The position numbers were made by a program, and so were the translations under genes. From positions 434,001-498,000 of the forward strand of contig JAFEDS010000016.1 of NCBI GenBank assembly GCA_018241505.1: a stretch of DNA of 64,000 bases. The letters run 5' to 3'. Positions within the stretch are counted from its first letter, which is position 1; every line of letters starts with the position of its first letter. The notes below the pieces were generated by a model. It made no database searches. It was not told the DNA's origin and saw nothing but the letters and a program-made list of their open reading frames with translations. Origin of the DNA: Pseudomonadota bacterium (GTDB taxonomy: Bacteria; Pseudomonadota; Gammaproteobacteria; Steroidobacterales; Steroidobacteraceae). Shown here in pieces: positions 1 to 64,000 of the stretch.

Positions 1-1262
1 CCCGCGAAGATGTTCATTTCAATTTTGAAGCGGCCCTGATCGAGCGCACGAGCCCGCAGATCGGCGGCGGTCTGCACGTCGGGCGCAGCCGAAATGACAT
101 GGGCGCCACCATTGACCGCATGCGCGCGCGCGCTGCCTGCCTCGAGCTGCGTGCCGAGCTCAACCGCGTACGAACCGTTCTGCTGCAACAGGCCCAACTG
201 CATGCCGACACAGTGATGTCCGGCTACACCCACCTGCGTCCGGCTCAGCCCGTGACGTTCGGCTTTTATCTCCTGGGTATCGCAGGGGCCCTGCAGCGGG
301 ACTATCGGCGCCTGTGCAATGCATACGAGACCATCAACATGAGCCCCATGGGGGCCGCGGCGCTGGCGGGTACCTCCTTCGCCATCGATCGTGAGCGTGT
401 AGCCGCTCTGCTTGGCTTTCAAAGCCTGGTCGAGCACGCGCAGGATGCCGTCGCTTCGCGTGATTTCCTGCTGGAGCTGGGCTCCGCTTGCGTGACGCTC
501 GGGATCACCTGGAGCCGGCTCGCCCAGGATCTCTATGTTTGGAGCACCGACGAGTTCGGGCTGGTCGCCTTTTCGGACCAGGTGTCGGGCAGTTCCAGCA
601 TCATGCCGCAGAAAAAGAATCCCGTGGTCATGGAGTTCCTGAAGGCCACCGGCGCGGAGAACATCGGCTCGCTCGTTGCCACGCTGAGCATGATGCGCGC
701 CTCTCACTTCACCAACAGCATCGATGCCGTACGCTCATCCACCGCAGGGGTGTGGCAACTGCTCGATACCACGTACCGCAGCCTTGCCATTACACGCGTA
801 ATGCTCGACTCCTGCCGGCCCGACCGTGAGCGCATGTTGCAACAGGCCCGCTCCAACTTCTCAACCATTACCGACGTTGCCGATCTTCTCGTCAAGCAGT
901 GCGAGCTCGCATTCCGCGAGGCGCATCATGTGGCCGGCACCGCCGTGCGCATTGCGCTGGAACGAGGACTGGACGCCAGCCAGATCGGCGCCGAGATTCT
1001 CGAGAACGCCGCCGAGATCGCGCTCGGCCGCAAGCTGGCGATTCCGGCTGATTTGACCTCCTCCTGCAGCGATCCCAACGCTTCCATCCGGCAGCGCAAG
1101 TCACGTGGCGCCGCCAGCCCGAGTGAGATTGCCCGCATGCAACTTGCCGCGGCCGATGCTCTCGCCCGCGACGACGGTCAGCTTCAATCTCAGACGCGCG
1201 CGCTCGAGGACGCCCGCGGCAGGCTCAAACAGGCCATCCAGGCGCTCGCCCTGCGAAGCTGA
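1..1262 (+). CDS. Argininosuccinate-lyase-superfamily C-N lyase (5' end outside window)
   Basis: The open frame runs in from the left edge (in frame from base 3), so the N-terminus is missing. The visible part begins with an EDVHF...GRSRNDMG segment, as in argininosuccinate lyase, followed by the THLRPAQP motif with its T-H pair. Later comes the superfamily signature GSSSIMPQKKNP, which contains the mobile catalytic-serine loop. The fold and the fumarase/aspartase-type elimination chemistry are therefore secure. The segment just after the signature reads HFTNSID where true argininosuccinate lyases carry a YNKDMQED-like sequence, so the substrate-contacting lysine appears to be absent. The gene sits tail to tail, 5 bp apart, with an amino acid ABC transporter ATPase, in an uptake and catabolism setting and not in an arginine operon. 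I infer a lyase acting on an N-substituted amino acid. Housekeeping argH is the less likely alternative. Confidence 0.85.
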   Translation, partial: REDVHFNFEAALIERTSPQIGGGLHVGRSRNDMGATIDRMRARAACLELRAELNRVRTVLLQQAQLHADTVMSGYTHLRPAQPVTFGFYLLGIAGALQRDYRRLCNAYETINMSPMGAAALAGTSFAIDRERVAALLGFQSLVEHAQDAVASRDFLLELGSACVTLGITWSRLAQDLYVWSTDEFGLVAFSDQVSGSSSIMPQKKNPVVMEFLKATGAENIGSLVATLSMMRASHFTNSIDAVRSSTAGVWQLLDTTYRSLAITRVMLDSCRPDRERMLQQARSNFSTITDVADLLVKQCELAFREAHHVAGTAVRIALERGLDASQIGAEILENAAEIALGRKLAIPADLTSSCSDPNASIRQRKSRGAASPSEIARMQLAAADALARDDGQLQSQTRALEDARGRLKQAIQALALRS

Positions 1263-1267
1263 CTCCG

Positions 1268-2038
1268 TCAGCCCTTGCCGAGGAACTCTCCGAGCCGGCG
1301 ACTGCGCGGCCGTGAGAACACCTCGGACGGGGCGCCCTCTTCCTCGATTCTCCCCTGGTGCAAAAAGATGGCTCGATGCGAGACATCGCGCGCAAAGCTC
1401 ATTTCGTGTGTGACGACGATCATGGTGCGGCCTTCCGCCGACAAGGCGCGCATGACACCCAACACCTCACTGACCAGCTCGGGGTCCAGCGCGGACGTGG
1501 GCTCATCAAAAAGCAGAATGTCGGGATTCACGGCCAGCGCACGCGCGATGGCAACACGCTGTTGCTGACCGCCGGAGAGTTGCGACGGGTAGGAGTCGCA
1601 CTTGTCCGCCATCCCAACCTTCTCCAGACACGCCAGGGCCCGCTGCCGGGCCTCCCCGGAGTCGACACCGTGGACATGCTGGGGGACCTTGCAGACGTTC
1701 TCCAGCGCCGTCCAGTGAGCCCACAGATTGAATTGTTGAAACACCATCGCCACGGAGCGGCGCAGGCGCTCGACCTGACGCCGATCCTCAGGGGCCACAC
1801 CCCCGCGAGTCTGACGGAAGCGGATTTCTTCGCCGTTGACGAGGAACTGGCTGACCTGCGGGATCTCCAGCAGGTTCAGACAGCGCAACAAGGTACTCTT
1901 GCCCGAACCGCTCTGGCCGATGATCGAGATCGTCTCATGCTCGAACGCGGACAGGTCGATGCCCTGCAGAATCGGCTGCGTACCGAAGCTCTTGTGCAGG
2001 CCTCGAACGCGGATCGTTTCACGTCTGGTCGCACTCAT
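1268..2038 (-). CDS. Polar amino acid ABC transporter ATP-binding protein
   Basis: This 256-residue protein is the ATPase of a HisP/GlnQ-type importer. Walker A (GQSGSGKST) lies at residues 41-49, the Q-loop (VFQQFNLW) follows, then the LSGGQQQR signature, Walker B (ILLFDEP) with the D-loop SALD, and the H-loop (VVTHEM). The insertion between the Q-loop and the signature is of ordinary length. The frame stays open for 73 codons upstream, into the aldehyde dehydrogenase gene, but only the ATG at 2038 gives a normal family N-terminus. It lies 5 bp after the dehydrogenase stop, so the two genes form an operon. Its partners are the binding protein and two permeases on the opposite strand at 3567-5943. 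A transporter split over two divergent units around a shared promoter region (3475-3566) is unusual but functional. Confidence 0.93.
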
Positions 2039-2043
2039 GAGTC

Positions 2044-3474
2044 TCAGCCCGCCGTGTAGGTGGTGACGCTTGTTGTGTAAAACTCGCGAGCCCCCGAGCC
2101 ACACTCTCGTGGGCCGAACGAGGAGGCTCGCGCGCCGCCGAAGGGCACGTGGTAGTCCGTACCGACCGTCGGCAGATTGATCATGGTCATGCCCGCCACT
2201 ATGCGCTGACGGAACTGCCTCGCATAGGTCAGCGAGCGAGTGAACATGCCCGCGCACAACCCGAACGCGGTGTCGTTGCCAACGTCGATGGCCTCATCCA
2301 GGCTGCCCACCTCGATGACCGAGGCCACGGGGCCGAAGATTTCCTCCTGGTTGATGCGGTGCTGTGAGCGGGTATCCACAAAAAGAGCCGGGCGCAAATA
2401 GAAGCCTTTCGTGCGCGCTTCGACACGCTCAGCGCCGAACAGCAGACGGGCGCCCTCCCTTTTTCCTGTTTCGACATAACCCTGCACGCGTTCGAGCTGT
2501 GCCGCGCTCACGAGTGGGCCGATGTCAGTATGCTCATCCAATGCATGCCCCACGCGCAGCGGCTCCGCAGCGCGTGTCAACATGTCGATGAACCGGGCGC
2601 TGACGGCTTGATGAACGATGAGACGGCTCGATGCAGTGCAGCGTTGCCCGCTGCTGTAGAAGGCGCCCTTGACCGCGCAATCGACCGCCAGCGCAAGATC
2701 CGCATCCTCCATGACAATGAGCGGATTCTTGCCGCCCATCTCGAGCTGCAACTTCATCCCCGGCGCCGCCGCGCGGGTGATGGCCGCTCCGGTCTGCACC
2801 GATCCGGTGAAGCTGACAGCCTCCACACCGGCGCTGCCGATGAGCGCTTGCCCGACTTTCCCCCCGCCCATGAGGAGTTGGAACACTCCAGCGGGCAGAT
2901 GGCGGTTGACAATATCCGCCAGGGACCAGGCGCTCGCGTTGGTCAGCTCCGAAGGTTTCAGAATCACGGCATTGCCAAAGGCGAGTGCCGGCGCCGCCTT
3001 CCACGCCGGGATGGATAACGGGAAATTCCAGGGTGTCACGAGCGCAACCACGCCCAGTGGGCGCCGCTCCACATCCACATCGATACCCGGCCGGATCGAG
3101 CGCACGTGCTCGCCGCCGAGGCGCACCGCCTCACCGGCAAAGAATCTGAACAACTGTGCCGCCTTGGTGACTTCAGCTTGCGCCTCCCGCAGCGTCTTGC
3201 CCTCTTCGCGAGCGAGCTGGCGCGCGAGGTCCGCGCTCCGTGCGCCGATCTCCGTACCGATGGCATCGAGCCGATCCGCCTTCTCCTGCGGTGTAGTTGC
3301 CGCCCATTTGCGTCCCGCGGCGCGCGCCAGTCCAACTGCTTCGCCTACATCCGCCGCGCTTGCCACCGCATACTGTCCGATGACATCGGACGTGTCGGAA
3401 GGGTTCACATCAGGGAGTGTCTCAACCGAGTGTCGCCACTGCCCCCCAATCAGATTTCCAAACGATTCGTTCAT
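2044..3474 (-). CDS. NAD(P)-dependent aldehyde dehydrogenase (semialdehyde dehydrogenase-like)
   Basis: This 476-residue aldehyde dehydrogenase oxidises an aldehyde to a carboxylate with NAD(P)+. The catalytic set is complete: TPWNFP with Asn150, LKPSE with Lys173 for the cofactor, [13 protein letters not shown] with Glu245, and GQRCTASSR with the nucleophile Cys279. The tail shows the usual EEIFGP and PFGG motifs. The overall look is closest to alpha-ketoglutaric-semialdehyde or succinic-semialdehyde dehydrogenases. I chose the ATG at 3474 because a GGAG lies 6 nt upstream. An ATG two codons earlier and one 13 codons earlier are also in frame. It is the first gene of a two-gene unit with the transporter ATPase, so its substrate is probably a breakdown product of what that transporter imports. 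Exact substrate unknown. Confidence 0.92.
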
Positions 3475-3566
3475 CAACATCTCCAACAAACTTCTTGCAT
3501 GCGCTGCAGTCACGGCAGATAGTGTGCTGCACGTAGTGTACTGCTAACAGGCGCAACGTCACCGTC
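3475..3566. promoter_or_regulatory. Divergent promoter region, aldehyde dehydrogenase / ABC binding protein
   Basis: This 92-base gap separates two divergently read units that together encode a complete amino acid importer, so it must hold both promoters. I see no strong -35/-10 pair and no clear palindrome. The LysR regulator at 6026-6952 is the obvious candidate to act here, which is inference from position only. Confidence 0.4.
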
Positions 3567-4535
3567 ATGACACGAAAAAAGACTCGGTTATTCTCGAATC
3601 GGGATGGTTCATTCCACGAAGTTATCGCCGCGGGCGCAGCGCGCACCCGGCGCGGATGGGCTGCGCTGCTGACAGTTGCGGCACTCGCGCTCGCCGGCGT
3701 TACAGCGCTGCCGGCGCGCGCCGACGAGGCAACAGTGCGAGTCGGCACCGACGGCGCCTACCCTCCCTACAACTCAACAACACCGAGCGGCCAACTCGTC
3801 GGCTTCGAGATCGATCTCATCAACGACCTGTGCCGCCGCATGCAGCGCCGCTGCGAGTTGGTTGCGGTCGACTGGAATGCCATGATTCCGAAGCTCCAGG
3901 ACGGCAGCGTGGATGTGATCATGTCGGCCCTGTCGATCCGGCCCGAGCGCCGCAAGGTCATCGACTTCACCCTGCCGTACTTCTCCGCGCCGACGTATTT
4001 CGTGGTCCGCCAGGACAGCCGTCTCGTCTATCAGTCGGACTCACGCATCATCGATCTCGCGCAACCGAGCGCGGCAGCGCGGGCCTCGCTCGCGCTGCTG
4101 TCGAGTCATCTCAGCAACGCGGTGATCGGCGTCGAGGGCGCCACGACGCACGAGGATGTTGTACGCCAGATGTTTCCCGGAGTCGGACGCATTCGCGTCT
4201 ATCCGAAGCAGGAGGGGCTCTTCCTGGATCTCATCATCGGCCGTGTCGATGCCGTGTACGTCGGCTACGCGAACGCCAGCCGCTTCATCAAGGATCAAAC
4301 CGCCCGCGGCCGGAAGTTCAGCCTCCTGGGACCCGGTATGCGGGGCGGACCCCTCGGCGAAGGCGTCGCGTTCGGGCTGCGAAAGAACGAAACCGGGCTG
4401 GTGGAACGGATGAATGAGGCCCTGCGCGCGGGCGCGCGCGAGGGGTTCATCTCGAAGCTCAGCCGGCAGTGGTTCGGCATCGACGGCTCCATTCACTACG
4501 ACCCGCCGGCCGGCGCGACGGCGCAAGCGAAATAG
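3567..4535 (+). CDS. Polar amino acid ABC transporter, periplasmic substrate-binding protein
   Basis: This 322-residue protein belongs to the SBP_bac_3 family, the periplasmic receptor that hands polar or basic amino acids and opines to an ABC permease. A hydrophobic signal segment (WAALLTVAALALAGVTA, about residues 31-47) ends in PARADEA, a likely signal peptidase I site. About 28 basic or polar residues precede it, so the true start could lie further downstream. The mature part opens with VRVGTDGAYPPYN and GFEIDLINDLCRR, followed by WNAMIPKLQDGSVDVIMSALSIRPERRKVIDFTLPY, all standard for the family. The segment between the first domain and the second crossover carries extra residues around 150-180 compared with HisJ or ArgT. 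It is followed by two permease genes 11 bp downstream. Ligand specificity cannot be read from sequence alone. Confidence 0.93.
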   Translation: MTRKKTRLFSNRDGSFHEVIAAGAARTRRGWAALLTVAALALAGVTALPARADEATVRVGTDGAYPPYNSTTPSGQLVGFEIDLINDLCRRMQRRCELVAVDWNAMIPKLQDGSVDVIMSALSIRPERRKVIDFTLPYFSAPTYFVVRQDSRLVYQSDSRIIDLAQPSAAARASLALLSSHLSNAVIGVEGATTHEDVVRQMFPGVGRIRVYPKQEGLFLDLIIGRVDAVYVGYANASRFIKDQTARGRKFSLLGPGMRGGPLGEGVAFGLRKNETGLVERMNEALRAGAREGFISKLSRQWFGIDGSIHYDPPAGATAQAK

Positions 4536-4546
4536 GAACCCACCGC

Positions 4547-5260
4547 ATGTTGGAACCACTCTCATTTGGCGACCAGGGCTGGGGCGATGAGTTGCTCCTG
4601 GGCGCGCTGATGACACTCCTCGTGGCAATACCCACCTTCCTGCTGGGCTGTGTGATTGGTACAGCGGCAGCGACCATCCGCCAGCGCGGGCACCGCATCG
4701 CTTCCGCTGTGGTGTTCGTTTACACCACTTTCGTACGCGGAATACCCGAGCTGGTGGTTGTGTACCTCATTTTTTTTGGCGGCGGGCAGCTTCTGGGCAG
4801 CATTGCGGCGCAGCTCGGGCATCCGGGCAGCTACCACGTCGGCCCGTTTCTGGCCGGCCTCGTGAGTCTCAGCTTGATTTCCGGTGCCTACGCAACTGAG
4901 GTGTTGCGGGGTGCCTTCAAGGCGGTTGATCACGGTCAGATTGAAGCCGCCCAGGCGTTCGGTTGGCCGCCGGCGAGCGCCTTTCTTCGCATCACCGCGC
5001 CGCAATTGTTGCGCATTGCCCTGCCCGGACTCGGTAACGTCTGGTTGTTGACTTTGAAAGACACGGCGCTCGTGTCGGTTACCGGACTCAGCGAGCTCAT
5101 GCGAGCCGCGAGCGTTGCGACGGGCTCTACGGGATTGCCGCTGTATTTCTACGGAGCAGCGATGGGGATCTATTTATTGTTGTCCGCGGGATCCAACTCA
5201 ATATTCAGAGCGCTCGAGCGCTACACCCGTCGCGGACTGCGTGCGGTGGCCGCGCCATGA
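4547..5260 (+). CDS. Polar amino acid ABC transporter permease (HisQ-type)
   Basis: This 237-residue inner-membrane permease has about five transmembrane segments. It carries the HEAT-family TM domain of polar amino acid importers: FVRGIPELVVVY near residue 65 and the cytoplasmic coupling (EAA) loop VDHGQIEAAQAFGWPPASAFLRITAPQ near residues 125-150. The start is the ATG at 4547 with AGGAA upstream. The longer open frame back to 4469 lies inside the binding-protein gene and is rejected. The stop overlaps the start of the next permease by 4 bp (ATGA), so the two subunits are translationally coupled, as expected for a HisQ/HisM heterodimer. Confidence 0.93.
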   Translation: MLEPLSFGDQGWGDELLLGALMTLLVAIPTFLLGCVIGTAAATIRQRGHRIASAVVFVYTTFVRGIPELVVVYLIFFGGGQLLGSIAAQLGHPGSYHVGPFLAGLVSLSLISGAYATEVLRGAFKAVDHGQIEAAQAFGWPPASAFLRITAPQLLRIALPGLGNVWLLTLKDTALVSVTGLSELMRAASVATGSTGLPLYFYGAAMGIYLLLSAGSNSIFRALERYTRRGLRAVAAP

Positions 5261-5943
5261 GTATCAGCGTCGTAGTGTCGCACTTGACCCTGTTGCTGGG
5301 CGGAATTCCGCTCACCCTGGAGCTCGTGGGCCTGGCACTGCTGCTGGGCCTGTTCCTCGGTTGCCTCACGGCGCTGGTGCGCATGTCCAGGATTCCCGGC
5401 CTGTCGCAGTTGGCGGCAATCTACGTGTATGTCATGCGCGGCACGCCTCTGCTGGTCCAGATATTCCTCATCTATTATGGCCTGGGTGAGGTCGACTTCA
5501 TCCGCCAGTCGGCGCTGTGGCCCCTGCTACGTGAGGAGTTCTGGTGCGCGATTCTCGCCCTCGCACTGAATTCCGGCGCCTACACCAGCGAAGCCATCCG
5601 CGGCAGCATCGAGGCGATCGATCATCGGCAGCTCGACGCCGCGGTAGCGTTCGGCATGAATCGGCGCACGCGGCTCTGGCACATCGTCATACCCCAGGCG
5701 CTGCGGCAGTTCCTGCCCGCCTACGGCAATGAGTGCATCAGCATCGTTAAGGCCAGCGCCTTGGCGAGCACCATTACGCTCATGGAAGTCACCGGGATGG
5801 CACGCAATCTGGCCTCACAGACTTACACGCCGATCGAGACGTTCACTGCAGCAGGTATCATTTACCTGGCCCTGAACCTCATCATCGCGCTCCTGCTCGG
5901 CCACGCGGAGAGCAAGACCGCCGGCGGAGGGTACGCCCGTTAG
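5257..5943 (+). CDS. Polar amino acid ABC transporter permease (HisM-type)
   Basis: This 228-residue second permease subunit has MRGTPLLVQIFLIYYGLG near residues 65-85. Its EAA loop, IDHRQLDAAVAFGMNRRTRLWHIVIPQALR, has the G and the IPQ motif that dock on the ATPase encoded at 1268-2038. It overlaps the preceding permease by 4 bp. It ends 82 bp before a LysR regulator gene read in the same direction, which may be co-transcribed. Confidence 0.93.
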   Translation: MSISVVVSHLTLLLGGIPLTLELVGLALLLGLFLGCLTALVRMSRIPGLSQLAAIYVYVMRGTPLLVQIFLIYYGLGEVDFIRQSALWPLLREEFWCAILALALNSGAYTSEAIRGSIEAIDHRQLDAAVAFGMNRRTRLWHIVIPQALRQFLPAYGNECISIVKASALASTITLMEVTGMARNLASQTYTPIETFTAAGIIYLALNLIIALLLGHAESKTAGGGYAR

Positions 5944-6025
5944 GACTCGTCCCACGCTGCGGCTGCCCGGCCAGACCGGAGCGATGGGCATTCCCCAGCT
6001 CGCCAGTTCGGCCATAATCCGCCGT

Positions 6026-6952
6026 ATGGAACCGACCCTCAAGATCCGGCAGATCGAGGCTTTCAAAGCGGTAGTCGAAACCGGCTCCGTCACCGCGGCT
6101 TCCCGTAAGCTGTCGCTGACCCAGCCGGCGGTCAGCAAGCTGATTGCGCATCTCGAGGGCCGGGTCGGCATGACGCTCTTCGAGCGCTCGCGCGGCCGCG
6201 TCAAGCCCACCCCGGAGGCGCAGATCTTCTACGAGCATGTTTCGCAAACTTTCTCGATCCTCGAGAGCCTGTTGGTCGTGGCCCGGGAGATCAAGACACT
6301 GAAGCGCGGCAAGCTGACCGTCGTTTGCCTGCCGCTGCTGTGCAACACGTGGCTCCCCCGCCAGTGCGTTCAGTTCGCGCAGGACAAGCCCGATGTCAGC
6401 TTCTCCGTGCAATCACAAAGCTCGACGCGCATCCTCGAATGGGTTGCATCGGGGCAGGTGGACCTCGGCATCGGGATGGTGGGCGACGATGCCCGCGTCA
6501 AGGCGGACCTGCTGGCGTCCGTCGAAGCAGTCTGTGTGATCCCCAAGGAGCACGCCCTGGCAAAAAAGCGGATCATCAAGCCCCAGGACTTCGACCGGCA
6601 AAGCTTCGTGCAGACCGGTGGAATGGATGGCACGCGCGACAAAATCGCGGCCATGTTCCGGACCTTCGATATCCATCCCAAACTCCGCTTCGACACCATC
6701 ATTGGCTCAACCACCTGCAACTTCGTCGCCGCCAATGGCGGGGTGTCCCTGGTCAATGCCGTCAGCGCCTGGGAGTTCCAACACATGGGCTATGAAATAC
6801 GGCGCTTTGAGCCGGAGCTGCGTTTCAAAATCTACCTGCTGAGCGCGCGGCACAAGCCGCTCACCGGACTGGGTGCGGCGTTTGCTGAGCAGTTGAAAAA
6901 CAGCGCCCGCAGCGAGCTCGAGACCCTCGGGCAGAGAATCTACTCCGTCTAG
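6026..6952 (+). CDS. LysR-family transcriptional regulator
   Basis: This 308-residue regulator has an N-terminal winged helix-turn-helix (ETGSVTAASRKLSLTQPAVSKLIAHLE, about residues 17-43), a linker helix, and a LysR substrate-binding domain of two alpha/beta lobes (RGKLTVVCLP onward). It resembles regulators of opine or amino acid catabolism in general character, but I do not recognise a specific orthologue. The start is taken at 6026, where the family N-terminus (KIRQIEAFKAVVETGSV) begins. A start at 5984 would add 14 residues, and its GGAG lies only 2 nt from the ATG. It follows the ABC permease genes and probably controls the transporter, the dehydrogenase and the lyase. Its stop overlaps the convergent PepSY gene by 4 bp. 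Confidence 0.9.
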   Translation: MEPTLKIRQIEAFKAVVETGSVTAASRKLSLTQPAVSKLIAHLEGRVGMTLFERSRGRVKPTPEAQIFYEHVSQTFSILESLLVVAREIKTLKRGKLTVVCLPLLCNTWLPRQCVQFAQDKPDVSFSVQSQSSTRILEWVASGQVDLGIGMVGDDARVKADLLASVEAVCVIPKEHALAKKRIIKPQDFDRQSFVQTGGMDGTRDKIAAMFRTFDIHPKLRFDTIIGSTTCNFVAANGGVSLVNAVSAWEFQHMGYEIRRFEPELRFKIYLLSARHKPLTGLGAAFAEQLKNSARSELETLGQRIYSV

Positions 6953-8028
6953 TCTGCCCGCACCGATGTCGAGGATCTGCAAGCGGATTGCCGGCGCGCC
7001 GGACGGCGAGTGGGCGCGCGTGCCAACCACAACAGAAAACCGAGGAGCGGCAGCGCCACCAAACCGACTCCCGCAACCGACACGGCCACACCGGCAGGTC
7101 CGAAGGCCTTCCCAGAATGCAGCACATACATCCACGCAAGAAAACCGGTAGTGTTGCTTTCGTCCCGGGCTCGCTGCCTGCCCGCTACCTGTCCTGAAGT
7201 CAAATCAAGGGTAATCCGATCCAACGCCAGCGGCCGTGTTGTGTCGTGCGCGTAGAACGCGATTGCCGCCTGCTTCAACTCGGGTGAAATCCGGATATCT
7301 TCGATCGTCTCGGGGCCGTAGGTCCGCAGCAGGTCTGTCACTTGCGGCATCAGGTACGACCAGTCCGGTCTCGCGCGTGCACCGTCTGAAGCAGCGCCGG
7401 AAGCCACGAGTGCCTCCGCCTGCAGGATCAGGCCCGTCACGGCGCTGAATACCAGGAGCATCGCAAATGCGGACCCCGTGACTCGGTGCAGGTCATATCG
7501 CCTTGCCAAACGCCCCGCGCGCCATCGAACGCGCCACGCGCTCGGCTGCCATGCCCGACCCAACACGAGCCCGGACACGCACAGATACAGCAGGCCGGCA
7601 GCTTCGAGAACCCCAATTGCATGACCTGCTCTCCCCAGCAACAGCTCGTCATGCACACGGAACAGGATGAAGGGTAGCAACCCCGCGCCGGTAATCTCTC
7701 CCGTGATGGATCCGCTGGCAGGATCAGCAGCAATCACTCGCTGCGAGCCCTGGGCGCCCGTCAGATAAATCATCACGGCGGTGCGTATTCCGCGCGGGAA
7801 GACCACCCGCTCGATGCGAGCTCCGTAATGCCGCTCGGCCTCGGCCAGCACCCGGTCCACCGGCGGCGCCAGGACCCGACCGGGCGCCGTCAGCAGTTGA
7901 CGGTTCAAGGCCGTCAGCAGCGGTTCACGGAATGCAACCGCCGCGCCCGTCGCTCCCTGCAACATCAGAAGTAGTGCAAGGCTCAGGCCGAGGACCTTGT
8001 GACTCCAATGCAGTTTGCGGATACGCAC
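6949..8028 (-). CDS. PepSY-domain membrane protein (iron-uptake associated)
   Basis: This 359-residue integral membrane protein of the PepSY_TM family opens with a KLHWSHKVLGLSLALLLMLQGATGA transmembrane helix. A periplasmic PepSY region follows, then further helices around residues 125-155, 185-210 and 305-330 (LHSGKAFG precedes the last). The conserved histidines in the helices (KLHWSHK near the start, RVHDELLLG, YDLHRVTG, LHSGKAFG) are typical of members that bind heme and reduce siderophore-bound iron. The gene starts 9 bp after the siderophore receptor gene stops, so they form an operon. The inferred role is reductive release of iron from the ferric siderophore brought in by that receptor. 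Direct evidence for reductase activity is lacking. Confidence 0.85.
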   Translation of the reverse strand: MRIRKLHWSHKVLGLSLALLLMLQGATGAAVAFREPLLTALNRQLLTAPGRVLAPPVDRVLAEAERHYGARIERVVFPRGIRTAVMIYLTGAQGSQRVIAADPASGSITGEITGAGLLPFILFRVHDELLLGRAGHAIGVLEAAGLLYLCVSGLVLGRAWQPSAWRVRWRAGRLARRYDLHRVTGSAFAMLLVFSAVTGLILQAEALVASGAASDGARARPDWSYLMPQVTDLLRTYGPETIEDIRISPELKQAAIAFYAHDTTRPLALDRITLDLTSGQVAGRQRARDESNTTGFLAWMYVLHSGKAFGPAGVAVSVAGVGLVALPLLGFLLWLARAPTRRPARRQSACRSSTSVRAD

Positions 8029-8037
8029 CTGTCAATT

Positions 8038-10188
8038 CTAGAAATCGGCCGACACCGACAAGTATATTAAACGCGGCTGGCCCGGATAGACGCTGGTGTA
8101 CTCCGCGCCCGCCCAGTAGCGTTTGTTCGTGATGTTCTTGAGGGCGGCACGGAAGATGAAGTTATAACCGAGCATTTGCGTCAGGTAGCGCGCGCCCGCA
8201 TCCACGCGCACATAAGACGGAATGAACGCAATGTTCTGAGCCCCTACGGCACGGTTCCCCACATAGTTGACACCCACATTGGTGCTCAATCCGGGTACGG
8301 GTTCAATGCGCGTATCGAGTGAGAGATTGGCCTGCCACTTCGGCACATTTTCCGTGCGCCGGCCATCGACCGTCGTATCCCCGGTATTGACCTGCACCGC
8401 ATCCAGCCAGGCGACACCGGCAATCAGGTTCGTATTGCGGGAAATCCCACCGCTGCCCGTCAACTCCAGGCCGCGATGGCGCTGCAGCCCGCTTTGCACG
8501 AAGTAGTTATTGCTGTCCACAAACTCCAGCGACTTCTTGATCTCGAATGCCGCCATTCCCAAGGTCACCTCGCCCGCCACCCGCGCCTTGACGCCCACCT
8601 CGTATTGCGTGCTCACCAAGGGATTCAAGGCGACCCCCACATTCTTCGCAAAGAACGGCGCACCCTGGCTTTGCTCGAGCCCGCGCGAATAATTGAAGTA
8701 GGTCATGACATCGGGCAACGGCTTGTAGATGAGCCCGGCGCTCGGCACGAAAGAGTTTTTCGCGTACGGTCGCGGCGCACCGGCCGCGGGTGTCGACGTG
8801 TTCGAATAGTGAATGTAGCGGCCGCCGAGCAGAAGTTGCCAGGATTGCGTCAAAGTAATCAGGTCGCTCACGAATGGGCCAACCTGGTGGTTGACGACAT
8901 GATTCTTCGCCGGCGCTTCGGGCAGCGGAATCGGTGCAAAGTACACAGGTTGGAACAGGTTACCGACCGTATTGGTGGTGAGAGTGGCGTAACCGCTCTC
9001 GTGCGCCTCGTACTCCCGTGCGGACACGCCGGTCACCAGCTCGTGGCCGATGAATCCCGTCTTGAACTTGCCCGACAGGAAACTCTGGCCGGAATACACA
9101 GCATACGGCTGCTGCGGAGACAGCACGAGATCGCCGCTCAGGATGTTTCCCCGCGCGTCAACTGCATAGATGTCCGGAAACGCCGCATCGCGCGTGTTGG
9201 AGCCATACGCCACCTGCGTCACGAGGTACCAGTCGTCCGAAAGAGTGTAATCCAGGCGCCCTTCCGCATCGGCCACATTGGTTCGGTACTTGAACCAGGG
9301 CTGACCCAACAGGGTGCGAGGATCGACCATGGGCGGCAGTGAGCCATCGGCCTGCAAGCCAATGACCGGCTGTGCGGCCAGGTCCTTTTCCTGCCAATCG
9401 CCATTCAACTGCAGAACCGCGCGGTCCGACAGCTTCCAGTTGACACTGGCCCCGGCGAAGCGCCGTGCGAGATCGCCGCTGTGCTGGAAATTGCCGACCT
9501 TCTCATACGCGAGATTGAGGCGATAGCCGAACTGGTCGGCGGCGCCGAGCGTGTGGCTGGTATCCAGGTGAGCGTAATAGCCGTCATAGTTGCGCCACTG
9601 CGCCGTGACCTGGTTGAAAGGTTCCCGGGTGGGCTGCTTCGGAATGAAGTTGATGGTACCGCCCGGCGAATTGAAGCCGTACAGGAAGCCCGACGGTCCC
9701 TTCAGCACATCAACCCGGTCGATGTTCTCGAGCGGCACGTCCTGATAGGGCGCGAGCGACAGACCGTCGCGGCGCATCGTGTTGGTCCAGTCGACCGAAA
9801 ACCCGCGAATTCGAACGTTATCGTAGGCACCGCCGACCGCGGCGTCGGAAACCCCGGGGTCATTGCGAATGACATCGTCCAGGGTGCGCGCGATCTGGTT
9901 CTCCAACAGGGCCGAGGAATACGAGACAATGTCCAGAGGGATATCGAGAACATCCTTGGAGCCGAAGGCACCGACATTGACGTTGTGAGTATCAATGAGC
10001 AGCTTGCGGCCTCGTACCACGACCTCTTCCAGCTTCGTGAGGTCTGAAGCGGGATCCTTCCCGGCGCCGCGATCGGCTGCCTCCGGTTGATCCGCCGCTG
10101 TATCGGCATAGGCCACCCCCGACCCCAGGGTCAGAAGGCACGCCGGCAGAATGAAAGCTGTCACCGGCACTCGCACGCGCTTGCTCAT
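8038..10188 (-). CDS. TonB-dependent ferric siderophore receptor
   Basis: This 716-residue outer-membrane receptor has a Sec signal peptide (FILPACLLTLGSGVAYA, cleaved near residue 28) and a TonB-box region (LEEVVVRGRK). Its plug domain is of the FhuE/FpvA siderophore class, with RNDPGVSDAAVGGAYDNVRIRGF and VDVLKGPSGFLYGFNSPGGTINF. A 22-stranded barrel follows, ending in YLSVSADF with the terminal aromatic needed for assembly. The start is the ATG at 10188 with GGGGGAA upstream. The frame stays open for another 40 codons but without a signal peptide. No STN domain precedes the plug, so it does not signal through a FecR-type anti-sigma factor. It is co-transcribed with the PepSY protein. The siderophore is unknown. 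Confidence 0.94.
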   Translation of the reverse strand: MSKRVRVPVTAFILPACLLTLGSGVAYADTAADQPEAADRGAGKDPASDLTKLEEVVVRGRKLLIDTHNVNVGAFGSKDVLDIPLDIVSYSSALLENQIARTLDDVIRNDPGVSDAAVGGAYDNVRIRGFSVDWTNTMRRDGLSLAPYQDVPLENIDRVDVLKGPSGFLYGFNSPGGTINFIPKQPTREPFNQVTAQWRNYDGYYAHLDTSHTLGAADQFGYRLNLAYEKVGNFQHSGDLARRFAGASVNWKLSDRAVLQLNGDWQEKDLAAQPVIGLQADGSLPPMVDPRTLLGQPWFKYRTNVADAEGRLDYTLSDDWYLVTQVAYGSNTRDAAFPDIYAVDARGNILSGDLVLSPQQPYAVYSGQSFLSGKFKTGFIGHELVTGVSAREYEAHESGYATLTTNTVGNLFQPVYFAPIPLPEAPAKNHVVNHQVGPFVSDLITLTQSWQLLLGGRYIHYSNTSTPAAGAPRPYAKNSFVPSAGLIYKPLPDVMTYFNYSRGLEQSQGAPFFAKNVGVALNPLVSTQYEVGVKARVAGEVTLGMAAFEIKKSLEFVDSNNYFVQSGLQRHRGLELTGSGGISRNTNLIAGVAWLDAVQVNTGDTTVDGRRTENVPKWQANLSLDTRIEPVPGLSTNVGVNYVGNRAVGAQNIAFIPSYVRVDAGARYLTQMLGYNFIFRAALKNITNKRYWAGAEYTSVYPGQPRLIYLSVSADF

Positions 10189-10304
10189 TTTATTGGTTCC
10201 CCCTTTGCTCTGATGGCGCGATTGAGAGTAGCTCAGGAGCACACGGCACAATAATTCCAATATCGAGCCAGGCAATGACAAGAGGTTATCCCTCGTGTTG
10301 GGTA

Positions 10305-11084
10305 TCAAAAGCGCCGGCCGAGAATGGCTTTAAAAATGAGATGATCCGTGCTGGCCGTCGCTCCGACGCCAACCCCGAAATTGATCTCCCAGCGCGGTGA
10401 GACATTCAGATCAACGACCGCGAATACCTGCTGTTGCTGATCATGCGTGCCGGCGAACGCACCGATCTGACCGTAGTCGGCATAGCATTCGAGGCCGCCG
10501 CCGATCACGTCGGTGAATTCGTAACCAATCTTGACACCGGGCGCGAAGTTCCAGCCATCACGCACACCCGGTCCATGCAGCGTGCGCTCGAGTGCAGGAT
10601 TCACTGCGAAATACCACCGGCCGAGCGTCTTATCAATGATCGGCCTGACTTCCCATGTCCAGGTGTCCGGTGAGTATTGGGCACGTTGATAGCCGATCTC
10701 CATGGAGAGACTGACACCCACGGGCCACCCCCAGGATTCCGGGACCCGCACTCGGGGCCGAATGTGATCCCCGACCCACTGCACGCCGTGCCCGTTCTGC
10801 GCGCTCGTGAACACGTAGAAACCGATCTCGGACCAGTCAGTGAGTCCCCGGGTGAGCTCCAGTGTCTCGTGGAGTTGATGCTGCGTCGGATAAACACCAT
10901 CAAGGGTGTCTTTCTCGCCCATCGCGGTGAAGTTCGAGTGCAGCTCCACCATCAGGTTCTGCGCGGGGACCGTATCGGATCCGTAGACCTGGATCTCGTA
11001 GTTGCCCTGGGCGTGAGCGCGCGAGGTGAAGGACAAAGTGATCAACAGCGCGAGCCAGCGCCACGGCGCGACCCGCTCAACCAT
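10305..11084 (-). CDS. Outer-membrane beta-barrel protein, unknown function
   Basis: This 259-residue exported protein has a clear signal peptide (WLALLITLSFTSRAHA, cut before QGNYEIQVYG). The rest alternates aromatic and polar residues in short strands (SEIGFYVFTS, KIGYEFTD, WEINFGVGVG) and ends in ILGRRF with a terminal phenylalanine, as expected for a small outer-membrane barrel. It resembles the broad class of transporter-like barrels found in proteobacteria. I do not recognise a characterised relative. It lies 116 bp upstream of the siderophore receptor and may share its transcript. Confidence 0.75.
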   Translation of the reverse strand: MVERVAPWRWLALLITLSFTSRAHAQGNYEIQVYGSDTVPAQNLMVELHSNFTAMGEKDTLDGVYPTQHQLHETLELTRGLTDWSEIGFYVFTSAQNGHGVQWVGDHIRPRVRVPESWGWPVGVSLSMEIGYQRAQYSPDTWTWEVRPIIDKTLGRWYFAVNPALERTLHGPGVRDGWNFAPGVKIGYEFTDVIGGGLECYADYGQIGAFAGTHDQQQQVFAVVDLNVSPRWEINFGVGVGATASTDHLIFKAILGRRF

Positions 11085-11175
11085 GGTGGACCTGCATCAT
11101 GCGCAGGATGCTAACGCAGACCCCCCCGGCGCCCTCATTCCAAATCGCATCCAGTCAATGACCGGAAGCTATCCT

Positions 11176-11526
11176 TTACCGGTCGGCTGCACTGACGCTG
11201 GCGGCATCGCCATACACCGTCGCGAGATAGATGCCTATCAGTTTGATCTCGTCCGCATCGAGCGGTGCGCCGTAGCTGCGTTGCATCTTCTGGACTTCCG
11301 CGGTCCATTGGCTCTGCGTCATCTGCGGCGGTTGATACTGAATGTAATCGGCGGAGTGGCAAATGGCGCATTTTGCACGGGCAATTGTGTACCCCGGCAA
11401 GTCGGAAGGTTTGAGCTGCGCCGTCTCCGGCGGCAATGCGATCGTTTTGGTTACCGCATCGACGCTGCTCCAGGAGGCGAAGCAGGACACCACAGCCAGG
11501 CACCCCACGCGGATGATGTGTTGCAT
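11176..11526 (-). CDS. Periplasmic c-type cytochrome, SorB-like electron acceptor
   Basis: This 116-residue monoheme cytochrome c has a signal peptide (VGCLAVVSCFASWSSVDA), one heme-binding motif CAICH (Cys53, Cys56, His57) and a downstream Met (around residue 69 in YQPPQMTQ) that could be the sixth ligand. Size and position directly downstream of a sulfite-oxidase-family gene (13 bp gap) match the SorB subunit of sulfite:cytochrome c oxidoreductases. The ATG at 11526 has GGGAG upstream, and the open frame before it lies inside the molybdoenzyme gene. It should carry electrons from the neighbouring molybdoenzyme to the respiratory chain. Confidence 0.86.
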   Translation of the reverse strand: MQHIIRVGCLAVVSCFASWSSVDAVTKTIALPPETAQLKPSDLPGYTIARAKCAICHSADYIQYQPPQMTQSQWTAEVQKMQRSYGAPLDADEIKLIGIYLATVYGDAASVSAADR

Positions 11527-11539
11527 CACGATGCTCCCG

Positions 11540-12760
11540 TCAGGAAATGGTGACGGCTGTTGATTCGATGACGTTGCGGCGATAGCCGGCGGGGTTCCAG
11601 TCGGCGCGCTCCGGTTGCACTTCGCCTTTTTGATTGCGGGCCCGGATTTGCACAACGGCGGCGCCTCGCTGCTCGAAGCGGGTGGGCAGACGCCACTCGC
11701 GGAACGAGAATCGTCCGAGATCCCGGCCCAGGGTTGCCGGTTTCCAACTACGGCCGCCATCAATGGAAACATCCACGCTCTTGATGCCGGCACCGCCGTC
11801 AAACGCGATCCCTTTCAACTCCACGTGGGCGCCTGCCCTGAGCACATCGCCATTGCGCACGCTGGTCAGGAAGCTGCGCACGGCCAATGTTGAAATCGGC
11901 CGGGTTTTCTCAGGAACCGTACCGGGCGCAATGCAATTGCAGTCGTTGTCCGGCAGACGATAGGCGGACTTCATGAAGAACGCGTCCTGGCCGTCAAACG
12001 GGTGATCGATCACTTCGATCTCGGTGACATGCTTCACCCAGTACGTGCCGAAGTAACCCGGGACCACCAACTTCAACGGGTAGCCGTTCAGAAACGGAAT
12101 ATCCTGGCCATTCATACTCCAGGCCAACAGCGGCTCGGGGCTCAGAGCGTGCTCGATTTCCAAAGCCTTGCGGAAGTCGGGCGTGGTCGGCAGGACGGGA
12201 GTGTCCAGGCCGTTGAAGGTCACCTGCCGGGCCCCCGGGGCGACACCCGCCTTTTCCAGGACCTTGTGCAACGGCACACCGAACCAGCGTGCATTGCCCA
12301 TCGACCCGTTGGCGAGCTGCGAGCCGAACACCCGGGGCGAAGAGAACCCGCGACTGTTTCCCGAACACTGATTGACCGCAATGACCTCCACCGGGTCAGC
12401 CAACGTCTTCAGGTCCTTCAGTGACAGGTTGAGCGGAGTCTTGACCAATCCTTTCACCGACACGCGATAGGTATCCGTGTCAATCGACAGGGGAATGTTG
12501 GCCAGGTGGTAGCGCACGAAGAAGGCGTCATTCGACGTGATGGGGCCTTCATTGAACACACCGAACGGGGTTTCCAGGTGCGGTGGCCGCGTGGTCACGC
12601 GAATCAACGGTCGCTTGCCGGGATAGCGGACTAGAGGCCGAGGACCGTCCGCAAACGTCACACCCTCCCCCGTGTCGATGGCGGCTGCCAGCGATGCCAG
12701 CGGCACGCCCATTGCACCCATCAAACCCAGACCTTTCAGGAACCTTCTGCGGCTGCCCAT
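11540..12760 (-). CDS. Tat-exported sulfite oxidase-family molybdoenzyme (SorA-like)
   Basis: This 406-residue periplasmic enzyme has a twin-arginine signal (SRRRFLKGLGLMGAMG). The molybdopterin domain contains NQCSGNSRG with the Mo-ligand Cys132, and the GNARWFGVPLHKVL and LNGYPLKLVVPGYFGTYWVKH motifs typical of sulfite oxidases. A C-terminal Ig-like dimerisation domain follows (IAFDGGAGIKSVDVSIDGGRSW, REWRLP). The start is the ATG at 12760 with GGGAG upstream. With the cytochrome encoded 13 bp downstream it makes a SorAB-type pair that would oxidise sulfite in the periplasm, though a broader role is possible because the family includes enzymes with other substrates. Confidence 0.9.
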   Translation of the reverse strand: MGSRRRFLKGLGLMGAMGVPLASLAAAIDTGEGVTFADGPRPLVRYPGKRPLIRVTTRPPHLETPFGVFNEGPITSNDAFFVRYHLANIPLSIDTDTYRVSVKGLVKTPLNLSLKDLKTLADPVEVIAVNQCSGNSRGFSSPRVFGSQLANGSMGNARWFGVPLHKVLEKAGVAPGARQVTFNGLDTPVLPTTPDFRKALEIEHALSPEPLLAWSMNGQDIPFLNGYPLKLVVPGYFGTYWVKHVTEIEVIDHPFDGQDAFFMKSAYRLPDNDCNCIAPGTVPEKTRPISTLAVRSFLTSVRNGDVLRAGAHVELKGIAFDGGAGIKSVDVSIDGGRSWKPATLGRDLGRFSFREWRLPTRFEQRGAAVVQIRARNQKGEVQPERADWNPAGYRRNVIESTAVTIS

Positions 12761-12909
12761 GAGCGTCTCCCGGGGATCGGCTTCTATGCATCCATCATGC
12801 CGAAACGAGCTCGCCGGCGCCATCCCCATGACCCCGGTCACTGGCGCAGGCATGTCAGTCGTCTTACCGTCCGATCCGTCGGGACAAACATGCCACCCCA
12901 GGTGAAACA

Positions 12910-13365
12910 ATGATCCTGTTGTATCTGAATGACACGGAGCAGCGCTTCGAAGGCAGCCCCCAGATGCCGCTGCTTTGGTTCCTCCGCGACGTAGTCGGCC
13001 TGACCGGCACCAAGTTCGGCTGCGGCATGGGCCTGTGCGGAGCTTGTACGGTGCACATCGACGGAAGTGCGGTCCGCAGTTGTGTCACACCGGTTGCCGC
13101 TGCTGCCGGGCGCAAGCTCACGACCATCGAAGGGCTCTCGCCAGTCGCCACGCACCCCCTGCAACAGGCTTGGCGAGAGCTCAACGTCGCTCAATGCGGG
13201 TACTGCCAGCCCGGCCAGATCATGCAGGCAGCATCGCTGCTAAATGACAATCCCCATCCGACTGAAGCTGAGATTGACGCAGCGATGAGCGGCAACATCT
13301 GCCGCTGCGGGACTTATACGCGCATCCGTGCGGCGATCAAGCAGGCTGCGGAAACCGCGCTGTGA
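12910..13365 (+). CDS. (2Fe-2S) small subunit of a xanthine oxidase-family molybdenum hydroxylase
   Basis: This 151-residue protein carries two [2Fe-2S] clusters. The plant-ferredoxin-type site uses Cys38, Cys43, Cys46 and Cys58 (CGMGLCGACTVHIDG). The second site uses Cys96, Cys99, Cys131 and Cys133 (CGYCQPGQ and CRCGTY). This is the IorA/CoxS type of small subunit. Its stop overlaps the GTG start of the large subunit by 4 bp, so the two are made together. The gene is divergent from the sulfite-oxidase-like gene, with a 149-bp shared promoter region between them. Confidence 0.94.
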   Translation: MILLYLNDTEQRFEGSPQMPLLWFLRDVVGLTGTKFGCGMGLCGACTVHIDGSAVRSCVTPVAAAAGRKLTTIEGLSPVATHPLQQAWRELNVAQCGYCQPGQIMQAASLLNDNPHPTEAEIDAAMSGNICRCGTYTRIRAAIKQAAETAL

Positions 13366-15704
13366 GCGTCAGAAACGCAAGCCGCCGTGCGTTTGTGTTG
13401 GGACTTGGAGCCGGCAGCCTCGTGCTCGCGCTCGCCCCTGGCTTCCTGAACGCGCAAGAAGCCAAGAAATATGGCGGCGATGCCATCCCAAATGGTACGC
13501 GCGACGATCCACGCGTGTTCATAGCTATCGCTGAAGATGGCACCGTAACGATAGTCTGCCACCGCTCCGAAATGGGCCAGGGCGTGCGCACGAGCATCGC
13601 GATGGTCATTGCGGATGAGCTGGAAGCCGATTGGAGCCGAGTGAAAGTAGTACAGGCACCCGGTGATGAAGCACGCTTCGGCAATCAGAACACCATTGCT
13701 TCGCGGAGCTTGCGGCACGGATTTGCTCCGTTGCGCCGGGCCGGGGCCGCAGCACGCAGGATGCTCGAGGCCGCAGCAGCAGCCAGTTGGTCAGTACCAC
13801 TCAGCGAGGTGAAAGCGCAGAACCATAGCGTTGTCCACGCCAGCACCGCCCGCCGCCTGGACTACGGCGCGCTTGCCAAACGCGCATCCGAACAACCTGT
13901 ACCGCCTGTCAGCCAGCTCAAACTCAAACAGCCAGAGGAATTCCGTTACATCGGCCGCGCGCAAACAAAACCCATCGATGATGTCGATATCGTGCGCGGC
14001 AGCGCACACTATGGCATCGATACGCGCCTGGACGGAATGCTCTATGCGGTCATTGCGCGGCCACCGGTCTATGGCGGCAAAGTCGCCTGGTTCAATGCTA
14101 GTGAGAGCCGAAAGGTGCCCGGCGTGCTCGAGGTGTTCACGCTGTACAGCCCGCCCATCCCGGTAGGCACCCAGCCACTGGGCGGCGTCGTCGTTGTAGC
14201 AAACAACACCTGGGCCGCGATCAAGGGTCGCGAACGGCTCGAGATCCACTGGGATGATGGGATCAACGCGAATTACGACTCATCCAACTATCGCACGGAG
14301 TTGGAATCGTCTGCACGCAACTCGGGCGTCGTGGTTCGAGATGAAGGCGATTTCGACGAGGCGCTGACTGGCGCCGCGCAACGCGTGACTGCGGAATACT
14401 ACATTCCGCACCTCTCGCATGCACCAATGGAGCCACCGTGCGCAGTTGCTCGAGTGGCCGACGGCAACTGCGAAGTCTGGGCCTGCACGCAGGATCCACA
14501 ATCCGCGCGCAATCTATTGGTGAAGCTGCTGGGTCTGCCGATCGAACGAGTGACAGTGAACGTCACGCTCCTGGGTGGCGGCTTCGGCCGCAAGTCGCGC
14601 CCCGATTTCGTCGCCGAGGCTGCATTGGTGTCGCGGACGATGGCCGGCAAACCGGTCAAGCTGACCTGGACCCGTGAGGACGATCTGGTCAACGACTACT
14701 TTCACACAGTATCGGTTGAGCATCTACAGGCGGGACTCGATGCGTCTCGCAAGACCGTGGCCTGGCTGCATCGGACGGTGGCACCCACCATCGCATCCCT
14801 GGGGGCAGCCCACGATCCTCAGCACGAGTTGGCGTTCGAGCTGGGAATGGGTGTAACCGACTTGCCGTTCGCGATCCCGAACATCCGGCTGGAGAATCCG
14901 GCGGCCGCCGCCCACACGCGCATCAGTTGGTTTCGCGGCGTCAACAACATTCCGCACGCGTTCGCCATCCAGTCGTTCGTCGCCGAGCTGGCTGCCGCCG
15001 CAGGCCGCGACCACAAGGATTTCCTGCTCGAGCTGCTTGGGCCGCCGCGCACAATCGATCCGGCCGCACTAGGAGACAAGAACAATACCGGTGAGGACCC
15101 GAACATCTATCCGGTCGACGTTGGGCGTTGGCGCCGCGTGATCGAAACGGTGGCAAAGAAAGCCGGCTGGGGTCGCACATTGCCGCAGGGACAAGGACTG
15201 GGAATCGCTGCGCACCGTTGCGAGCTATCCTATGCGGCAATCGTGGTTGAAGTACACATCGGCACGGATGGCAAGCTGGTCATACCTCGCGTCGACATCG
15301 CTGTTGATTGTGGTCCGCAAGTGAATCCCGAGCGGGTGAGAGCGCAGATGGAGAGTGGCGTCGTCTGGGGTATCTCGCTTGCAATGCTGGGGGAGATCAC
15401 CTTTAAGAAAGGCCGCGCACAGCAGACCAACTTTCACCAATACCGGGTAGCCCGGAATACTGAGGCGCCGCGCGAGATCCACGTTCATCCGGTCGCGGCG
15501 GATGACTTCACTCGGCCTCTGAGCGGCGTCGGCGAAGTGGGTGTCCCGCCAGTGGCCCCTGCATTGGCCAACGCCATTTTCGCGGCGACCGGCCGGCGGC
15601 TGCGAGCGCTGCCCTTCGGCGACACTATCAGCACCACACTCAACACAACAACCAAGCACGCCAACAGCGAGCGGAGCGTGACGATTTCGCCGGCGCCGAA
15701 ATAG
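13362..15704 (+). CDS. Molybdopterin-binding large subunit, isoquinoline 1-oxidoreductase/aldehyde oxidase family
   Basis: This 780-residue catalytic subunit resembles IorB and the membrane-anchored aldehyde dehydrogenases that pass electrons to cytochrome c. The start is GTG, overlapping the small-subunit stop. A Tat-type signal (ASRRAFVLGLGAGSLVLALAPG) exports it, with the small subunit presumably piggybacking. Molybdopterin segments are visible: EMGQGVRTSIAMVIADEL, LLGGGFGRKSRPDF and GEVGVPPVAPALANAIFAATGRRLRALPF. Family members end near that last motif. Here about 28 further residues follow, which lie antisense inside the EamA gene. The product probably hydroxylates an aldehyde or N-heterocycle. 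The substrate is not deducible. Confidence 0.9.
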   Translation: MSVRNASRRAFVLGLGAGSLVLALAPGFLNAQEAKKYGGDAIPNGTRDDPRVFIAIAEDGTVTIVCHRSEMGQGVRTSIAMVIADELEADWSRVKVVQAPGDEARFGNQNTIASRSLRHGFAPLRRAGAAARRMLEAAAAASWSVPLSEVKAQNHSVVHASTARRLDYGALAKRASEQPVPPVSQLKLKQPEEFRYIGRAQTKPIDDVDIVRGSAHYGIDTRLDGMLYAVIARPPVYGGKVAWFNASESRKVPGVLEVFTLYSPPIPVGTQPLGGVVVVANNTWAAIKGRERLEIHWDDGINANYDSSNYRTELESSARNSGVVVRDEGDFDEALTGAAQRVTAEYYIPHLSHAPMEPPCAVARVADGNCEVWACTQDPQSARNLLVKLLGLPIERVTVNVTLLGGGFGRKSRPDFVAEAALVSRTMAGKPVKLTWTREDDLVNDYFHTVSVEHLQAGLDASRKTVAWLHRTVAPTIASLGAAHDPQHELAFELGMGVTDLPFAIPNIRLENPAAAAHTRISWFRGVNNIPHAFAIQSFVAELAAAAGRDHKDFLLELLGPPRTIDPAALGDKNNTGEDPNIYPVDVGRWRRVIETVAKKAGWGRTLPQGQGLGIAAHRCELSYAAIVVEVHIGTDGKLVIPRVDIAVDCGPQVNPERVRAQMESGVVWGISLAMLGEITFKKGRAQQTNFHQYRVARNTEAPREIHVHPVAADDFTRPLSGVGEVGVPPVAPALANAIFAATGRRLRALPFGDTISTTLNTTTKHANSERSVTISPAPK

Positions 15705-16507
15705 CCCAGCGCCAACGCAACCAGCGGGTTGACGTACGCATGGCTCGAGACTCGCGTGGCTGAGAACCGCCCCAGCAGCCAGACGTAGGAGGTATACCCA
15801 ACAATGGAACCAAACACGACGAGGTAGGCGAGCGCGAGCAGCCAGCGAAGGTTGATCGTTGGAAAGGAGCGAAGCTCGCCTGCCGCCAAAGACCATGCAA
15901 ACAGCAGCACGCCGCCGAGCATCATTTCCGCTCCGGCGTTCAGCGGACGCGCCGCGGGCAGAGTGAGACGGCGGGAGAGAACTGTGCCGAGGGACCAGGC
16001 AATTCCGCCCGCCAGAATCACCAGGCAGGCCAGTATCGGCAAATGCTGCTCTTCGTTGTGAACCATGAGCATCACTACGCCGGCAAAGCCGATGGCCACC
16101 CCGCTCAGCACCCGCCACTGCAAGGGTTGCATGCGAAAGATCAGGACCTCCATGGCGATCATGGTGAGCGGCAAGGAGGCTTCGATGATCGCCGTCATGC
16201 CGGAGCTCACGTACTGCTCACCCCAGAACAACGCTCCATACGTCAGCGTGAACATGAGCAGTCCGATAATGGCCAGATTCCGCCATTCGCCCGGCGCAGG
16301 TCTGGGTTCCCCGCGCCATCTCATGAAGCCATATAGAAGCCCGCCGGCTACAAAGAACCGCACTGCAGCAGTGAACAGCGGCGGGGCTTCGAGCACCGCG
16401 ACGCGAACCGCCAGAAAGGTGCCGCCCCACAACAGATAGATGGCGGCAAATGCGAGCAGCACACTCCAATTGACTGCTCGTTTCACTGAGTAACCTGCTA
16501 TTTGCAT
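15485..16507 (-). CDS. EamA/DMT-superfamily transporter with aberrant C-terminal tail
   Basis: This 340-residue protein has ten predicted transmembrane helices in two EamA repeats (WSVLLAFAAIYLLWGGTFLAVRVAV at the start, LACLVVVLSVVLIVSPK as helix 10). Members export amino acids, nucleosides or other metabolites. After helix 10 comes a 42-residue hydrophilic tail that is simply the antisense of the molybdoenzyme C-terminus. The natural end would be near 15614. The gene is divergent from a CGNR regulator, 68 bp apart, which suggests that regulator controls it. The exported compound is unknown. Confidence 0.88.
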   Translation of the reverse strand: MQIAGYSVKRAVNWSVLLAFAAIYLLWGGTFLAVRVAVLEAPPLFTAAVRFFVAGGLLYGFMRWRGEPRPAPGEWRNLAIIGLLMFTLTYGALFWGEQYVSSGMTAIIEASLPLTMIAMEVLIFRMQPLQWRVLSGVAIGFAGVVMLMVHNEEQHLPILACLVILAGGIAWSLGTVLSRRLTLPAARPLNAGAEMMLGGVLLFAWSLAAGELRSFPTINLRWLLALAYLVVFGSIVGYTSYVWLLGRFSATRVSSHAYVNPLVALALGYFGAGEIVTLRSLLACLVVVLSVVLIVSPKGSARSRRPVAAKMALANAGATGGTPTSPTPLRGRVKSSAATG

Positions 16508-16536
16508 ATTGGTGGTTACTATACGATACTCACCCT

Positions 16537-16553
16537 AACCTGTAAACTAGGTT
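16537..16553. repeat. Inverted repeat AACCT-N7-AGGTT in divergent promoter region
   Basis: Two 5-base arms separated by 7 bases lie in the 68-bp gap between the divergent EamA transporter and CGNR regulator genes. The position fits an operator for autoregulation, but the arms are short and chance cannot be excluded. Confidence 0.3.
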
Positions 16554-16575
16554 TTAGTGGTTATGGAGCTCGGCA

Positions 16576-17181
16576 GTGCCTCCCCCTTTTCAACTCCTGG
16601 CATCGCACCCTGCGCTCGACTTTGTAAACACGCTCGATAACCGGTTTGTTGATTCGGGACCCAGCGAGCTGCTGCCTCGCTATGCGGATCTGTTGGCGTT
16701 CGTTGAGCAAACGGCTTTGGTGAGCACTCGTGCGGTGAACGGCTTGACCGACCGCGCCGATTCCCCACGTGCCAGGAAAGTTCTCGCGCAAGCACACACA
16801 CTCAGGGAAGCGTTGGCGGCCGTTGTGTACGCGTCCGCGGCTACCGCAGATTCAATGTCAGTTTTGGAAACGGCTTGCAAAGCTGCTCAGCAGCACCAGG
16901 AGCTGGAGTGGAAGCGCAACGGCACTACCGATGGGTCTGCGTGGCAGGCAGGCTGGAAATGGGGCCGCTCCGAGACCGAGCTGGAGCTGCCGGTCTGGGC
17001 CCTGGCGAAATCCGCAATGGAATTACTGACATCGCCCGTTGTACAGCACGTGCGAACGTGCAAGAGCGACACCTGCCGCTGGGTGTTTCTGGACACGAGC
17101 AAGAATCACTCGCGCCGTTGGTGCGATATGAAGATCTGCGGCAACCGAATGAAAGCGCGCCGCTTTCAGGCGCGCCAGTGA
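16576..17181 (+). CDS. CGNR zinc-finger (ABATE-domain) putative transcriptional regulator
   Basis: This 201-residue protein has an N-terminal ABATE-type stress domain (HPALDFVNTLDNR, then a helical middle) and a C-terminal CGNR zinc finger (CKSDTCRWVFLDTSKN, then WCDMKICGNRMKARR, about residues 160-196). The four cysteines and the CGNR box are all present, so zinc binding and DNA contact are plausible. The start is a GTG at 16576 with GGAG 7 nt upstream. An ATG at 16563 is out of frame. It is divergent from the EamA exporter, a common pairing for this family. Its 3' end overlaps the convergent LysR gene by 16 bp. Confidence 0.88.
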   Translation: MPPPFQLLASHPALDFVNTLDNRFVDSGPSELLPRYADLLAFVEQTALVSTRAVNGLTDRADSPRARKVLAQAHTLREALAAVVYASAATADSMSVLETACKAAQQHQELEWKRNGTTDGSAWQAGWKWGRSETELELPVWALAKSAMELLTSPVVQHVRTCKSDTCRWVFLDTSKNHSRRWCDMKICGNRMKARRFQARQ

Positions 17182-18062
17182 GCGACTTCACCGAGTAGCC
17201 AATCTCGAAAAGCGCGCACGCCCGGGAGATCGGCCTTCTCCTCGGGATACACGAGGTAATAGGCGTGGTTGCTGCACACCGGCCGGTCAAAGGGGATGAT
17301 GAGCCGTCCCGCGGCGATTTCGTCTTCCACCAGGAACCGCGGCAGCACGGCGACGCCTATTCCGGCAATCGCGGCCTGGATCACCATTGAGAAGTGCTCG
17401 AATCGCGGACCTTTCAAGCCGTTGATTTGCGGCTGGCCCACGGCGGCGAACCATTCAACCCACGCGTTGGGGCGAGTGGTGTGTTGCAGAAGAGTGTGGT
17501 GCTCGAAGTCCTCGAGAGAAGTCAGCGCGTGGGCGCGAAGCGCCGCCGCCGAACATACTGGAACGACCTCCTCGCCCATCAGCCGATGCGACTTCACACC
17601 GGGCCAGGTCACATCGCCGAAATGGATGGCCGCATCCAGACGCTCCTTGGCGAAATCGAAAGCAACAGCGCGGGTGGTGAAATTGACAACAATGTTGGGA
17701 TGAGCGCGCGCGAACGACGCCATGCGGGGAATCAACCACTTTGTGCCGAATGTTGGCAGGATCGCCAGGTTGAGCACGCCACCGGTGCCCTGGTGAGCCA
17801 GCAACTCCAGCGTCGCGGCCTCGAGTCGTGACAGGCACGCGCGCACCTCGGGCAGGTACGCCGAACCAGCTTCGCTCAAAGTCAGCCGGTTACGCACACG
17901 ATGGAAGAGTTGCAAGCCGAGTGTCTCCTCGAGCGCACGAATCTGCCGGCTGACAGCGCCTTGCGTCAGATTCATCTCGGCGGCGGCGTCTGAAAACGAC
18001 AAGCGCCGGGCCGCCGCCTCAAATACCAAGAGGCTCGTCATCGAGGGCAATAGCCGGCGCAA
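17166..18062 (-). CDS. LysR-family (GcvA-like) regulator, divergent from the aminomutase operon
   Basis: This 298-residue regulator begins RRLLPSMTSLLVFEAAARRLSFSDAAAEMNLTQGAVSRQIRALEE, the N-terminus and helix-turn-helix of the GcvA-type subgroup. A substrate-binding domain follows (GVLNLAILPTFGTKWLIPRM). I chose TTG at 18062 because GGAGG lies 4 nt upstream and the protein then begins where GcvA homologues do. A GTG at 18092 would add 10 residues with no ribosome-binding site. It is read away from the aminomutase operon, with 170 bp between the starts, the classic LysR arrangement. I infer that it senses the amino acid that this operon degrades. Confidence 0.88.
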   Translation of the reverse strand: MRRLLPSMTSLLVFEAAARRLSFSDAAAEMNLTQGAVSRQIRALEETLGLQLFHRVRNRLTLSEAGSAYLPEVRACLSRLEAATLELLAHQGTGGVLNLAILPTFGTKWLIPRMASFARAHPNIVVNFTTRAVAFDFAKERLDAAIHFGDVTWPGVKSHRLMGEEVVPVCSAAALRAHALTSLEDFEHHTLLQHTTRPNAWVEWFAAVGQPQINGLKGPRFEHFSMVIQAAIAGIGVAVLPRFLVEDEIAAGRLIIPFDRPVCSNHAYYLVYPEEKADLPGVRAFRDWLLGEVAHWRA

Positions 18063-18136
18063 GGTGCCTCCTTTTTTCGCCAACTCTATCACGGTCAGCG
18101 CCTGGGAAGCCCGGTGCGCGGCGGCGGCGCCAGGTA

Positions 18137-18163
18137 TTACACCGGCTCATGGTCTGGTGATAA
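18137..18163. promoter_or_regulatory. Candidate LysR operator upstream of the aminomutase operon
   Basis: An imperfect inverted repeat, TTACACC then 12 bases then GGTGATAA, lies between the divergent LysR gene and the aminomutase operon, 70 bp before the first operon start codon. LysR regulators bind such interrupted dyads of a T-N11-A type. The core arms are CACC/GGTG. The assignment rests on position and symmetry only. Confidence 0.4.
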
Positions 18164-18232
18164 ATCATCGTTTGCCTGGAAATGACCGCCCCTGCAGCCT
18201 TGAGGCTCGGCAAGCAACACATCGAGGTATCC

Positions 18233-19645
18233 ATGGCTGCGGTCGTGTCAGACCCGGTTGTCAATCAACCTTCCGCCAAGGCCCAGGAGTTTCTGGCGGG
18301 TGTCCAGAACGGCAAATACAACCGCCAGATCATCACGGGGCTCGGCAAGTTCATGGAGGGAACTGCACCCGAGGACATGCAGTTGCTGTATTCGGCGCAG
18401 GAGCTGCAAGCCCTTGGGGCCCTGAAAGGGACTCACAGGGACGTGGAGGCGCGCATGCCCGTCAAGGTCACGCGCCACTACTTTGAGCTGGCGAAGCAGA
18501 GTGCGCCGTTGCGAACGCTGGTGAAGGCGAGTCCGAGGGAGACCGAGGATCTCGCGGGTGCGCCGGATCCGGGTAAGCAGATGGACTACAGCCCGGTCGA
18601 AGGGCTGATCCACAAGTACGAGCTCGGTCTGATTTATGTCGCGTCCACGTGCTCAGCCCACTGCCGGTTCTGCTACCGCGAAGAGCTCATCGCGCGAAAG
18701 GAAGTACAACGTCCCGACGGAACTGTTGCCCCGAAGGGTCTGGCTGAGATCGGTGCCATCGTCAACTATATACGCGAGCACAACGCGCAGGTTGCGCGCA
18801 ACGGCGGCCGTCATCCACAGACCAACCGCGAACGGCTCCGCGAGATTCTGATGTCAGGTGGCGATCCCATGGTGCTCTCCAACAAGAACATTGCGGCCTG
18901 GTGGTCGGCTTTGGCGGAGGCGGGAATCGAAAATATCCGCCTTGGCACCAAGGAGCTCGCGTTCTTCCCCGAACGTTTTGACGAGACGTTCTTCGACATG
19001 CTCGACCGGTTTCATGCGGCCTACCCGGGAACCCGGATTCGCCTGATGGTGCATTTCAACCATCCGGACGAGTTCCTCAAAAAGGACGGCCAGGGAGCCT
19101 ACCTGGACGATCCGCGCGGCGGGCTGCAGTGGATCGAGACGACGCAGCGCGCGATTCAAGAGCTCGGCAAGCGCGAGTGGCTGACCATCGACAACCAGGC
19201 GCCCATCATCAACGGCATCAACAACGATCCCGCGGTGCTGAGAATCATGCAACGCGAGCTGCGGCGTAACCGCGTTGAGAATCATTACTTCTTCTGCGGG
19301 CGCGACATCATCGGCCACAAAGCCTTCAATGTGCCCATTGAAGAGGCCTGGCGAGTTCTCAACGAGTCACAAAAGGGGCTCTCGGGTGTGGAGACACACG
19401 CCCGCTTGTCCATCACCCACTACAAAGGAAAAACGGAAGTTGCCGCGGTGACCACTCAACCGCTCGCCGGCGTCCCGGGCACCGAAAACGGCTTCGTGGT
19501 CCTGAAGCTGCTCCGTAACGCCGCTGACGCACCCGATCGCGGCAAAGTCACCATTGTGGCACGCAATCCCGAGGCAATCTGGTTCAGTGGCTATGACGAT
19601 CGGGTGATTTACGATGAGGCCGGCCTGTTCGGCGGGGCTCCGTGA
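18233..19645 (+). CDS. KamA-family radical SAM aminomutase, probably not lysine-specific
   Basis: This 470-residue enzyme belongs to the lysine 2,3-aminomutase family, which uses a [4Fe-4S] cluster, S-adenosylmethionine and PLP to move an alpha-amino group to the beta carbon. The cluster motif is Cys140-x3-Cys144-x2-Cys147 (CSAHCRFC), followed by MSGGDP and the HFNHPDE strand. Lys399 in HYKGKTEV lines up with the PLP lysine (Lys337 of the clostridial enzyme). Against the clostridial sequence as I recall it, the two aspartates that bind the lysine side-chain amine (Asp293, Asp330) align with Arg356 and Ser392/Ile393. Glutamate 2,3-aminomutase also replaces both. Start ATG 18233 has GAGG 5 nt upstream. 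The gene overlaps the CoA-transferase gene by 4 bp. Confidence 0.88.
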   Translation: MAAVVSDPVVNQPSAKAQEFLAGVQNGKYNRQIITGLGKFMEGTAPEDMQLLYSAQELQALGALKGTHRDVEARMPVKVTRHYFELAKQSAPLRTLVKASPRETEDLAGAPDPGKQMDYSPVEGLIHKYELGLIYVASTCSAHCRFCYREELIARKEVQRPDGTVAPKGLAEIGAIVNYIREHNAQVARNGGRHPQTNRERLREILMSGGDPMVLSNKNIAAWWSALAEAGIENIRLGTKELAFFPERFDETFFDMLDRFHAAYPGTRIRLMVHFNHPDEFLKKDGQGAYLDDPRGGLQWIETTQRAIQELGKREWLTIDNQAPIINGINNDPAVLRIMQRELRRNRVENHYFFCGRDIIGHKAFNVPIEEAWRVLNESQKGLSGVETHARLSITHYKGKTEVAAVTTQPLAGVPGTENGFVVLKLLRNAADAPDRGKVTIVARNPEAIWFSGYDDRVIYDEAGLFGGAP

Positions 19646-20352
19646 TCGACAAACGTTTCGGGTCCGCTGCCGATGCCGTCGCTGATATTCACGACGGCGC
19701 AACCGTACTCATCGGCGGCTTCGGTGAAGCGGGCAGTCCGATTGAGTTGATTCACGCACTGATTGACCAGGGCGCCACCGGGCTCACGGTGGTGAACAAC
19801 AATACTGGCAGCGGGCATGTGGGCCTCGCCGCACTCATCGAGCACGGCCGGGTCGCCCGAATGATCTGCTCCTATCCCCGCACCGGCAACTCCACAGTAT
19901 TTCAAGACAAGTACACCAAAGGAGAAGTTGCCCTGGAGCTCGTCCCACAGGGTACGCTCGCCGAGCGCATACGCGCCGGCGGGGCAGGTATTCCGGCTTT
20001 CTACACGCGGACGTCAGTCAACACGAGTCTTGCGCAGGGAAAGGAACTGCGCACCCTCTCCGGCGTCGAGTACGTTCTCGAATTCGCACTTAGAGCCGAT
20101 TTCGCGCTGATCAAGTGCTCGCGCTGCGATCGCTATGGAAATCTCGTTTACAACAAGACTGCCCGCAACTTCGCTCCGATCATGGCCACCGCGGCCAGAA
20201 CGACCATTGTTCAAACGGCGACCTATCTAGAAGCCGGTCAGCTCGATCCGGAAGCGATCGTGACGCCTGGCATCTACGTCGACCGGATCGTTACGGTTGC
20301 CGAGCCGTTACAGGAGTCCGCGTTGGTCGCAGCAGGAACGGTGTATCCATGA
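19642..20352 (+). CDS. CoA-transferase subunit A, 3-oxoadipate (PcaI)-like
   Basis: This 236-residue protein is the alpha subunit of a class I CoA-transferase. It opens ADIHDGATVLIGGFGEAGSP and has LIHALIDQGATGLTVVNNNTG, FQDKYTKGEVALELVPQGTLAERIRAGGAGIPAFYTRT, and KTARNFAPIMATAA. These track the protocatechuate-pathway PcaI subunit more closely than the acetoacetate-type AtoD. The GTG start overlaps the aminomutase stop by 4 bp, and its own stop overlaps the beta subunit ATG by 4 bp. No other aromatic-degradation gene is nearby, so its role is better explained by the amino acid operon: activating a beta-keto acid as its CoA ester. Confidence 0.9.
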   Translation: MIDKRFGSAADAVADIHDGATVLIGGFGEAGSPIELIHALIDQGATGLTVVNNNTGSGHVGLAALIEHGRVARMICSYPRTGNSTVFQDKYTKGEVALELVPQGTLAERIRAGGAGIPAFYTRTSVNTSLAQGKELRTLSGVEYVLEFALRADFALIKCSRCDRYGNLVYNKTARNFAPIMATAARTTIVQTATYLEAGQLDPEAIVTPGIYVDRIVTVAEPLQESALVAAGTVYP

Positions 20353-21017
20353 TTGGCTGGGACCGCGACCAGATCGCCCGCAACATTGCCAACGACATCC
20401 CGGAAGGGGCGATCGTCAACCTGGGCGTGGGTCTGCCTGAGAAGGTGGTCGACTTCATTCCTACAAACCGCGAAGTCCTCTTTCATACAGAGAACGGCTT
20501 GCTGGGAATGGGCCCCTCTCCCGCCGCCGGTCAAAGCGATCCCGAGCTCATCAACGCGGGAAAGAAGCGGGTGACCGCAATCGCAGGGGCTGCGTATTTC
20601 CATCACGCCGACAGCTTTGCCATGATCCGCGGAGGCCACATCGATGTCTGCGTACTCGGCGCGATGCAGGTTTCCGAGGCCGGCGATCTTGCGAACTGGT
20701 CCATGGGCGACGGCGACGCGGCTCCCGCGGTCGGCGGAGCCATGGATCTGGTTGCGGGCGTGAAAACCATCCTCGTCGCAACCACTCACTGCACGAAAAC
20801 AGGCGACAGCAAGCTGCTGCAGGTCTGCACACTGCCCCTGACAGGCCGCGGTGTGGTTCGCCGCGTTTACACCGACCTGGCTACCATCAACATCGGGCCC
20901 CGAGGTTTCGAGGTACAACAGATGGCGCCCGGAGTCGACCGGCAATACCTACAGCAGAGAACTGCCGCCCCCCTGCATTTTCCCATAAAGCCTCCCCAGG
21001 GAACTGAACCATGGTGA
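20349..21017 (+). CDS. CoA-transferase subunit B, 3-oxoadipate (PcaJ)-like
   Basis: This 222-residue beta subunit has the catalytic glutamate Glu48 in FHTENGLLGMGPSP. Further family motifs are FHHADSFAMIRGGHIDVCVLGAMQVS, DLANWSMGD, AVGGAMDLVAGVK and RRVYTDLA. The MGPSP after the catalytic glutamate and the GGHID region match PcaJ. The ATG at 20349 overlaps the alpha-subunit stop. A longer frame to 20115 lies inside the alpha subunit and is rejected. The tail is slightly extended (about 20 residues after the usual end) and overlaps the aminotransferase start by 7 bp. Succinyl-CoA is the likely CoA donor, as known for PcaIJ. Confidence 0.9.
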   Translation: MIGWDRDQIARNIANDIPEGAIVNLGVGLPEKVVDFIPTNREVLFHTENGLLGMGPSPAAGQSDPELINAGKKRVTAIAGAAYFHHADSFAMIRGGHIDVCVLGAMQVSEAGDLANWSMGDGDAAPAVGGAMDLVAGVKTILVATTHCTKTGDSKLLQVCTLPLTGRGVVRRVYTDLATINIGPRGFEVQQMAPGVDRQYLQQRTAAPLHFPIKPPQGTEPW

Positions 21018-22306
21018 ACACGAATAGCGCCGCACTGTATGAGCGTGCGCTGAAAGTCATGCCGGGCGGTTGCAGTCGCAACGCGGTAATCAAAAAACCT
21101 CACCCGCTGTACGCAGCCCACGGAGAGGGATGCTACCTGACCGACATCGAGGGCAACCGGCGCATCGACTTTTCAAACAACATGGGCTCGCTGATTCACG
21201 GCCATGCCTGTTCCGCGGTCATCCAGGCGGTGGAAGCGCAAATGCGGCGCGGCACCGCCTACATGATGGCAACCGAAGCCGAGGTTGAATACGCGGAATT
21301 TCTGTGCGGGCGGGCGCCGAGTTTCGAGAAGGTCCGCTTCCTCAACTCCGGAACCGAAGCCGTCATGTGCGCAATCAAGGTGGCACGTGCGTTCACCGGA
21401 CGGCCGATGATTGCGAAGGTCGAGGGCGCGTACCACGGACTGTACGATTACGTGGAAGTGAGCGAATCGGCCCAGCCGGCGAATTGGGGCAATCTCGACG
21501 AACCCAACTCCGTTCCGGTCGCTCAGGGCACGCCCGCTTCCGCACTGGCCGAAGTGGTTGTGATTCCTTTCAACGATGTGAATCGGGCCATCGCCCTGCT
21601 CGAGAAACACGCCAGTCAACTGGCGTGCGTCCTCATAGACCTGATGCCGCACCGCGTGGGTCTCATGCCTGCGGACCCGGGTTTTGTCAGGGCACTGCGC
21701 GAGTGGACGCGTAAGCACGGCGCTCTGCTGATTTTCGATGAGGTCATCACGTTCCGAACCACCTACACAGGCGCGCAGGGCAACTACGGTGTGCAACCCG
21801 ATCTGACGGCGTTGGGAAAGATCATCGGTGGCGGTTTCCCGGTAGGCGCTGTGGCAGGAAGAAGTGAGGTGATGAGTGTGCTCGATCCGTCATCCGGGAA
21901 GGCACTCGTGCCACACTCAGGCACTTTCAATGCCAACCCGGTAACAATGGTGGCGGGCCGCGCCGCAATGACAGCGTTCGATGAGGCCGCGGTCACGCGA
22001 CTGAATCGTCTGGGCGAGCTCGCTCGTGAACAGCTTCGTGAAGTGATCCAACAGGCAGGCGTGCCCGCTTGCGTAACGGGCATAGGATCTGTGTTTCGCA
22101 TCCACTTCAAGCCCGTGCCACCTCGAAATCACCGCGAGGCCTTCGTTGCGCCCGCTGAACGCGCACGGCAGCAGGCCTTCCTGAGCTATCTGCTCCAGAA
22201 CCAGGTCTTGCTGATTGAAACCTGCAGTGGAATGCTCTCAACCGCGATGACGGAAAGAGAAATTGAAATCCTGGGGACGGCGGTTCTGGGCGGTCTGCGT
22301 AGTTAA
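21011..22306 (+). CDS. Class III aminotransferase, beta-amino acid transaminase-like
   Basis: This 431-residue PLP enzyme lies in the glutamate-1-semialdehyde/beta-phenylalanine aminotransferase branch of class III. The PLP lysine is Lys270 (LGKIIGGG), the pyridine-binding acid is Asp243 (IFDEV), and the phosphate-cup motif is NSGTEA. The N-terminal VMPGGCSRNAV places Arg23 where the Variovorax beta-phenylalanine transaminase, as I recall it, has Arg41, the residue that grips the beta-carboxylate. A hemL role is unlikely because the GSA-type N-terminal N-S-P-V-R motif is absent and the context is catabolic. It is the last gene of the aminomutase operon, where it would convert the beta-amino acid into a beta-keto acid. 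Its end overlaps the convergent fecR gene by 4 bp. Confidence 0.87.
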   Translation: MVNTNSAALYERALKVMPGGCSRNAVIKKPHPLYAAHGEGCYLTDIEGNRRIDFSNNMGSLIHGHACSAVIQAVEAQMRRGTAYMMATEAEVEYAEFLCGRAPSFEKVRFLNSGTEAVMCAIKVARAFTGRPMIAKVEGAYHGLYDYVEVSESAQPANWGNLDEPNSVPVAQGTPASALAEVVVIPFNDVNRAIALLEKHASQLACVLIDLMPHRVGLMPADPGFVRALREWTRKHGALLIFDEVITFRTTYTGAQGNYGVQPDLTALGKIIGGGFPVGAVAGRSEVMSVLDPSSGKALVPHSGTFNANPVTMVAGRAAMTAFDEAAVTRLNRLGELAREQLREVIQQAGVPACVTGIGSVFRIHFKPVPPRNHREAFVAPAERARQQAFLSYLLQNQVLLIETCSGMLSTAMTEREIEILGTAVLGGLRS

Positions 22307-23286
22307 TTCCTACGCGAAGCCACCAGGACAGTATCACCCTGCCGGGTCACTGAAACGGGGAAACCTTGCTCCAATAGCCGTACAAACCCAACCGCATTGG
22401 TCGCAGCAAAGGTGCCGTCGATCTTCAGTGCCGCCACTGTGGAATCAGTGACGCGAATCTGCACGGTGTTATATCGATTGAGCTCCTCGGCCACGCTGCT
22501 CAAAGGTTCTCCGGCGAAGATCAGAAGCCCTCTGTCCCAGGCGAGACGGGCCGCTACCGCCCCCGGAGGAAGATTCGAAATGTGCACGCCCGTCGAGGTC
22601 ATCACGGCGCCCTGCCCGGCTCGCACACGGGCTCCCGCGTCATTACCCCGATGAACCGAGTCTTCCAAACTGACGATGCCCTCTGCAACATACACGTCGG
22701 TCTGCTGCGCACGCGTACGGACGGAGAAATCGGTGCCCACAGCCCTGACACGATCGGTGGCCACGGTCACCACGAACGGGCGTTGCGGATCCTTTGCCAC
22801 ATGGAAGCGAGCCTCACCCTGCAGCAAGCGGATTCCTCGCACACTCGAATCAAACACGACTTCAATGTCGGTCTGAGTGTTGAGCTCCAGAGTGGAGCCG
22901 TCGGAAAGCGTCTCGCGCATATATCCACCCACCGGCGTCGAGAAGGCGATGACACGAGGTTTGACCCGGCCGGCCTGCCACCAGACCGTGAGGGCTATCG
23001 CGACCAGCACGACAGCCGCGGCGGCGCCCCAACGCGGCCAGTTCCGAGTCGTCGTCGCTTGCTGGGTACCGGAGATTTCACGCTGCGCATTCTCGTACGA
23101 GCCGAGCGCGGCGATCCGATTCAATTGCCGCCAGGCGGCGCGCAAACGCAGGTAAGCCACTTCGCGCCGCGGATCGCCGGACAACCAACTCTCCAATTCC
23201 GCGCGCACGGCCGGATTCTCCGGCTCGGCATCCTGGCGCGCGAGCAGCGCGGCCGCCTGTTCTTCAATTTCGTTGGCTACACTCAT
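22303..23286 (-). CDS. FecR-family anti-sigma factor / sensor
   Basis: This 327-residue inner-membrane regulator has an N-terminal cytoplasmic DUF4880-type anti-sigma domain (ALLARQDAEP...LESWLSGDPRREVAYLRLRAAW), one transmembrane helix (AAAAVVLVAIALTVWW, about residues 89-104), and a periplasmic FecR domain (YMRETLSDGSTLELNTQTDIEVVFD, LLQGEARFHVAKD, AVGTDFSVRT). A C-terminal STN-like region follows (LNRYNTVQIRVTDSTVAALKIDGTF). It should hold the adjacent sigma factor inactive until the divergent TonB receptor reports ligand. It overlaps the sigma gene by 4 bp. Confidence 0.92.
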   Translation of the reverse strand: MSVANEIEEQAAALLARQDAEPENPAVRAELESWLSGDPRREVAYLRLRAAWRQLNRIAALGSYENAQREISGTQQATTTRNWPRWGAAAAVVLVAIALTVWWQAGRVKPRVIAFSTPVGGYMRETLSDGSTLELNTQTDIEVVFDSSVRGIRLLQGEARFHVAKDPQRPFVVTVATDRVRAVGTDFSVRTRAQQTDVYVAEGIVSLEDSVHRGNDAGARVRAGQGAVMTSTGVHISNLPPGAVAARLAWDRGLLIFAGEPLSSVAEELNRYNTVQIRVTDSTVAALKIDGTFAATNAVGFVRLLEQGFPVSVTRQGDTVLVASRRN

Positions 23287-23870
23287 TGCTCATCCACATC
23301 CCTACTGGACGGCCCACCGGCCAACTCGGCCGGAACCTCGCTGGTGACATCCCCAGAACCCCTGAACAGGGCATGGGCACAGATGCGCACCCCCTTCGCA
23401 ACCTGCTTCTGCACAGTGGCTTCCGCAATCCGCAAGCGCTCCGCGACTTCGCGCTGCGACAATCCATCGATCTTCCGGAGCAAAAACACGTCCCGGCAGC
23501 GCGGCGGCAGCGCCGCGATGGCCTGGATCACCACGCCGAGTAGATTTCGGCCAATCGCGGTCTGCTCAGGTCCGGGCTCCGGCGAGGAGAAATGCAGGTA
23601 TTCTGTTTCGGAAACCGGAATGAAGGGCACGACCCGGCGCGAGCGTAAATGATCAATGGCGACATGATGGGTGGTCTTCAACAAGAAGGCGCGTGGATAC
23701 AGGATGGTATCGCGGCGCGCCGCTTCGAGAACCTTTACATAAGCCTGTTGCAACAAGTCCTCGACCTCGTCGGGATCGTTGCAAAAGCGCGTCAACAGCC
23801 TCACGGCAGCCCGCTCGTGGGGCAACACGCGCGATTCAAACCAAGCTGCTGCATCGTTGTCGTTCGCCAC
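23283..23870 (-). CDS. FecI-type ECF sigma factor
   Basis: This ECF sigma factor of about 195 residues has region 2 (LLTRFCNDPDEVEDLLQQAYVKVLEAARR... FLLKTTHHVAIDHLRSRR) and region 4 (AIAALPPRCRDVFLLRKIDGLSQREVAERLRIAEATVQKQVAKG), the FecI layout. The frame is open 109 codons further upstream, through the divergent receptor gene. The best start is GTG at 23870, giving a short leader before WFESRVLPHERAA. No clear ribosome-binding site supports it. It overlaps fecR by 4 bp and should drive transcription of the divergent receptor. Confidence 0.87.
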   Translation of the reverse strand: MANDNDAAAWFESRVLPHERAAVRLLTRFCNDPDEVEDLLQQAYVKVLEAARRDTILYPRAFLLKTTHHVAIDHLRSRRVVPFIPVSETEYLHFSSPEPGPEQTAIGRNLLGVVIQAIAALPPRCRDVFLLRKIDGLSQREVAERLRIAEATVQKQVAKGVRICAHALFRGSGDVTSEVPAELAGGPSSRDVDEQ

Positions 23871-26800
23871 ACTGCAAACTAACGCGCCGCCAGTCCAGGC
23901 GCAACTCGCGCGCGGCCTGTGCCTCTGGCTGGTTGTTGTTTCAGCTCTCCAGTTGGGGATACCCGCGGCGTGTGCCGCCACGACTGCCCGGACGTGGCGT
24001 TTCGCGATTCCCCGCGAAGAAGCCGTAGAAGCCCTGCATGACTTCAGCACCCAGTCGGGCGTGCAAACCCTGTCGCCCTCGGAAGACCTGCGGGGGCTGT
24101 CGTTGGGCCCGCTCGCCGGCGAATTTACAGTCACCGAGGCTCTCGAACGACTGCTCCAGGGAAGCGGGTTGTCGGCGCGACGTGATCCTTCAGGCATCTA
24201 CCTGATAGCCCGTACCAAACCGCCTGCAGGACCCCGCCAGGCGCCTCGTCAACCCGGCGCCGACACCACTCCACCTCCAGTTGTTGCCGCGGCGGTGCCC
24301 GTCGAGACAGTCACCATCACGGGCAGCTACATCCGGCGAACCAATCTCGAGACACCCTCCCCCGTTCAGACCATCACGGCGGGTGAGATAGAACAACGCA
24401 ATGTCGTGAGTCTCGCTGACGCGGTCCGAGCGCTGCCGGCAGACAACAGCGGAACTCTGCCCCAAGCCTTCAGCGGCGCCATCGCCGGCGGGGCTTCTGC
24501 GGTGTCGCTACGTGGAATGACCGTCGATGCCACCCTTGTACTGGTGGATGGACACAGGATGGCTCCGTACCCACTTGCCGATGACGGGCAGCGGCCGTTC
24601 GTCGACCTCGCCTCGCTGCCGCTCAGCCTCGTCGATCGTGTCGAAATTCTCAAGGACGGCGCCTCATCGGTCTACGGCTCGGACGCGATCGCCGGCGTGG
24701 TAAACATTCTCCTCAAGAAGACATTCACCGGCCTGGACACCGCCGTGGGTGCAGGCATCTCCACCCGGGGCGATGGCATCCAGGAGCGTATGGCCTTCAC
24801 CTACGGCTTCGGCGATCTGGTCGACGACGGTTACAACACCTATATCAACGTTGAATACCGGCATCAGGATGCGATCGGCCAGAACAGCCGTGGCTCCTAC
24901 CTCGATAACCTGGACCTGCGCAATCGCGGGGGCAGTGACCTGCGGCAGGGCATCGTGCTGCAGCCGGCACCCAACAATTTCGCGTTCACGACGCCGGGCA
25001 TGGTGGCGCCCCTGAGCAATGGCTCGCAGGTCGGGTCGTTTTACCTGCTGCCGGGCTGCGCCGCCCAGGACCGGAACTATTCGGGTGGCTGTACCTGGGA
25101 CGCCAGCGCCTATCGCCAGATCCAGCCTCGTACCGCCGGGGTCACCCTGACCGTCAAACACAGTCAGCGCCTCGATGATGAATGGCAAGCCAGCTTGACG
25201 GCCTCGTTGTTCGACTCACGGGCCGAGCAGGTCAATAATCCGCCGACTCACGTTCCCAACACCTGGGTGGGGGCGGCATCGGGACAGCTCGTGGACCAGC
25301 GCAATCCGGCCACGACGCCCATCCTCCTGGGGCCCTCCCATCCGGACAATCCGTTCAACCCGGCGAGTCCCTACTACGCTGCGGCGGCCGCCTACTATGG
25401 GGCAGCGTTTGGCCAATTTGCCCACAATCCGGCCCTGTTGTATCTGTCGCTGACAGACCTCGGACCGCAGCACAGTTTCTATCGCACGGATGTCGCCAGG
25501 GTTGTCGCCGATCTGACCGGCAGCGCGGGCGAATGGGATTTGACCGGGGCGTTGGGATATGTGAAGGCAGCCACTCGGATCACCTACCGCGGCTTCGTGC
25601 GTGCCAGTGCTCTGAGCGCAGCCCTTGCCAACAACACGTACCGCATTGGCGCAAACTCTTACCTCAACTCCGCGAGCCTGAATGCGCAGCTTGCCCCTGA
25701 AACCTCCGACACAGCCACCTCGTCGCTGGCGTTTCTCAGCATGAATGCCACGCGGCCGCTGTTGGCATTGGCAGGCGGGCCTTTGCGAGTCGCGCTGGGT
25801 GCCGAATTCCACTATCTCACTGCCAACAACCCGGGACAGCCCTATGCCATCGCGGGAGACATCATCAACGCTGGAGGCTCGTATGCCCGCGGCACGCAGG
25901 CGGTTTCGGCCGGCCACCTGGAGCTCTCCGCCCCGATCACTTCCGCGTTGGAGCTGGACGCCGCCGGCCGGGTGGACTACTACAATGATTCGGGCACCTC
26001 TCTCACACCCAAAGTGGGTTTCAAATGGAGCCTGCTGCCGGCGCTGGCCCTTCGCGCCACCTATGCCCGCGGATTTCGAGCTCCCGGTCCGGCGGAAAAT
26101 GGCGATGGCTCGACGGGAACCGTCACCACCGCGCCCATCGACCCATTGCGCTGTCCGTTTACACGGCTTCCCACTGACTGCGGTCAGACCACGGTCGCCG
26201 TTCTGAGTCGAACCAACCCGAGCCTGCGGCCGGAAACTTCGCAAAGTTATACGGTGGGCGCGGCGTGGACGGCGGCCGGGCACCACCTCTCCCTGGATTA
26301 CTTTCACATCCAACGGGACAACGAGATCATCGCGCAGCCGCTGGGGCAGGCCACGCCGGTGCGCGGCGCGCAGCAGCCCGGCACGAGTTTTCCCGGCCCC
26401 ATCATCTATTACGATGATCCTTATCAAAACGCCTCCTCATCGCAGACCGCGGGGTTCGATGCGGATGGGCAATTCCAACAGTCATTTGGCTCCGCCGGCG
26501 CCCTCACCCTCGGTGCCGCATCGACTTGGCTGCTGCGCTCACGACAGGAGGTGGCGGGAGCCGTCTACAATTTCGCAGGCACAGCGGGGCCTACTGCAGT
26601 AGGCGCCGCGGTAGGTACACCGCGTACGCGAGCAACCTTCAAACTCGAATGGGAAAAGAGGGATTTTTCCCTGGGAAGCTTCGTGAACTACCACAGCGCC
26701 GTGAAGGCGGTGGACGAATCCACCTCCGGTCCGGGTGTATGCCTGCAGCTTTGGGCCGGCAATCCGCATTGCTATGTGGCTTCATTCACGACTGCGGATT

Positions 26801-26979
26801 TCTTCGCCCGCTACAGCTTGTCATCGCAGCTACAACTCACCGTCACCCTCAACAATGCGTTCAATCGGCTGGCGCCCCTGGATACCGCGACCTACGGCGG
26901 ACAAAACTACAATCCGTCACTCGATCAGGCAGGCGCGGTCGGCCGCTACTTGAGTCTACAGTTACACTACCGCCGCTAG
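23857..26979 (+). CDS. TonB-dependent receptor with STN signalling domain (FecA-type transducer)
   Basis: This outer-membrane receptor of about 1040 residues has a signal segment (GLCLWLVVVSALQLGIPAACA) and then an STN domain (FAIPREEAVEALHDFSTQSGVQTLS...ALERLLQGSGLSARRDPSGIYLI), the part that contacts FecR. A Pro-rich linker, a plug (VTITGSYIRR, VSLRGMTVDATLVLVDGHRMAPYP, VEILKDGASSVYGSDAIAGVVNILLKK) and a long barrel ending LSLQLHYRR follow. The plug resembles receptors for plant-type or peptide/carbohydrate substrates more than siderophore receptors. No ATG precedes the signal segment: TTG 23779, TTG 23857 and CTG 23872 are the in-frame choices. I give 23857. With either TTG the gene overlaps the divergent sigma gene start. 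Confidence 0.88.
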   Translation: MSFATLQTNAPPVQAQLARGLCLWLVVVSALQLGIPAACAATTARTWRFAIPREEAVEALHDFSTQSGVQTLSPSEDLRGLSLGPLAGEFTVTEALERLLQGSGLSARRDPSGIYLIARTKPPAGPRQAPRQPGADTTPPPVVAAAVPVETVTITGSYIRRTNLETPSPVQTITAGEIEQRNVVSLADAVRALPADNSGTLPQAFSGAIAGGASAVSLRGMTVDATLVLVDGHRMAPYPLADDGQRPFVDLASLPLSLVDRVEILKDGASSVYGSDAIAGVVNILLKKTFTGLDTAVGAGISTRGDGIQERMAFTYGFGDLVDDGYNTYINVEYRHQDAIGQNSRGSYLDNLDLRNRGGSDLRQGIVLQPAPNNFAFTTPGMVAPLSNGSQVGSFYLLPGCAAQDRNYSGGCTWDASAYRQIQPRTAGVTLTVKHSQRLDDEWQASLTASLFDSRAEQVNNPPTHVPNTWVGAASGQLVDQRNPATTPILLGPSHPDNPFNPASPYYAAAAAYYGAAFGQFAHNPALLYLSLTDLGPQHSFYRTDVARVVADLTGSAGEWDLTGALGYVKAATRITYRGFVRASALSAALANNTYRIGANSYLNSASLNAQLAPETSDTATSSLAFLSMNATRPLLALAGGPLRVALGAEFHYLTANNPGQPYAIAGDIINAGGSYARGTQAVSAGHLELSAPITSALELDAAGRVDYYNDSGTSLTPKVGFKWSLLPALALRATYARGFRAPGPAENGDGSTGTVTTAPIDPLRCPFTRLPTDCGQTTVAVLSRTNPSLRPETSQSYTVGAAWTAAGHHLSLDYFHIQRDNEIIAQPLGQATPVRGAQQPGTSFPGPIIYYDDPYQNASSSQTAGFDADGQFQQSFGSAGALTLGAASTWLLRSRQEVAGAVYNFAGTAGPTAVGAAVGTPRTRATFKLEWEKRDFSLGSFVNYHSAVKAVDESTSGPGVCLQLWAGNPHCYVASFTTADFFARYSLSSQLQLTVTLNNAFNRLAPLDTATYGGQNYNPSLDQAGAVGRYLSLQLHYRR

Positions 26980-28853
26980 TGCTCCGCGGCGTGCGGCGCC
27001 AATATTGAGTCGAAGACAGCCGGATACGTGACACGGATCAGGTGTGGGTAACGTAAACCACCGTGATACGCGACACTCATTTTCTCCACATAGGATTCGT
27101 CCTCGACCGTCAAATCAAGGGTCGCGGAGTCACTTCGCGCTCCTCGAATGCTTTGACGCAATTGCTCGATGGAAAACGCGCTTCCGTCCACTCCCAACAC
27201 CCGCATCCCGGGCCCCAAGCCCGCCCGAAAGGCGGGCCCCTTCCATTCAACGCTCTCCACTCGTCCATCGGCCGTGAGCGTCGCTCCAATCGAGGTGCCG
27301 AAGCAGATCAAGCCCCGACGTTCATCGGGAGCGGCACAGGTCCGACCCGGAGTGTCGTTGTATTCGAGGCGGTAGCCGCCCACGGCAAGCATGTTCTGCC
27401 AGTCGCGTGGCTTCACCTCATCGAGCCACGAGTGCAACACCGACTCCCACGAATACGGAGCCAGTCTCTGCAACGCCGCGACCAAGTCACGTTGCTCGAA
27501 CGCGTGGCCCAACGTCGCTTCCCCGGTAGCCGGCAGAGCGAAAAATGCCTTCGCCAGATCATCCAGACTGTGTCGACCGGCAGACTGCCGGCGAATCTGC
27601 GAATCCACGTCCAGCCACAGCAGCGCGCCGGCATCATAGTAATCCTGCAAGCCAAGGAGACTGCGCCATCTTGATTCACTCTGCGGATTGATGATCGGAT
27701 CGTAGGTGGCATCGAGCAATGGGCGCCACAACCGGCTGGGCCGCTGCGCCTCTTGCGCCACATTGACGGCGAAATCCTGCAATCCCTGGTCCGCGGACCA
27801 CAGTCCGGAGCGTACGGTCAGAACCTTCGCCCAATACTGCGTGAGTCCCTCGTACACCCACAACATCTGCGTGTGCAACGTGGAGTTGAGATCGGTGGAG
27901 ACCAGGCCGCGCGGGGTGCGGTACTTGCCATTCCAGGCGTGTACCCACTCGTGAGCGATCAGGTAGCGGCTGTCCCAGCTTTTCTCCCAGTCCGCGAAAT
28001 GACCCGGCTTCAGGAAAATCTCCCCGCAGCTCAGATGCTCGAGGCCACTCTCGCCGAACGCATCGCTCAGGGTGACCAACATTTCGTAGCGCGCGAAAGG
28101 GCTCTGACCGAACAGCTCATACGTTTCCCGCACGAGCTTGCGCAAGGCATAGATCTGCCCGTCGCGCGGGCCCTCCTCGTCACTGCGGTCCGAGAAAATA
28201 CTGAGCCTCACACGGGGACCCGATTCCGCGGACAGATCGATCTGGCGCACATGGGCACCGGCATAGACCGGCGAATCCATGAGCGTCTCGAGCGACACCG
28301 TCTTTCCATCAATACTGGCGGCTTCACCATGCGCACCGGGTAGCGAGCTCGCCCAAACCCATCCGCGCGGCAGTTGCACGTGCGGACGTATAGTAATATC
28401 CGTCAACCTACGCCCATGAGGATAAAACACCACGAGCGGCCACTTGAGCGCCACAATGCTGCGCGTCATGACGGCTTCGCCGGACTCAGTGTCCGCTGAC
28501 AAATAAACAAACTGCAGTTCGACGTGCTTTGAGGCCCGCGTCGTTGGAATGTGCACGGCGAACAGATTATCCGGATCGCGAACCCAACGAACGACCTCCC
28601 CATCGACCCGCACCACGAGGTCGCCGATGCGCTCAAAGGCACCGGTCGGCGCGTGATCGCCTGGAATCCACTGTGGGTAGTCGAGTATCAGAGGCCGGTT
28701 GGGTTCGGAGACATCGAATGACTCGTGCACGGTCATGATCCGATGTCGGACATCCGTCGCGTCCACGGACACTTCCAGGTTGCGCACCTGGCTTCCTGCC
28801 GCCATCGCAGGCCACGCGAAGGCGGCAAGAACTATCAGAAGACGCCAGCGCAC
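26976..28853 (-). CDS. Exported M61-family (glycyl aminopeptidase) metallopeptidase with PDZ domain
   Basis: This 625-residue exported peptidase has a signal peptide (LLIVLAAFAWPAMA). A beta-sandwich N-terminal domain carries QWIPGDHAPTGAFERIG. The catalytic domain has the zinc motif HEWVH (IAHEWVHAWNGKYRTP) and the downstream glutamate in MLWVYEGLTQYWA. A C-terminal PDZ-like region follows (VESVEWKGPAFRAGLGPGMRVLGVDG). Family members remove N-terminal glycine or alanine, or cleave small peptides in the periplasm. GTG start at 28853. It overlaps the upstream-strand receptor end by 4 bp and lies 10 bp after the TonB receptor gene, in a minus-strand peptide-oriented operon. Confidence 0.92.
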   Translation of the reverse strand: MRWRLLIVLAAFAWPAMAAGSQVRNLEVSVDATDVRHRIMTVHESFDVSEPNRPLILDYPQWIPGDHAPTGAFERIGDLVVRVDGEVVRWVRDPDNLFAVHIPTTRASKHVELQFVYLSADTESGEAVMTRSIVALKWPLVVFYPHGRRLTDITIRPHVQLPRGWVWASSLPGAHGEAASIDGKTVSLETLMDSPVYAGAHVRQIDLSAESGPRVRLSIFSDRSDEEGPRDGQIYALRKLVRETYELFGQSPFARYEMLVTLSDAFGESGLEHLSCGEIFLKPGHFADWEKSWDSRYLIAHEWVHAWNGKYRTPRGLVSTDLNSTLHTQMLWVYEGLTQYWAKVLTVRSGLWSADQGLQDFAVNVAQEAQRPSRLWRPLLDATYDPIINPQSESRWRSLLGLQDYYDAGALLWLDVDSQIRRQSAGRHSLDDLAKAFFALPATGEATLGHAFEQRDLVAALQRLAPYSWESVLHSWLDEVKPRDWQNMLAVGGYRLEYNDTPGRTCAAPDERRGLICFGTSIGATLTADGRVESVEWKGPAFRAGLGPGMRVLGVDGSAFSIEQLRQSIRGARSDSATLDLTVEDESYVEKMSVAYHGGLRYPHLIRVTYPAVFDSILAPHAAEH

Positions 28854-28863
28854 CGCGATCCCA

Positions 28864-31254
28864 TCAGAATGACACGCGCGCGTTCACACCAATGACGCGC
28901 GGAGCCAGGCGATACGCCAGGTTGACACCCGAGTTGCGAATGTTGGGCCTTTGAATGGTCTTCTCATTGTCCGCCAGGTTCTTTGCGAACAGGCTGACAT
29001 CGAAGGCATCACGGCGATATCCCAGGGACCCGCCGACGAGCACATACCCCGGCCGGTCGAAGTCAGGATCGGTCGTTACGAGAGTGCCGTGACTCTTGCC
29101 GACATAGTTTCCATCCGCCCGGGCGAATATCTCGCCCCCCAGGAAGGAGTCTCTCACCTCCGCGCCGAGTTGTCCGCTCCAGCGTGGAACCCCGGCAATG
29201 TCCTGTCCGGGGGAGGTGTCATTGATCCGCACCCCGTTGATGATGACGCCATTGTCGAGTGTAGCCTTCGTATAGCCACCGGATGCATCCAGGCTCAGAT
29301 TGGCGTTGACCTTCCAGTTGACGGCCATTTCAACACCGTAGCTCCTGGCATCGCCGGCATTGGCCTCGAAATCATAGCCGCTCGTCGGCAACGCAATGGT
29401 CTGCTGAATGGAGGTCCAGCGGATATAGAACAGGCTCAGATCGAGCGCCAGGCTGCGATCCCAGAACAATGACTTGGTGCCCACCTCGAAATTCCACAGC
29501 GAGTCGGGAGAATAGCTGGCGGGCGCGCTGGTCAGGCCCAAGCGCTTCAGGTCCGCACGGGTCGAATTCGCTCCCGGCGCGTTGGGGTCCTGGTTGGGGT
29601 CGCCGTACAGCGGGACCGGGCGATTCTCGCTGCCCAGGCGAAATCCCTTCGTTATGTTGGAGTACAACGTCGTGAGCGGAGTGATGTCCCACCCGAATGC
29701 GAACTTGGGAGTAACCGCATGCCAGCGGGCACTGATATGGGCCGTGATGGGGCATCCCGACCCGTCAACCGAAGGGTCACAGGATGAATAGTAGCCCTGC
29801 GCGGCACTGTTGAACTGTTCTCGTGCCAACAGGTATCTCAGCCCGGCAGTCAGGCGCACCGTCTCAATCGGGTGGTACGTTCCCTCTCCAAACACCGCGT
29901 ATTGCTCGGTGCGGTAACTGCGCTGCGCCAGATACGACAAGTCGTTGGTGAAGTCATTGGGAAACGCGCCGCTGAGCACGTTGGGATCCTGCGCGTCCTG
30001 GCCGAATTGCGCGAATGCACTGTTGATACCGAATATGGGCTGCGAATCGTGCAGCCGGGTGCGCTCGTTGGAATAGTAACTGCCCACCAGCCAGGTGAGT
30101 GGAAATTCACCCGGTGCGTAGGCCTTGGAAGCGAGCCGCAGCTCTTCGGAAATCTGGTTGATGCTGGTATCGAGGTAATTCGCCGACTTCAGCCCGAAGA
30201 CCGCATTGGCGACTTTCGGATCGCTGATGCTTCCCAGCGCGAGCCCCTGCGCATTGGCGGCCGTCACGTCATTGGTTCTCTCGAAGGTGCGATGAAAGAA
30301 GCCGGTCACGGATGTCAGATCACCGATACCGGCATCCCAATTGACCGTCAGGCTGGGAATGCTCAACATATCCGTGGAGGGCTCGCGCAGGCCCTTCGTC
30401 ACCACATAGTCCGGCGCATCCAGATTCACAAGGTCCGTGTCGCTGCTTCGGTAGCGCTGATAGAAGTACGACGCCCGAATCGACAGCGCATCGTTCACCT
30501 TGTAGAGAACCGAAGGCCGGGCGACCAGCCAGTCGCTTCGATTCGAGTTCGGAGTCGCCGTGTCCCCCGCATCGAGTGGAAGTGCCTTGATGTAGCCCGC
30601 GTTCGTTCCCGATTCAACACCCAGGCGCAGCGCGAACTGGTCTTCTACCAAAGGCAAGTTGACGATACCGCGCGCCGTCCAGTTGTATGCGCCTTTGACG
30701 TTGCTGCCTTCCGCAAACGCCTCAGTGCTGTACCTGCCCAAGGTCGGCTGCCGTGTCAGAAAGCGAATCGTGCCACCCAGTGAGCTGGCCCCATAGAGCG
30801 TGCCCTGGGGCCCGCGCAGTACCTCTACCCGGTCCAGATCGAAAATGCGCGGCTCGGCGGCCCCTTCGCTGTACAGATTGCGGGCACTGAGCGAGATGTC
30901 ATCCAGATACACAGCGACAGTCGCGGTGCCGGCCTGGGAGCTGATTCCTCGGATCTCGAGATTGGACAGTCCCTCTCCCCCCAACGAGGAGAAGGACAAG
31001 TTGGGCACAGAGGTCGACAGATCCTGGAAAGACTGGATGTGCTTCACCTCCAACGCATCGGAGCTGATCGCCGTCAGGCTCAAGGGAACCAACCGGATGG
31101 ATTCCTCACGCTTGTTGGCGGTAACAACCACCTCCTCCAAAGAGGTGGATGGTGCCCCCTGCTGCTCTTCTGCGAGCACTGACGTGCTGCAGATCGCAGC
31201 AAGCAAAACGATGCGGGAGAAGCCCCCGCGGTGGCCGGAAGCGGCATTGGTCAA
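28864..31254 (-). CDS. TonB-dependent outer-membrane receptor
   Basis: This 796-residue receptor begins at a TTG (31254) with GGAG 6 nt upstream. A signal peptide (SRIVLLAAICSTSVLA) is followed by the TonB box LEEVVVTANKREE and a plug domain with DLSTSVPNLSFSSLGGEGLSNLEIRGI, VAVYLDDISLSARN and DRVEVLRGPQGTLYGASSLGGTIRFLTRQP. The barrel ends in NARVSF. The VVVTANKREE box and plug are those of the large class used by sphingomonads and Steroidobacter-like bacteria for sterols, sugars or other hydrophobic or oligomeric substrates. It is 18 bp after a secreted peptidase gene and 10 bp before an M61 peptidase, so peptides are a reasonable guess for its cargo. Confidence 0.93.
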   Translation of the reverse strand: MTNAASGHRGGFSRIVLLAAICSTSVLAEEQQGAPSTSLEEVVVTANKREESIRLVPLSLTAISSDALEVKHIQSFQDLSTSVPNLSFSSLGGEGLSNLEIRGISSQAGTATVAVYLDDISLSARNLYSEGAAEPRIFDLDRVEVLRGPQGTLYGASSLGGTIRFLTRQPTLGRYSTEAFAEGSNVKGAYNWTARGIVNLPLVEDQFALRLGVESGTNAGYIKALPLDAGDTATPNSNRSDWLVARPSVLYKVNDALSIRASYFYQRYRSSDTDLVNLDAPDYVVTKGLREPSTDMLSIPSLTVNWDAGIGDLTSVTGFFHRTFERTNDVTAANAQGLALGSISDPKVANAVFGLKSANYLDTSINQISEELRLASKAYAPGEFPLTWLVGSYYSNERTRLHDSQPIFGINSAFAQFGQDAQDPNVLSGAFPNDFTNDLSYLAQRSYRTEQYAVFGEGTYHPIETVRLTAGLRYLLAREQFNSAAQGYYSSCDPSVDGSGCPITAHISARWHAVTPKFAFGWDITPLTTLYSNITKGFRLGSENRPVPLYGDPNQDPNAPGANSTRADLKRLGLTSAPASYSPDSLWNFEVGTKSLFWDRSLALDLSLFYIRWTSIQQTIALPTSGYDFEANAGDARSYGVEMAVNWKVNANLSLDASGGYTKATLDNGVIINGVRINDTSPGQDIAGVPRWSGQLGAEVRDSFLGGEIFARADGNYVGKSHGTLVTTDPDFDRPGYVLVGGSLGYRRDAFDVSLFAKNLADNEKTIQRPNIRNSGVNLAYRLAPRVIGVNARVSF

Positions 31255-31272
31255 GTGTTTCTCCAGAGTTGT

Positions 31273-32751
31273 TTAAGGTGCCGACGAGGGCACAGCACGA
31301 AGCACGACGACCTGGTCGGACGTTCGGCTGAACGTCGGCGTGGTGTAAGTCGCCCCTTGAGCCGTGAACGTCGTGACCGAAGTCGCCATTGCGCTGTTAG
31401 CGTTGAAGTTGGCAGTGGGGACATTGAGCGCAGCCGCCGTGCCGGTGTTGGCACCGGTTAGCGTCGGCAAATCGTACTCATACAGCTTGTATTGCGTCCC
31501 GGCGGTCAAGCCGCGGACAGTCGCCTGCAACGTCATCTGCATGGCCGCGGGCTGTGCGTTGCTGACGCAGTCACCATCGTCACATGTACCTGGCGCACCG
31601 CCGATATACGGGTTTTCATAGTTGTAACCCACAGCCGGGGTTGAGTTCGTATCGGCGGGGTTCACGCGCCAACTGCCGTTGACCAGGGTCTGTGTTTGCA
31701 CCAGATTGAGAGTGACCGGGAGTGTCACGCCCTGGGAGTCGACGGGGCCGGAAACGGCGAATCCGAAATTGTGCGGGCCGGGTACCGAGGCCAGGCTCGT
31801 ACCCTTGTTACCCGTATTGCCGGCCACGGTCAGCACTGACGTGGACGATTTCGGGATGACCACCGAATAGGCGCCCGCGCCGTTCGCATTGGCGGCTGTT
31901 CGGGACTTCCCCAGCGATCCAAACGTGTAGCCATACACGTAGGGGGTGCAACCATTGGGATCGGATCCCGCCCCTGGGGGCACGCCCGGATTGCTGGTCC
32001 AGGCCCATTGTCCACTGGAGTTGCGAGTCAGGGTATGGAGGCCGTGATCATCGAAGTACAGCACATCATCCGCGTAGTAGCTCGGATCGGTGGGCGAGTG
32101 ATTGGTCCCGATCTTGATGACCGACACAATGTGATCGTACTGATCGTCATCCGAGCCATTGAACAACACGCCGAGCGTGACCTGCTTGCCGGCAATGGTC
32201 TGGGCCTTGATCCACTTCATGAAATCCTGATAGCCCGCGGTTCCGGTGTTGGCGCTCTGGTAACCGGTAGTCGTGGGATAGGACGTCAATTGCAGTCGGG
32301 CGTTGGCCGCGCACCGCGCCGCGAATCCGAAGTCATACGAGCCGCTGAGGCCCTGCCCGGGAGTCTGCAGGAGTACCTGGTCGTTGTAGTTGGCATTGCG
32401 ACCGGGCGGATTTCCTGCTTGCAAGAGGCTCGCGCCATAGCCATTGGTTTCCGGCCCGAAAAATGTGCCGCACACCTGGCGCAGGTTGTATTGCGACAGC
32501 CATTGCCCATTGTTGAGGCCCGCCGAAATGAGCGATGCCTCGCCGCAATAGCCGTTATTGCTTTCCCATTGATAGAAAGGCGACACCGTCCCCTTGGGCA
32601 CGATATACGCAGAACTGGCGGCCGGCGGCGCCGGTGCCCCCAAGAGCTTCTCCACCTGTGCCTGCCCACAGGCTGGTGCTGACGCATTGGCCGTCTGGAT
32701 TGTTGCGAAAGCCATCCAGACCAAAGCAAAAGTTGCTGTCTTTCTGTACAT
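31273..32751 (-). CDS. Secreted C39-like (papain-fold) cysteine peptidase with C-terminal beta domain
   Basis: This 492-residue exported protein starts at ATG 32751 with GGGGAGG upstream and has a signal peptide (TATFALVWMAFATIQTANA). The N-terminal half resembles C39-like peptidases. The catalytic cysteine sits in NNGYCGEASLISAG, and the candidate histidine in DQYDHIVSVIKIG with the following acidic DDVLYFDDHG region. The C-terminal half (from about residue 300) is Ser/Thr/Asn-rich with predicted beta strands, and includes a CDDGDC pair. It is part of an operon with a TonB receptor and an M61 peptidase. The function is likely extracellular or periplasmic peptide cleavage. The fold call is moderately sure, the substrate unknown. 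Confidence 0.68.
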   Translation of the reverse strand: MYRKTATFALVWMAFATIQTANASAPACGQAQVEKLLGAPAPPAASSAYIVPKGTVSPFYQWESNNGYCGEASLISAGLNNGQWLSQYNLRQVCGTFFGPETNGYGASLLQAGNPPGRNANYNDQVLLQTPGQGLSGSYDFGFAARCAANARLQLTSYPTTTGYQSANTGTAGYQDFMKWIKAQTIAGKQVTLGVLFNGSDDDQYDHIVSVIKIGTNHSPTDPSYYADDVLYFDDHGLHTLTRNSSGQWAWTSNPGVPPGAGSDPNGCTPYVYGYTFGSLGKSRTAANANGAGAYSVVIPKSSTSVLTVAGNTGNKGTSLASVPGPHNFGFAVSGPVDSQGVTLPVTLNLVQTQTLVNGSWRVNPADTNSTPAVGYNYENPYIGGAPGTCDDGDCVSNAQPAAMQMTLQATVRGLTAGTQYKLYEYDLPTLTGANTGTAAALNVPTANFNANSAMATSVTTFTAQGATYTTPTFSRTSDQVVVLRAVPSSAP

Positions 32752-32822
32752 GCCACGCCTCCCCGGTCGATTAGAACGAGTAGACGGAGCAGCGCGCCCG
32801 ATACGGTACGCCCGATGCGAAA

Positions 32823-34034
32823 TTATTTTTTGGGCAGCCCCTGCCAAAGCCCGGCGGCGATTGCCAGCCACGGCGGTGCCGCCAACAGCAGCCACGGGAG
32901 GTTTTGCTGAGCACCCAGGAGAAAATACATCCCCACGCCCAGTATTGCGGCACTGGCCTGAATTGCGGCTAGCGTCCGCGCGAGGCGCAGTGCCTTATCT
33001 CCACGCCGCGCTCGCCATGCAGCTACCAGGATGAGAAAGGCCAGCGGGTTGAACACGAGCAGGTTCGCGTTGCCCCATGCCGCGTGATGGATTGTGAGCG
33101 TCCAAAGCGCCAAAAGGATGGTGCCCACAACGCCTGCGAGAACAAGATATATCGCCCTCGAGGAGGAGTAGAGGAAGGGATACCTCACTCGAGAGGCCAA
33201 CATCACGATTGCGAGCGCCAGGCCCGTAATGCCGAAAGGCCAATTGAGGTCTGGAGGGTTTGGACTCGGGGGCACCAGGCGATTTGGCGCAATTTGACGC
33301 TCGCCCACAACAAGCGGCCGCGTGCCCCCGCGCCCATCGGGGATGCGTATGGTCCGTATCTCCCGCGCCAGCACCATCGGTAGGAAACTCTCCTGCCATT
33401 CGTTCAAGGGACGGTCCGCGGAAGGCCCGAGTCCAAGGTCCATCCCGAGCATCAACCAGCGCTGCGGCGCCATGAGGCGATCGATCTGCTGTCGATAGGT
33501 CATTGGCGCCGGACGAGCAATGAGAGCCGTTCGTATTGCCCCTGCGACGACCGAGTCGAGTGCATCGCGCACGCGTGTCGCACAATTGTTGGTCAGGTAG
33601 TCATAAGCGTAGCTCACATTCTCAGGCTGCAAATTCCAAACGAGGAATGCGCGCAGTTGCTCGGCTTGCGCAGCGGACAGACCGAGCCGCTGCTCCAATA
33701 CCGAACGTCCCGCATCAATGTAGTCCTGTTGGGCGATATCGCTGTGCTCGGCGTCTATCATGTAGCTCATGTAGCCGCGCATGAAGTTCCACATAAAATC
33801 GCCGTCTTCGAAATCGAAGACCCCGTAGTTGAAGTCCACGGACTGATCCGAAACGCGATCGTGGAGACGAATGGCATCGTGCCCGAAGCGTTCCCAATAA
33901 ATTGAGCCCGGGCCGTACGTGACCAGCGAGACTTCCAGGTCCTCGCCCGCTGTGTCGAAAACACTGGCCTGCGCGCCCACAGAGACGGCTAGACCTAAAA
34001 TCAAGACGCAGAGGTAGACTCGAATTTGTCGCAT
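32823..34034 (-). CDS. DUF4105 / Lnb-like exported membrane protein
   Basis: This 403-residue protein has a signal peptide (VYLCVLILGLAVSVGAQA), then a DUF4105 domain with its hallmark residues: FGHDAIRLHD, FNYGVFDFEDGDFMWNFMRGYMSY and YDYLTNNCATRVRDAL (candidate catalytic His and Cys). The last 150 residues form about five transmembrane helices. The domain is shared with Enterococcus Lnb, an integral lipoprotein acyl-transferase that makes lyso-form lipoproteins, so an acyl-transfer or cysteine-hydrolase-type reaction at the periplasmic face is plausible. It is 71 bp upstream of the C39-like peptidase gene and may head that operon. Confidence 0.82.
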   Translation of the reverse strand: MRQIRVYLCVLILGLAVSVGAQASVFDTAGEDLEVSLVTYGPGSIYWERFGHDAIRLHDRVSDQSVDFNYGVFDFEDGDFMWNFMRGYMSYMIDAEHSDIAQQDYIDAGRSVLEQRLGLSAAQAEQLRAFLVWNLQPENVSYAYDYLTNNCATRVRDALDSVVAGAIRTALIARPAPMTYRQQIDRLMAPQRWLMLGMDLGLGPSADRPLNEWQESFLPMVLAREIRTIRIPDGRGGTRPLVVGERQIAPNRLVPPSPNPPDLNWPFGITGLALAIVMLASRVRYPFLYSSSRAIYLVLAGVVGTILLALWTLTIHHAAWGNANLLVFNPLAFLILVAAWRARRGDKALRLARTLAAIQASAAILGVGMYFLLGAQQNLPWLLLAAPPWLAIAAGLWQGLPKK

Positions 34035-34114
34035 CCATCACACCAGAGAGGCTCGAAGTGTCCATTCTAATGCCTCGTTGACGGGTTCTTGACTGAGATC
34101 CGGTATCAGTGGGC

Positions 34115-34825
34115 ATGGACGCCGCAATTTCACAATCCCCGCGCGCGAACCGCCTGCCGCTGGCGGTCGCCGCCCTGTTCCTCTGCCTCGTGACGTTTGC
34201 CTTTGGCGGACCCTACCTGCTCGGCGTCGGCCAGCCGCCACCGGTCAGCGTCCCATCGATACTCGTGCTGCATGGCATGGCCATGGGTGGCTGGGTGGTG
34301 TTGCTGGCCGTCCAGTCGTCCTTGGTGCAATTCCGGCGAGTCGCCTGGCATCGGCGCCTCGGTTGGTTCGGCAGCGGCTGGGCACTGATCACGGTGACGA
34401 TGGGGTGTACGGCAACCATCTTTGCGGCGCACCGGGATGTGCAGGCGCACCAGCCATGGGCTCATGTCAAGGTGGGCATCATGCTATTGGAGTGCACTCA
34501 GATGCTCCTTTTTCTCGGGTGCATCGTGCTTGCCGTCCTGTGGCGTCGCCGCCCCGACCGCCATCAGCGTTTCATGATCCTGACAGCTCTATGCATGTGG
34601 CCCTCGGTGGTGAGCCGCTTGCCGGGGATCGGATCGCCCCATGCCATTATGATGGCGTTGGATGTCGCGCTCGTTGCCTTGCTGGTCACGGATACACTGC
34701 GTAACCACCGGTTGCATCCTGTCTATCTCTGGGGCTGCCTGACCATTGGCGTCGTCATGCATCTGGTCTATGTCGTGGCGCTCTCGCCCTGGTGGGCGGA
34801 CACCAGCATGCCTTGGCTGAGCTGA
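34115..34825 (+). CDS. Integral membrane protein, unknown function
   Basis: This 236-residue protein has about six or seven predicted transmembrane helices (PLAVAALFLCLVTFAFGGPYLLG, ILVLHGMAMGGWVVLLAVQSSLV, FGSGWALITVTMGCTATIF, VGIMLLECTQMLLFLGCIVLAVL, VYLWGCLTIGVVMHLVYVVAL). His residues recur near helix ends (LHGMAMG, WHRRLGW, DRHQRFM), which could bind heme or metal. I do not recognise the family with certainty; it is like small membrane proteins with cytochrome b-like histidines. The ATG at 34115 is preferred over GTG 34109. No operon partner. Confidence 0.7.
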   Translation: MDAAISQSPRANRLPLAVAALFLCLVTFAFGGPYLLGVGQPPPVSVPSILVLHGMAMGGWVVLLAVQSSLVQFRRVAWHRRLGWFGSGWALITVTMGCTATIFAAHRDVQAHQPWAHVKVGIMLLECTQMLLFLGCIVLAVLWRRRPDRHQRFMILTALCMWPSVVSRLPGIGSPHAIMMALDVALVALLVTDTLRNHRLHPVYLWGCLTIGVVMHLVYVVALSPWWADTSMPWLS

Positions 34826-34845
34826 ATGCATACACTCTGAGTCAT

Positions 34846-35907
34846 TCACGCCCGACCCTGGACCCAGAACTCGACCGGTCGCGAAAGAAATGATTCAAGA
34901 GCGATGCCATCCGCCCCAATGAGCAACTTGCGTTGCGGCGCAAAGGCCTCACTGAAACTATCGAGGCCGGAACGCGCAGCGCGAGCGCGCGCGCTTTTGA
35001 CTTCGATGGCTGTTCGAAGTTGTCCGCTCTGGATGATGAAATCGACCTCGAGGTTGCGCTCCCGCCAATAGTAGATTGCGCTCTCGCCACACGCTGCGGC
35101 ATTCACCAAATGGGCTCCGACTGCTGATTCGACCAAGTGGCCCCAGTATTCCCCGTCGGCTTTCGCTTCCTTGAAGGTATGACTGGATTGGGCGCTCACT
35201 AGCGCGGTGTTAAAGACTTGCAGTTTGGGACTGGACCCCCGCTGGCGCACGACTTCACCTGCAAATTTCTGCAGGCCACGCACCATTCCAACTCCAGCAA
35301 GCAATTCGAGGTAATGTGCCAATGTCGTGGCATTGCCGGCGTCCTGCAATTGGCCGAGCATCTTTGTATATGACAAGATCTGACCAGAATAGCGGCAACC
35401 CAGCTCGAACAGACGGCGCAGCATCGCGGGCTTGTCGACGCGAGTTTGTAACAGCACGTCGCGCGCAATGGTTGTTTCGATCAGAGAGTCCAGGATATAT
35501 CTGCGCCATCGCTGCTCATCTCTAATCAGCGCGGCGGCTCCAGGATATCCGCCAAAGAAAATGTATTGATCCAGGCTCCACCTGAAAGCCGTACGCATTT
35601 CGGTGAACGACCAATGCGGCAGATGCAGAAGCTCAAAACGGCCCGCCAGGCTTTCCGTCAGCCCGCGAGAAATCAACATCGGAGCAGATGCGAGCAGCCT
35701 CCCATTGCTGCTCGATCCAACTTGCACCTCGTAACGTTGGTTCATCCGCACTTGCGTAGCGAGCTCGCAACCGATTACTTTCGATCACCTGCTGAACCAG
35801 CGTCGTCTTCCCGACTTGCCTGGGTCCGGTGACCACTTGAATTAAGCGGCGCGACTCGCGAAGGCGCCGGGCGAGGACCGCGCGGCTCGAGGTCGAACGA
35901 AATCCAT
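34846..35907 (-). pseudogene. Decayed AAA+/DUF4143 ATPase
   Basis: The C-terminal 300 codons are an intact DUF4143 protein part: LISRGLTESLAGRFELLHLPHWSFTEM, FGGYPGAA, SLIETTIARDVLL and YYWRERNLEVDFI. The AAA+ start, with Walker A GPRQVGKTT, lies in another frame at 35633-35836. The two frames meet near QQWEAAR / SAPMLISRGL. The segment that should lie between them, about 40-50 residues including Walker B, is gone. The ATG at 35907 (MDFVRPRA) also needs a second shift to reach the Walker A frame, which has no start codon of its own. At least one deletion and one further frameshift make a working ATPase very unlikely. Family members are DEXX-box-like ATPases with a PD-(D/E)XK-type nuclease fold at the C-terminus. 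Confidence 0.85.
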
Positions 35908-35917
35908 GGTCTTCAAA

Positions 35918-35957
35918 TTACTCAGTAAGTTGAGTAATTTTACTCAATGAATTGAGC
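35918..35957. repeat. Cluster of overlapping palindromes (TTACTCA/TGAGTAA)
   Basis: Three overlapping dyads lie just upstream of the decayed ATPase start: TTACTCA-N6-TGAGTAA (35918-35937), TGAGTAA-TT-TTACTCA (35931-35946) and CTCAAT-GA-ATTGAG (35943-35956). The local AT content is far above the surroundings. The pattern suits a multi-site operator and promoter for the ATPase gene. Confidence 0.6.
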
Positions 35958-36157
35958 AACCGGAAGATCGCGACAAGCCGGCAGTGGAAAAGCTCTTGGA
36001 ACCAGTAACCTACTGATTCTAAAGGAGCGACAAAGCCTTCGCGCTTCACCCGAAGCCGGGCGATGGCACGGGTCACCAATGATGGTGGCAAGTCGTCGTA
36101 AGACGGTACCGTCTCCCGCGACTACCTCGAGCATGAGAGGCTTCGTACCGGGACGCC

Positions 36158-36703
36158 ATGGAAATGGAATCTACCGCCGCATCCACCGCGGACGTATGTC
36201 CGTCGTACGAGCATATCGCACGCGAATACGGCGCCGCTCTGGGTCGCCTGGCAGGTGCTTACGAGGCGAACCCGGAAAAGCGCAGGGATCTCCTGCAGGA
36301 GATCCATTTCGCGATATGGCGGAGTCTGCAGATCTTCGAGGGCCAATGCTCAATCCGCACCTGGGTTTACCGAGTCGCCCACAACACGGCCTACACGCAT
36401 ATAGCCCGCAATAAACGTCGTGCCCGCGAGCAGCTTTTGAGCCTGGACGAGCTGAGCGAGATCGCGGATACGCATGACACTGAGAATACTACCGACCGCC
36501 TCCGGGTAATGCAGCGGCTGGGCAAGCTAATCGCGCGTCTGCAGGTGTTGGACCGCCAGATCATCCTGCTCTACCTGGAGGATCTGGATGCCACATCCAT
36601 TGCGGCAATTGTCGGACTCGCGCCCGGCAATATAGCCACCAAGATACATCGCATCAAAGCACTATTGGCCGCCGTATTTCATGCAAACGAGACCTCCAAA
36701 TGA
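36158..36703 (+). CDS. Sigma-70 family (ECF-type) RNA polymerase sigma factor
   Basis: This 181-residue sigma factor has region 2 (KRRDLLQEIHFAIWRSLQIFEGQCSIRTWVYRVAHNTAYTHIARNKRR) and region 4 (LIARLQVLDRQIILLYLEDLDATSIAAIVGLAPGNIATKIHRIKALL). The region 4 helix-turn-helix is complete. Its stop overlaps the start of a membrane-protein gene by 4 bp, the usual sigma/anti-sigma arrangement. Targets are unknown; the TonB receptor at 37990 is a candidate by position. Confidence 0.9.
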   Translation: MEMESTAASTADVCPSYEHIAREYGAALGRLAGAYEANPEKRRDLLQEIHFAIWRSLQIFEGQCSIRTWVYRVAHNTAYTHIARNKRRAREQLLSLDELSEIADTHDTENTTDRLRVMQRLGKLIARLQVLDRQIILLYLEDLDATSIAAIVGLAPGNIATKIHRIKALLAAVFHANETSK

Positions 36704-37251
36704 TTGAAGCCACGATCAAACAACATTGGCAAGGAACACCAATGGAGAGTCCCCCCATGAGCGTCAGCCAGCTCGAGCTCAAAGCAGCTCAATTCCAGAG
36801 ACAGGCCCGAGTGGGCGATTTCGTCGAATATTTCGGCTGCGCACTCGTGGTCCTCAGCTTCGGATCTTTTCTGTGGACTGCCGTAGATCTGCTGACGCGA
36901 ATCGGCAGCCTGGCGATGATTTTGGTGACACTCGTCGCCGGGTTTCAACTCCGCAAGCACAAGGCGCAATCACTGCCGTCGATCGATCGAGTCGCGTCTT
37001 CTCTCCTGGACTTTCATCGTGCGGAACTCGCGCGGCGCAAGCACCTGCTCGAGCGATCATGGCAACTCGTGACAGGCCCGCTAGTTCTGGGCTTGCTCGT
37101 ATTCACGGCTTGCTTGGCATCCCGCGGCCCATCCCACGTGACAGCTCCGTTCGTACTGTGCGGCATCACGGCGGCAATGGGCGTCGTGATGACTATCCAC
37201 AACCGTCTCCAGGCCAAACGTCTGCAGCGGGAGATTGACGAGCTGAAATAA
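36700..37251 (+). CDS. Membrane protein paired with sigma factor, possible anti-sigma factor
   Basis: This 183-residue protein has a cytoplasmic N-terminus of about 45 residues and two pairs of transmembrane helices (CALVVLSFGSFLWTAVDL with SLAMILVTLVAGF, and GPLVLGLLVFTACLA with APFVLCGITAAMGVVMTI). A charged coiled-coil end follows (HNRLQAKRLQREIDELK). It overlaps the sigma factor gene by 4 bp. No known anti-sigma domain (ZAS, DUF4880) is visible, so the regulatory role is inferred from coupling alone. A start at 36742 is also possible. Confidence 0.7.
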   Translation: MIEATIKQHWQGTPMESPPMSVSQLELKAAQFQRQARVGDFVEYFGCALVVLSFGSFLWTAVDLLTRIGSLAMILVTLVAGFQLRKHKAQSLPSIDRVASSLLDFHRAELARRKHLLERSWQLVTGPLVLGLLVFTACLASRGPSHVTAPFVLCGITAAMGVVMTIHNRLQAKRLQREIDELK

Positions 37252-37367
37252 GCTGCTACCCGCCACAATGCAGCGAACTGCCGTCTACCTGCAATGAGCG
37301 GTCTTCAGCCGACCGGGAGCGGCTGCCTACACTGACCCACATCAACTCTACTTGTGAGGTCAGGAAG

Positions 37368-38003
37368 ATGAAGACTCATCAGGTTACATGGTTACCCGTC
37401 CTACTCTGCCTCGCGGTAATGGGTGCGGCGCATACCGCAACCAGGAGCATCAAGGCAGAGGCCGCACCCAACAGCAAGCAGCCCACCGACATCATGAACG
37501 CCCTGGCCGCCACTGGGCCCCATGCCTCCTTGGGTGATCAGGCGAAAGTCCTCGAGCAACTCGTGGGCACCTGGGACGTCGAGTACAAGGACATCCTGAA
37601 AGACGGGCGGGAACAGCACCGCATCGGGCAGTTCATCATGTCGTGGGCGCTCGCTGGTCGCGCCACCGAGATTGTTTGGATCGTCGAACCGTCGGAGGGT
37701 CGACAGGAGCGCGAGGTCTACACGGCTATCCAATACTTTGACTCGAAGACTCGCAGTTGGCCCATGGTGTTTATCGACCCGGAACATGCCTCGACGGCGA
37801 AGTTCACCGGCGGCGCGACTCTCGATGGCCGCATGGTCCTGCAGACATCTGATCTGGGCCGTCCGCAGAATCGATGGTCATTCACCGCCAACGGCCCGGA
37901 CAGCGTCGTGTTTCGCGACGAATACTCGAGCGATGGCGGCGAGACCTGGAAGACGCTGTCGGAAGACCACATGAAGCGGCAGCGCCCCGATGCGACTCGT
38001 TAA
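37368..38003 (+). CDS. Exported DUF1579-like protein
   Basis: This 211-residue protein has a signal peptide (WLPVLLCLAVMGAAHTA). Its lipocalin-like domain has the DUF1579-type pattern: VLEQLVGTWDVEYKDILKDGR, YTAIQYFDSKTRSWPMVFID, and FRDEYSSDGGETWKTLSEDHMKRQ. Such proteins have calycin folds and unknown ligands. AGGAAG precedes the ATG. The 3' end overlaps the following TonB receptor gene by 14 bp, so the two are co-expressed. Confidence 0.72.
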   Translation: MKTHQVTWLPVLLCLAVMGAAHTATRSIKAEAAPNSKQPTDIMNALAATGPHASLGDQAKVLEQLVGTWDVEYKDILKDGREQHRIGQFIMSWALAGRATEIVWIVEPSEGRQEREVYTAIQYFDSKTRSWPMVFIDPEHASTAKFTGGATLDGRMVLQTSDLGRPQNRWSFTANGPDSVVFRDEYSSDGGETWKTLSEDHMKRQRPDATR

Positions 38004-39942
38004 TTCCGCAGTCAGGATCGCGCTGGCGTGCAGTGCACTCGTCTTCCCCTGCAGGCACGCCAGCGCACAACATGCCGCCGACAATCCAGTAACATCAGCG
38101 GACGATGCCTTCGGACTCACCCTGGGACTCGAGTCCATCGGCATGTACAGTCCCGGCCAGGTGCGCGGCTTCAGCCCGCGAACCGCTGGAAACCTGCGGA
38201 TCGAAGGCCTGTACTTCGATCAACAGGGAAGCCTGTCGAATCGCGTGATCGAGGGCTCGACCATCCGCGTCGGGGTGACGGAGATCGGCTATGCCTTCCC
38301 GGCGCCCACCGGCATTGTTGACTACACTCTGCGCCGTCCCGCCGATGGCGCGCCGAGCGCCACTGTCATCGCCACCGCGGGCCCCTATCAGGGCAAGGGT
38401 TTGAGCCTGGATTCGAGCATCCCGCTCCTGGGCCGGGAGTTGGTTTTACCGGCCGGCATCAGCTATCAGGTGAGCTCGCAGACTCCCTACGGCGCGTATC
38501 CCGGGTATACATCCACAGTGACGAGCCTCGGCGCGACTCCAAAGTGGTCGCCTACGGATGCGATCACCGTGCGTGTGCTGCTCGATTGGCAGCAAACCCG
38601 GGGCGCCAAGACATTTCCGCTCTACTACACCGCAGGCGCGTACCAGCCGCCCAGCATCACGCGCAGCTATCTGGGCCAGGATTGGGCCGAGGCGCGCAAG
38701 CTCACCGAGAATGCAGGCGCGCTCGCCACCTGGAAGTTGAATCAGACCTGGTCGCTCGCCGCGGGCATCTTTCACTCGGCCGCCCACAACCCGCAGACTT
38801 TCGCCGACCTCTACACGGACATTCAGCCGGATAAACGCGCGGAGCATCTGGTCATCGGATATCCCAATCAGAGCCTGGCCTCAACCTCCGGAGAGTTGCG
38901 GTTGACTTCCCATGTCACGAGCGGAGTTTGGCGACATGAATTCATCATGGTCGCACGCGGCCGTCATGGCCTCGCCCGCTACGGCGGCGGCGATGTGGTG
39001 GATTTGGGCGAGAGCACCATCGGCGTCAACGTTCAGGTACCTGAGCCTAACTTCAGGTTTGCAGAGCGCACGCTCGACAGAACGGAGCAATGGACCCTCG
39101 GGGGTGCCTACCGCGTCGATTGGAACGGCCGGGCGGAACTGCAGATGGGACTCCAGGAAGTGAACTACCGCAAAGCGGTGACCATTCCCGGCGTGGCGCA
39201 GACGAAGGTCACAGACCATCCGCTGCGCGATTATGGCAACTCAGCCGTCGTCCTGACGAAGAGCCTGTCGCTGTTCGCAGGCTACACCCAGGGGGTCGAA
39301 GACTCCGGCGTGGCGCCGAGCATCGCGAGCAATGACGGGGCCGTGCTGCCCGCGTCGAGGACCTGGCAGTTTGATTCCGGCTTGCGCTTTCTTCTGACTC
39401 AACACCTCAAGCTCATTGCCGGTGTGTTCGAGCTGGAGAAGCCGTATTTCAACCTGGATACGAGCGGCCTCGACCGGGAGCTCGGTGTGCAACAGGCGCG
39501 CGGCATCGAAGTTTCCATTGCAGGACAACTCCTTCCACACCTGGATGTCAACGCCGGCCTTCTCTCCGGCAAGGTGCGCATCCTCGGGGCCGATCTTGCC
39601 GCCCTGGGCGTCGGACCGACTGCCGTGGGACAGACGCGCCTGCAGTACGTCGCGAATGCCAACTACACGCTGCCCTTCTGGCCGGCCCTGTCGTTGGATG
39701 TCTCTGCCACCCACTTCGGCGCCACGCCGGCAAGCGTCAGCAACGACATCTACACTCCGTCCGTCACCGAAGTGAACCTCGGCGGGCGCCTGAAGTTCGA
39801 TATTCTCGGTCGGCCCAGCAGTCTCAGGGTACAGGTGCAGAATCTCCCCAATTCCTATCGCTGGACCAACGTGTACACACCCGGGTTTTTCGAATGGGCA
39901 GGGCCGCGCACTGTGTTTGGTTATCTGACTACAGATCTGTAG
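37990..39942 (+). CDS. TonB-dependent receptor, short-plug form
   Basis: This 650-residue outer-membrane receptor has a signal peptide (VRIALACSALVFPCRHASA). Its plug region opens TLGLESIGMYSPGQVRGFSPRTAGNLRIEGLYFDQQGSLSNRVIEGSTIRVG, and a barrel follows. No TonB-box of the VVVT type is visible, and the plug is shorter than in the four other receptors of the window. The C-terminus (GYLTTDL) is slightly unusual because the last residue is Leu rather than Phe. It is coupled to the DUF1579-like gene and ends 27 bp from a convergent flavoprotein gene. Cargo unknown. Confidence 0.84.
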   Translation: MRLVNSAVRIALACSALVFPCRHASAQHAADNPVTSADDAFGLTLGLESIGMYSPGQVRGFSPRTAGNLRIEGLYFDQQGSLSNRVIEGSTIRVGVTEIGYAFPAPTGIVDYTLRRPADGAPSATVIATAGPYQGKGLSLDSSIPLLGRELVLPAGISYQVSSQTPYGAYPGYTSTVTSLGATPKWSPTDAITVRVLLDWQQTRGAKTFPLYYTAGAYQPPSITRSYLGQDWAEARKLTENAGALATWKLNQTWSLAAGIFHSAAHNPQTFADLYTDIQPDKRAEHLVIGYPNQSLASTSGELRLTSHVTSGVWRHEFIMVARGRHGLARYGGGDVVDLGESTIGVNVQVPEPNFRFAERTLDRTEQWTLGGAYRVDWNGRAELQMGLQEVNYRKAVTIPGVAQTKVTDHPLRDYGNSAVVLTKSLSLFAGYTQGVEDSGVAPSIASNDGAVLPASRTWQFDSGLRFLLTQHLKLIAGVFELEKPYFNLDTSGLDRELGVQQARGIEVSIAGQLLPHLDVNAGLLSGKVRILGADLAALGVGPTAVGQTRLQYVANANYTLPFWPALSLDVSATHFGATPASVSNDIYTPSVTEVNLGGRLKFDILGRPSSLRVQVQNLPNSYRWTNVYTPGFFEWAGPRTVFGYLTTDL

Positions 39943-39943
39943 T

Positions 39944-39959
39944 CCTGCAAGGAAGCAGG
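39944..39959. terminator. Small hairpin between convergent genes, possible bidirectional terminator
   Basis: CCTGC-AAGGAA-GCAGG forms a 5-bp GC-rich stem in the 27-bp gap between two convergent stop codons. There is no T-run on either side, so termination efficiency is doubtful. Confidence 0.3.
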
Positions 39960-39969
39960 CCTCACTGCC

Positions 39970-41817
39970 TCAAAGGATGTTTGCGGCGCGTTCGCCCGCC
40001 TTCTTGCCATACTCGAGCGCCGAGCCCCAATGCTGTCCTCCATTGAGCTCGGAGTGTCCGATAGCGATGCGCCCGTATCCAGCCCGGACGCGCTCGAGCG
40101 GACTGGGCTTGCCCTGCACACCGTAGTGGAAGCCGGGCGGCTCAATCAGTCTCGCGTGGCCCCACCGATTGAGCACAATGGCTGCGATATCGCGCTCAGC
40201 CTGGAAACCGTGGGCTGCGAACATCCGGGCCATTTGATTGCGGATGCGTTTCTCGAAGTCCGCGTACGGCGTGGCAAGGAAAACAGCTCGCGCGGCGGCG
40301 CCCTGTTGTGCCGCAGGCATTCCCGGCACGGGCAGGCCCAGGTAGAAGGACAGCACCGCGGGTTTGTCGGGGTGCAAGGCCGGAGCATATTGTTTGGCTC
40401 CAACCATGGTCTGGCGAAGATTGCAGCAGTAACCAAAGCCGTCGGCGTCATCGAACCAACGGCACGCTGTGATATCGAGGTCGTAGAGAAAACGCCACTG
40501 GCGCAGCGCTACGTTGACAATCAATGCAGGCGCGTAAAAGAACTGATCGTAGGCGGCGCGCAGGTCGGAAGGCATATCGGCGAGAATATGCTTGTTGACC
40601 CAGCCACCGCTGGCCATGACCACCGTGCGCGCTTCAACCTTGAACAGCCTCCCTCCTTTCTCGTAGATGACCCGCACCGCATCGCTGTTTGGGCCTTGGT
40701 GTTCGACTCGGATCGCGGTCGCTCCGAGTTGAATGCGCGTGGACTGCGCCTGGCGGTCGAGGGCGGCAAAGCTCACGGCACCGTACTGCAGGGAGTCGAA
40801 ATCCCGCCCCGGCAGTGCTTCGGGAATCAGGCCGCGCAACAGGGCACGCGGGAAGGGTGAGTTGCCCCCGGGAAAGGACAACGCCATTGGACGGTCGGGA
40901 GATTCGACCAATTGTCGACCGAGGCGTGCGCATGCGGCGTCAATACTAACGCCGCTCAAAAGGGCAACGATTGGCGCGGCCATGCGCGTGACCGCGGAAT
41001 CGTAGCCGCGAACGTTCTCGAGGTAGTCCTGGTAAGTCAGAGTGTCGAGATAGCGGCTCTCCGTTTCGCTGACGGGGCCGTTGTTGGCCCGCCAGCGCAG
41101 TAGATCCCGGCGCGCCGCCTGTGAAAATGGCGTGCCTTCGAGATTTCGGGCCCAGATGTTGCGCTGCCAATCGGGCCGGCCATCCGCCGCGGTACCGAAG
41201 AAATAACCCACATCGACCTGCGACTCCTGGAAACCGTCCATGTTTGAATAATTGTCGCGTGCAAAACGCAACGGTTTGAGGTCGGCATCCCAGTGTTGCC
41301 ACGCATACTCGCGCGGAATCTGGAATTCGGTAAAGAAAGCATCCTCGCGCGAACCGCTGCCCGGTGCGGGGACGCCGAAGTCGTTCGAGCCCTGCGGCCC
41401 CCAGAGTCGCTCGCCCGCCACGCGGAATTCGTTTTGCCGTGCTTCTCCGCCGAGCATGGCGTGATTTTCCAGCAGCAGCACGCGCCTGTTCTGACCCGCA
41501 AGCTTTTTGAAGTAATAGGCGGCACTCAGTCCGGCAATTCCGCCCCCGACAACCACGAGATCGAACTGGCCGGAAGGCTGCGCGCCCTGGAGCGCCGCTG
41601 CGTCATAGGCGCCATCGCGAATGCGATGAGCAGCCTGGATGACAGGCCAGGTGTTGCCGTTGGCTTTGGCGTAATCGCCGACTCCGCCGTAACCGGTAAA
41701 CAGATCGGCGTCGGCGGAACGGGCTGGGCGAGCCGCCGCCGGGTCGAGAATCAGTCCGCTGCCGGCGCCGACGAGGATGCCGTTTACAAAGTCACGGCGT
41801 GTGATCTGGCCATTCAA
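39970..41817 (-). CDS. Tat-exported FAD-dependent oxidoreductase, spermidine dehydrogenase-like
   Basis: This flavoprotein of about 615 residues has a twin-arginine signal (ITRRDFVNGILVGAGSGL), a Rossmann FAD-binding motif (FDLVVVGGGIAGLSAAYYF, near residues 88-106) and the second family box LLLENHAMLGGEARQNEF. The N-terminal GDYAKANGNTWPVIQAAHRIRDG segment is a marker of the spermidine-dehydrogenase-like group. The substrate here need not be spermidine. No ATG lies upstream of the Tat motif. TTG 41817 has GGAG 9 nt upstream and gives a normal leader; TTG 41859 is also open. The product would act in the periplasm with a quinone or cytochrome as acceptor. Confidence 0.82.
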   Translation of the reverse strand: MNGQITRRDFVNGILVGAGSGLILDPAAARPARSADADLFTGYGGVGDYAKANGNTWPVIQAAHRIRDGAYDAAALQGAQPSGQFDLVVVGGGIAGLSAAYYFKKLAGQNRRVLLLENHAMLGGEARQNEFRVAGERLWGPQGSNDFGVPAPGSGSREDAFFTEFQIPREYAWQHWDADLKPLRFARDNYSNMDGFQESQVDVGYFFGTAADGRPDWQRNIWARNLEGTPFSQAARRDLLRWRANNGPVSETESRYLDTLTYQDYLENVRGYDSAVTRMAAPIVALLSGVSIDAACARLGRQLVESPDRPMALSFPGGNSPFPRALLRGLIPEALPGRDFDSLQYGAVSFAALDRQAQSTRIQLGATAIRVEHQGPNSDAVRVIYEKGGRLFKVEARTVVMASGGWVNKHILADMPSDLRAAYDQFFYAPALIVNVALRQWRFLYDLDITACRWFDDADGFGYCCNLRQTMVGAKQYAPALHPDKPAVLSFYLGLPVPGMPAAQQGAAARAVFLATPYADFEKRIRNQMARMFAAHGFQAERDIAAIVLNRWGHARLIEPPGFHYGVQGKPSPLERVRAGYGRIAIGHSELNGGQHWGSALEYGKKAGERAANIL

Positions 41818-41933
41818 CGGGTCCAGCTCCTTCGAGTCGCGAGAAAGCGATCCTAGCAAAGCCGGACTCGGCCGGGTTCATGTACAACGGTCAGAACGGA
41901 TCCCGAGTGAGATCGGGTACACTGTTCGTTGAC

Positions 41934-42563
41934 ATGAACCAGCGTACCTACGATCGATCCTTTTGGGAACAGCTCTGGTCGAAGACGCTTCGTGAGCAAC
42001 CTGACAAGGTTGCACGGCGCCAGCCGAATGCACATCTCGTCGCCGAAGCTCGCAATCTTCTGCCTGGACGCGCGCTCGATGCAGGCTGTGGACATGGCGC
42101 TGAAACAGTTTGGCTCGCTGCCCATGGCTGGCAGGTCACGGCGGTCGATTTCTCGGCAAGTGCTCTGGCAAAGGGACAGTCGATGGCCGAGGCAGCGGGG
42201 GCAGACATCGCACAGCGCATTAGCTGGATCGAAGGCGATCTGGCGAGCTGGACCCCGGGGCAAGGCCAATTCGATCTGGTGGCCTGCCTGCACGTTCACG
42301 TAGCTGGGTCAGTGGCGGAGATGGTGCAAAGGATGGCGAGCGGCGTCGCGGTGGGAGGGACGCTGCTCATGGTCGGACACCGACCGGTTGATCCAGCGAC
42401 CGGAGCCGCTACCGCTGCGGCTGGTCAGGTGCAAGTCTCCGTCGAAACAGCGGTCGGTGCGCTCGATCCCCTCCGCTGGGAAGTCGCAGTCGCAGAAGAG
42501 CGTCCGCGCGCCATCGCGGGTACTGGTGTCGACGCCGTGATCCTTGCACGGCGTCGACCCTGA
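41934..42563 (+). CDS. Class I SAM-dependent methyltransferase
   Basis: This 209-residue methyltransferase has motif I ALDAGCGHGAETVWLAAHGW, the acidic loop VTAVDFSASALAKG, and a motif around WIEGDLASW and FDLVACLHVHV. The size and the GHGAETVWLA motif resemble the tellurite/thiopurine methyltransferase-like group, but substrate cannot be told. The start is ATG 41934. A small CCCGA/TCGGG dyad (41902-41917) precedes it. The C-terminal end lies 13 bp from the convergent serine hydrolase gene. Confidence 0.85.
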   Translation: MNQRTYDRSFWEQLWSKTLREQPDKVARRQPNAHLVAEARNLLPGRALDAGCGHGAETVWLAAHGWQVTAVDFSASALAKGQSMAEAAGADIAQRISWIEGDLASWTPGQGQFDLVACLHVHVAGSVAEMVQRMASGVAVGGTLLMVGHRPVDPATGAATAAAGQVQVSVETAVGALDPLRWEVAVAEERPRAIAGTGVDAVILARRRP

Positions 42564-42576
42564 GATCTGACGCTCG

Positions 42577-43695
42577 CTATTCGTCGTCTGGGTCGACGTC
42601 TGGCGTCAGCGCGGGATCAAAGAAGCCAGCGATCCCATGAGCGATTTTGCCTGGTTTGCTCGGACCGACATTGCTCAACACCACGACTGTGAGGCCGTCA
42701 TCGACGTACCGCGCGATATGGCTTCTGAAACCCTGCCAGGCCCCGCCATGCTCAATGATCTTGTGCCCGTGGATCGCATAGATATCCCAGCCAAAGCCGT
42801 AGTTGCCCGGGTTGGCCTTGCCGTCGTTCAGTGGAAACACGGTCCACATGCGCTCGAGACTGGAGCGCTTCAACAACTGCTCGCCGTAAAGCGCGCCGTC
42901 CCACTTTGCAAGATCCAGAACATTGAAGTACATCGCGCCATCGGCAGTTGAGTTATATGTCGGCGACACCCACGCCTGATTGTGCAGCACCCCGTTCTCG
43001 AGCTCGTAGCCGACAGTCCGGTTGGGGATGATTTCGCTGTCGCTGATGATCCGCGTCGCGGTCATGCCCAGAGGTTTGAAGACCCGTTGCGCCAGGAAAT
43101 CACCGTAGAACTGTCCAGTGACCTTGTGAACGACAAACCCGAGCAACACGTAGTTGGTATTGGTGTAACGCCATTTCTCACCCGGCGCGAAGTCGATGGT
43201 CATCGTCTCCATGCGCTCGAGCATCTGAGCCTCGGTCAGGTCCTGCCGCAGATTGAACAGCCCGAAAGGGCTGGTGCGCTCTTCGCTTTCGTACTCACCC
43301 AAACCGGAGGTGTGCGACAGCAGGTTCTTGATCTTGATCGCCTGCCAGCTCTTGGGGGCGTGGTCAAAGTACTTGGTGATACTGTCCTCCAGGTTCACCT
43401 TGCCCTCCTCCACCAGCATCATGATCGCGGTCGCGGTGAATTGCTTACCCATCGAACCTGACTGGAATACCATTTCCGGCCGCACCGGCACATTCAGCTC
43501 GACGCTCGCCAGACCGTAGCCCTTGGCCAGCACGACCTGTCCTTTGCGATAAATCCCCACTTCGAGGCCGGGGATGTGTTGCTCCTTCATCTGCGCGGCA
43601 ACGTACTGATCGATCTTTTGGGTCGGTACCGTGGCGGCGTGCGCGCCGGATAAGGCCATCACAGTGGCCAGTGCGAGGCCGTGCCAATTCTTCAT
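42577..43695 (-). CDS. Exported serine hydrolase, beta-lactamase/D-aminopeptidase fold
   Basis: This 372-residue hydrolase has a signal peptide (LALATVMALSGAHA) and the class C beta-lactamase/DD-peptidase active site. The SxxK motif is Ser81-Met-Gly-Lys84, YTN in WRYTNTNYVLLG provides the second motif, and HGG in IIEHGGAWQGF takes the place of KTG. His in that third motif is found in esterases and D-aminopeptidases of this fold and not in true beta-lactamases. Start ATG 43695 has GGGGGA upstream. It is divergent from the aminotransferase gene (83 bp), at one edge of the putative D-amino acid island. Confidence 0.9.
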   Translation of the reverse strand: MKNWHGLALATVMALSGAHAATVPTQKIDQYVAAQMKEQHIPGLEVGIYRKGQVVLAKGYGLASVELNVPVRPEMVFQSGSMGKQFTATAIMMLVEEGKVNLEDSITKYFDHAPKSWQAIKIKNLLSHTSGLGEYESEERTSPFGLFNLRQDLTEAQMLERMETMTIDFAPGEKWRYTNTNYVLLGFVVHKVTGQFYGDFLAQRVFKPLGMTATRIISDSEIIPNRTVGYELENGVLHNQAWVSPTYNSTADGAMYFNVLDLAKWDGALYGEQLLKRSSLERMWTVFPLNDGKANPGNYGFGWDIYAIHGHKIIEHGGAWQGFRSHIARYVDDGLTVVVLSNVGPSKPGKIAHGIAGFFDPALTPDVDPDDE

Positions 43696-43778
43696 AATAT
43701 CCCCCAGCCAGTCATTTGTTATCAAGATACCAGTATTCTGATACGTTATGCAAATCACTTGAGACAGGTACCCCGCGC
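43696..43778. promoter_or_regulatory. Divergent promoter region, serine hydrolase / aminotransferase
   Basis: This 83-bp AT-richer gap serves two divergent genes. It contains TTTGTTAT, which also occurs in the dyad upstream of the DUF1611 gene (46580-46597, complement strand). The shared 8-mer may mark a common RpiR-regulator half-site. The evidence is thin. Confidence 0.35.
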
Positions 43779-44897
43779 ATGAAAATCACCCCGTTCGCCG
43801 TCGAGCAGTGGATGAATGAGTTTGAGACTCAGTGCCGCCACAACTTGGGCGAGACTTGCGTCGCTTCCCTGACGGTCAATGAGCTGCTCACCCTCGCCGG
43901 CGAACGTGACACCTTCCTGGACCAGGTCCTGGCGCTCAAACTGACGTACGGTGAAATCAAGGGAAGCGACCGCTTGCGAGCCGCGGTCGCCGGCCTCTTC
44001 CAGACCCGAAGAGCCGATGAAATCCTGATCACTCATGGCGCGATTGGCGCCAACTCGCTCGTGTATCACGCCTTGGTCAGTGCTGGCGATGAAGTCGTGT
44101 CGGTGGTGCCCACCTATCAGCAGCACTACTCGATACCGGACAGCCTGGGCGCCGAGGTGCGCCGTCTGCCGCTGCGCGAAGAGAATCGCTACCTTCCGGA
44201 TCTCGAGGAGCTACGCAAGCTCGTTACGCCCAACACCCGGCTCATCGCCTTCACCAACCCGAACAATCCAACGGGCTCCCTGATGGAGGCAGCCTGCCTG
44301 AAGGAGATTATTGCCATCGCCGATCGCGTGGGCGCCTATGTTCTGGCCGACGAGGTTTATCGCGGCACCGCGCAAGAGCACGACGTGCTCACGCCGTCCG
44401 TGACGGACCTCTACCCCCGCGGCATCAGCGTAGGCAGCATGTCCAAAGCCTTCTCTCTGGCGGGCGTCCGGCTGGGCTGGATCTGCGGCCCGGCCGAAGT
44501 GCTGAGCGCGGCCGAAATCCACCGCGACTACAACACCATCAGTGTCGGGATGATTGACGATCTGCTGGCCTCCATGGCGCTCGAGCACCAGGACAAAATT
44601 CTCACCCGCAGCAGACGCATCGTCCGCCAAAACCTGCAGGCACTCGATCGGTGGGTACAGGCAGAGCACGCCATCAGCTACGTAAAGCCGCGAGCAGGGA
44701 CAGTCACCTTGCTGAAGTACGACTTCGAGATGCCGTCGCGCGAGCTATGCGTACGGCTCGTTCGGGAAGCCGGTGTGCTTTTCACACCCGGCAGCGCCTT
44801 CGAGCGCGAGGGCACAGTGCGCATCGGCTACGCGAACACTTTGGATGTCGTCGAAGCCGGCCTGCGGGAGACCTCACATTTTCTCAGAGCGCTGTAG
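43779..44897 (+). CDS. Class I/II PLP-dependent aminotransferase (capreomycidine-synthase-like group)
   Basis: This 372-residue fold-type I enzyme has the PLP lysine in SMSKAFSLAGVRLGW, the TNPNNPTG motif, DEVY for the pyridine nitrogen, and the C-terminal carboxylate-binding Arg near TVRIGYANT. The N-terminal pattern (VEQWMNEFETQC...NLGETCVASLTVNELL) is that of a small group related to capreomycidine synthase and uncharacterised amino acid aminotransferases. The ATG at 43779 is preferred to the open frame from 43716. It overlaps the convergent LuxR gene by 24 bp. In this island it could deaminate the L-amino acid produced by epimerisation. Confidence 0.9.
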   Translation: MKITPFAVEQWMNEFETQCRHNLGETCVASLTVNELLTLAGERDTFLDQVLALKLTYGEIKGSDRLRAAVAGLFQTRRADEILITHGAIGANSLVYHALVSAGDEVVSVVPTYQQHYSIPDSLGAEVRRLPLREENRYLPDLEELRKLVTPNTRLIAFTNPNNPTGSLMEAACLKEIIAIADRVGAYVLADEVYRGTAQEHDVLTPSVTDLYPRGISVGSMSKAFSLAGVRLGWICGPAEVLSAAEIHRDYNTISVGMIDDLLASMALEHQDKILTRSRRIVRQNLQALDRWVQAEHAISYVKPRAGTVTLLKYDFEMPSRELCVRLVREAGVLFTPGSAFEREGTVRIGYANTLDVVEAGLRETSHFLRAL

Positions 44898-45641
44898 CGC
44901 GAACAACTCCCCGAGCGAAGCAACTCGCAACTTGCGGAAGATGCGTTTGCGGTGATCCTTTACGGTATGACGGCTGATGTTGAGACGCAGGGCGATCGCC
45001 AGGGAGGAGCATCCCAACAGCAGCAGATGATAGACCTCGCGTTCACGAGGCGTGAGACCGACTGCATCCCGCGGGGACACGAGCTGTCGATGCCGTTCGA
45101 ATGCCGCGGTAAGCGGGGCAGCCAGCTCCTGAAGTGCCAGCAGCTTGTCATCCGGTGCAGGACGTCGACCGCGGGCCCGGTAGAAACTGAGCTCTATCAG
45201 CGCGGTACCCGAAGACAGGTACAAGCCGATTTCCTCCTGCCGCCGCGGCCAGCCAACGGTCCTGAACCCCAACTCTTCGTCGGGCGACAACTCCACGTGT
45301 GAGTCGATCGACAGAGCTTCGCCGCGGCTCAAAGCAAAGTCGCGCGCCCGGCGAACGCCGAGGGCACACGCCTGGAGAATCGGGTTCACCCGGTGAGTAA
45401 ACTGTGCGTAATTGGCAATCCCGCGCCTGGCTTCCGCGCCCACGAAGTTGTCGAACAACACCGCGGCTTTCGCGGCGCGCTGATGAGCAAACACCGCCAT
45501 CAGCTCAAAACCCAGGAACGAGCACAGCGCACCGGCGCTGATCGCGGCGAAATCCTCCGCGCCGATGGCGCTGATCACCGACGCCAGGACCGAATAGTGC
45601 TCAGTGCCGACCCTTTGACGATTTGCCTTTCTTGCGCTCAC
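44874..45641 (-). CDS. LuxR-type transcriptional regulator
   Basis: This regulator of about 255 residues has a C-terminal LuxR helix-turn-helix (VGLTPREREVYHLLLLGCSSLAIALRLNISRHTVKDHRKRIFRKLRVASLGELFAL). An N-terminal sensory region of about 180 residues shows no clear domain. The frame opens upstream within the RpiR gene. GTG 45641 (preceded by GGGAAC) gives a sensible start and overlaps the RpiR 3' end by 41 bp. The two genes are read together. Confidence 0.83.
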   Translation of the reverse strand: MSARKANRQRVGTEHYSVLASVISAIGAEDFAAISAGALCSFLGFELMAVFAHQRAAKAAVLFDNFVGAEARRGIANYAQFTHRVNPILQACALGVRRARDFALSRGEALSIDSHVELSPDEELGFRTVGWPRRQEEIGLYLSSGTALIELSFYRARGRRPAPDDKLLALQELAAPLTAAFERHRQLVSPRDAVGLTPREREVYHLLLLGCSSLAIALRLNISRHTVKDHRKRIFRKLRVASLGELFALQRSEKM

Positions 45642-46530
45642 GTTGTTCCCGATCGAATCCCATGAAGAATGCCTTGAACTCGGAACCGGCATTGAGCTGC
45701 TGATGAACCGTATCTCCCAACGTATCGATGACATCCTCAATGAACAGGTTCAACAAGCTGGCGATGGGGGCGTGATTGTCCCAAAACCGTCCGGAATCGG
45801 TGCGCGCCTGAAAGGCATAGGGGGTGAGTGTCGCAGCCCACCGGCAGTAGGCGTCAGTGACCACCATCACAGGAATGCCCTTCTCGGCGCTTCTTTGCGC
45901 CAACAGCCGGAACCAGCGCGAGTAGCGCCGGGTATCGATCAGAACGACACAACTGTTCGCATCCGCCTCCGCTCTGAGATCGGAAAAGGCGCGATTCTCG
46001 ACTGACACATAGCGCACGCCCGGCCGCACGTCACCCAAGTGATCCGCGAATGAAATGGCCAGACCCCGTTCGCCGACCATTCCAACAACGAACACCTGGC
46101 GAGCGCCGGCAATTTTCTCGACCGCCTCCCGCCAGCTTTGCGTCTCCGACAGCGCATAGACGGCTTCCACGGCTTCCACCTCCGCCCTCAGACTTCGAAT
46201 GCGCTCCTGACTTTTCAATGCCGGCAAGGTCGGTGAGGTGCCACGCCTCGCCCAGGGCCCGGCGCCATCGGGCACCTCGAAACGCATTTCAGCCCGAAGC
46301 TGCCCCAGACCCCGATAACCCAGAGCCTTCAATGTCCGTCCGACGGTCATGGCGCTCACACCCAGGCGCTTGGCGATCGTCTCAGCGGTCTCAAACGGTA
46401 ACTGCTCCGGGTGTGCGGCCAGGTGCGCGGCGACTGACTGCTCCGACGTACTCAGCTCCTGGAGGCGTGTTTGTATGAGCAATTGGTACTGGTAACCGCC
46501 CCCGGGCTGCTTGGATTTGTTTCGCGTCAT
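45601..46530 (-). CDS. RpiR/MurR-family transcriptional regulator (copy 1)
   Basis: This 309-residue regulator has an N-terminal RpiR helix-turn-helix (LSTSEQSVAAHLAAHPEQLPFETAETIAKRLGVSAMTVGRTLKALGYRGLGQLRAEMR). A SIS domain follows (ARQVFVVGMVGERGLAISFADHLGDVRPGVRYVSVENRAF), of the kind that senses sugar phosphates or related small acids. It is divergent from the DUF1611 gene, with a 6-6-6 palindrome in the gap, and is about 60 percent identical by eye to a second copy at 47674-48597. It probably represses the DUF1611 gene and may also control the catabolic operon. Confidence 0.92.
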   Translation of the reverse strand: MTRNKSKQPGGGYQYQLLIQTRLQELSTSEQSVAAHLAAHPEQLPFETAETIAKRLGVSAMTVGRTLKALGYRGLGQLRAEMRFEVPDGAGPWARRGTSPTLPALKSQERIRSLRAEVEAVEAVYALSETQSWREAVEKIAGARQVFVVGMVGERGLAISFADHLGDVRPGVRYVSVENRAFSDLRAEADANSCVVLIDTRRYSRWFRLLAQRSAEKGIPVMVVTDAYCRWAATLTPYAFQARTDSGRFWDNHAPIASLLNLFIEDVIDTLGDTVHQQLNAGSEFKAFFMGFDREQRERKKGKSSKGRH

Positions 46531-46579
46531 GGCAGTGTTGGTTTTCCTGGGTAGGGCGACATTATACCAAAATTAAACC

Positions 46580-46597
46580 TTGTTAATTCTATAACAA
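46580..46597. promoter_or_regulatory. Perfect inverted repeat TTGTTA-N6-TAACAA, candidate RpiR operator
   Basis: Two perfect 6-base arms with a 6-base spacer lie in the AT-rich gap between the divergent RpiR and DUF1611 genes, 41 bp before the DUF1611 ATG. A TATAAC sequence overlaps the right arm and could be a -10 element. RpiR regulators bind such spaced dyads. Confidence 0.55.
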
Positions 46598-46638
46598 AGA
46601 TTCACAATGGTGCGTGCGTTCGGAAACAGGCTGTCCCC

Positions 46639-47646
46639 ATGATTGAACTCAGAAAACCCTACTTGATTTTCGTCGGCGATGCAGAGATTGAATCGGACGC
46701 CAAGACCGGCGCCGGACTTCGCGACTGGGCCCGCGAGTCCTGTCTCGCGCAACACGGCGTCACCGAGAAGGCCGTAGACCTGGGCTTACCTCACATGACG
46801 CCCGAGCAGGCTGCGGCTGCCGGCGCGCGCTCCCTGGTCATTGGGGTCGCCCCCTTTGGTGGCCGAATCGCCCCCTGCTGGGAGCCCGCCTTGTTCGCCG
46901 CGGTGCGTGCTGGGATGGATATTGTGAGCGGATTGCATACGCGTTTGGCGGACGTACCCGGCTTGGCACAGGCCGCTCAAACAAGCGGCGTTGCGCTGCG
47001 TGACGTACGGCATCCGCGCGAGCGCTACCCTGTTGCAACCGGGGCTAAAAGAACCGGGAAACGGGTCGCAATGGTCGGTACTGACTGCGCGCTCGGTAAG
47101 AAGTACACCGCATTGGCTCTGACCCGCGCATTGCAAGCTCGCAAAGTCCCAGCGGATTTCCGGGCGACGGGCCAGACCGGAATCATGATCTCGGGTTCGG
47201 GCATTGCGATGGATGCCATTGTGGCCGATTTCGTGGCGGGTGCCGCGGAGGCGCTGTCACCGTCAGCCGCGCCCGATCATTGGGATGTGATCGAAGGCCA
47301 AGGCTCGCTGTTTCATCCGGCGTATGCGGCGGTTACGTTGGGTCTGCTCCACGGCTCACAGCCCGACGCACTGGTGCTGTGTCACGATCCCAAGCGCACT
47401 CACATCGACGGTTACCCGGACTTTCCCATTCGGCCGCTCGATGAGGCGGCCAACATCTACCTGCAGCAGGCACGTCTCACCAATCCCGCGGTGCGGCTGG
47501 TGGGACTCAGCATGAACACGTCGGGTCTCGATGCAGCCCGGCGCAATCAGGTCCTGGCCGAGGGAGCCGCGATTTTAGGCGTTCCAGCCTTCGACCCCAT
47601 GAAAACGCCGCTCGACGCCGTGGTGGACCGCTTGCTTGCCAACTGA
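46639..47646 (+). CDS. DUF1611 P-loop protein, D-amino acid N-acetyltransferase (DgcN)-like
   Basis: This 335-residue protein belongs to DUF1611. The N-terminal part has GVAPFGGRIAPCWEPAL and DIVSGLHTRLADVPGLA. A P-loop-like motif GTDCALGKKYT lies at residues 147-157, followed by FRATGQTGIMISGSGIAMDAIVADF and IEGQGSLFHPAY. One characterised family member, DgcN, N-acetylates D-glutamate so that an enolase-superfamily racemase (DgcA) can convert it to the L form. A DgcA-like gene lies at 50117-51118, making the same assignment attractive here. Two paralogous RpiR genes flank it. The acetyl-CoA-dependent activity is inferred. Confidence 0.85.
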   Translation: MIELRKPYLIFVGDAEIESDAKTGAGLRDWARESCLAQHGVTEKAVDLGLPHMTPEQAAAAGARSLVIGVAPFGGRIAPCWEPALFAAVRAGMDIVSGLHTRLADVPGLAQAAQTSGVALRDVRHPRERYPVATGAKRTGKRVAMVGTDCALGKKYTALALTRALQARKVPADFRATGQTGIMISGSGIAMDAIVADFVAGAAEALSPSAAPDHWDVIEGQGSLFHPAYAAVTLGLLHGSQPDALVLCHDPKRTHIDGYPDFPIRPLDEAANIYLQQARLTNPAVRLVGLSMNTSGLDAARRNQVLAEGAAILGVPAFDPMKTPLDAVVDRLLAN

Positions 47647-47673
47647 GCAACGCGGCGCTCCTGCGCCCGGCAC

Positions 47674-48597
47674 TTACGAGCCGCGTGTTTTCTTGGAGCG
47701 CCGCTGCCGGTGCACGCGTTCGAAACCCACGAACGTTGCGCCGAATTCCGAGACCGCTTCGAGCTGTGCGTGGACTGCGTCCCCGAGATGCTCGATGACG
47801 TCCTCGGTGAGAAGATTCAACATGCTCACGACCGGTGCGCTGTTGTCCCAGAAGCGGCCGGAGTCAGTGCGTGCCTGCAGAACATGGGGGGTCAGTCCGG
47901 CTGCCCAGGTGCAGTAGGCGTCGGTTGCGATGACCAACGGCACACCCAGCTCGGACGCCTTTTCCCCCAACAGCCGAAACCAACGCGAATAGCGGCGGAC
48001 GTCCACCAACAGCAGGCAGCTATTGGTGTTGGCTTCGGTCTGCAGATCCGCGAAGGCGCGGTTTTCGACCGACAGGTATCGGACCCGCGGCCGTACGTAC
48101 GCCAGTTGATCCGCGAAGGTGATGGCAATTCCGCATTCCGTCTGAAAGCCTGCGACAAACACCTGGTCCGCCTGCGCGATCCGCTGCACCGCTTCTTGCC
48201 ACGCAGGCGTTTCCGCCAGGGCGTGAACCGCCTCGATGGCTTCCAGCTCCGCCTTGAGCGCTCGCCGGCGATCGAGATCCTTGAGTATCGGGGGCGAATT
48301 TGCCGCCACCCCGTGACCCCAGGGAGCAGCCGCATCCGACACCTCGGACCGCATCTGCTCGCGAATATCCGCCAACCCTCGATAGCCGAGCGCTTTCAGA
48401 GTACGGCCAACGGTCATTGAGCTCACGCCGAGGCGTTTGGCCAGGGAGTCGGCGGTTTCAAAGGGAAGCTGGTCAGGGTGAGCACTGAGGTGCGCAGCCA
48501 CGGCCTGCTCCGCCGTGCTCAACCCTGACAGGCGCTTTTCTATCACCGCCTGGTAGCGATATTTTTGCGCGGATGCAGCCGGTGGGACCTTCGTCAT
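47674..48597 (-). CDS. RpiR/MurR-family transcriptional regulator (copy 2)
   Basis: This 307-residue paralogue of the regulator at 45601-46530 shares the helix-turn-helix (ADSLAKRLGVSSMTVGRTLKALGYRGLADIREQMR) and the SIS domain (ADQVFVAGFQTECGIAITFADQLAYVRPRVRYLSVENRAF). Both copies also share the distinctive RRYSRWFRLL and QARTDSGRFWDN segments. It is the last gene of the six-gene minus-strand operon, 35 bp after the D-aminoacylase gene, so it is co-expressed with the genes it may control. It converges on the DUF1611 gene with a 27-bp gap. Confidence 0.92.
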   Translation of the reverse strand: MTKVPPAASAQKYRYQAVIEKRLSGLSTAEQAVAAHLSAHPDQLPFETADSLAKRLGVSSMTVGRTLKALGYRGLADIREQMRSEVSDAAAPWGHGVAANSPPILKDLDRRRALKAELEAIEAVHALAETPAWQEAVQRIAQADQVFVAGFQTECGIAITFADQLAYVRPRVRYLSVENRAFADLQTEANTNSCLLLVDVRRYSRWFRLLGEKASELGVPLVIATDAYCTWAAGLTPHVLQARTDSGRFWDNSAPVVSMLNLLTEDVIEHLGDAVHAQLEAVSEFGATFVGFERVHRQRRSKKTRGS

Positions 48598-48632
48598 GCC
48601 CTACAGAATAGCATCTGCGCCCTGGCGTACGC

Positions 48633-50120
48633 TTATTTGGGTAGCACCCGGCCCGGGCGAGCACCGGTCGGCTTGCCGCCGCTCCAGACCTGCACGCCAT
48701 TCACAAACACCGTTTCGATGCCCTCCGACACTGTTTCAGGATGCAGGAAGGTCGCCCGGTCGCGCACAGTTTTGGGGTTGAACAGCACGAGGTCAGCAAT
48801 CGCGCCCGGACGCACGATACCCCGATCAGTCCACCCGAGACGCTTGGCGGGCAGGGAAGTCATCTTACGGACGGCCTCTGGAAGCTCCAGCCACTTCTTT
48901 TCGCGCACGTACTGACCGAGGACCCGCGGAAACGTTCCCGCGCCACGCGGGTGTTGCGCATCGATACCCCCGTCACTCGCGACCATGACCCAGGGTTGTT
49001 GATAGAACGCTTTGATGTCCGGTTCGGTCATTGATTGGCAGATGACAATAGCCTCGGTGCCGGCAGCGTCCCCCTTGCGAATGATTTGGATGAACATCTC
49101 AACGGGCGAGACTCCCGCCGAGTGCGCCAGATCCTCCAGGGTGTGTCCGTTATAGCTGGGCTCCGGCGTAAAGCCGACAATCGTGACGTGGTTTGCGCCG
49201 CCGACATCCGCCAGCGCGCGCGCGACGCTTGCGGGATTCTCGTATTGCTTGTCCGGCACCAGGACCTTGATGTTTGAATTCCAGGCATTGTACGGATAGC
49301 AGTCCGCCAGAAAATCCACTCCTCGTTGCCGCGCGGCTTCAATGACACGGATATAGGCCGGGGCCCTGCCCCAGACCTTCACGGTACCCAGCTTGATATG
49401 CGAGTGCTCCACGGGAATGTGCGCGCGCTCGCCGATCGCAATTTCCTCATCCAACGCTTCGAAGCTCTTGTCGGCTTCGTCGCGGATGTGAGTCATATAA
49501 AAGCCGCCGTGCTTGGCTGCCGCGGCGGCCACAGCCACCAGCTCATCCGTATTGCTGTAGCTGGCTACATCATATTCAACCCCGCTCGACAGTCCGATCG
49601 CGCCCTCGCCCATCGCCTGCTCGACCAGCTTGGCCATTGCGGCGATCTCGGCCGGCCGTGCAGTCCGCTTGTAGTCAGCGCCCATGACCTGCTCGCGCAC
49701 GGTGGCATGGCCGACCATCACCGCCAGGTTGAGAGAAGCTGGATTGCGCCGGCGCTGCTCGAGCCAGGCGCCCACCGGCCAGGGAGAGCTGCCGTCGGGG
49801 CCGAGAATGATGGTCGTAATGCCCTGTGAGATTTGAGTCGGCGCCAGCGGCTGCTTCTCCAGGCCGCCATCTGAATGGTTGTGTATGTCAATGAAGCCCG
49901 GCGCCAGCACGAGGCCCGCGGCATCGATGACATGGTCCGCGGCCGTGGGCGCGAATTGCCCTACCGCCGTGATCCGATCGCCCTCGACACGGATGTTCGC
50001 TTTGCGCAAGGCGGCGCCCGTTCCGTCCGCGAGCTGCGCGTTTGCGATGACCACCGGGCCGGTTGCGGCACCTGCCACCGACCAACAACCGACCAACAAG
50101 GCGATTCGTATCCAGCTCAT
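48633..50120 (-). CDS. Exported N-acyl-D-amino-acid deacylase-like amidohydrolase
   Basis: This 495-residue protein has a signal peptide (WIRIALLVGCWSVAGA) and the D-aminoacylase subtype of the amidohydrolase fold. Metal-site and catalytic residues are present in GFIDIHNHSD, THIRDEA, EHSHIKLG and ASDGGIDAQHPRG. The GLSSGVEYDVASYSNTDELV segment is typical of this subgroup. The known reaction releases the acid and the free D-amino acid from N-acyl-D-amino acids. The start is ATG 50120, overlapping the epimerase stop by 4 bp (ATGA). An ATG at 50132 is possible. In this operon it would act in the periplasm and feed D-amino acids to the permease. Confidence 0.88.
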   Translation of the reverse strand: MSWIRIALLVGCWSVAGAATGPVVIANAQLADGTGAALRKANIRVEGDRITAVGQFAPTAADHVIDAAGLVLAPGFIDIHNHSDGGLEKQPLAPTQISQGITTIILGPDGSSPWPVGAWLEQRRRNPASLNLAVMVGHATVREQVMGADYKRTARPAEIAAMAKLVEQAMGEGAIGLSSGVEYDVASYSNTDELVAVAAAAAKHGGFYMTHIRDEADKSFEALDEEIAIGERAHIPVEHSHIKLGTVKVWGRAPAYIRVIEAARQRGVDFLADCYPYNAWNSNIKVLVPDKQYENPASVARALADVGGANHVTIVGFTPEPSYNGHTLEDLAHSAGVSPVEMFIQIIRKGDAAGTEAIVICQSMTEPDIKAFYQQPWVMVASDGGIDAQHPRGAGTFPRVLGQYVREKKWLELPEAVRKMTSLPAKRLGWTDRGIVRPGAIADLVLFNPKTVRDRATFLHPETVSEGIETVFVNGVQVWSGGKPTGARPGRVLPK

Positions 50121-51118
50121 GGAGCTCCCCATACAGCGTCGGGACAGTAGATGTTGCCATTCTCATATCGAACGGAAGGAACACGGTCGTTGCGCAGGAA
50201 GATGGGTCCATCCAGATCGACGACATGGCAAAGCTGCCCGACCAGGTATGAGGGAGCCATCGCCAGGGACGTGCCCACCATGTTTCCCACCATGACACTC
50301 AGTCCCCGGCGCCGCGCAGCGTGCGCCAGCGACAGGCCTTCGGTCAGTCCGCCACATTTGTCGAGCTTGATGTTGATGACCTGAAAACGACCGAGCAGCC
50401 CTGGCAGGTCGGCCAGTCCCTGCGCGCTCTCATCGGCCGCCACGGGAATGGGCGACTGCAACCCGTCCAACAGCGCTTCCTGTCCGACTCTGAACGGCTG
50501 CTCAATGAGCTGTACACGCGTGTCGACGAGCACGGGCATCAAGGTCTCGAGGGACTCACGAGTAAAGCCCTGGTTCGCATCAACTCCCAACCAGACATCC
50601 GGACGTGCCGCGCGCACGGCGCGGACGCGATCAGCGTCCGCGGGCTCCCCGGTCAACTTGAGCTTGATGGCCTTTGCATGGCTGTAGGCACGGGCATCGG
50701 CGGCCATTTTCTCAGGGCTGTTGGCTCCGACCGTGAATGTTGTGAGTAAGGCGCGAGGCCGGTCCAGCTCCGCAATCTGCCACGCAGCGCGTCCCGTCTC
50801 CTTCGCTTCGAGATCCCAAAACGCGCAATCGAGAGCATTGCGTGCGCCGCCAGTGGGCAGCAACTCCTGAAGCGCCTGGCGAGTGATGCCGGCTTCTACT
50901 CGGGAACGCACCGCCTCGATCTGCCTGACAACGCCGGGGATGTCGTCACCAACCCGGTAATAAACGCCCGATGCCTCCCCCCGGCCTCGGTGACCGTTTC
51001 GCTCCAGGGTGACGATGACGAGCTCCGTGTCTTCCATGGTGTAGTCGGTAATGCGAAACGGCTCTTTCAGCGGATACTTCTCCACTGAGACTGTCAATGT
51101 CAGAGGCCCGGAGCTCAT
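50117..51118 (-). CDS. Enolase-superfamily epimerase/racemase (dipeptide epimerase or DgcA-like)
   Basis: This 333-residue enzyme of the muconate-lactonising/dipeptide epimerase subgroup has all catalytic residues. The KxK pair is Lys152 and Lys154 (IKLKLTG), metal ligands are Asp180 (GVDANQG), Glu206 (LIEQPF) and Asp229 (AADES), and the opposite-face base is Lys251 (INIKLDKCGG). Such enzymes epimerise L-Ala-D/L-Glu dipeptides, or, as DgcA, racemise N-acetyl-D-glutamate. The DUF1611 gene nearby favours the N-acyl-amino-acid role. The gene overlaps the permease and deacylase genes by 4 bp on each side. Confidence 0.9.
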   Translation of the reverse strand: MSSGPLTLTVSVEKYPLKEPFRITDYTMEDTELVIVTLERNGHRGRGEASGVYYRVGDDIPGVVRQIEAVRSRVEAGITRQALQELLPTGGARNALDCAFWDLEAKETGRAAWQIAELDRPRALLTTFTVGANSPEKMAADARAYSHAKAIKLKLTGEPADADRVRAVRAARPDVWLGVDANQGFTRESLETLMPVLVDTRVQLIEQPFRVGQEALLDGLQSPIPVAADESAQGLADLPGLLGRFQVINIKLDKCGGLTEGLSLAHAARRRGLSVMVGNMVGTSLAMAPSYLVGQLCHVVDLDGPIFLRNDRVPSVRYENGNIYCPDAVWGAP

Positions 51119-52608
51119 GAGATTTCACCTTGCTTGCAACGAAGAGACGAGTATCGCCATCCATAACCGGCGTAGGTCAGCAGCCCGAGAGCGAGCCACA
51201 CCGCGAGCCGAATCCAGGTATCCAGAGGCAGGTTCGCCATCAGAGCTAAACACACGATGACGCCCGCAAGCGGCACCCAGGGATAGCCGGGGACCCGAAA
51301 CGGACGCGGCAGCTCGGGGCGGCGCTGTCGCAGCACGAGCACCCCGATGCAAACAACTACGAACGCCAGCAATGTACCTATGGAAATCAGCTCACCGAGC
51401 AGGCGCAATGGAAAAACACCTGCCACGAAAGCCGCTACCGCTCCCGTAACCAGGGTGCCGATGTAGGGCGTGCGCAGTCGCGGATGAATACGCATGAAGG
51501 CCTTCGGCAACAAACCGTCGCGAGCCATGGCAAAGAAGATGCGCACCTGTCCGAGGAGTGTCACCAACAATGCGGAAATGAGCCCCACGATGATGACCAC
51601 GCCGACGAGCGAGCGCGCCCATGCCAGCGCCGGTCCGGCCGCAGCCAGCGCAACGTAAACGGGGTCTGGGACAGCGAGCGTGTGATAGTCCGCCAACCCG
51701 GTCACCATTAGAGCAATGAGCGCGTAGAGCAACGTGCATATACATAGCGCCGCCAACAGTGCCAGGGGAACAGTGCGCTGGGGATTGCGTGTTTCCTGTG
51801 ACATGGTGGAAACCCCGTCGAAACCAACGTAGGCATAGAAAACGATGGCCGCACCGGTCAGGACCCCACTGACACCGAAGGACCCCGCGCGACCCGTATT
51901 TGCCGGAATGAATGGCGACCAATGAGCCGGATCGGCATGCAACAGGCCGGCGACACCCACCACGACTATAGCCGTTACATTCACAATGACGATGATGTTG
52001 TTGACTCGCGCGGAAGCTTGCGTGCCCGCCAGCAGGAGGAATGTGCAGATACAGACGATCGCCACCGCGGGCGCGTTGAAGAAGGCGCCTGTGGCCACGA
52101 GACCTGTCGCGCCGACATCGAGCGGCGCCTGAGCGAAGGCGGATGGAATGTGCAAGCCGAATTCGGCTGCCATGGAATTGAAGTACCCGGCCCATCCTAT
52201 CGCCACCAGGGCGCTGGCGAACAAATACTCCAGAACGAGACACCACCCGATGATCCAGGCAATCAGTTCCCCGAGCGTCGCATACGCATAGGTGTATGCG
52301 CTGCCGGCCACCGGCACAATGGCCGCGAGCTCGGCATAGCACAGACCGGCCAATGCGCACGCGAAGCTGGCCAGGATGAATGACAGGACCACCGCCGGCC
52401 CTGCGTGATCGGCCGCCACCGCTCCCGTGAGGACAAAGATTCCGGCGCCAATCGTGCCACCGACACCGAAGCAAGTCAGGCTCACCAGCCCGAATGTCTG
52501 GGGCAACTTCGCAGCTCCCGTGGGCTGCGCCGCCGTATCGCTCCAGTTGTCCGCCGCGGCAGTGCGGCGCAGTGCTTCAATCGATTTTCGTACAAACAAT
52601 CCGGCCAT
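51115..52608 (-). CDS. APC-superfamily amino acid permease
   Basis: This 497-residue inner-membrane permease has about 12 transmembrane helices. The first helix carries the substrate-binding GVGGTIGAGIFVLTG motif of cationic/neutral amino acid transporters (CAT-like). GLCYAELAAIVPVAGSAYTYAYATLGELIAWIIGW and FYAYVGFDGVSTMSQETRNPQRTVPLAL are also family hallmarks. It lies 20 bp after the amidohydrolase gene and overlaps the epimerase gene by 4 bp, so its cargo should be the amino acid that this pathway degrades. Confidence 0.93.
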   Translation of the reverse strand: MAGLFVRKSIEALRRTAAADNWSDTAAQPTGAAKLPQTFGLVSLTCFGVGGTIGAGIFVLTGAVAADHAGPAVVLSFILASFACALAGLCYAELAAIVPVAGSAYTYAYATLGELIAWIIGWCLVLEYLFASALVAIGWAGYFNSMAAEFGLHIPSAFAQAPLDVGATGLVATGAFFNAPAVAIVCICTFLLLAGTQASARVNNIIVIVNVTAIVVVGVAGLLHADPAHWSPFIPANTGRAGSFGVSGVLTGAAIVFYAYVGFDGVSTMSQETRNPQRTVPLALLAALCICTLLYALIALMVTGLADYHTLAVPDPVYVALAAAGPALAWARSLVGVVIIVGLISALLVTLLGQVRIFFAMARDGLLPKAFMRIHPRLRTPYIGTLVTGAVAAFVAGVFPLRLLGELISIGTLLAFVVVCIGVLVLRQRRPELPRPFRVPGYPWVPLAGVIVCLALMANLPLDTWIRLAVWLALGLLTYAGYGWRYSSLRCKQGEIS

Positions 52609-52628
52609 CAGTTCCCTTCGCGCCCTCT

Positions 52629-54335
52629 TCAGGCCTCATAACGAGTCACACCGTCGACAACGGTTCGGACAATTTTGATGTCTTTGATTTTGCCCGGATC
52701 CACCTGGTGTGGGTCTTCGGCCAGTACCACGTAGTCAGCCAGCTTGCCGGGTGTGATCGACCCTTTGCTGTGTTCTTCCCGGGTCGCGTAGGCGCCATTG
52801 AATGTGTTGACCGTCAGCGCCTCGGCCACGCTGATACGTTGATTCAGACCCCACTTTTCGCCGTTCCAGCCGGTGCGAGTGACCATTCCCTGGATGGCCA
52901 TGAGCGGTGAGAACGGCCCCGGATCGAAATCCGAGCCCGCCGCAACCGGCACGCCGGCATCGAGCAGCGTGCGGTACGCCATGCAATGCTTCATCAGCTC
53001 TTCGCCGTAGAAATGAAACTTGTCAGGGTTGTAGTAGGCGTACGAGTTGAACATCGCTGGGACCACTCCCAGCGCTTTGATGCGCCTCACCAGGTCATCG
53101 TTCACCAAAGTGCAGTGCGTAATCTTCGGCCGCGCATCCGGCCGGGGCACGAGCTTCAAGGTGCGTTCGTAAGCGCTCAGGACGTGGTCGATGGCTACAT
53201 CGCCGTTCGCATGGCAGTTCATTTGAATGCCGGCGCGGTGTACCCGTTCGCACCAGGCGTTCAACACATCCTGGCTTTCTGTCACATTGCCCTTGTAACC
53301 GGTTTTACTGCCGGGGTACGGCACGCTCATTGCCATGGTGCGCTCGGAGAACGAGCCGTCGGCAGTGTGCTCGCAGGTGGCACCAAACCTGAGCCATTCG
53401 TCGCCCAACCCGGTTGCGATGCCGCCCTTGATCAGGGTCTCGAGCTCTTCGTCCGCGGCCTCATAGCTCACACGATGTTGCAAATCGCCCCGTGCGCGGA
53501 CCTCCTGCAGGGCCAGAAGATTGCCTTCCTCATGACACACGCTCGTCAGACCGTAACGGACAAACTGCTTGGAAATGAACGCGAGCCCGTCTCGATCGCG
53601 CCGCATCGACTCCTCCGCTGAGTAGACGCGCTGCTTGCCGACCGCATCCATTCGATCGCGCGCCAGATCCGTGACGCGCCCGGAAAGCTCGCCTTTGGCG
53701 TCGTGATCGAAGGTACCGCCTGTCGGATCGGGGGTATCCTTCGTCACGCCGGCCAACTCAAACGCCTTGGAGTTGTAGTAGGCAGTGTGGCCACCCCGAT
53801 GAATGACCTTCACCGGCAGGTCCTTCGATACCTTGTCGAGCTCCTGACGGGTGAGTGCGCGGTTGCCCTTGACCTTCGTGTCATCGAAGAAGTAACCATC
53901 CACCCAGGTGTCTTTCGGGGTGCCGGCGGCGCGAGCCCTGAGCTTATCGATGATGCTGTCGATAGTGACGAACTCGACTTCGTACGGGTTGCCCACGAGC
54001 ACCTCATACAGAAGCTCGTTGCCCGGTGCATGGTTGTGGCTGTCATTGAAGCCGGGAACCACCGTCATCCGGGCGGCATCGATCACCTTGGTGCCTGAGC
54101 CCGCGAGCTTGCGGATGTCCTCGTTGGACCCCACCGCCATGAAATGCCCTGCCTTCACGGCAAAGGCCTGCGCAGTGGGTTGTTTGACATCGACCGTGTA
54201 CACCTTTGCGTTGATCACAATCGTGTCAGGGTCCATCGGACCGGCGACACTCAGCGCCCCCCGCGCAAAGCGAGTCGCGCCCAGCAGAGCGAGACCCGTG
54301 CCGGTGACGAAATTGCGTCGACTCAAAAGCGACAT
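52629..54335 (-). CDS. Tat-exported amidohydrolase (YtcJ/amidohydrolase_3 family)
   Basis: This 568-residue protein has a Tat signal (LSRRNFVTGTGLALLGATRFARG). The metal-dependent hydrolase motifs are GFNDSHNHAPG (HxH), the QMNCHANGDVAIDHVLSAYE helix, KITHCTLV and AAGSDFDPGPFSPL (terminal Asp). Members hydrolyse amide bonds of many small substrates. The start ATG 54335 lies 4 bp after the receptor gene stop, within one operon. In this context it probably cleaves an N-acyl or cyclic amide taken up by the receptor. Confidence 0.88.
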   Translation of the reverse strand: MSLLSRRNFVTGTGLALLGATRFARGALSVAGPMDPDTIVINAKVYTVDVKQPTAQAFAVKAGHFMAVGSNEDIRKLAGSGTKVIDAARMTVVPGFNDSHNHAPGNELLYEVLVGNPYEVEFVTIDSIIDKLRARAAGTPKDTWVDGYFFDDTKVKGNRALTRQELDKVSKDLPVKVIHRGGHTAYYNSKAFELAGVTKDTPDPTGGTFDHDAKGELSGRVTDLARDRMDAVGKQRVYSAEESMRRDRDGLAFISKQFVRYGLTSVCHEEGNLLALQEVRARGDLQHRVSYEAADEELETLIKGGIATGLGDEWLRFGATCEHTADGSFSERTMAMSVPYPGSKTGYKGNVTESQDVLNAWCERVHRAGIQMNCHANGDVAIDHVLSAYERTLKLVPRPDARPKITHCTLVNDDLVRRIKALGVVPAMFNSYAYYNPDKFHFYGEELMKHCMAYRTLLDAGVPVAAGSDFDPGPFSPLMAIQGMVTRTGWNGEKWGLNQRISVAEALTVNTFNGAYATREEHSKGSITPGKLADYVVLAEDPHQVDPGKIKDIKIVRTVVDGVTRYEA

Positions 54336-54339
54336 CGAG

Positions 54340-57093
54340 CTATCGCTGCCTGGGAAACGAGAGGTGTACCGTTGCATAGTAGGAGCGCCCCGCTGGATCC
54401 ACGATCGACGTATCATAACCCATGTTATGGAAGCTGCCCGGCACTCCGCCGTAGAAAATGGGTGTTTTGGCGTCCGTGAAGTCGTTTATACCCAGCGTGA
54501 ATGCGAGCGGCGCCAGCCAGGAGCCGGAGGAAACCAATTTGTGGCAGTCAACGTTGAACTGAATATCGTGGGTGATGTATTTGTCCACCGAAACACCACC
54601 TGGGATCGTTGGGTCAGTGTATGACCCCGTGTAATGAAGCAGGTACGTCGTACTGAACGCACCGTACCCCCAATTTCCAGAGAACAGGAAGCGCGTCTTC
54701 GGTAGCCCCGCCGGGTCCGTGAGCGATCCGGCCTGGGCCGTATTACCCGCATACTGTATGAACCCGGCGCCCGTCGCGGCGTCGACCTTGAACGAGTTCA
54801 AATACGTTCCGGCCAAGGTGAAATCAAAGGACCCGGCGCTGTCCGTGTGAAAACGGTAGTCGAGATTCAGGTCCGTTCCATTGACCTGTTGTCCCTCGGC
54901 ATTCATGTAAAGCGAGTACACGCCCGGCTCCCCGTTTGGCGCGGTGAAAGTCCCGCCGGGTTGTATACCGTCGATGACGAGCTGCGGGTCTGTGATGATG
55001 ACAATGTGCTTTTGCCGGATAAACCAGCGATCGAGCTGCAGCGTCAGGTGACCGGGAACCGGCGGCGTCAGAACGAGTCCGTAGCTCGTATAGGAGGCTG
55101 TTTCCGGCTTCAGGTTCTTGTTGCCTCCGCCGATCTCCACGTAGGACTGAGGTTGTCCGGTGGCGGGATCGGTTCCCGCGAACACGGACAAAGTCTGCGG
55201 CGCGTTGATTGCCGTAAGTGGCGGGGCCCGAAAGGAGGTGCCGTAGGATCCGCGAAACGCAACCACATCCGCGATCGGCTCCCAACGCACACTGACGGTT
55301 GGGTCGGTACGAGAGCCGACGGACTGGATGTTTTCATACCTGGCGGCCGCGTCGATGCCCAATGAAGCGAAGCCCGGTAGTGTGAAGTCCTTTCCAAACA
55401 CCGGAACCTGTCCTTCGACGTACACTGCCATGTAACGTCTTCCCGCATCGGCGGGCGAAGAGTAGTCCACATTCAAACCGTGTGCGAGCATGAACGCATC
55501 AGGCTGTACGATGTACGTATCGCGCTGGTATTCAGCGCCTAGTGCGGCATTGATGTCACCAGTTGGGAGCGAGTAGACAGGCGCGTAAGCATGGGCGTTG
55601 AAGAGCGCCATGTCCTCCCAATTCTGCACGCTCGATGTCGCCGCCACCCCGGCCAGTTGCGCTGGAGTGTTGCAGGCGTTGCAGAACATGTTCAGAGCAT
55701 CCGGTCCGGGTCGGCTCTCCGCGTCATAAATGCCCTGGTTGCTGTAGACGCCGCCTTGGAAGACGTTGGCGTAGCTGTGATAGTAAACCCCGCCAACATC
55801 GTACTGAATCCTGCCCAATGCACCCTTGATGCCGAGATTCGCGCGCCAGGCCGTCGAGGTGATGTTCAGGGTCTGCGGCCCCAGTTCAGGCAGTCCGTAT
55901 GTGACATCAACCAGGTCGACGCCGAAGGGATTCCAGTAGTTGCTGGCGGGAATCGGACTGAGCGGGACATCCGAGGCGGGGTCACCGAACCCGTCCGTGC
56001 CGTAGAGGGTGGCAACGCTGTGCGACGAGCTGCGCGCGAAATCGAAATCGCCGTAGAGCGTGGCACCGTTTGGCAACGTGTAGTCGGCCGCGACGAACGC
56101 GGTGCCTTTGCGTTGGGAATTGATGAGCGATTTCTTGAGCTCGTTGAGGCGCGCCCCACAGCTCGTGGCATACAAGTGCGGATCAAAGGCCACGAAATCC
56201 GCGGGGTTGCGGCTGAATCCTCCGCAGGAGAAGCGGGTCTGGTCGAGTGCGAGCGGCCCGGTTCCGTCCGGCAGGATGATTTGTGCCGGCGTCGAGTACG
56301 GATACACCTGGTAGTCGAAATTCGGGTTGAAACGGCTCAGGTCCGGATTCGAGGACACGGATCGTTGGCCGGCGGTGAGTCCGCCGCGCCTGTAAAACTC
56401 CGCGGTCACAAACACATTCAACTTGTCAGTAGACTGGCCCCAGCTCGCGGATACGTGCGAGATCGGATTGCCGCCCTGGGTGGTTCGGCCATACTGCCCC
56501 TCGAGACTGAGCCCGTCGGCGGTGCGCTTGGTGATGATGTTGACTACGCCTGCGACGGCGTCCGAGCCATAAACGGAGGATGCGCCGCTCTTCAGGACTT
56601 CCACTCGGTCGATCGCGTCGAGGGGAATCAGATCGAGATTGGCCGGATCTTCGGACTGAAACCGCCGGCCGTTCAGCAGGATCAGCGTGTATTGCGGGCC
56701 GATCCCGCGCAAATTCAGGTTCGTGCCGCCAATCCCCGTGCCGTTCAGGCCGGTGGAGGAGTCGGTATTGGTATGGCTCGACTGGCCGGACAGAATGAAG
56801 TCCGGCTGGGTTTGAAAGTACTGTTCGATATTCGCCGCGCCCGAGCTTTTGATCGCGTCACTGGTGATGACCTTCACGGGCGCGCTCTGGTAGACCGAAG
56901 TATCCGTATGAATGCTCGTGCCGGTCACTACCACTGTTGAGAGTGTATCGGACGACGTATCGGCACGTGTTGTACCCGGCGGACCGGCGTCCGCTGAGTC
57001 GGCCTTGGATTGCTGCGCCTTTGCATCGGCACTACTGATGATCATCGCGACAGTCAAAAGCACTGTGCTCGTTACGCTTGCGCGAATCGTCAT
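54340..57093 (-). CDS. TonB-dependent receptor heading the D-amino acid operon
   Basis: This 917-residue receptor has a signal peptide (TVLLTVAMIISSADAKA) and the TonB box STVVVTGTSIHTD. The plug motifs are NLNLRGIGPQYTLILLNGRRFQSEDPANLDLIPLDAIDRVEVLKSGASSVYGSDAVAGVVNIITKR, and the long barrel ends in VHLSFPRQR. There is no STN domain, so no surface signalling is expected. The start is ATG 57093, with GGGGGA 5 nt upstream. It is the first gene of the operon with the amidohydrolase, permease, epimerase, deacylase and RpiR genes, so its substrate is likely a peptide or acylated amino acid. Confidence 0.93.
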   Translation of the reverse strand: MTIRASVTSTVLLTVAMIISSADAKAQQSKADSADAGPPGTTRADTSSDTLSTVVVTGTSIHTDTSVYQSAPVKVITSDAIKSSGAANIEQYFQTQPDFILSGQSSHTNTDSSTGLNGTGIGGTNLNLRGIGPQYTLILLNGRRFQSEDPANLDLIPLDAIDRVEVLKSGASSVYGSDAVAGVVNIITKRTADGLSLEGQYGRTTQGGNPISHVSASWGQSTDKLNVFVTAEFYRRGGLTAGQRSVSSNPDLSRFNPNFDYQVYPYSTPAQIILPDGTGPLALDQTRFSCGGFSRNPADFVAFDPHLYATSCGARLNELKKSLINSQRKGTAFVAADYTLPNGATLYGDFDFARSSSHSVATLYGTDGFGDPASDVPLSPIPASNYWNPFGVDLVDVTYGLPELGPQTLNITSTAWRANLGIKGALGRIQYDVGGVYYHSYANVFQGGVYSNQGIYDAESRPGPDALNMFCNACNTPAQLAGVAATSSVQNWEDMALFNAHAYAPVYSLPTGDINAALGAEYQRDTYIVQPDAFMLAHGLNVDYSSPADAGRRYMAVYVEGQVPVFGKDFTLPGFASLGIDAAARYENIQSVGSRTDPTVSVRWEPIADVVAFRGSYGTSFRAPPLTAINAPQTLSVFAGTDPATGQPQSYVEIGGGNKNLKPETASYTSYGLVLTPPVPGHLTLQLDRWFIRQKHIVIITDPQLVIDGIQPGGTFTAPNGEPGVYSLYMNAEGQQVNGTDLNLDYRFHTDSAGSFDFTLAGTYLNSFKVDAATGAGFIQYAGNTAQAGSLTDPAGLPKTRFLFSGNWGYGAFSTTYLLHYTGSYTDPTIPGGVSVDKYITHDIQFNVDCHKLVSSGSWLAPLAFTLGINDFTDAKTPIFYGGVPGSFHNMGYDTSIVDPAGRSYYATVHLSFPRQR

Positions 57094-57228
57094 CATCGTC
57101 CCCCTCAGTCTTATTGCGAGCGCTTCGGTTACTTGTATAACACAATGCATTTATGATGTACATATCACAAGGAACGGAACCGGTTATCATCCGGCCCGCG
57201 TACCCAAACGCCGCAAAAAGGGGTTGTC
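57094..57228. promoter_or_regulatory. Divergent promoter region, TonB receptor operon / serine hydrolase
   Basis: This 135-bp AT-richer gap must hold the promoters of the six-gene operon and of the D-aminopeptidase-like gene. It contains TATAACA, also present in the dyad at 46580-46597 and, as TGTTAT, near 43715. No full palindrome is visible. Confidence 0.4.
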
Positions 57229-58941
57229 ATGCACATGAATCGTCGACAGGTTTTGCAAACAGGGCTCACGAGTCTCGCCGCTACGTCGGCTGCCTTTTCC
57301 ATAGCCAGATCCGCGACAGGACCTGCGGACGCGTACGCCCCTCTGACTGCGAACCTCGACCGATTCGCCGAGCAGTACCTGCGCGCGCGCAGTGCTCCTG
57401 GAATGACCTTGGTGCTGGCCGACCGTCAAGGCGCACGGCATGTTGCGACCTACGGGCTAGGCGATCGCGAGGCAGAGGCGGCAGTTAAAGCAAGCGATCT
57501 TTTTCAGATCGGCTCCATCAGCAAATCATTCATGGCCCTGTGCCTCCTGCAATTGCACGACGAGGGGAAATTGGATCTGCACAAACCCATCACGGACTAC
57601 TTGCCGTGGTTCAGGGTCGACATGCGATTCGGTCCGATCACCTCGCATCATCTGCTCACGCACACCTCCGGCCTTCCGGGTACCGCCTCGGTCTTCCCGT
57701 CAGACCCGGCGGTCAAACACCTGGCTGCTCACGCTCCGGGCGCGCACTTTCACTACAACAACATGGCGTTCGAGTTGCTCGGTTATCTGATTTGGACACT
57801 CGACGGACGCGAGCTGCCCCAGGCGCTGCGCGCACGCATCCTCGAGCCTTTGGGCATGGTGCAGACCGAGCCCGTTATCACCTTCGACATGCGATCTCGC
57901 CTCGTCAAAAGCTATGCAGCATTCTTCGCGGATCGTCCGGACGCGAGCAGCGTCCGCATGTGCGAGGCGCCAGGGACCATCGAGACCAGTGGTGCCGGCT
58001 GCGTGGCATCGACGGCGAACGACATGGGCGCGTATGTCCAGATGCTCGCCAACGGTGGTGTCGGCCCAAAGGGCAGACTCGTATCCAAAGAGAGTTTTGA
58101 GCTCTTCTGTAAGCCGCACGTGGTGGCGGAAGAGTTCGGGCCCACCGCCAGCTACGGTTACGGTATCGCGGTCGATCATCTGGATGGGCACAAGGTCATC
58201 CGTCACACCGGCGGTATGTTGTCGTTCATGTCCTCGATCCTCGTTGACTTGGACGAGGGTGTAGGCGCGTTCGCCTCAATCAACGCGATGCAAGGTTATC
58301 GCCCGACCACAGTCACGACAGTTGCTGTCCAGCAGATGCGGGCCATGCGCTCGAAGAAGCCCCTTCCAGCACCACCGGCAGTCGAGTCGCCGTGGGACGC
58401 TGAAAACGCCGCAGATTACGTCGGAACGTACCGGGCCCCCGCCGGCGGATCGATGGTTATTGAGCGGGACGCGGACCGCATCTATTGGAAACGCGGGCAA
58501 GAGCGAATTGCCCTGCAACCTGCCGGCGAGGCCGATCAGTTCGTGGTGGCGCACCCGGATTTCAGTCATTTCAAGTTGGTCTTCACGCGGCAGGACCCCG
58601 ACAATGAGCACAGCCCGATTACGGAAAGCGCCTGGGGAACCGACTGGTACGTCAGTGAGCGGTACCAGGGACCGCGTGAATTCCCGACTCCAGCCGAGTG
58701 GAACAGTTATGTGGGTCACTATTGGTCGGAAAATCCCTGGATCGGCAGCACTCGAATCGTACTGCGCAAAGGCAGGCTCTGGCTGGACGGTGCCACCCCG
58801 CTCGAAGCCCAGGGTGATGTCTTCTACCTCCGGGATGAAAAGTACAGCCCGGAGTGGATTCGCTTCAGTGATCCGGTCAACGGACACTGTATGCGCATCA
58901 GCCTTTCAGGCGAGAGCCTGTGGCGCGTAGCTGCAATATAA
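57229..58941 (+). CDS. Exported serine hydrolase, D-aminopeptidase-like, with C-terminal beta-barrel region
   Basis: This 570-residue protein has a Tat-like leader (NRRQVLQTGLTSLAATSAAF) and the DD-peptidase fold. The SxxK motif is Ser96-Ile-Ser-Lys99, YNN in FHYNNMAFELLGYL is the second motif, and HTGG (VIRHTGGMLSF) replaces KTG. About 190 further residues (from PWDAENAADYVGTYRAP) form lipocalin-like barrel regions. The Ochrobactrum D-aminopeptidase has the same plan of catalytic domain plus beta-barrel domains and a histidine at the third motif. It is divergent from the TonB receptor operon. Esterase activity is the alternative. Confidence 0.87.
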   Translation: MHMNRRQVLQTGLTSLAATSAAFSIARSATGPADAYAPLTANLDRFAEQYLRARSAPGMTLVLADRQGARHVATYGLGDREAEAAVKASDLFQIGSISKSFMALCLLQLHDEGKLDLHKPITDYLPWFRVDMRFGPITSHHLLTHTSGLPGTASVFPSDPAVKHLAAHAPGAHFHYNNMAFELLGYLIWTLDGRELPQALRARILEPLGMVQTEPVITFDMRSRLVKSYAAFFADRPDASSVRMCEAPGTIETSGAGCVASTANDMGAYVQMLANGGVGPKGRLVSKESFELFCKPHVVAEEFGPTASYGYGIAVDHLDGHKVIRHTGGMLSFMSSILVDLDEGVGAFASINAMQGYRPTTVTTVAVQQMRAMRSKKPLPAPPAVESPWDAENAADYVGTYRAPAGGSMVIERDADRIYWKRGQERIALQPAGEADQFVVAHPDFSHFKLVFTRQDPDNEHSPITESAWGTDWYVSERYQGPREFPTPAEWNSYVGHYWSENPWIGSTRIVLRKGRLWLDGATPLEAQGDVFYLRDEKYSPEWIRFSDPVNGHCMRISLSGESLWRVAAI

Positions 58942-58993
58942 CCGCACTCAGCAAAACGCACGTACCCCGTCCGCCGGTCCGCTACCACCTCCG

Positions 58994-59509
58994 TTACAGT
59001 GGCGGTCCGTCGGTTGTGACGGTCAGGCTACCGTTGTTGATGGCTGTAGCAAACTGCTGCATCGCCTGATCGCGCTGTTGCGGGTCGAGCATGGCGAGCT
59101 TCTCCCGAAAGCTCATGCGTTGCTCATTCCCCCAGGTCCCCTGGGCCACCAACGCACTCGCCTGCTCCAGGGCCTCGCGGCGCTGTGCCTGCACTTCCGG
59201 CGAAACGGCTTCCTGCGCCGGCGTTGAGGCTGCAGGCGCTCCGCCGGATTTTCCCGGCTGCGGCGCTGTGGGAAGGCTGCTGCCAGGTTTGGCCAGCACG
59301 GCGGTCATTTCTTCCCTGATCAGGGCGCGCAGCGTCGCCGAATCGACGTCTGCGCGCCCCGTCGACAAGCCCGGTACGAGTTTTGCCAGGGCAGGCGTGT
59401 CGGCTTTGGCCAACGGCGCGTCGGAGCCGGCGGACCCGAGCTGATACCCGGACCAACCGCCCAAGCCTAATCCAAACACTGACATCCCGATTGCAATGAG
59501 CTTGTTCAT
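58994..59509 (-). CDS. Small exported protein, unknown function
   Basis: This 171-residue protein has an N-terminal hydrophobic anchor or signal (IAIGMSVFGLGLGGWSGYQLG). A Pro/Ala/Ser-rich middle (about residues 75-105) follows, then a charged, probably helical C-terminal end (RREALEQASALVAQGTWGNEQRMSFREKLAMLDPQQRDQAMQQFATAINNG). The Leu-Asp-Pro-Gln-Gln-Arg segment resembles the helical repeats of periplasmic adaptor proteins. I do not recognise it. It lies 18 bp after another small exported-protein gene, likely co-transcribed. Confidence 0.6.
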   Translation of the reverse strand: MNKLIAIGMSVFGLGLGGWSGYQLGSAGSDAPLAKADTPALAKLVPGLSTGRADVDSATLRALIREEMTAVLAKPGSSLPTAPQPGKSGGAPAASTPAQEAVSPEVQAQRREALEQASALVAQGTWGNEQRMSFREKLAMLDPQQRDQAMQQFATAINNGSLTVTTDGPPL

Positions 59510-59527
59510 TTGACTGCCTTCAGGTCA

Positions 59528-59926
59528 TTACAGGTTGTATGAGAAGTTGCTGATGCTGATGTACGTGCACTTTCCCGTGCTGTTGTTCATCAGGAAGTAG
59601 ACGGAGCTCGTGTTGTTCACGGAAGAAACCGCCTGGCGCGCCTGACCGTCGGCGGTGTTCGAGTAGCAGTACAGATAGTTGCCCTGGGCATCGCGTGCGG
59701 TGCACGAAATATAGATCGAGCTGACCAGATCAGCCGCCGAGCTGCAGCCGATGTACTGGTTGCTGTCGGAGGAGTAATAGCGCGCCGAGCTCAACGACCC
59801 GTACGCGGAGCTGCTGGTCGACCCCTTGCTGACACTGACGAACGCGTTGTAGTGAGGGCCGGCGAATGCAACCGTCTGCAGCGCAAAAGCGGCGGCCATG
59901 GACATGACAATACTGAGTCTTTTCAT
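59528..59926 (-). CDS. Small secreted Ser/Tyr-rich protein, unknown function
   Basis: This 132-residue protein has a signal peptide (IVMSMAAAFALQTVAFA). The mature part is rich in Ser, Tyr and Asn, with repeated SSS/YYSS elements and four cysteines (IGCSSA, YISCTA, LYCYSN, GKCTY) that could form two disulfides. No family recognised. It heads the minus-strand pair with the 171-residue protein, 18 bp apart. Confidence 0.62.
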   Translation of the reverse strand: MKRLSIVMSMAAAFALQTVAFAGPHYNAFVSVSKGSTSSSAYGSLSSARYYSSDSNQYIGCSSAADLVSSIYISCTARDAQGNYLYCYSNTADGQARQAVSSVNNTSSVYFLMNNSTGKCTYISISNFSYNL

Positions 59927-59978
59927 GACAAATACCTCGATTGGTTAGGTTGTAAACACATCATTCACTTTCACGACG

Positions 59979-59991
59979 GGAACGATGTTCC
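59979..59991. repeat. Palindrome GGAAC-GAT-GTTCC upstream of small secreted protein gene
   Basis: A perfect 5-base dyad lies 53 bp before the start of the secreted-protein gene. It could be a regulator site. The rest of the 59927-60176 gap shows nothing more than AT-rich runs and the dyad at its end. Confidence 0.3.
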
Positions 59992-60156
59992 GAAACGAAC
60001 CGGGGGATAAGTGTCTAATGTCACATCCATGCGCGCCGCGGGCTGCGACTTGAAGGCGATGGGCAAGGGGCGCGTCACTGACCGCGGCCCACTTCTCTTA
60101 TAAATCAATAGCTTATTTGTTCTGACTTCTATCCGTTGTGCTATCGATTACCCTAA

Positions 60157-60182
60157 AGTAAGGTACACGTACGTAACTTACT
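60157..60182. repeat. Inverted repeat AGTAAG...CTTACT before ATPase remnant
   Basis: AGTAAG and CTTACT flank a core containing GTAC twice, directly at the boundary where the truncated ATPase frame begins. It may mark the junction of the deletion or be an old operator. Confidence 0.3.
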
Positions 60183-61079
60183 CTGGACGCTGCGGCGTTC
60201 GTTCCGGGCTATTCTGCAGTCGACCGCTTCCTGACATACGGTATTTTCGGCGGCCTTCCCGGACAGCTCGCAGTGATTGATCCTGACCGTTCGCTGGCAC
60301 AAAATGTAGCGGATCATCTGCTCAATCCCGCTGGCCGTCTCGCCGACGAAGCTGAACACCTGCTCGATGCGTTCATAAGAGAAGGGGGAATCCACTACTC
60401 TCTAGTTACAGCAATCGCCGGCGGTGAACACCGCTGGAGCCGTATCACGAGCCGAGTCGGTAAAAACTCGGCCTCTGTCAGCCGACCGTTGGACTGGATG
60501 CAGCAAATGGAATTGGTGACCAAGGTGATTCCAGTTTCCGCATCGCCGCCCGGTAACCCCAAAAAAACTCTGTACCGGCTTGCAGACCCGTATCTAGCCT
60601 TCTGGCACCGCTTTGTGGCGCCCCTGCGCGCAACCGGAGCTGTCGAGGTGCTGACGCCAATGCAACTCTGGGACCGCCATGTGGTTCCACATCTCAGCGA
60701 ATATATGGGAGCGGTATTCGAAGACAACTGCCGAGTATTTGTCTCCCACGCAACGCACCCCCACCTGCCCTTCCTCCCCGATCGAGTGGGAGAGTGGTGG
60801 AGCGATGATCAACAGGATCAAATTGACGTGGTGGCGATTGGCCCTAAAGGTCAGGTGCTACTCGGAAAGTGTAAATGGGGCACCGCGACACATCAGGATT
60901 TTGAGCTACTGGAACGCCGACGCGATCTGATTGTTCGCGAGTTGAAGGGGACACGGCGAGTCTACTTTGCGCTGTTCACCGGTTCCGCGGTAATCAAAGA
61001 TCGCAAGCCAGCCGAGCAGATCAAGAACCGTGAAGTTCTGCGCCTGAGTGCAGAAGATATGTTGCGGAGAGAGGAATGA
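60177..61079 (+). pseudogene. 5'-truncated DUF234 ATPase remnant
   Basis: The frame opens at 60177 and reads FVPGYSAVDRFLTYGIFGGLPGQLAVIDPDRS, then LAQNVADHLLNPAGRLADEAEHLLDAF, and on to IASR-like, RLADPYLAFWHRFV and the DUF234 end (VFEDNCRVF, QIDVVAIGPKGQVLLGKCKWG). This is the C-terminal two-thirds of an archaeal-type AAA ATPase with a DUF234 nuclease-like domain. The N-terminal ATPase core with Walker A and B is missing, and no ATG precedes it. GTG 60273 is the first start codon, so a 268-residue product could still be made. A stop at 60174 closes the frame upstream. The end overlaps the VOC gene by 4 bp. Confidence 0.78.
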
Positions 61080-61471
61080 TCCATACAACGAAAATGCGCG
61101 TCGCACGTCCAACAGACGATCTCGGCGCGATTGAGAGATTCTATCGAGAGGGGCTGGGATTGACGGAGCTGTTCCGCTTCAAAAATCACGCGGGATTCGA
61201 CGGCGTCATGTTCGGTGTGCCCGGCGCGCCCTACCACCTTGAATTTACTCACGCACACGGGCATCAGGTCGGGCGGGCGCCAACCGCCGACAATTTGTTG
61301 GTGTTCTATCTTCCCGATGAAGCCCAATGGCTTGCAGCGATAGAGCGCCTCACCACTCTCGGATACTCGCCTGTGCCCTCGTTCAATCCCTACTGGGACA
61401 AACAAGGGCGAACATTTGAAGATCCCGACGGATATCGCGTGGTGCTGCAGAATGCAGCCTGGGACGACTGA
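61076..61471 (+). CDS. VOC-superfamily (glyoxalase-like) protein
   Basis: This 131-residue protein of the vicinal oxygen chelate fold contains two beta-alpha-beta-beta-beta halves (MRVARPTDDLGAIERFYREGLGLTELFRF and EAQWLAAIERLTTLGYSPV). Candidate metal ligands are a His in HTTKMRV and HLEFTHAHGHQ, and the Glu in GRTFEDPDGYRVVLQN. Members include glyoxalases, dioxygenases and antibiotic-binding proteins. It overlaps the ATPase remnant by 4 bp. Confidence 0.87.
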   Translation: MIHTTKMRVARPTDDLGAIERFYREGLGLTELFRFKNHAGFDGVMFGVPGAPYHLEFTHAHGHQVGRAPTADNLLVFYLPDEAQWLAAIERLTTLGYSPVPSFNPYWDKQGRTFEDPDGYRVVLQNAAWDD

Positions 61472-61506
61472 CACACGGCACGACTTCTGAACACGAGAAG
61501 GCATTC

Positions 61507-62046
61507 ATGGCACTCGGCGACACGATCTACGTCTTCGACATTGAGCTCGCGAATTCCGATCGGAATGTCTACGAGTCGTTGAGCCTGCGCGTGGCCCGTC
61601 ATCCGTCCGAAACGGCGGAGCGCATGTTGACTCGGGTGCTGGCCTATTGCCTCGAGTACACGGAAGGCATCGCCCTTACGAACGGGATCTCCGAGCCGGA
61701 CGAGCCGGCGATTGCGATACGTGACTTGACGGGTGCACTACTGGTTTGGATTGACGTCGGAGCTCCGGAACCGCCACGCCTGCATCGCGCGAGCAAGGCG
61801 GCTCGACGCGTCGCTGTGTATACACATAAAGATGCCGCCCACCTGGCCGCACGACTCGGCGGAGAGAAGATTCATCGTATCGATGCGCTAGAGCTCTATG
61901 CACTGGACTTCGAGTGGCTCTCGAACCTGGCCGAACGACTCCAGCGCCGCACCGCGTTCACGTTGACACTGTCCGAGCAACATCTCTATCTGTCGCTTGG
62001 CGAAGAGACGCTGTCAGGCATCATAAGAAGAATTCCCCTCAGCTAG
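61507..62046 (+). CDS. yaeQ: YaeQ-family protein
   Basis: This 179-residue protein closely follows the YaeQ pattern. VFDIELANSDRNVYESLSLRVARHPSETAERMLTRVLAYCLEYTEGIALTNGISEPDEPAI is followed by WIDVGAPEPPRLHRASKAARRVAVYTHKD. YaeQ has a restriction-endonuclease-like (PD-(D/E)XK) fold. Its biochemical role is poorly defined. AAGG precedes the ATG. It stands alone, 35 bp after the VOC gene. Confidence 0.92.
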   Translation: MALGDTIYVFDIELANSDRNVYESLSLRVARHPSETAERMLTRVLAYCLEYTEGIALTNGISEPDEPAIAIRDLTGALLVWIDVGAPEPPRLHRASKAARRVAVYTHKDAAHLAARLGGEKIHRIDALELYALDFEWLSNLAERLQRRTAFTLTLSEQHLYLSLGEETLSGIIRRIPLS

Positions 62047-62291
62047 CGCGGCGTAGAACTGTGAATGACGTCTGATGAACCGCTCAAGGTCGCCGAGTGT
62101 CTCATTCCGCGTCCATCGAACAGCGCGTTCGCCCCCGGACACTCAATCTGAGAACCGGGCTGATTTCATGAGTATGTGCCAAAAAAACTCCGATTGGCGG
62201 GGTTGAAAGCGGCTCGCGTGAGAATGACCATACGTACTGCCGTAACAGCCAGCACAAATGCAAGGCCCTCCAATGAGTTACCTGCTTTCAA

Positions 62292-62320
62292 TTGACATGC
62301 GTAACGTTACGCATTACATT
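62292..62320 (+). promoter_or_regulatory. higBA promoter with operator palindrome in the spacer
   Basis: TTGACA (62292-62297) and TACATT (62315-62320) form a sigma70 promoter with exact 17-bp spacing. The spacer holds a perfect 16-bp palindrome, TGCGTAACGTTACGCA (62298-62313). The toxin ATG follows 6 bp after the -10 element. A bound HigA dimer here would block RNA polymerase, the usual autorepression. The transcript start may be very close to the ATG, so the leader is short or absent. Confidence 0.8.
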
Positions 62321-62325
62321 CATCC

Positions 62326-62604
62326 ATGATCCGCTCGATACGCCACAAAGGTTTGCGGCGTTTTTTCGAGGACGACGATGCGCACGGACTCGATCCGGAG
62401 CACGTCAAGAAGCTGCGGAACATCCTGGCGCGCCTCGACGCGGTGCGTGTGGCTTCCGATATGGACTTGCCGGGATTCAGGCTGCATCCATTGCACGGCG
62501 ACCTGAAGGGATTTTGGGCGGTCACAGTGCGCGCCAACTGGCGGGTGGTTTTCAAGTTCGCGGACGGCGAGGCATCAGAAGTTGATTATCTGGACTACCA
62601 CTGA
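62326..62604 (+). CDS. higB: HigB-family mRNA endonuclease toxin
   Basis: This 92-residue RelE-superfamily toxin has the HigB pattern: MIRSIRHKGLRRFFEDDDAHGLDPEHVKKLRNILARLDAV, then FRLHPLHGDLKGFWAVTVRANWRVVFKF with the conserved His and Arg. It lies first in the operon, as is usual for hig systems. It cleaves mRNA on the ribosome in known members. The toxin stop is directly followed by ATGGAGG leading to the antitoxin. Confidence 0.92.
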   Translation: MIRSIRHKGLRRFFEDDDAHGLDPEHVKKLRNILARLDAVRVASDMDLPGFRLHPLHGDLKGFWAVTVRANWRVVFKFADGEASEVDYLDYH

Positions 62605-62616
62605 ATGGAGGCAGCC

Positions 62617-62922
62617 ATGCCGATGAAGAATCCGCCGCATCCGGGTGGTGTCGTTCTCGATGAATGCATCGAGCCGTTGGGTTTAACGATTACCAGGGCT
62701 GCACGAGCTCTCGGTGTCAGCCGGGTCGCGCTTTCCGAGCTCGTGAACGGCAGGAGGGGGATCTCCCCCGAGATGGCCGTTCGACTGTCGAAGGCCTTCG
62801 GTGGCAGCGCCGAGAGCTGGCTCGTTCAGCAGGCGCAGTACGACCTGGCGCAAGTGAAGGTAGAGCGGATTAAGGTCAAGCGGCTGGAAGAAAGCAGCAT
62901 GAAAGCGGCCGCCCGGCGGTAG
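62617..62922 (+). CDS. higA: HigA-family antitoxin and autorepressor
   Basis: This 101-residue Xre-type helix-turn-helix protein has [57 protein letters not shown], the HigA hallmark. It neutralises HigB and binds the palindrome at 62298-62313. The start is ATG 62617, with GGAGG 5 nt upstream; an ATG at 62605 is also in frame. Confidence 0.93.
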
Positions 62923-62974
62923 CCTGCGCCGAACTGATCAAGCCGAGCTACAAATCTACCGATGGCCAAAGTCG

Positions 62975-63499
62975 TCAGCCCACTCGCCTGACTCGCAACA
63001 ATCGCACCGGCGAAGCCGGATACTCCGCAGAACGCGCATTCACCGCGAACAGCCCCTGGAGATGTTCGAAGCCCTGCACTACCGACCCAAATGCCGCGAA
63101 CCCGAGTCCATCAGGATTCCGCGCCCCACCCTCATCCAGCGACGGTTCGTCGCGCATGCATACAAAGATGCTGTGGTAGACAGCACCCGGCGCATATCGC
63201 GCCAGCGATACCGTACCGCGACGATGTAGCAACCCGGTGGCTCCCGTCGTCTCGTGCGAAATTACCGGCGGGATGGTGGTATCCGCCTCCATCAGCCCCA
63301 TCTGCAGTACCTCGATCTTCGCTGGCAACGTATCCGGCTGGTTATGGAGATTGACGATCCGGAAGATCGCAGTGTCATCCAGACGCCCCGCATCCACATC
63401 CGCCAGGAAGTATGCACCGCTGATCGGGGCCGCCGCTGCATTGACCTCGATGGTGAACGTGAATTCAGGCGTGAGCACTTCGACAAAAACGGACTTCAT
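62975..63499 (-). CDS. Cyclophilin-type peptidyl-prolyl isomerase-like protein with divergent active site
   Basis: This 174-residue protein reads EFTFTIEVNAAAAPISGAYFLADVDAGRLDDTAIFRI, then PPVISHETTGATGLLHRRGTVSLARYAPGAVYHSIFVCMRDEPSLDEGG and PDGLGFAAFGSVVQGFEHLQGL, a cyclophilin fold in order. Typical cyclophilins carry F-H-R-V-I and S-Q-F-F-I at the active site. Here the first is FRIVN and the second YHSIFVC, so the catalytic Arg and Gln are changed and activity may be lost or altered. There is no signal peptide. It is coupled to an NCS1 permease by a 4-bp overlap. Confidence 0.78.
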   Translation of the reverse strand: MKSVFVEVLTPEFTFTIEVNAAAAPISGAYFLADVDAGRLDDTAIFRIVNLHNQPDTLPAKIEVLQMGLMEADTTIPPVISHETTGATGLLHRRGTVSLARYAPGAVYHSIFVCMRDEPSLDEGGARNPDGLGFAAFGSVVQGFEHLQGLFAVNARSAEYPASPVRLLRVRRVG

Positions 63500-64000
63500 G
63501 GACCTTGTGTACGCAACCTCTGGCGCCGCAGGCGTGTTGCATTCAGAAGCGCGTGACTGGCCGCCGCAATCAGAATGGAGTCGGCGGCGGGAATCCGCGT
63601 CAATGAATGACCGGAATGGGTCGATACGAGCCCCCAGACCGAGCCCAGGGCCCAGGCCGCGAGGGCCCCGCCGCGAAACAATGGCAGCCTGGCCAGCTCA
63701 TCGGCCGAATACAACGCGCGCCGGATCAGGAAGAAGTCAACCACGTACACTCCCGCCAGGGGCGCGCTCAATATCCCTAACACAATGAGCAGCGGAATAA
63801 AGTACTCGGCAATACCCGCCACGGCTGCGGCCAAAGCCACGGTAGCTCCCCACAGCCCGAGCGTCCGGGTGGACGCGCGAGGAAAGAGAGTAGCGAGAGT
63901 CAGCGTCGCCGAGTAGAGATTGCTCGTATTGCTGGTCCAGGTGGAAATCACGAGAATCACGATTGCGATCCCTGGAATCTGCAACAGCGTCATCACATCC
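63496..64000 (-). CDS. NCS1-family (cytosine/purine) permease, partial
   Basis: This is the C-terminal 168 residues or so of a CodB-type permease; the N-terminal part lies beyond the right edge. The visible helices include ISTWTSNTSNLYSATLTLATLFP, a recognisable family segment, and then four more hydrophobic stretches, with the cytoplasmic RRALYSADELARLPLFRGG loop. Likely cargo is a nucleobase, hydantoin or allantoin. Its stop overlaps the cyclophilin-like gene start by 4 bp. Confidence 0.85.
   Translation of the reverse strand, partial: DVMTLLQIPGIAIVILVISTWTSNTSNLYSATLTLATLFPRASTRTLGLWGATVALAAAVAGIAEYFIPLLIVLGILSAPLAGVYVVDFFLIRRALYSADELARLPLFRGGALAAWALGSVWGLVSTHSGHSLTRIPAADSILIAAASHALLNATRLRRQRLRTQGP

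Follow-up and report, generated by a model that had tools for sequence, protein, structure and literature searches.

The window, a stretch of 64,000 nucleotides, carries four overlapping genes that together probably form a module for breaking down L-2-aminoadipate, the compound that arises when lysine is oxidised at C6 (our estimate of the probability is approximately 0.73). We hold slightly less firmly, and still consider likely, the broader claim that such modules provide a complete, carbon-conserving degradation of lysine in many phyla by way of a new radical SAM enzyme, a 2-aminoadipate 2,3-aminomutase. In the proposed pathway, the KamA-like radical SAM/PLP enzyme encoded by gene 1 would shift the amino group from C2 to C3, converting 2-aminoadipate to 3-aminoadipate, and the class III aminotransferase encoded by gene 4 would hand this amino group to a 2-oxo acid, yielding 3-oxoadipate. 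Judging from its family, the CoA-transferase encoded by genes 2 and 3 would then form 3-oxoadipyl-CoA, with CoA probably drawn from succinyl-CoA. PcaF, whose gene lies outside the set in this genome and adjoins it in others, would perform the final thiolysis to acetyl-CoA and succinyl-CoA. The 2-aminoadipate itself would be supplied from lysine by saccharopine- or lysine-dehydrogenase-like enzymes together with L-piperidine-6-carboxylate (P6C) dehydrogenase, both of which are encoded in the genome. Neither 2-oxoadipate nor glutaryl-CoA would be an intermediate, and no carbon would be lost as CO2.

The layout of the set is given in Table 1. Successive overlaps among the four plus-strand frames are 4, 4, and 7 bp, and the open frames reproduce the arrangement described in a sequence-only reading of this DNA. 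Gene 1 has an alternative, in-frame ATG start upstream, at 18182. The GcvA-type LysR gene probably encodes the regulator of the operon; the KamA-like gene has a LysR gene within 300 bp in 20 of the 82 loci compared, and an RpiR-type gene in 26.

Table 1. Genes of the four-gene set and the adjacent regulatory gene in the window
Feature	Position	Strand	Model or proposed role
Divergent KamA-like radical SAM gene (gene 1)	18233..19645	+	Proposed 2-aminoadipate 2,3-aminomutase
3-Oxoacid CoA-transferase subunit A, PcaI/ScoA family (gene 2)	19642..20352	+	TIGR02429
3-Oxoacid CoA-transferase subunit B, PcaJ/ScoB family (gene 3)	20349..21017	+	TIGR02428
Class III aminotransferase (gene 4)	21011..22306	+	Aminotran_3; proposed 3-aminoadipate:2-oxo-acid transaminase
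Divergent GcvA-type LysR regulator gene	17166..18092	-	NF008352 GcvA, 316.9 bits (cut-off 288)

Judged by its sequence, gene 1 is only remotely KamA-like and far from every characterised aminomutase, a distance that the sequence-only reading did not mention. Its top NCBIfam model is glutamate 2,3-aminomutase (TIGR04368) at 94.5 bits, with a cut-off of 650; it scores 91.2 bits against the KamA family model TIGR00238 (cut-off 199.2) and 77.2 bits against the L-lysine 2,3-aminomutase model (cut-off 525.4), and a Pfam search at E 0.001 returned no match. The CxxxCxxC motif (C140/C144/C147), R149, and K400 are invariant in all 82 sequences compared. R149 corresponds to the carboxylate-binding Arg134 of lysine 2,3-aminomutase (LAM) and K400 to its PLP lysine, Lys337. 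The best PDB match of the AlphaFold (AF2) model of gene 1 is lysine 2,3-aminomutase (2a5h, E 1e-18). Gene 1, assigned to the KamA family in the sequence-only reading, has the motif and the PLP lysine of the KamA-type superfamily and scores below the TIGR00238 cut-off.

The positions that bind the side-chain amine of lysine in LAM are altered. There, by a numbering that fits the alignment, Asp293 and Asp330 are the pair gripping this amine. The Asp293 position, mapped onto gene 1 by sequence alignment only at approximately 27% identity, is R357 and is arginine in 82 of 82 sequences; a PDB HMM search with the family profile left the Asp293 region unaligned. The Asp330 position is Ser393, which is serine in 81 of 82. 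Gene 1 has Arg357 and Ser393 instead of the two aspartates of an L-lysine 2,3-aminomutase, and it has neither the Lys/Asn pair nor more than 94.5 of the 650 bits of a glutamate 2,3-aminomutase. We set aside a plain lysine 2,3-aminomutase or EpmB on these scores and residues; another gene of EpmB type, L002 (440.6 bits, cut-off 369.3), occurs in the same genome. Leucine, phenylalanine, and arginine are substrates of aminomutases, and we set them aside for gene 1 because the invariant arginine and the PcaF context favour a diacid. The best reading of gene 1 is that it represents a new aminomutase subfamily, with predicted activity on 2-aminoadipate.

The remaining genes of the set are closer to their families. 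Genes 2 and 3 belong to the 3-oxoacid CoA-transferases (PcaIJ/ScoAB), in agreement with the earlier assignment of PcaI-like and PcaJ-like subunits: gene 2 scores 324 bits against TIGR02429 pcaI_scoA_fam (cut-off 128.5), and gene 3 scores 281.6 bits against TIGR02428 pcaJ_scoB_fam (cut-off 243.55), both being subfamily models that cover 3-oxoacid transferases generally. Glu48 of gene 3, in a TENG motif, is presumably the catalytic residue and is kept in 51 of 53 aligned rows (one gap, one G). Putative specificity for 3-oxoadipate is suggested by the PcaF neighbours described below. Gene 4 is a class III aminotransferase by its Aminotran_3 domain (Pfam, 193 bits) and by Lys270, which we take to be the PLP lysine and which is kept in 62 of 65 aligned rows, with gaps in the other three. 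Its best NCBIfam models are of the glutamate-1-semialdehyde-aminomutase type, and it falls below the cut-off of all 25 models shown. Its PDB relatives are led by 6k8h (411 bits) and ForI (6ssd, 359 bits), followed by glutamate-1-semialdehyde aminomutases and the beta-transaminases 4ao9 (beta-phenylalanine aminotransferase, 221 bits), 6iz9, and 2yku. We propose that gene 4 acts on a beta-amino acid, 3-aminoadipate.

The loci compared are the best 80 of 523, with counts running over 82; because L087 and L102 apparently share their genomes with G063 and G066, not every one of the 82 stands for an independent genome of a distinct species. All four genes lie within 4.5 kb of the KamA-like gene in 48 of the 82, spread over many phyla. 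Joint conservation had been set beforehand as a test that could refute the sequence-only reading, and it holds. Within the same distance, an aminotransferase is found in 63 loci, a CoA-transferase subunit in 52, at least one of the two in 65, and neither in 17; among these 17, no aminotransferase was detected at E <= 1e-90 in 5 of the 12 genomes searched. The four-gene arrangement is not due to chance, because loci with KamA-like proteins 63 to 78% identical (best segment) to that of the window show the gene order again. Where the set is split, the remaining genes are still together, as coaA-coaB-AT-pcaF in L143 and L144 and as coaA-coaB-pcaF in L145. Carriers include marine and soil groups that are generally regarded as aerobic.

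A thiolase gene is present in 19 of the 82 loci, and in 18 of them it is no more than 418 bp away from a gene of the set. We scanned 18 of the 19 thiolases, omitting that of L078, which is cut by a contig end, and also a short fragment in L101. TIGR02430 PcaF was matched at E <= 1e-150 by 16 of the 18, and in 15 of these 16 loci the PcaF-like thiolase lies within 124 bp of the set. All three thiolases scored singly exceed the 597-bit cut-off, some scanned ones reach only 572 to 580 bits, and those of L074, L076, and L078 are only 34 to 36% identical to a PcaF-like one. The window's own genome encodes a PcaF of 728 bits outside the set. We searched 50 carrier genomes, namely G000, G049, G063, G066, and the genomes behind 46 of the 80 loci, which were picked by hand and mostly have longer contigs. 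In a count made in carriers only, PcaF over cut-off is absent from 26 of the 50, and 21 of these have no match at E <= 1e-165. In L070, the KamA-like gene and the aminotransferase gene are followed by a 3-oxoadipate:acetyl-CoA acetyltransferase gene (NF053568, 477 bits, cut-off 350), and that genome has no PcaF at E <= 1e-165 and no coaB relative at E <= 1e-30, as if the acetyltransferase replaced both transferase and thiolase.

Genes that would supply the substrate also accompany the set. P6C dehydrogenase, the maker of 2-aminoadipate, is represented by model NF050084 (cut-off 730). Genes above this cut-off lie 43 bp after the aminotransferase gene in L050 (797.8 bits), 25 bp after the KamA-like gene in L088 (765.4 bits), adjoining the operon in L123 (736.2 bits), and directly after coaA-coaB in L146 (827.5 bits); homologues are the next gene in L091 and lie 1.3 kb from the thiolase gene in L063. 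Saccharopine-dehydrogenase-like genes are found beside or near the set in some loci, and the window's own genome has two pairs of saccharopine-dehydrogenase-like and P6C dehydrogenase genes. NF050084 exceeds its cut-off in 32 of the 50 carriers and in 50 of 298 other sampled genomes, the latter from the window's phylum, kinship being ignored. In a 246-genome sample of the phylum to which L083, labelled a planctomycete, belongs, P6C dehydrogenase at E <= 1e-190 is found in 8 of 8 carriers and 94 of 238 non-carriers (Fisher p 0.0007, kinship ignored), in 7 of 7 carriers when the chosen genome G128 is left out (p 0.002, kinship ignored), and, by the curated NF050084 cut-off, in 7 of 8 carriers and 90 of 238 non-carriers (p 0.007, kinship ignored). 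The 18 of 50 carriers with no NF050084 match over cut-off comprise three at 704 to 722 bits, one with two partial matches, and 14 others, among them all three Colwellia searched, Sneathiella, and the genomes of L070, L101, L107, L108, L109, and L114.

Gene content and residues agree with the line of chemistry proposed earlier, from alpha-amino acid through beta-amino acid and beta-keto acid to a beta-ketoacyl-CoA suited to a thiolase. Two substrate pairs had been suggested, and the neighbouring genes for PcaF, P6C dehydrogenase, and 3-oxoadipate cleavage favour 2-aminoadipate and 3-oxoadipate over glutamate and 3-oxoglutarate. Glutamate is the main rival substrate and, in our judgment, an unlikely one: it would pass through 3-aminoglutarate and 3-oxoglutarate to 3-oxoglutaryl-CoA, or to acetoacetate after decarboxylation. 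Its case draws on the top NCBIfam match of gene 1, although far under cut-off, on the arginine at the Asp293 position, which fits any acidic side chain, and on the many carriers with no P6C dehydrogenase or PcaF over cut-off. Against these points stand the co-occurrence of P6C dehydrogenase with gene 1 and adjoining PcaF, P6C dehydrogenase, saccharopine-dehydrogenase-like, and 3-oxoadipate-cleaving genes, which speak for C6 chemistry. Somewhat less probable again is a different order of steps, in which CoA transfer comes first, to give 3-aminoadipyl-CoA, and the thioester is the substrate of the aminotransferase, as 3-aminobutyryl-CoA is of Kat; L070, a single locus, argues against it, with a gene of a family cleaving free 3-oxoadipate after its KamA-like and aminotransferase genes and no coaB relative at E <= 1e-30 in its genome.

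A route through beta-lysine, with lysine 2,3-aminomutation, transamination at C3, CoA transfer, and thiolysis to 4-aminobutyryl-CoA, is highly improbable. The KamA superfamily and the 2a5h match fit it, and lysine is also upstream in the favoured pathway, but both positions that would bind the lysine amine are altered, one to an invariant arginine. P6C dehydrogenase acts once the C6 amine is gone, and PcaF and the 3-oxoadipate enzyme expect a dicarboxylic acid. KamA-type enzymes make beta-amino acids that serve as osmolytes and antibiotic precursors in other organisms, and gene 1 might do the same beside unrelated neighbours; the tight overlaps with the CoA-transferase and aminotransferase genes, the adjacent thiolases, and the recurrence across phyla leave this very little probability.

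The degradation of 2-aminoadipate through 3-aminoadipate, our preferred reading, would bring all six 2-aminoadipate carbons into metabolism at succinyl-CoA and acetyl-CoA by radical chemistry, and would connect the degradation of lysine with the final steps of the beta-ketoadipate pathway. It would also name 3-aminoadipate formation as an enzyme activity and assign a role to a subfamily of KamA-like proteins that bears the annotation "hypothetical protein" on a Mesorhizobium plasmid that has been sequenced. Few amino acid catabolisms are as diverse as that of lysine, and almost all of its listed routes end at glutaryl-CoA (PMC5653290). Among the open-access papers listed, titles and abstract openings yielded no description of a 2-aminoadipate aminomutase or of such an operon, and the match in PMC9854754 is a misprinted reference title only; the four-gene lysine route is apparently undescribed.

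Compared with known systems, gene 1 shares with L-lysine 2,3-aminomutase (KamA/AblA; 2a5h) the CxxxCxxC motif, the carboxylate arginine, the PLP lysine, and the fold, and differs in having Arg/Ser for Asp293/Asp330, insertions, and a different C-terminal part. In glutamate 2,3-aminomutase (TIGR04368), the lysine-binding aspartates are replaced by Lys and Asn, according to PMC3965090; this exchange for a basic and a neutral residue resembles the Arg/Ser of gene 1, which nevertheless lies far below the cut-off and keeps the company of genes for C6 rather than C5 acids. The CoA-transferase family, the PcaF-like thiolase, and the proposed last two steps are those of the beta-ketoadipate pathway (PcaI/PcaJ/PcaF), in which 3-oxoadipate comes from an aromatic compound and not, as proposed here, from an amino acid. 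Lysine fermentation (KamA, KamDE, Kdd, Kce, Kal or Kat, AtoDA) likewise combines a radical 2,3-amino shift, a beta-keto acid, and a CoA-transferase or cleavage enzyme, and one variant has a HemL-like aminotransferase, according to PMC3149608; the proposed route differs in its substrate and end products, and, as had been noted before, KamDE, Kdd, and Kal are missing among the four genes. Known 2-aminoadipate catabolism, through 2-oxoadipate and then glutaryl-CoA or 2-hydroxyglutarate, shares the upstream P6C dehydrogenase, whereas the proposed route would move the amino group before removing it and would involve no 2-oxoadipate, glutaryl-CoA, or decarboxylation.

The four reading frames picked out in the sequence-only reading, encoding a KamA-like radical SAM protein (gene 1), two CoA-transferase subunits (coaA and coaB) and an aminotransferase, were borne out in position, all on the + strand and overlapping by 4, 4 and 7 bp. 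The two subunits, previously called PcaI-like and PcaJ-like, indeed exceed the cut-offs of the PcaI/ScoA- and PcaJ/ScoB-family models, and the aminotransferase of the fourth gene belongs, within class III, to the glutamate-1-semialdehyde-aminomutase-like branch. Gene 1 scored weakly against the KamA family model (91.2 bits, cut-off 199.2) and the glutamate 2,3-aminomutase model (94.5 bits, cut-off 650), and no Pfam model matched it at E 0.001. We take the last frame of the sigma factor group (see table) to be TonB-dependent-receptor-like and the hydroxylase pair to be isoquinoline-1-oxidoreductase-like. A similar hydroxylase pair lies upstream of the aminomutase in locus L051 (5065-7717); speculatively, the pair in the window possibly oxidises the cyclic imine of lysine breakdown.

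Features in and around the operon, in window coordinates
Feature	Position	Strand	Placement
2Fe-2S + molybdenum-subunit hydroxylase pair	12910-15704		~2.5 kb upstream of the aminomutase
GcvA-type LysR gene	17166-18092		divergent, upstream of gene 1
KamA-like radical SAM gene (gene 1; proposed 2-aminoadipate 2,3-aminomutase)	18233-19645	+	
FecR-like anti-sigma + ECF sigma factor + further frame	22303-26979		directly 3' of the operon

We gathered relatives of gene 1 by scanning genome contigs with a four-sequence profile, which gave at least 523, and took the best 80 loci, whose KamA-like proteins are 63-78% identical. These 80 loci are labelled Proteobacteria, Planctomycetota, Actinomycetota, Acidobacteriota, Bacteroidota, Gemmatimonadota, Chloroflexi, Verrucomicrobia-type groups and Krumholzibacteriia, and come mostly from metagenome-assembled genomes with possibly wrong labels; the isolates are Zongyanglinia huanghaiensis, Sneathiella chungangensis, Mesorhizobium camelthorni and Colwellia hornerae. 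We added the window and L032 (82 loci) and grouped neighbor genes by all-against-all BLAST. Joint conservation of the four genes had been named as a test of the pathway, and all four lie within 4.5 kb of the KamA-like gene in 48 of the 82 loci. Within the same distance, the aminotransferase is present in 63 loci, the CoA-transferase in 52, at least one of them in 65 and neither in 17; when only the 63 loci that extend 3.5 kb or more downstream are counted, all four genes are present in 38 and either partner in 50. The aminotransferase group is broad, with members in L033 and L034 merely 33-36% identical to that of the window. Within 300 bp of the KamA-like gene there is a LysR gene in 20/82 loci and an RpiR-type gene in 26/82. 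In L101, L107 and L114 the genes 5' of the operon encode an ABC transporter of branched-chain type with its binding protein; a carbon-nitrogen hydrolase/DUF2848-like gene is present as well in L101 and L107 (families scanned in L107). FdxA-type ferredoxin genes, found in 8/82 loci by BLAST grouping (one scored), are directly 3' of the KamA-like gene in seven, and would suit the electron need of a radical SAM enzyme.

Gene 1 has a sparse, uneven distribution: with a threshold of E <= 1e-100 it was found only in the window's own genome among 299 sampled from that phylum, and in 8 of 246 genomes from the phylum of L083. Some carriers have the partner genes at a distance. Two Colwellia genomes with a solitary KamA-like gene have a coaA-coaB-aminotransferase-pcaF cluster elsewhere (L143, L144), and another carrier has a separate coaA-coaB-pcaF cluster (L145). 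For the 17 loci with neither partner, we searched 12 genomes for the aminotransferase at E <= 1e-90 and found a relative elsewhere in seven and none in five. The sole plasmid record more than 60% identical to the aminomutase is a conjugative plasmid of Mesorhizobium sp. 113-3-3 (L150, NZ_AP023244.1; 71.8%, annotated hypothetical), on which FdxA ferredoxin, an aminotransferase and a different CoA-transferase pair accompany the aminomutase a few kb from BREX genes, suggesting horizontal spread and a swapped transferase. On Tistrella mobilis pTM2 (L151, NC_017966.1), where no close aminomutase was found, relatives of coaA (67% identical) and coaB (61%) lie near genes for a GcvA-type regulator, for 2-oxoadipate dioxygenase/decarboxylase (HGLS) and for a P6C-dehydrogenase-like protein.

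A phmmer search of the PDB with gene 1 (E 0.001) gave a single match, lysine 2,3-aminomutase (LAM; 2a5h, E 2.3e-14). The same structure was the top Foldseek match of an AlphaFold2 model of gene 1 (49 aligned sequences, mean pLDDT 87.6; E 1e-18, TM-scores 0.55 and 0.63, rmsd 7.7 A), a match of clear rank and loose geometry. By residue map, LAM Cys125/129/132 correspond to C140/144/147, Arg134 to R149 and Asp293 to R357, and alignment with other KamA members pairs the LAM PLP lysine with K400 and Asp330 with S393; the functional roles of these residues in LAM are presumed here. S393 is kept in 81 of the 82 gene 1 family sequences, and the other six residues are invariant. According to PMC3965090, Lys and Asn, tied to glutamate binding, replace the lysine-binding Asp residues in glutamate 2,3-aminomutase; by analogy, the basic residue in gene 1 suggests a substrate with a side-chain carboxylate. 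Members of a sister KamA-like clade (L006, L009, L011; 26-28% identical to gene 1) share Arg at the Asp293 position, and the two scanned, L006 and L009, fall under NCBIfam cut-offs.

Four kinds of neighboring gene point to 2-aminoadipate as this substrate. The first is a thiolase gene, present in 19/82 loci, within 418 bp of a set gene in 18 and at 4.8 kb in L089. The model for the 3-oxoadipyl-CoA thiolase PcaF (TIGR02430) was matched at E <= 1e-150 by 16 of 18 scanned thiolases (L078 left out); all three scored singly exceed its 597-bit cut-off, some others reach just 572-580 bits, and those of L074, L076 and L078 are another kind, 34-36% identical to a PcaF-like one. The second, in L070, encodes a beta-keto-acid cleavage enzyme (Pfam BKACE), comes after the KamA-like and aminotransferase genes, and exceeds the NCBIfam "3-oxoadipate:acetyl-CoA acetyltransferase" cut-off (477 bits vs 350); in that genome we found no PcaF (E <= 1e-165), coaB relative (E <= 1e-30) or L-piperidine-6-carboxylate (P6C) dehydrogenase over cut-off. 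The product of P6C dehydrogenase is 2-aminoadipate, and its gene lies 43 bp (L050) or 25 bp (L088) from the set, overlaps a neighboring frame (L091), is 1.3 kb from the thiolase (L063), adjoins the operon (L123), or directly follows coaA-coaB in an Emcibacter genome where the KamA-like gene is solitary (L146). Because L050/L063 and L088/L091 appear from their labels to be related organisms, the independent cases number fewer than six. One saccharopine-dehydrogenase-like gene stands 193 bp from the thiolase of L063 and another 0.9 kb from the KamA-like gene of L092; L068 (3.2 kb; BLAST only) and L051 (7.3 kb) have such genes too, and L043 has an AlaDh/PNT-type gene at 3.7 kb that presumably resembles lysine-ketoglutarate reductase.

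Across genomes, P6C dehydrogenase (NF050084) exceeded its 730-bit cut-off in 32 of 50 carriers of gene 1 relatives and, among the 298 further genomes sampled from the window's phylum, in 50. Because carriers span many phyla, a within-phylum test is fairer, and we used 246 genomes from the phylum of G128 (the genome of L083, labelled Phycisphaerales). At E <= 1e-190 the dehydrogenase was present in 8/8 carriers vs 94/238 non-carriers (Fisher p 0.0007, kinship ignored), in 7/7 carriers without G128, which had been picked as a carrier (p 0.002 one-sided, kinship ignored), and at the curated cut-off in 7/8 vs 90/238 (p 0.007 one-sided, kinship ignored). In the window's own genome, saccharopine-dehydrogenase-like and P6C dehydrogenase genes are paired twice (L126, L127; Pfam on one), and a PcaF gene scores 728 bits. 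Counting against 2-aminoadipate, 18 of 50 carriers had no NF050084 match over cut-off, among them all three Colwellia searched, Sneathiella, L070, L101, L107, L108, L109 and L114; three of the 18 reach 704-722 bits and one has two partial hits. PcaF over cut-off, counted in carriers only, was likewise absent from 26/50. In such carriers different dehydrogenases and thiolases may do the work, or the substrate may differ.

The families and catalytic residues of the set are established, and we infer every reaction. With 2-aminoadipate as substrate, a radical shift would move the amino group from C2 to C3, the free 3-aminoadipate would be transaminated, and CoA transfer and thiolysis would follow. 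Alternatively, CoA transfer could precede transamination, by analogy with Kat, the HemL-like aminotransferase of lysine fermentation, for which PMC3149608 gives thioesters as the only substrates. Transamination before CoA transfer is favored, as a single case, by L070, where a free-acid cleaving enzyme is present and a transferase was not found.

Our search of the open-access literature found no description of the pathway or operon; one may have appeared in a subscription journal or as a preprint. The search met 3-aminoadipate just among meteorite amino acids and in a misprinted reference title. The enzyme superfamilies of the set are all already known, whereas novelty seems to lie in the aminomutase subfamily, in the substrate proposed for it and in the pathway.
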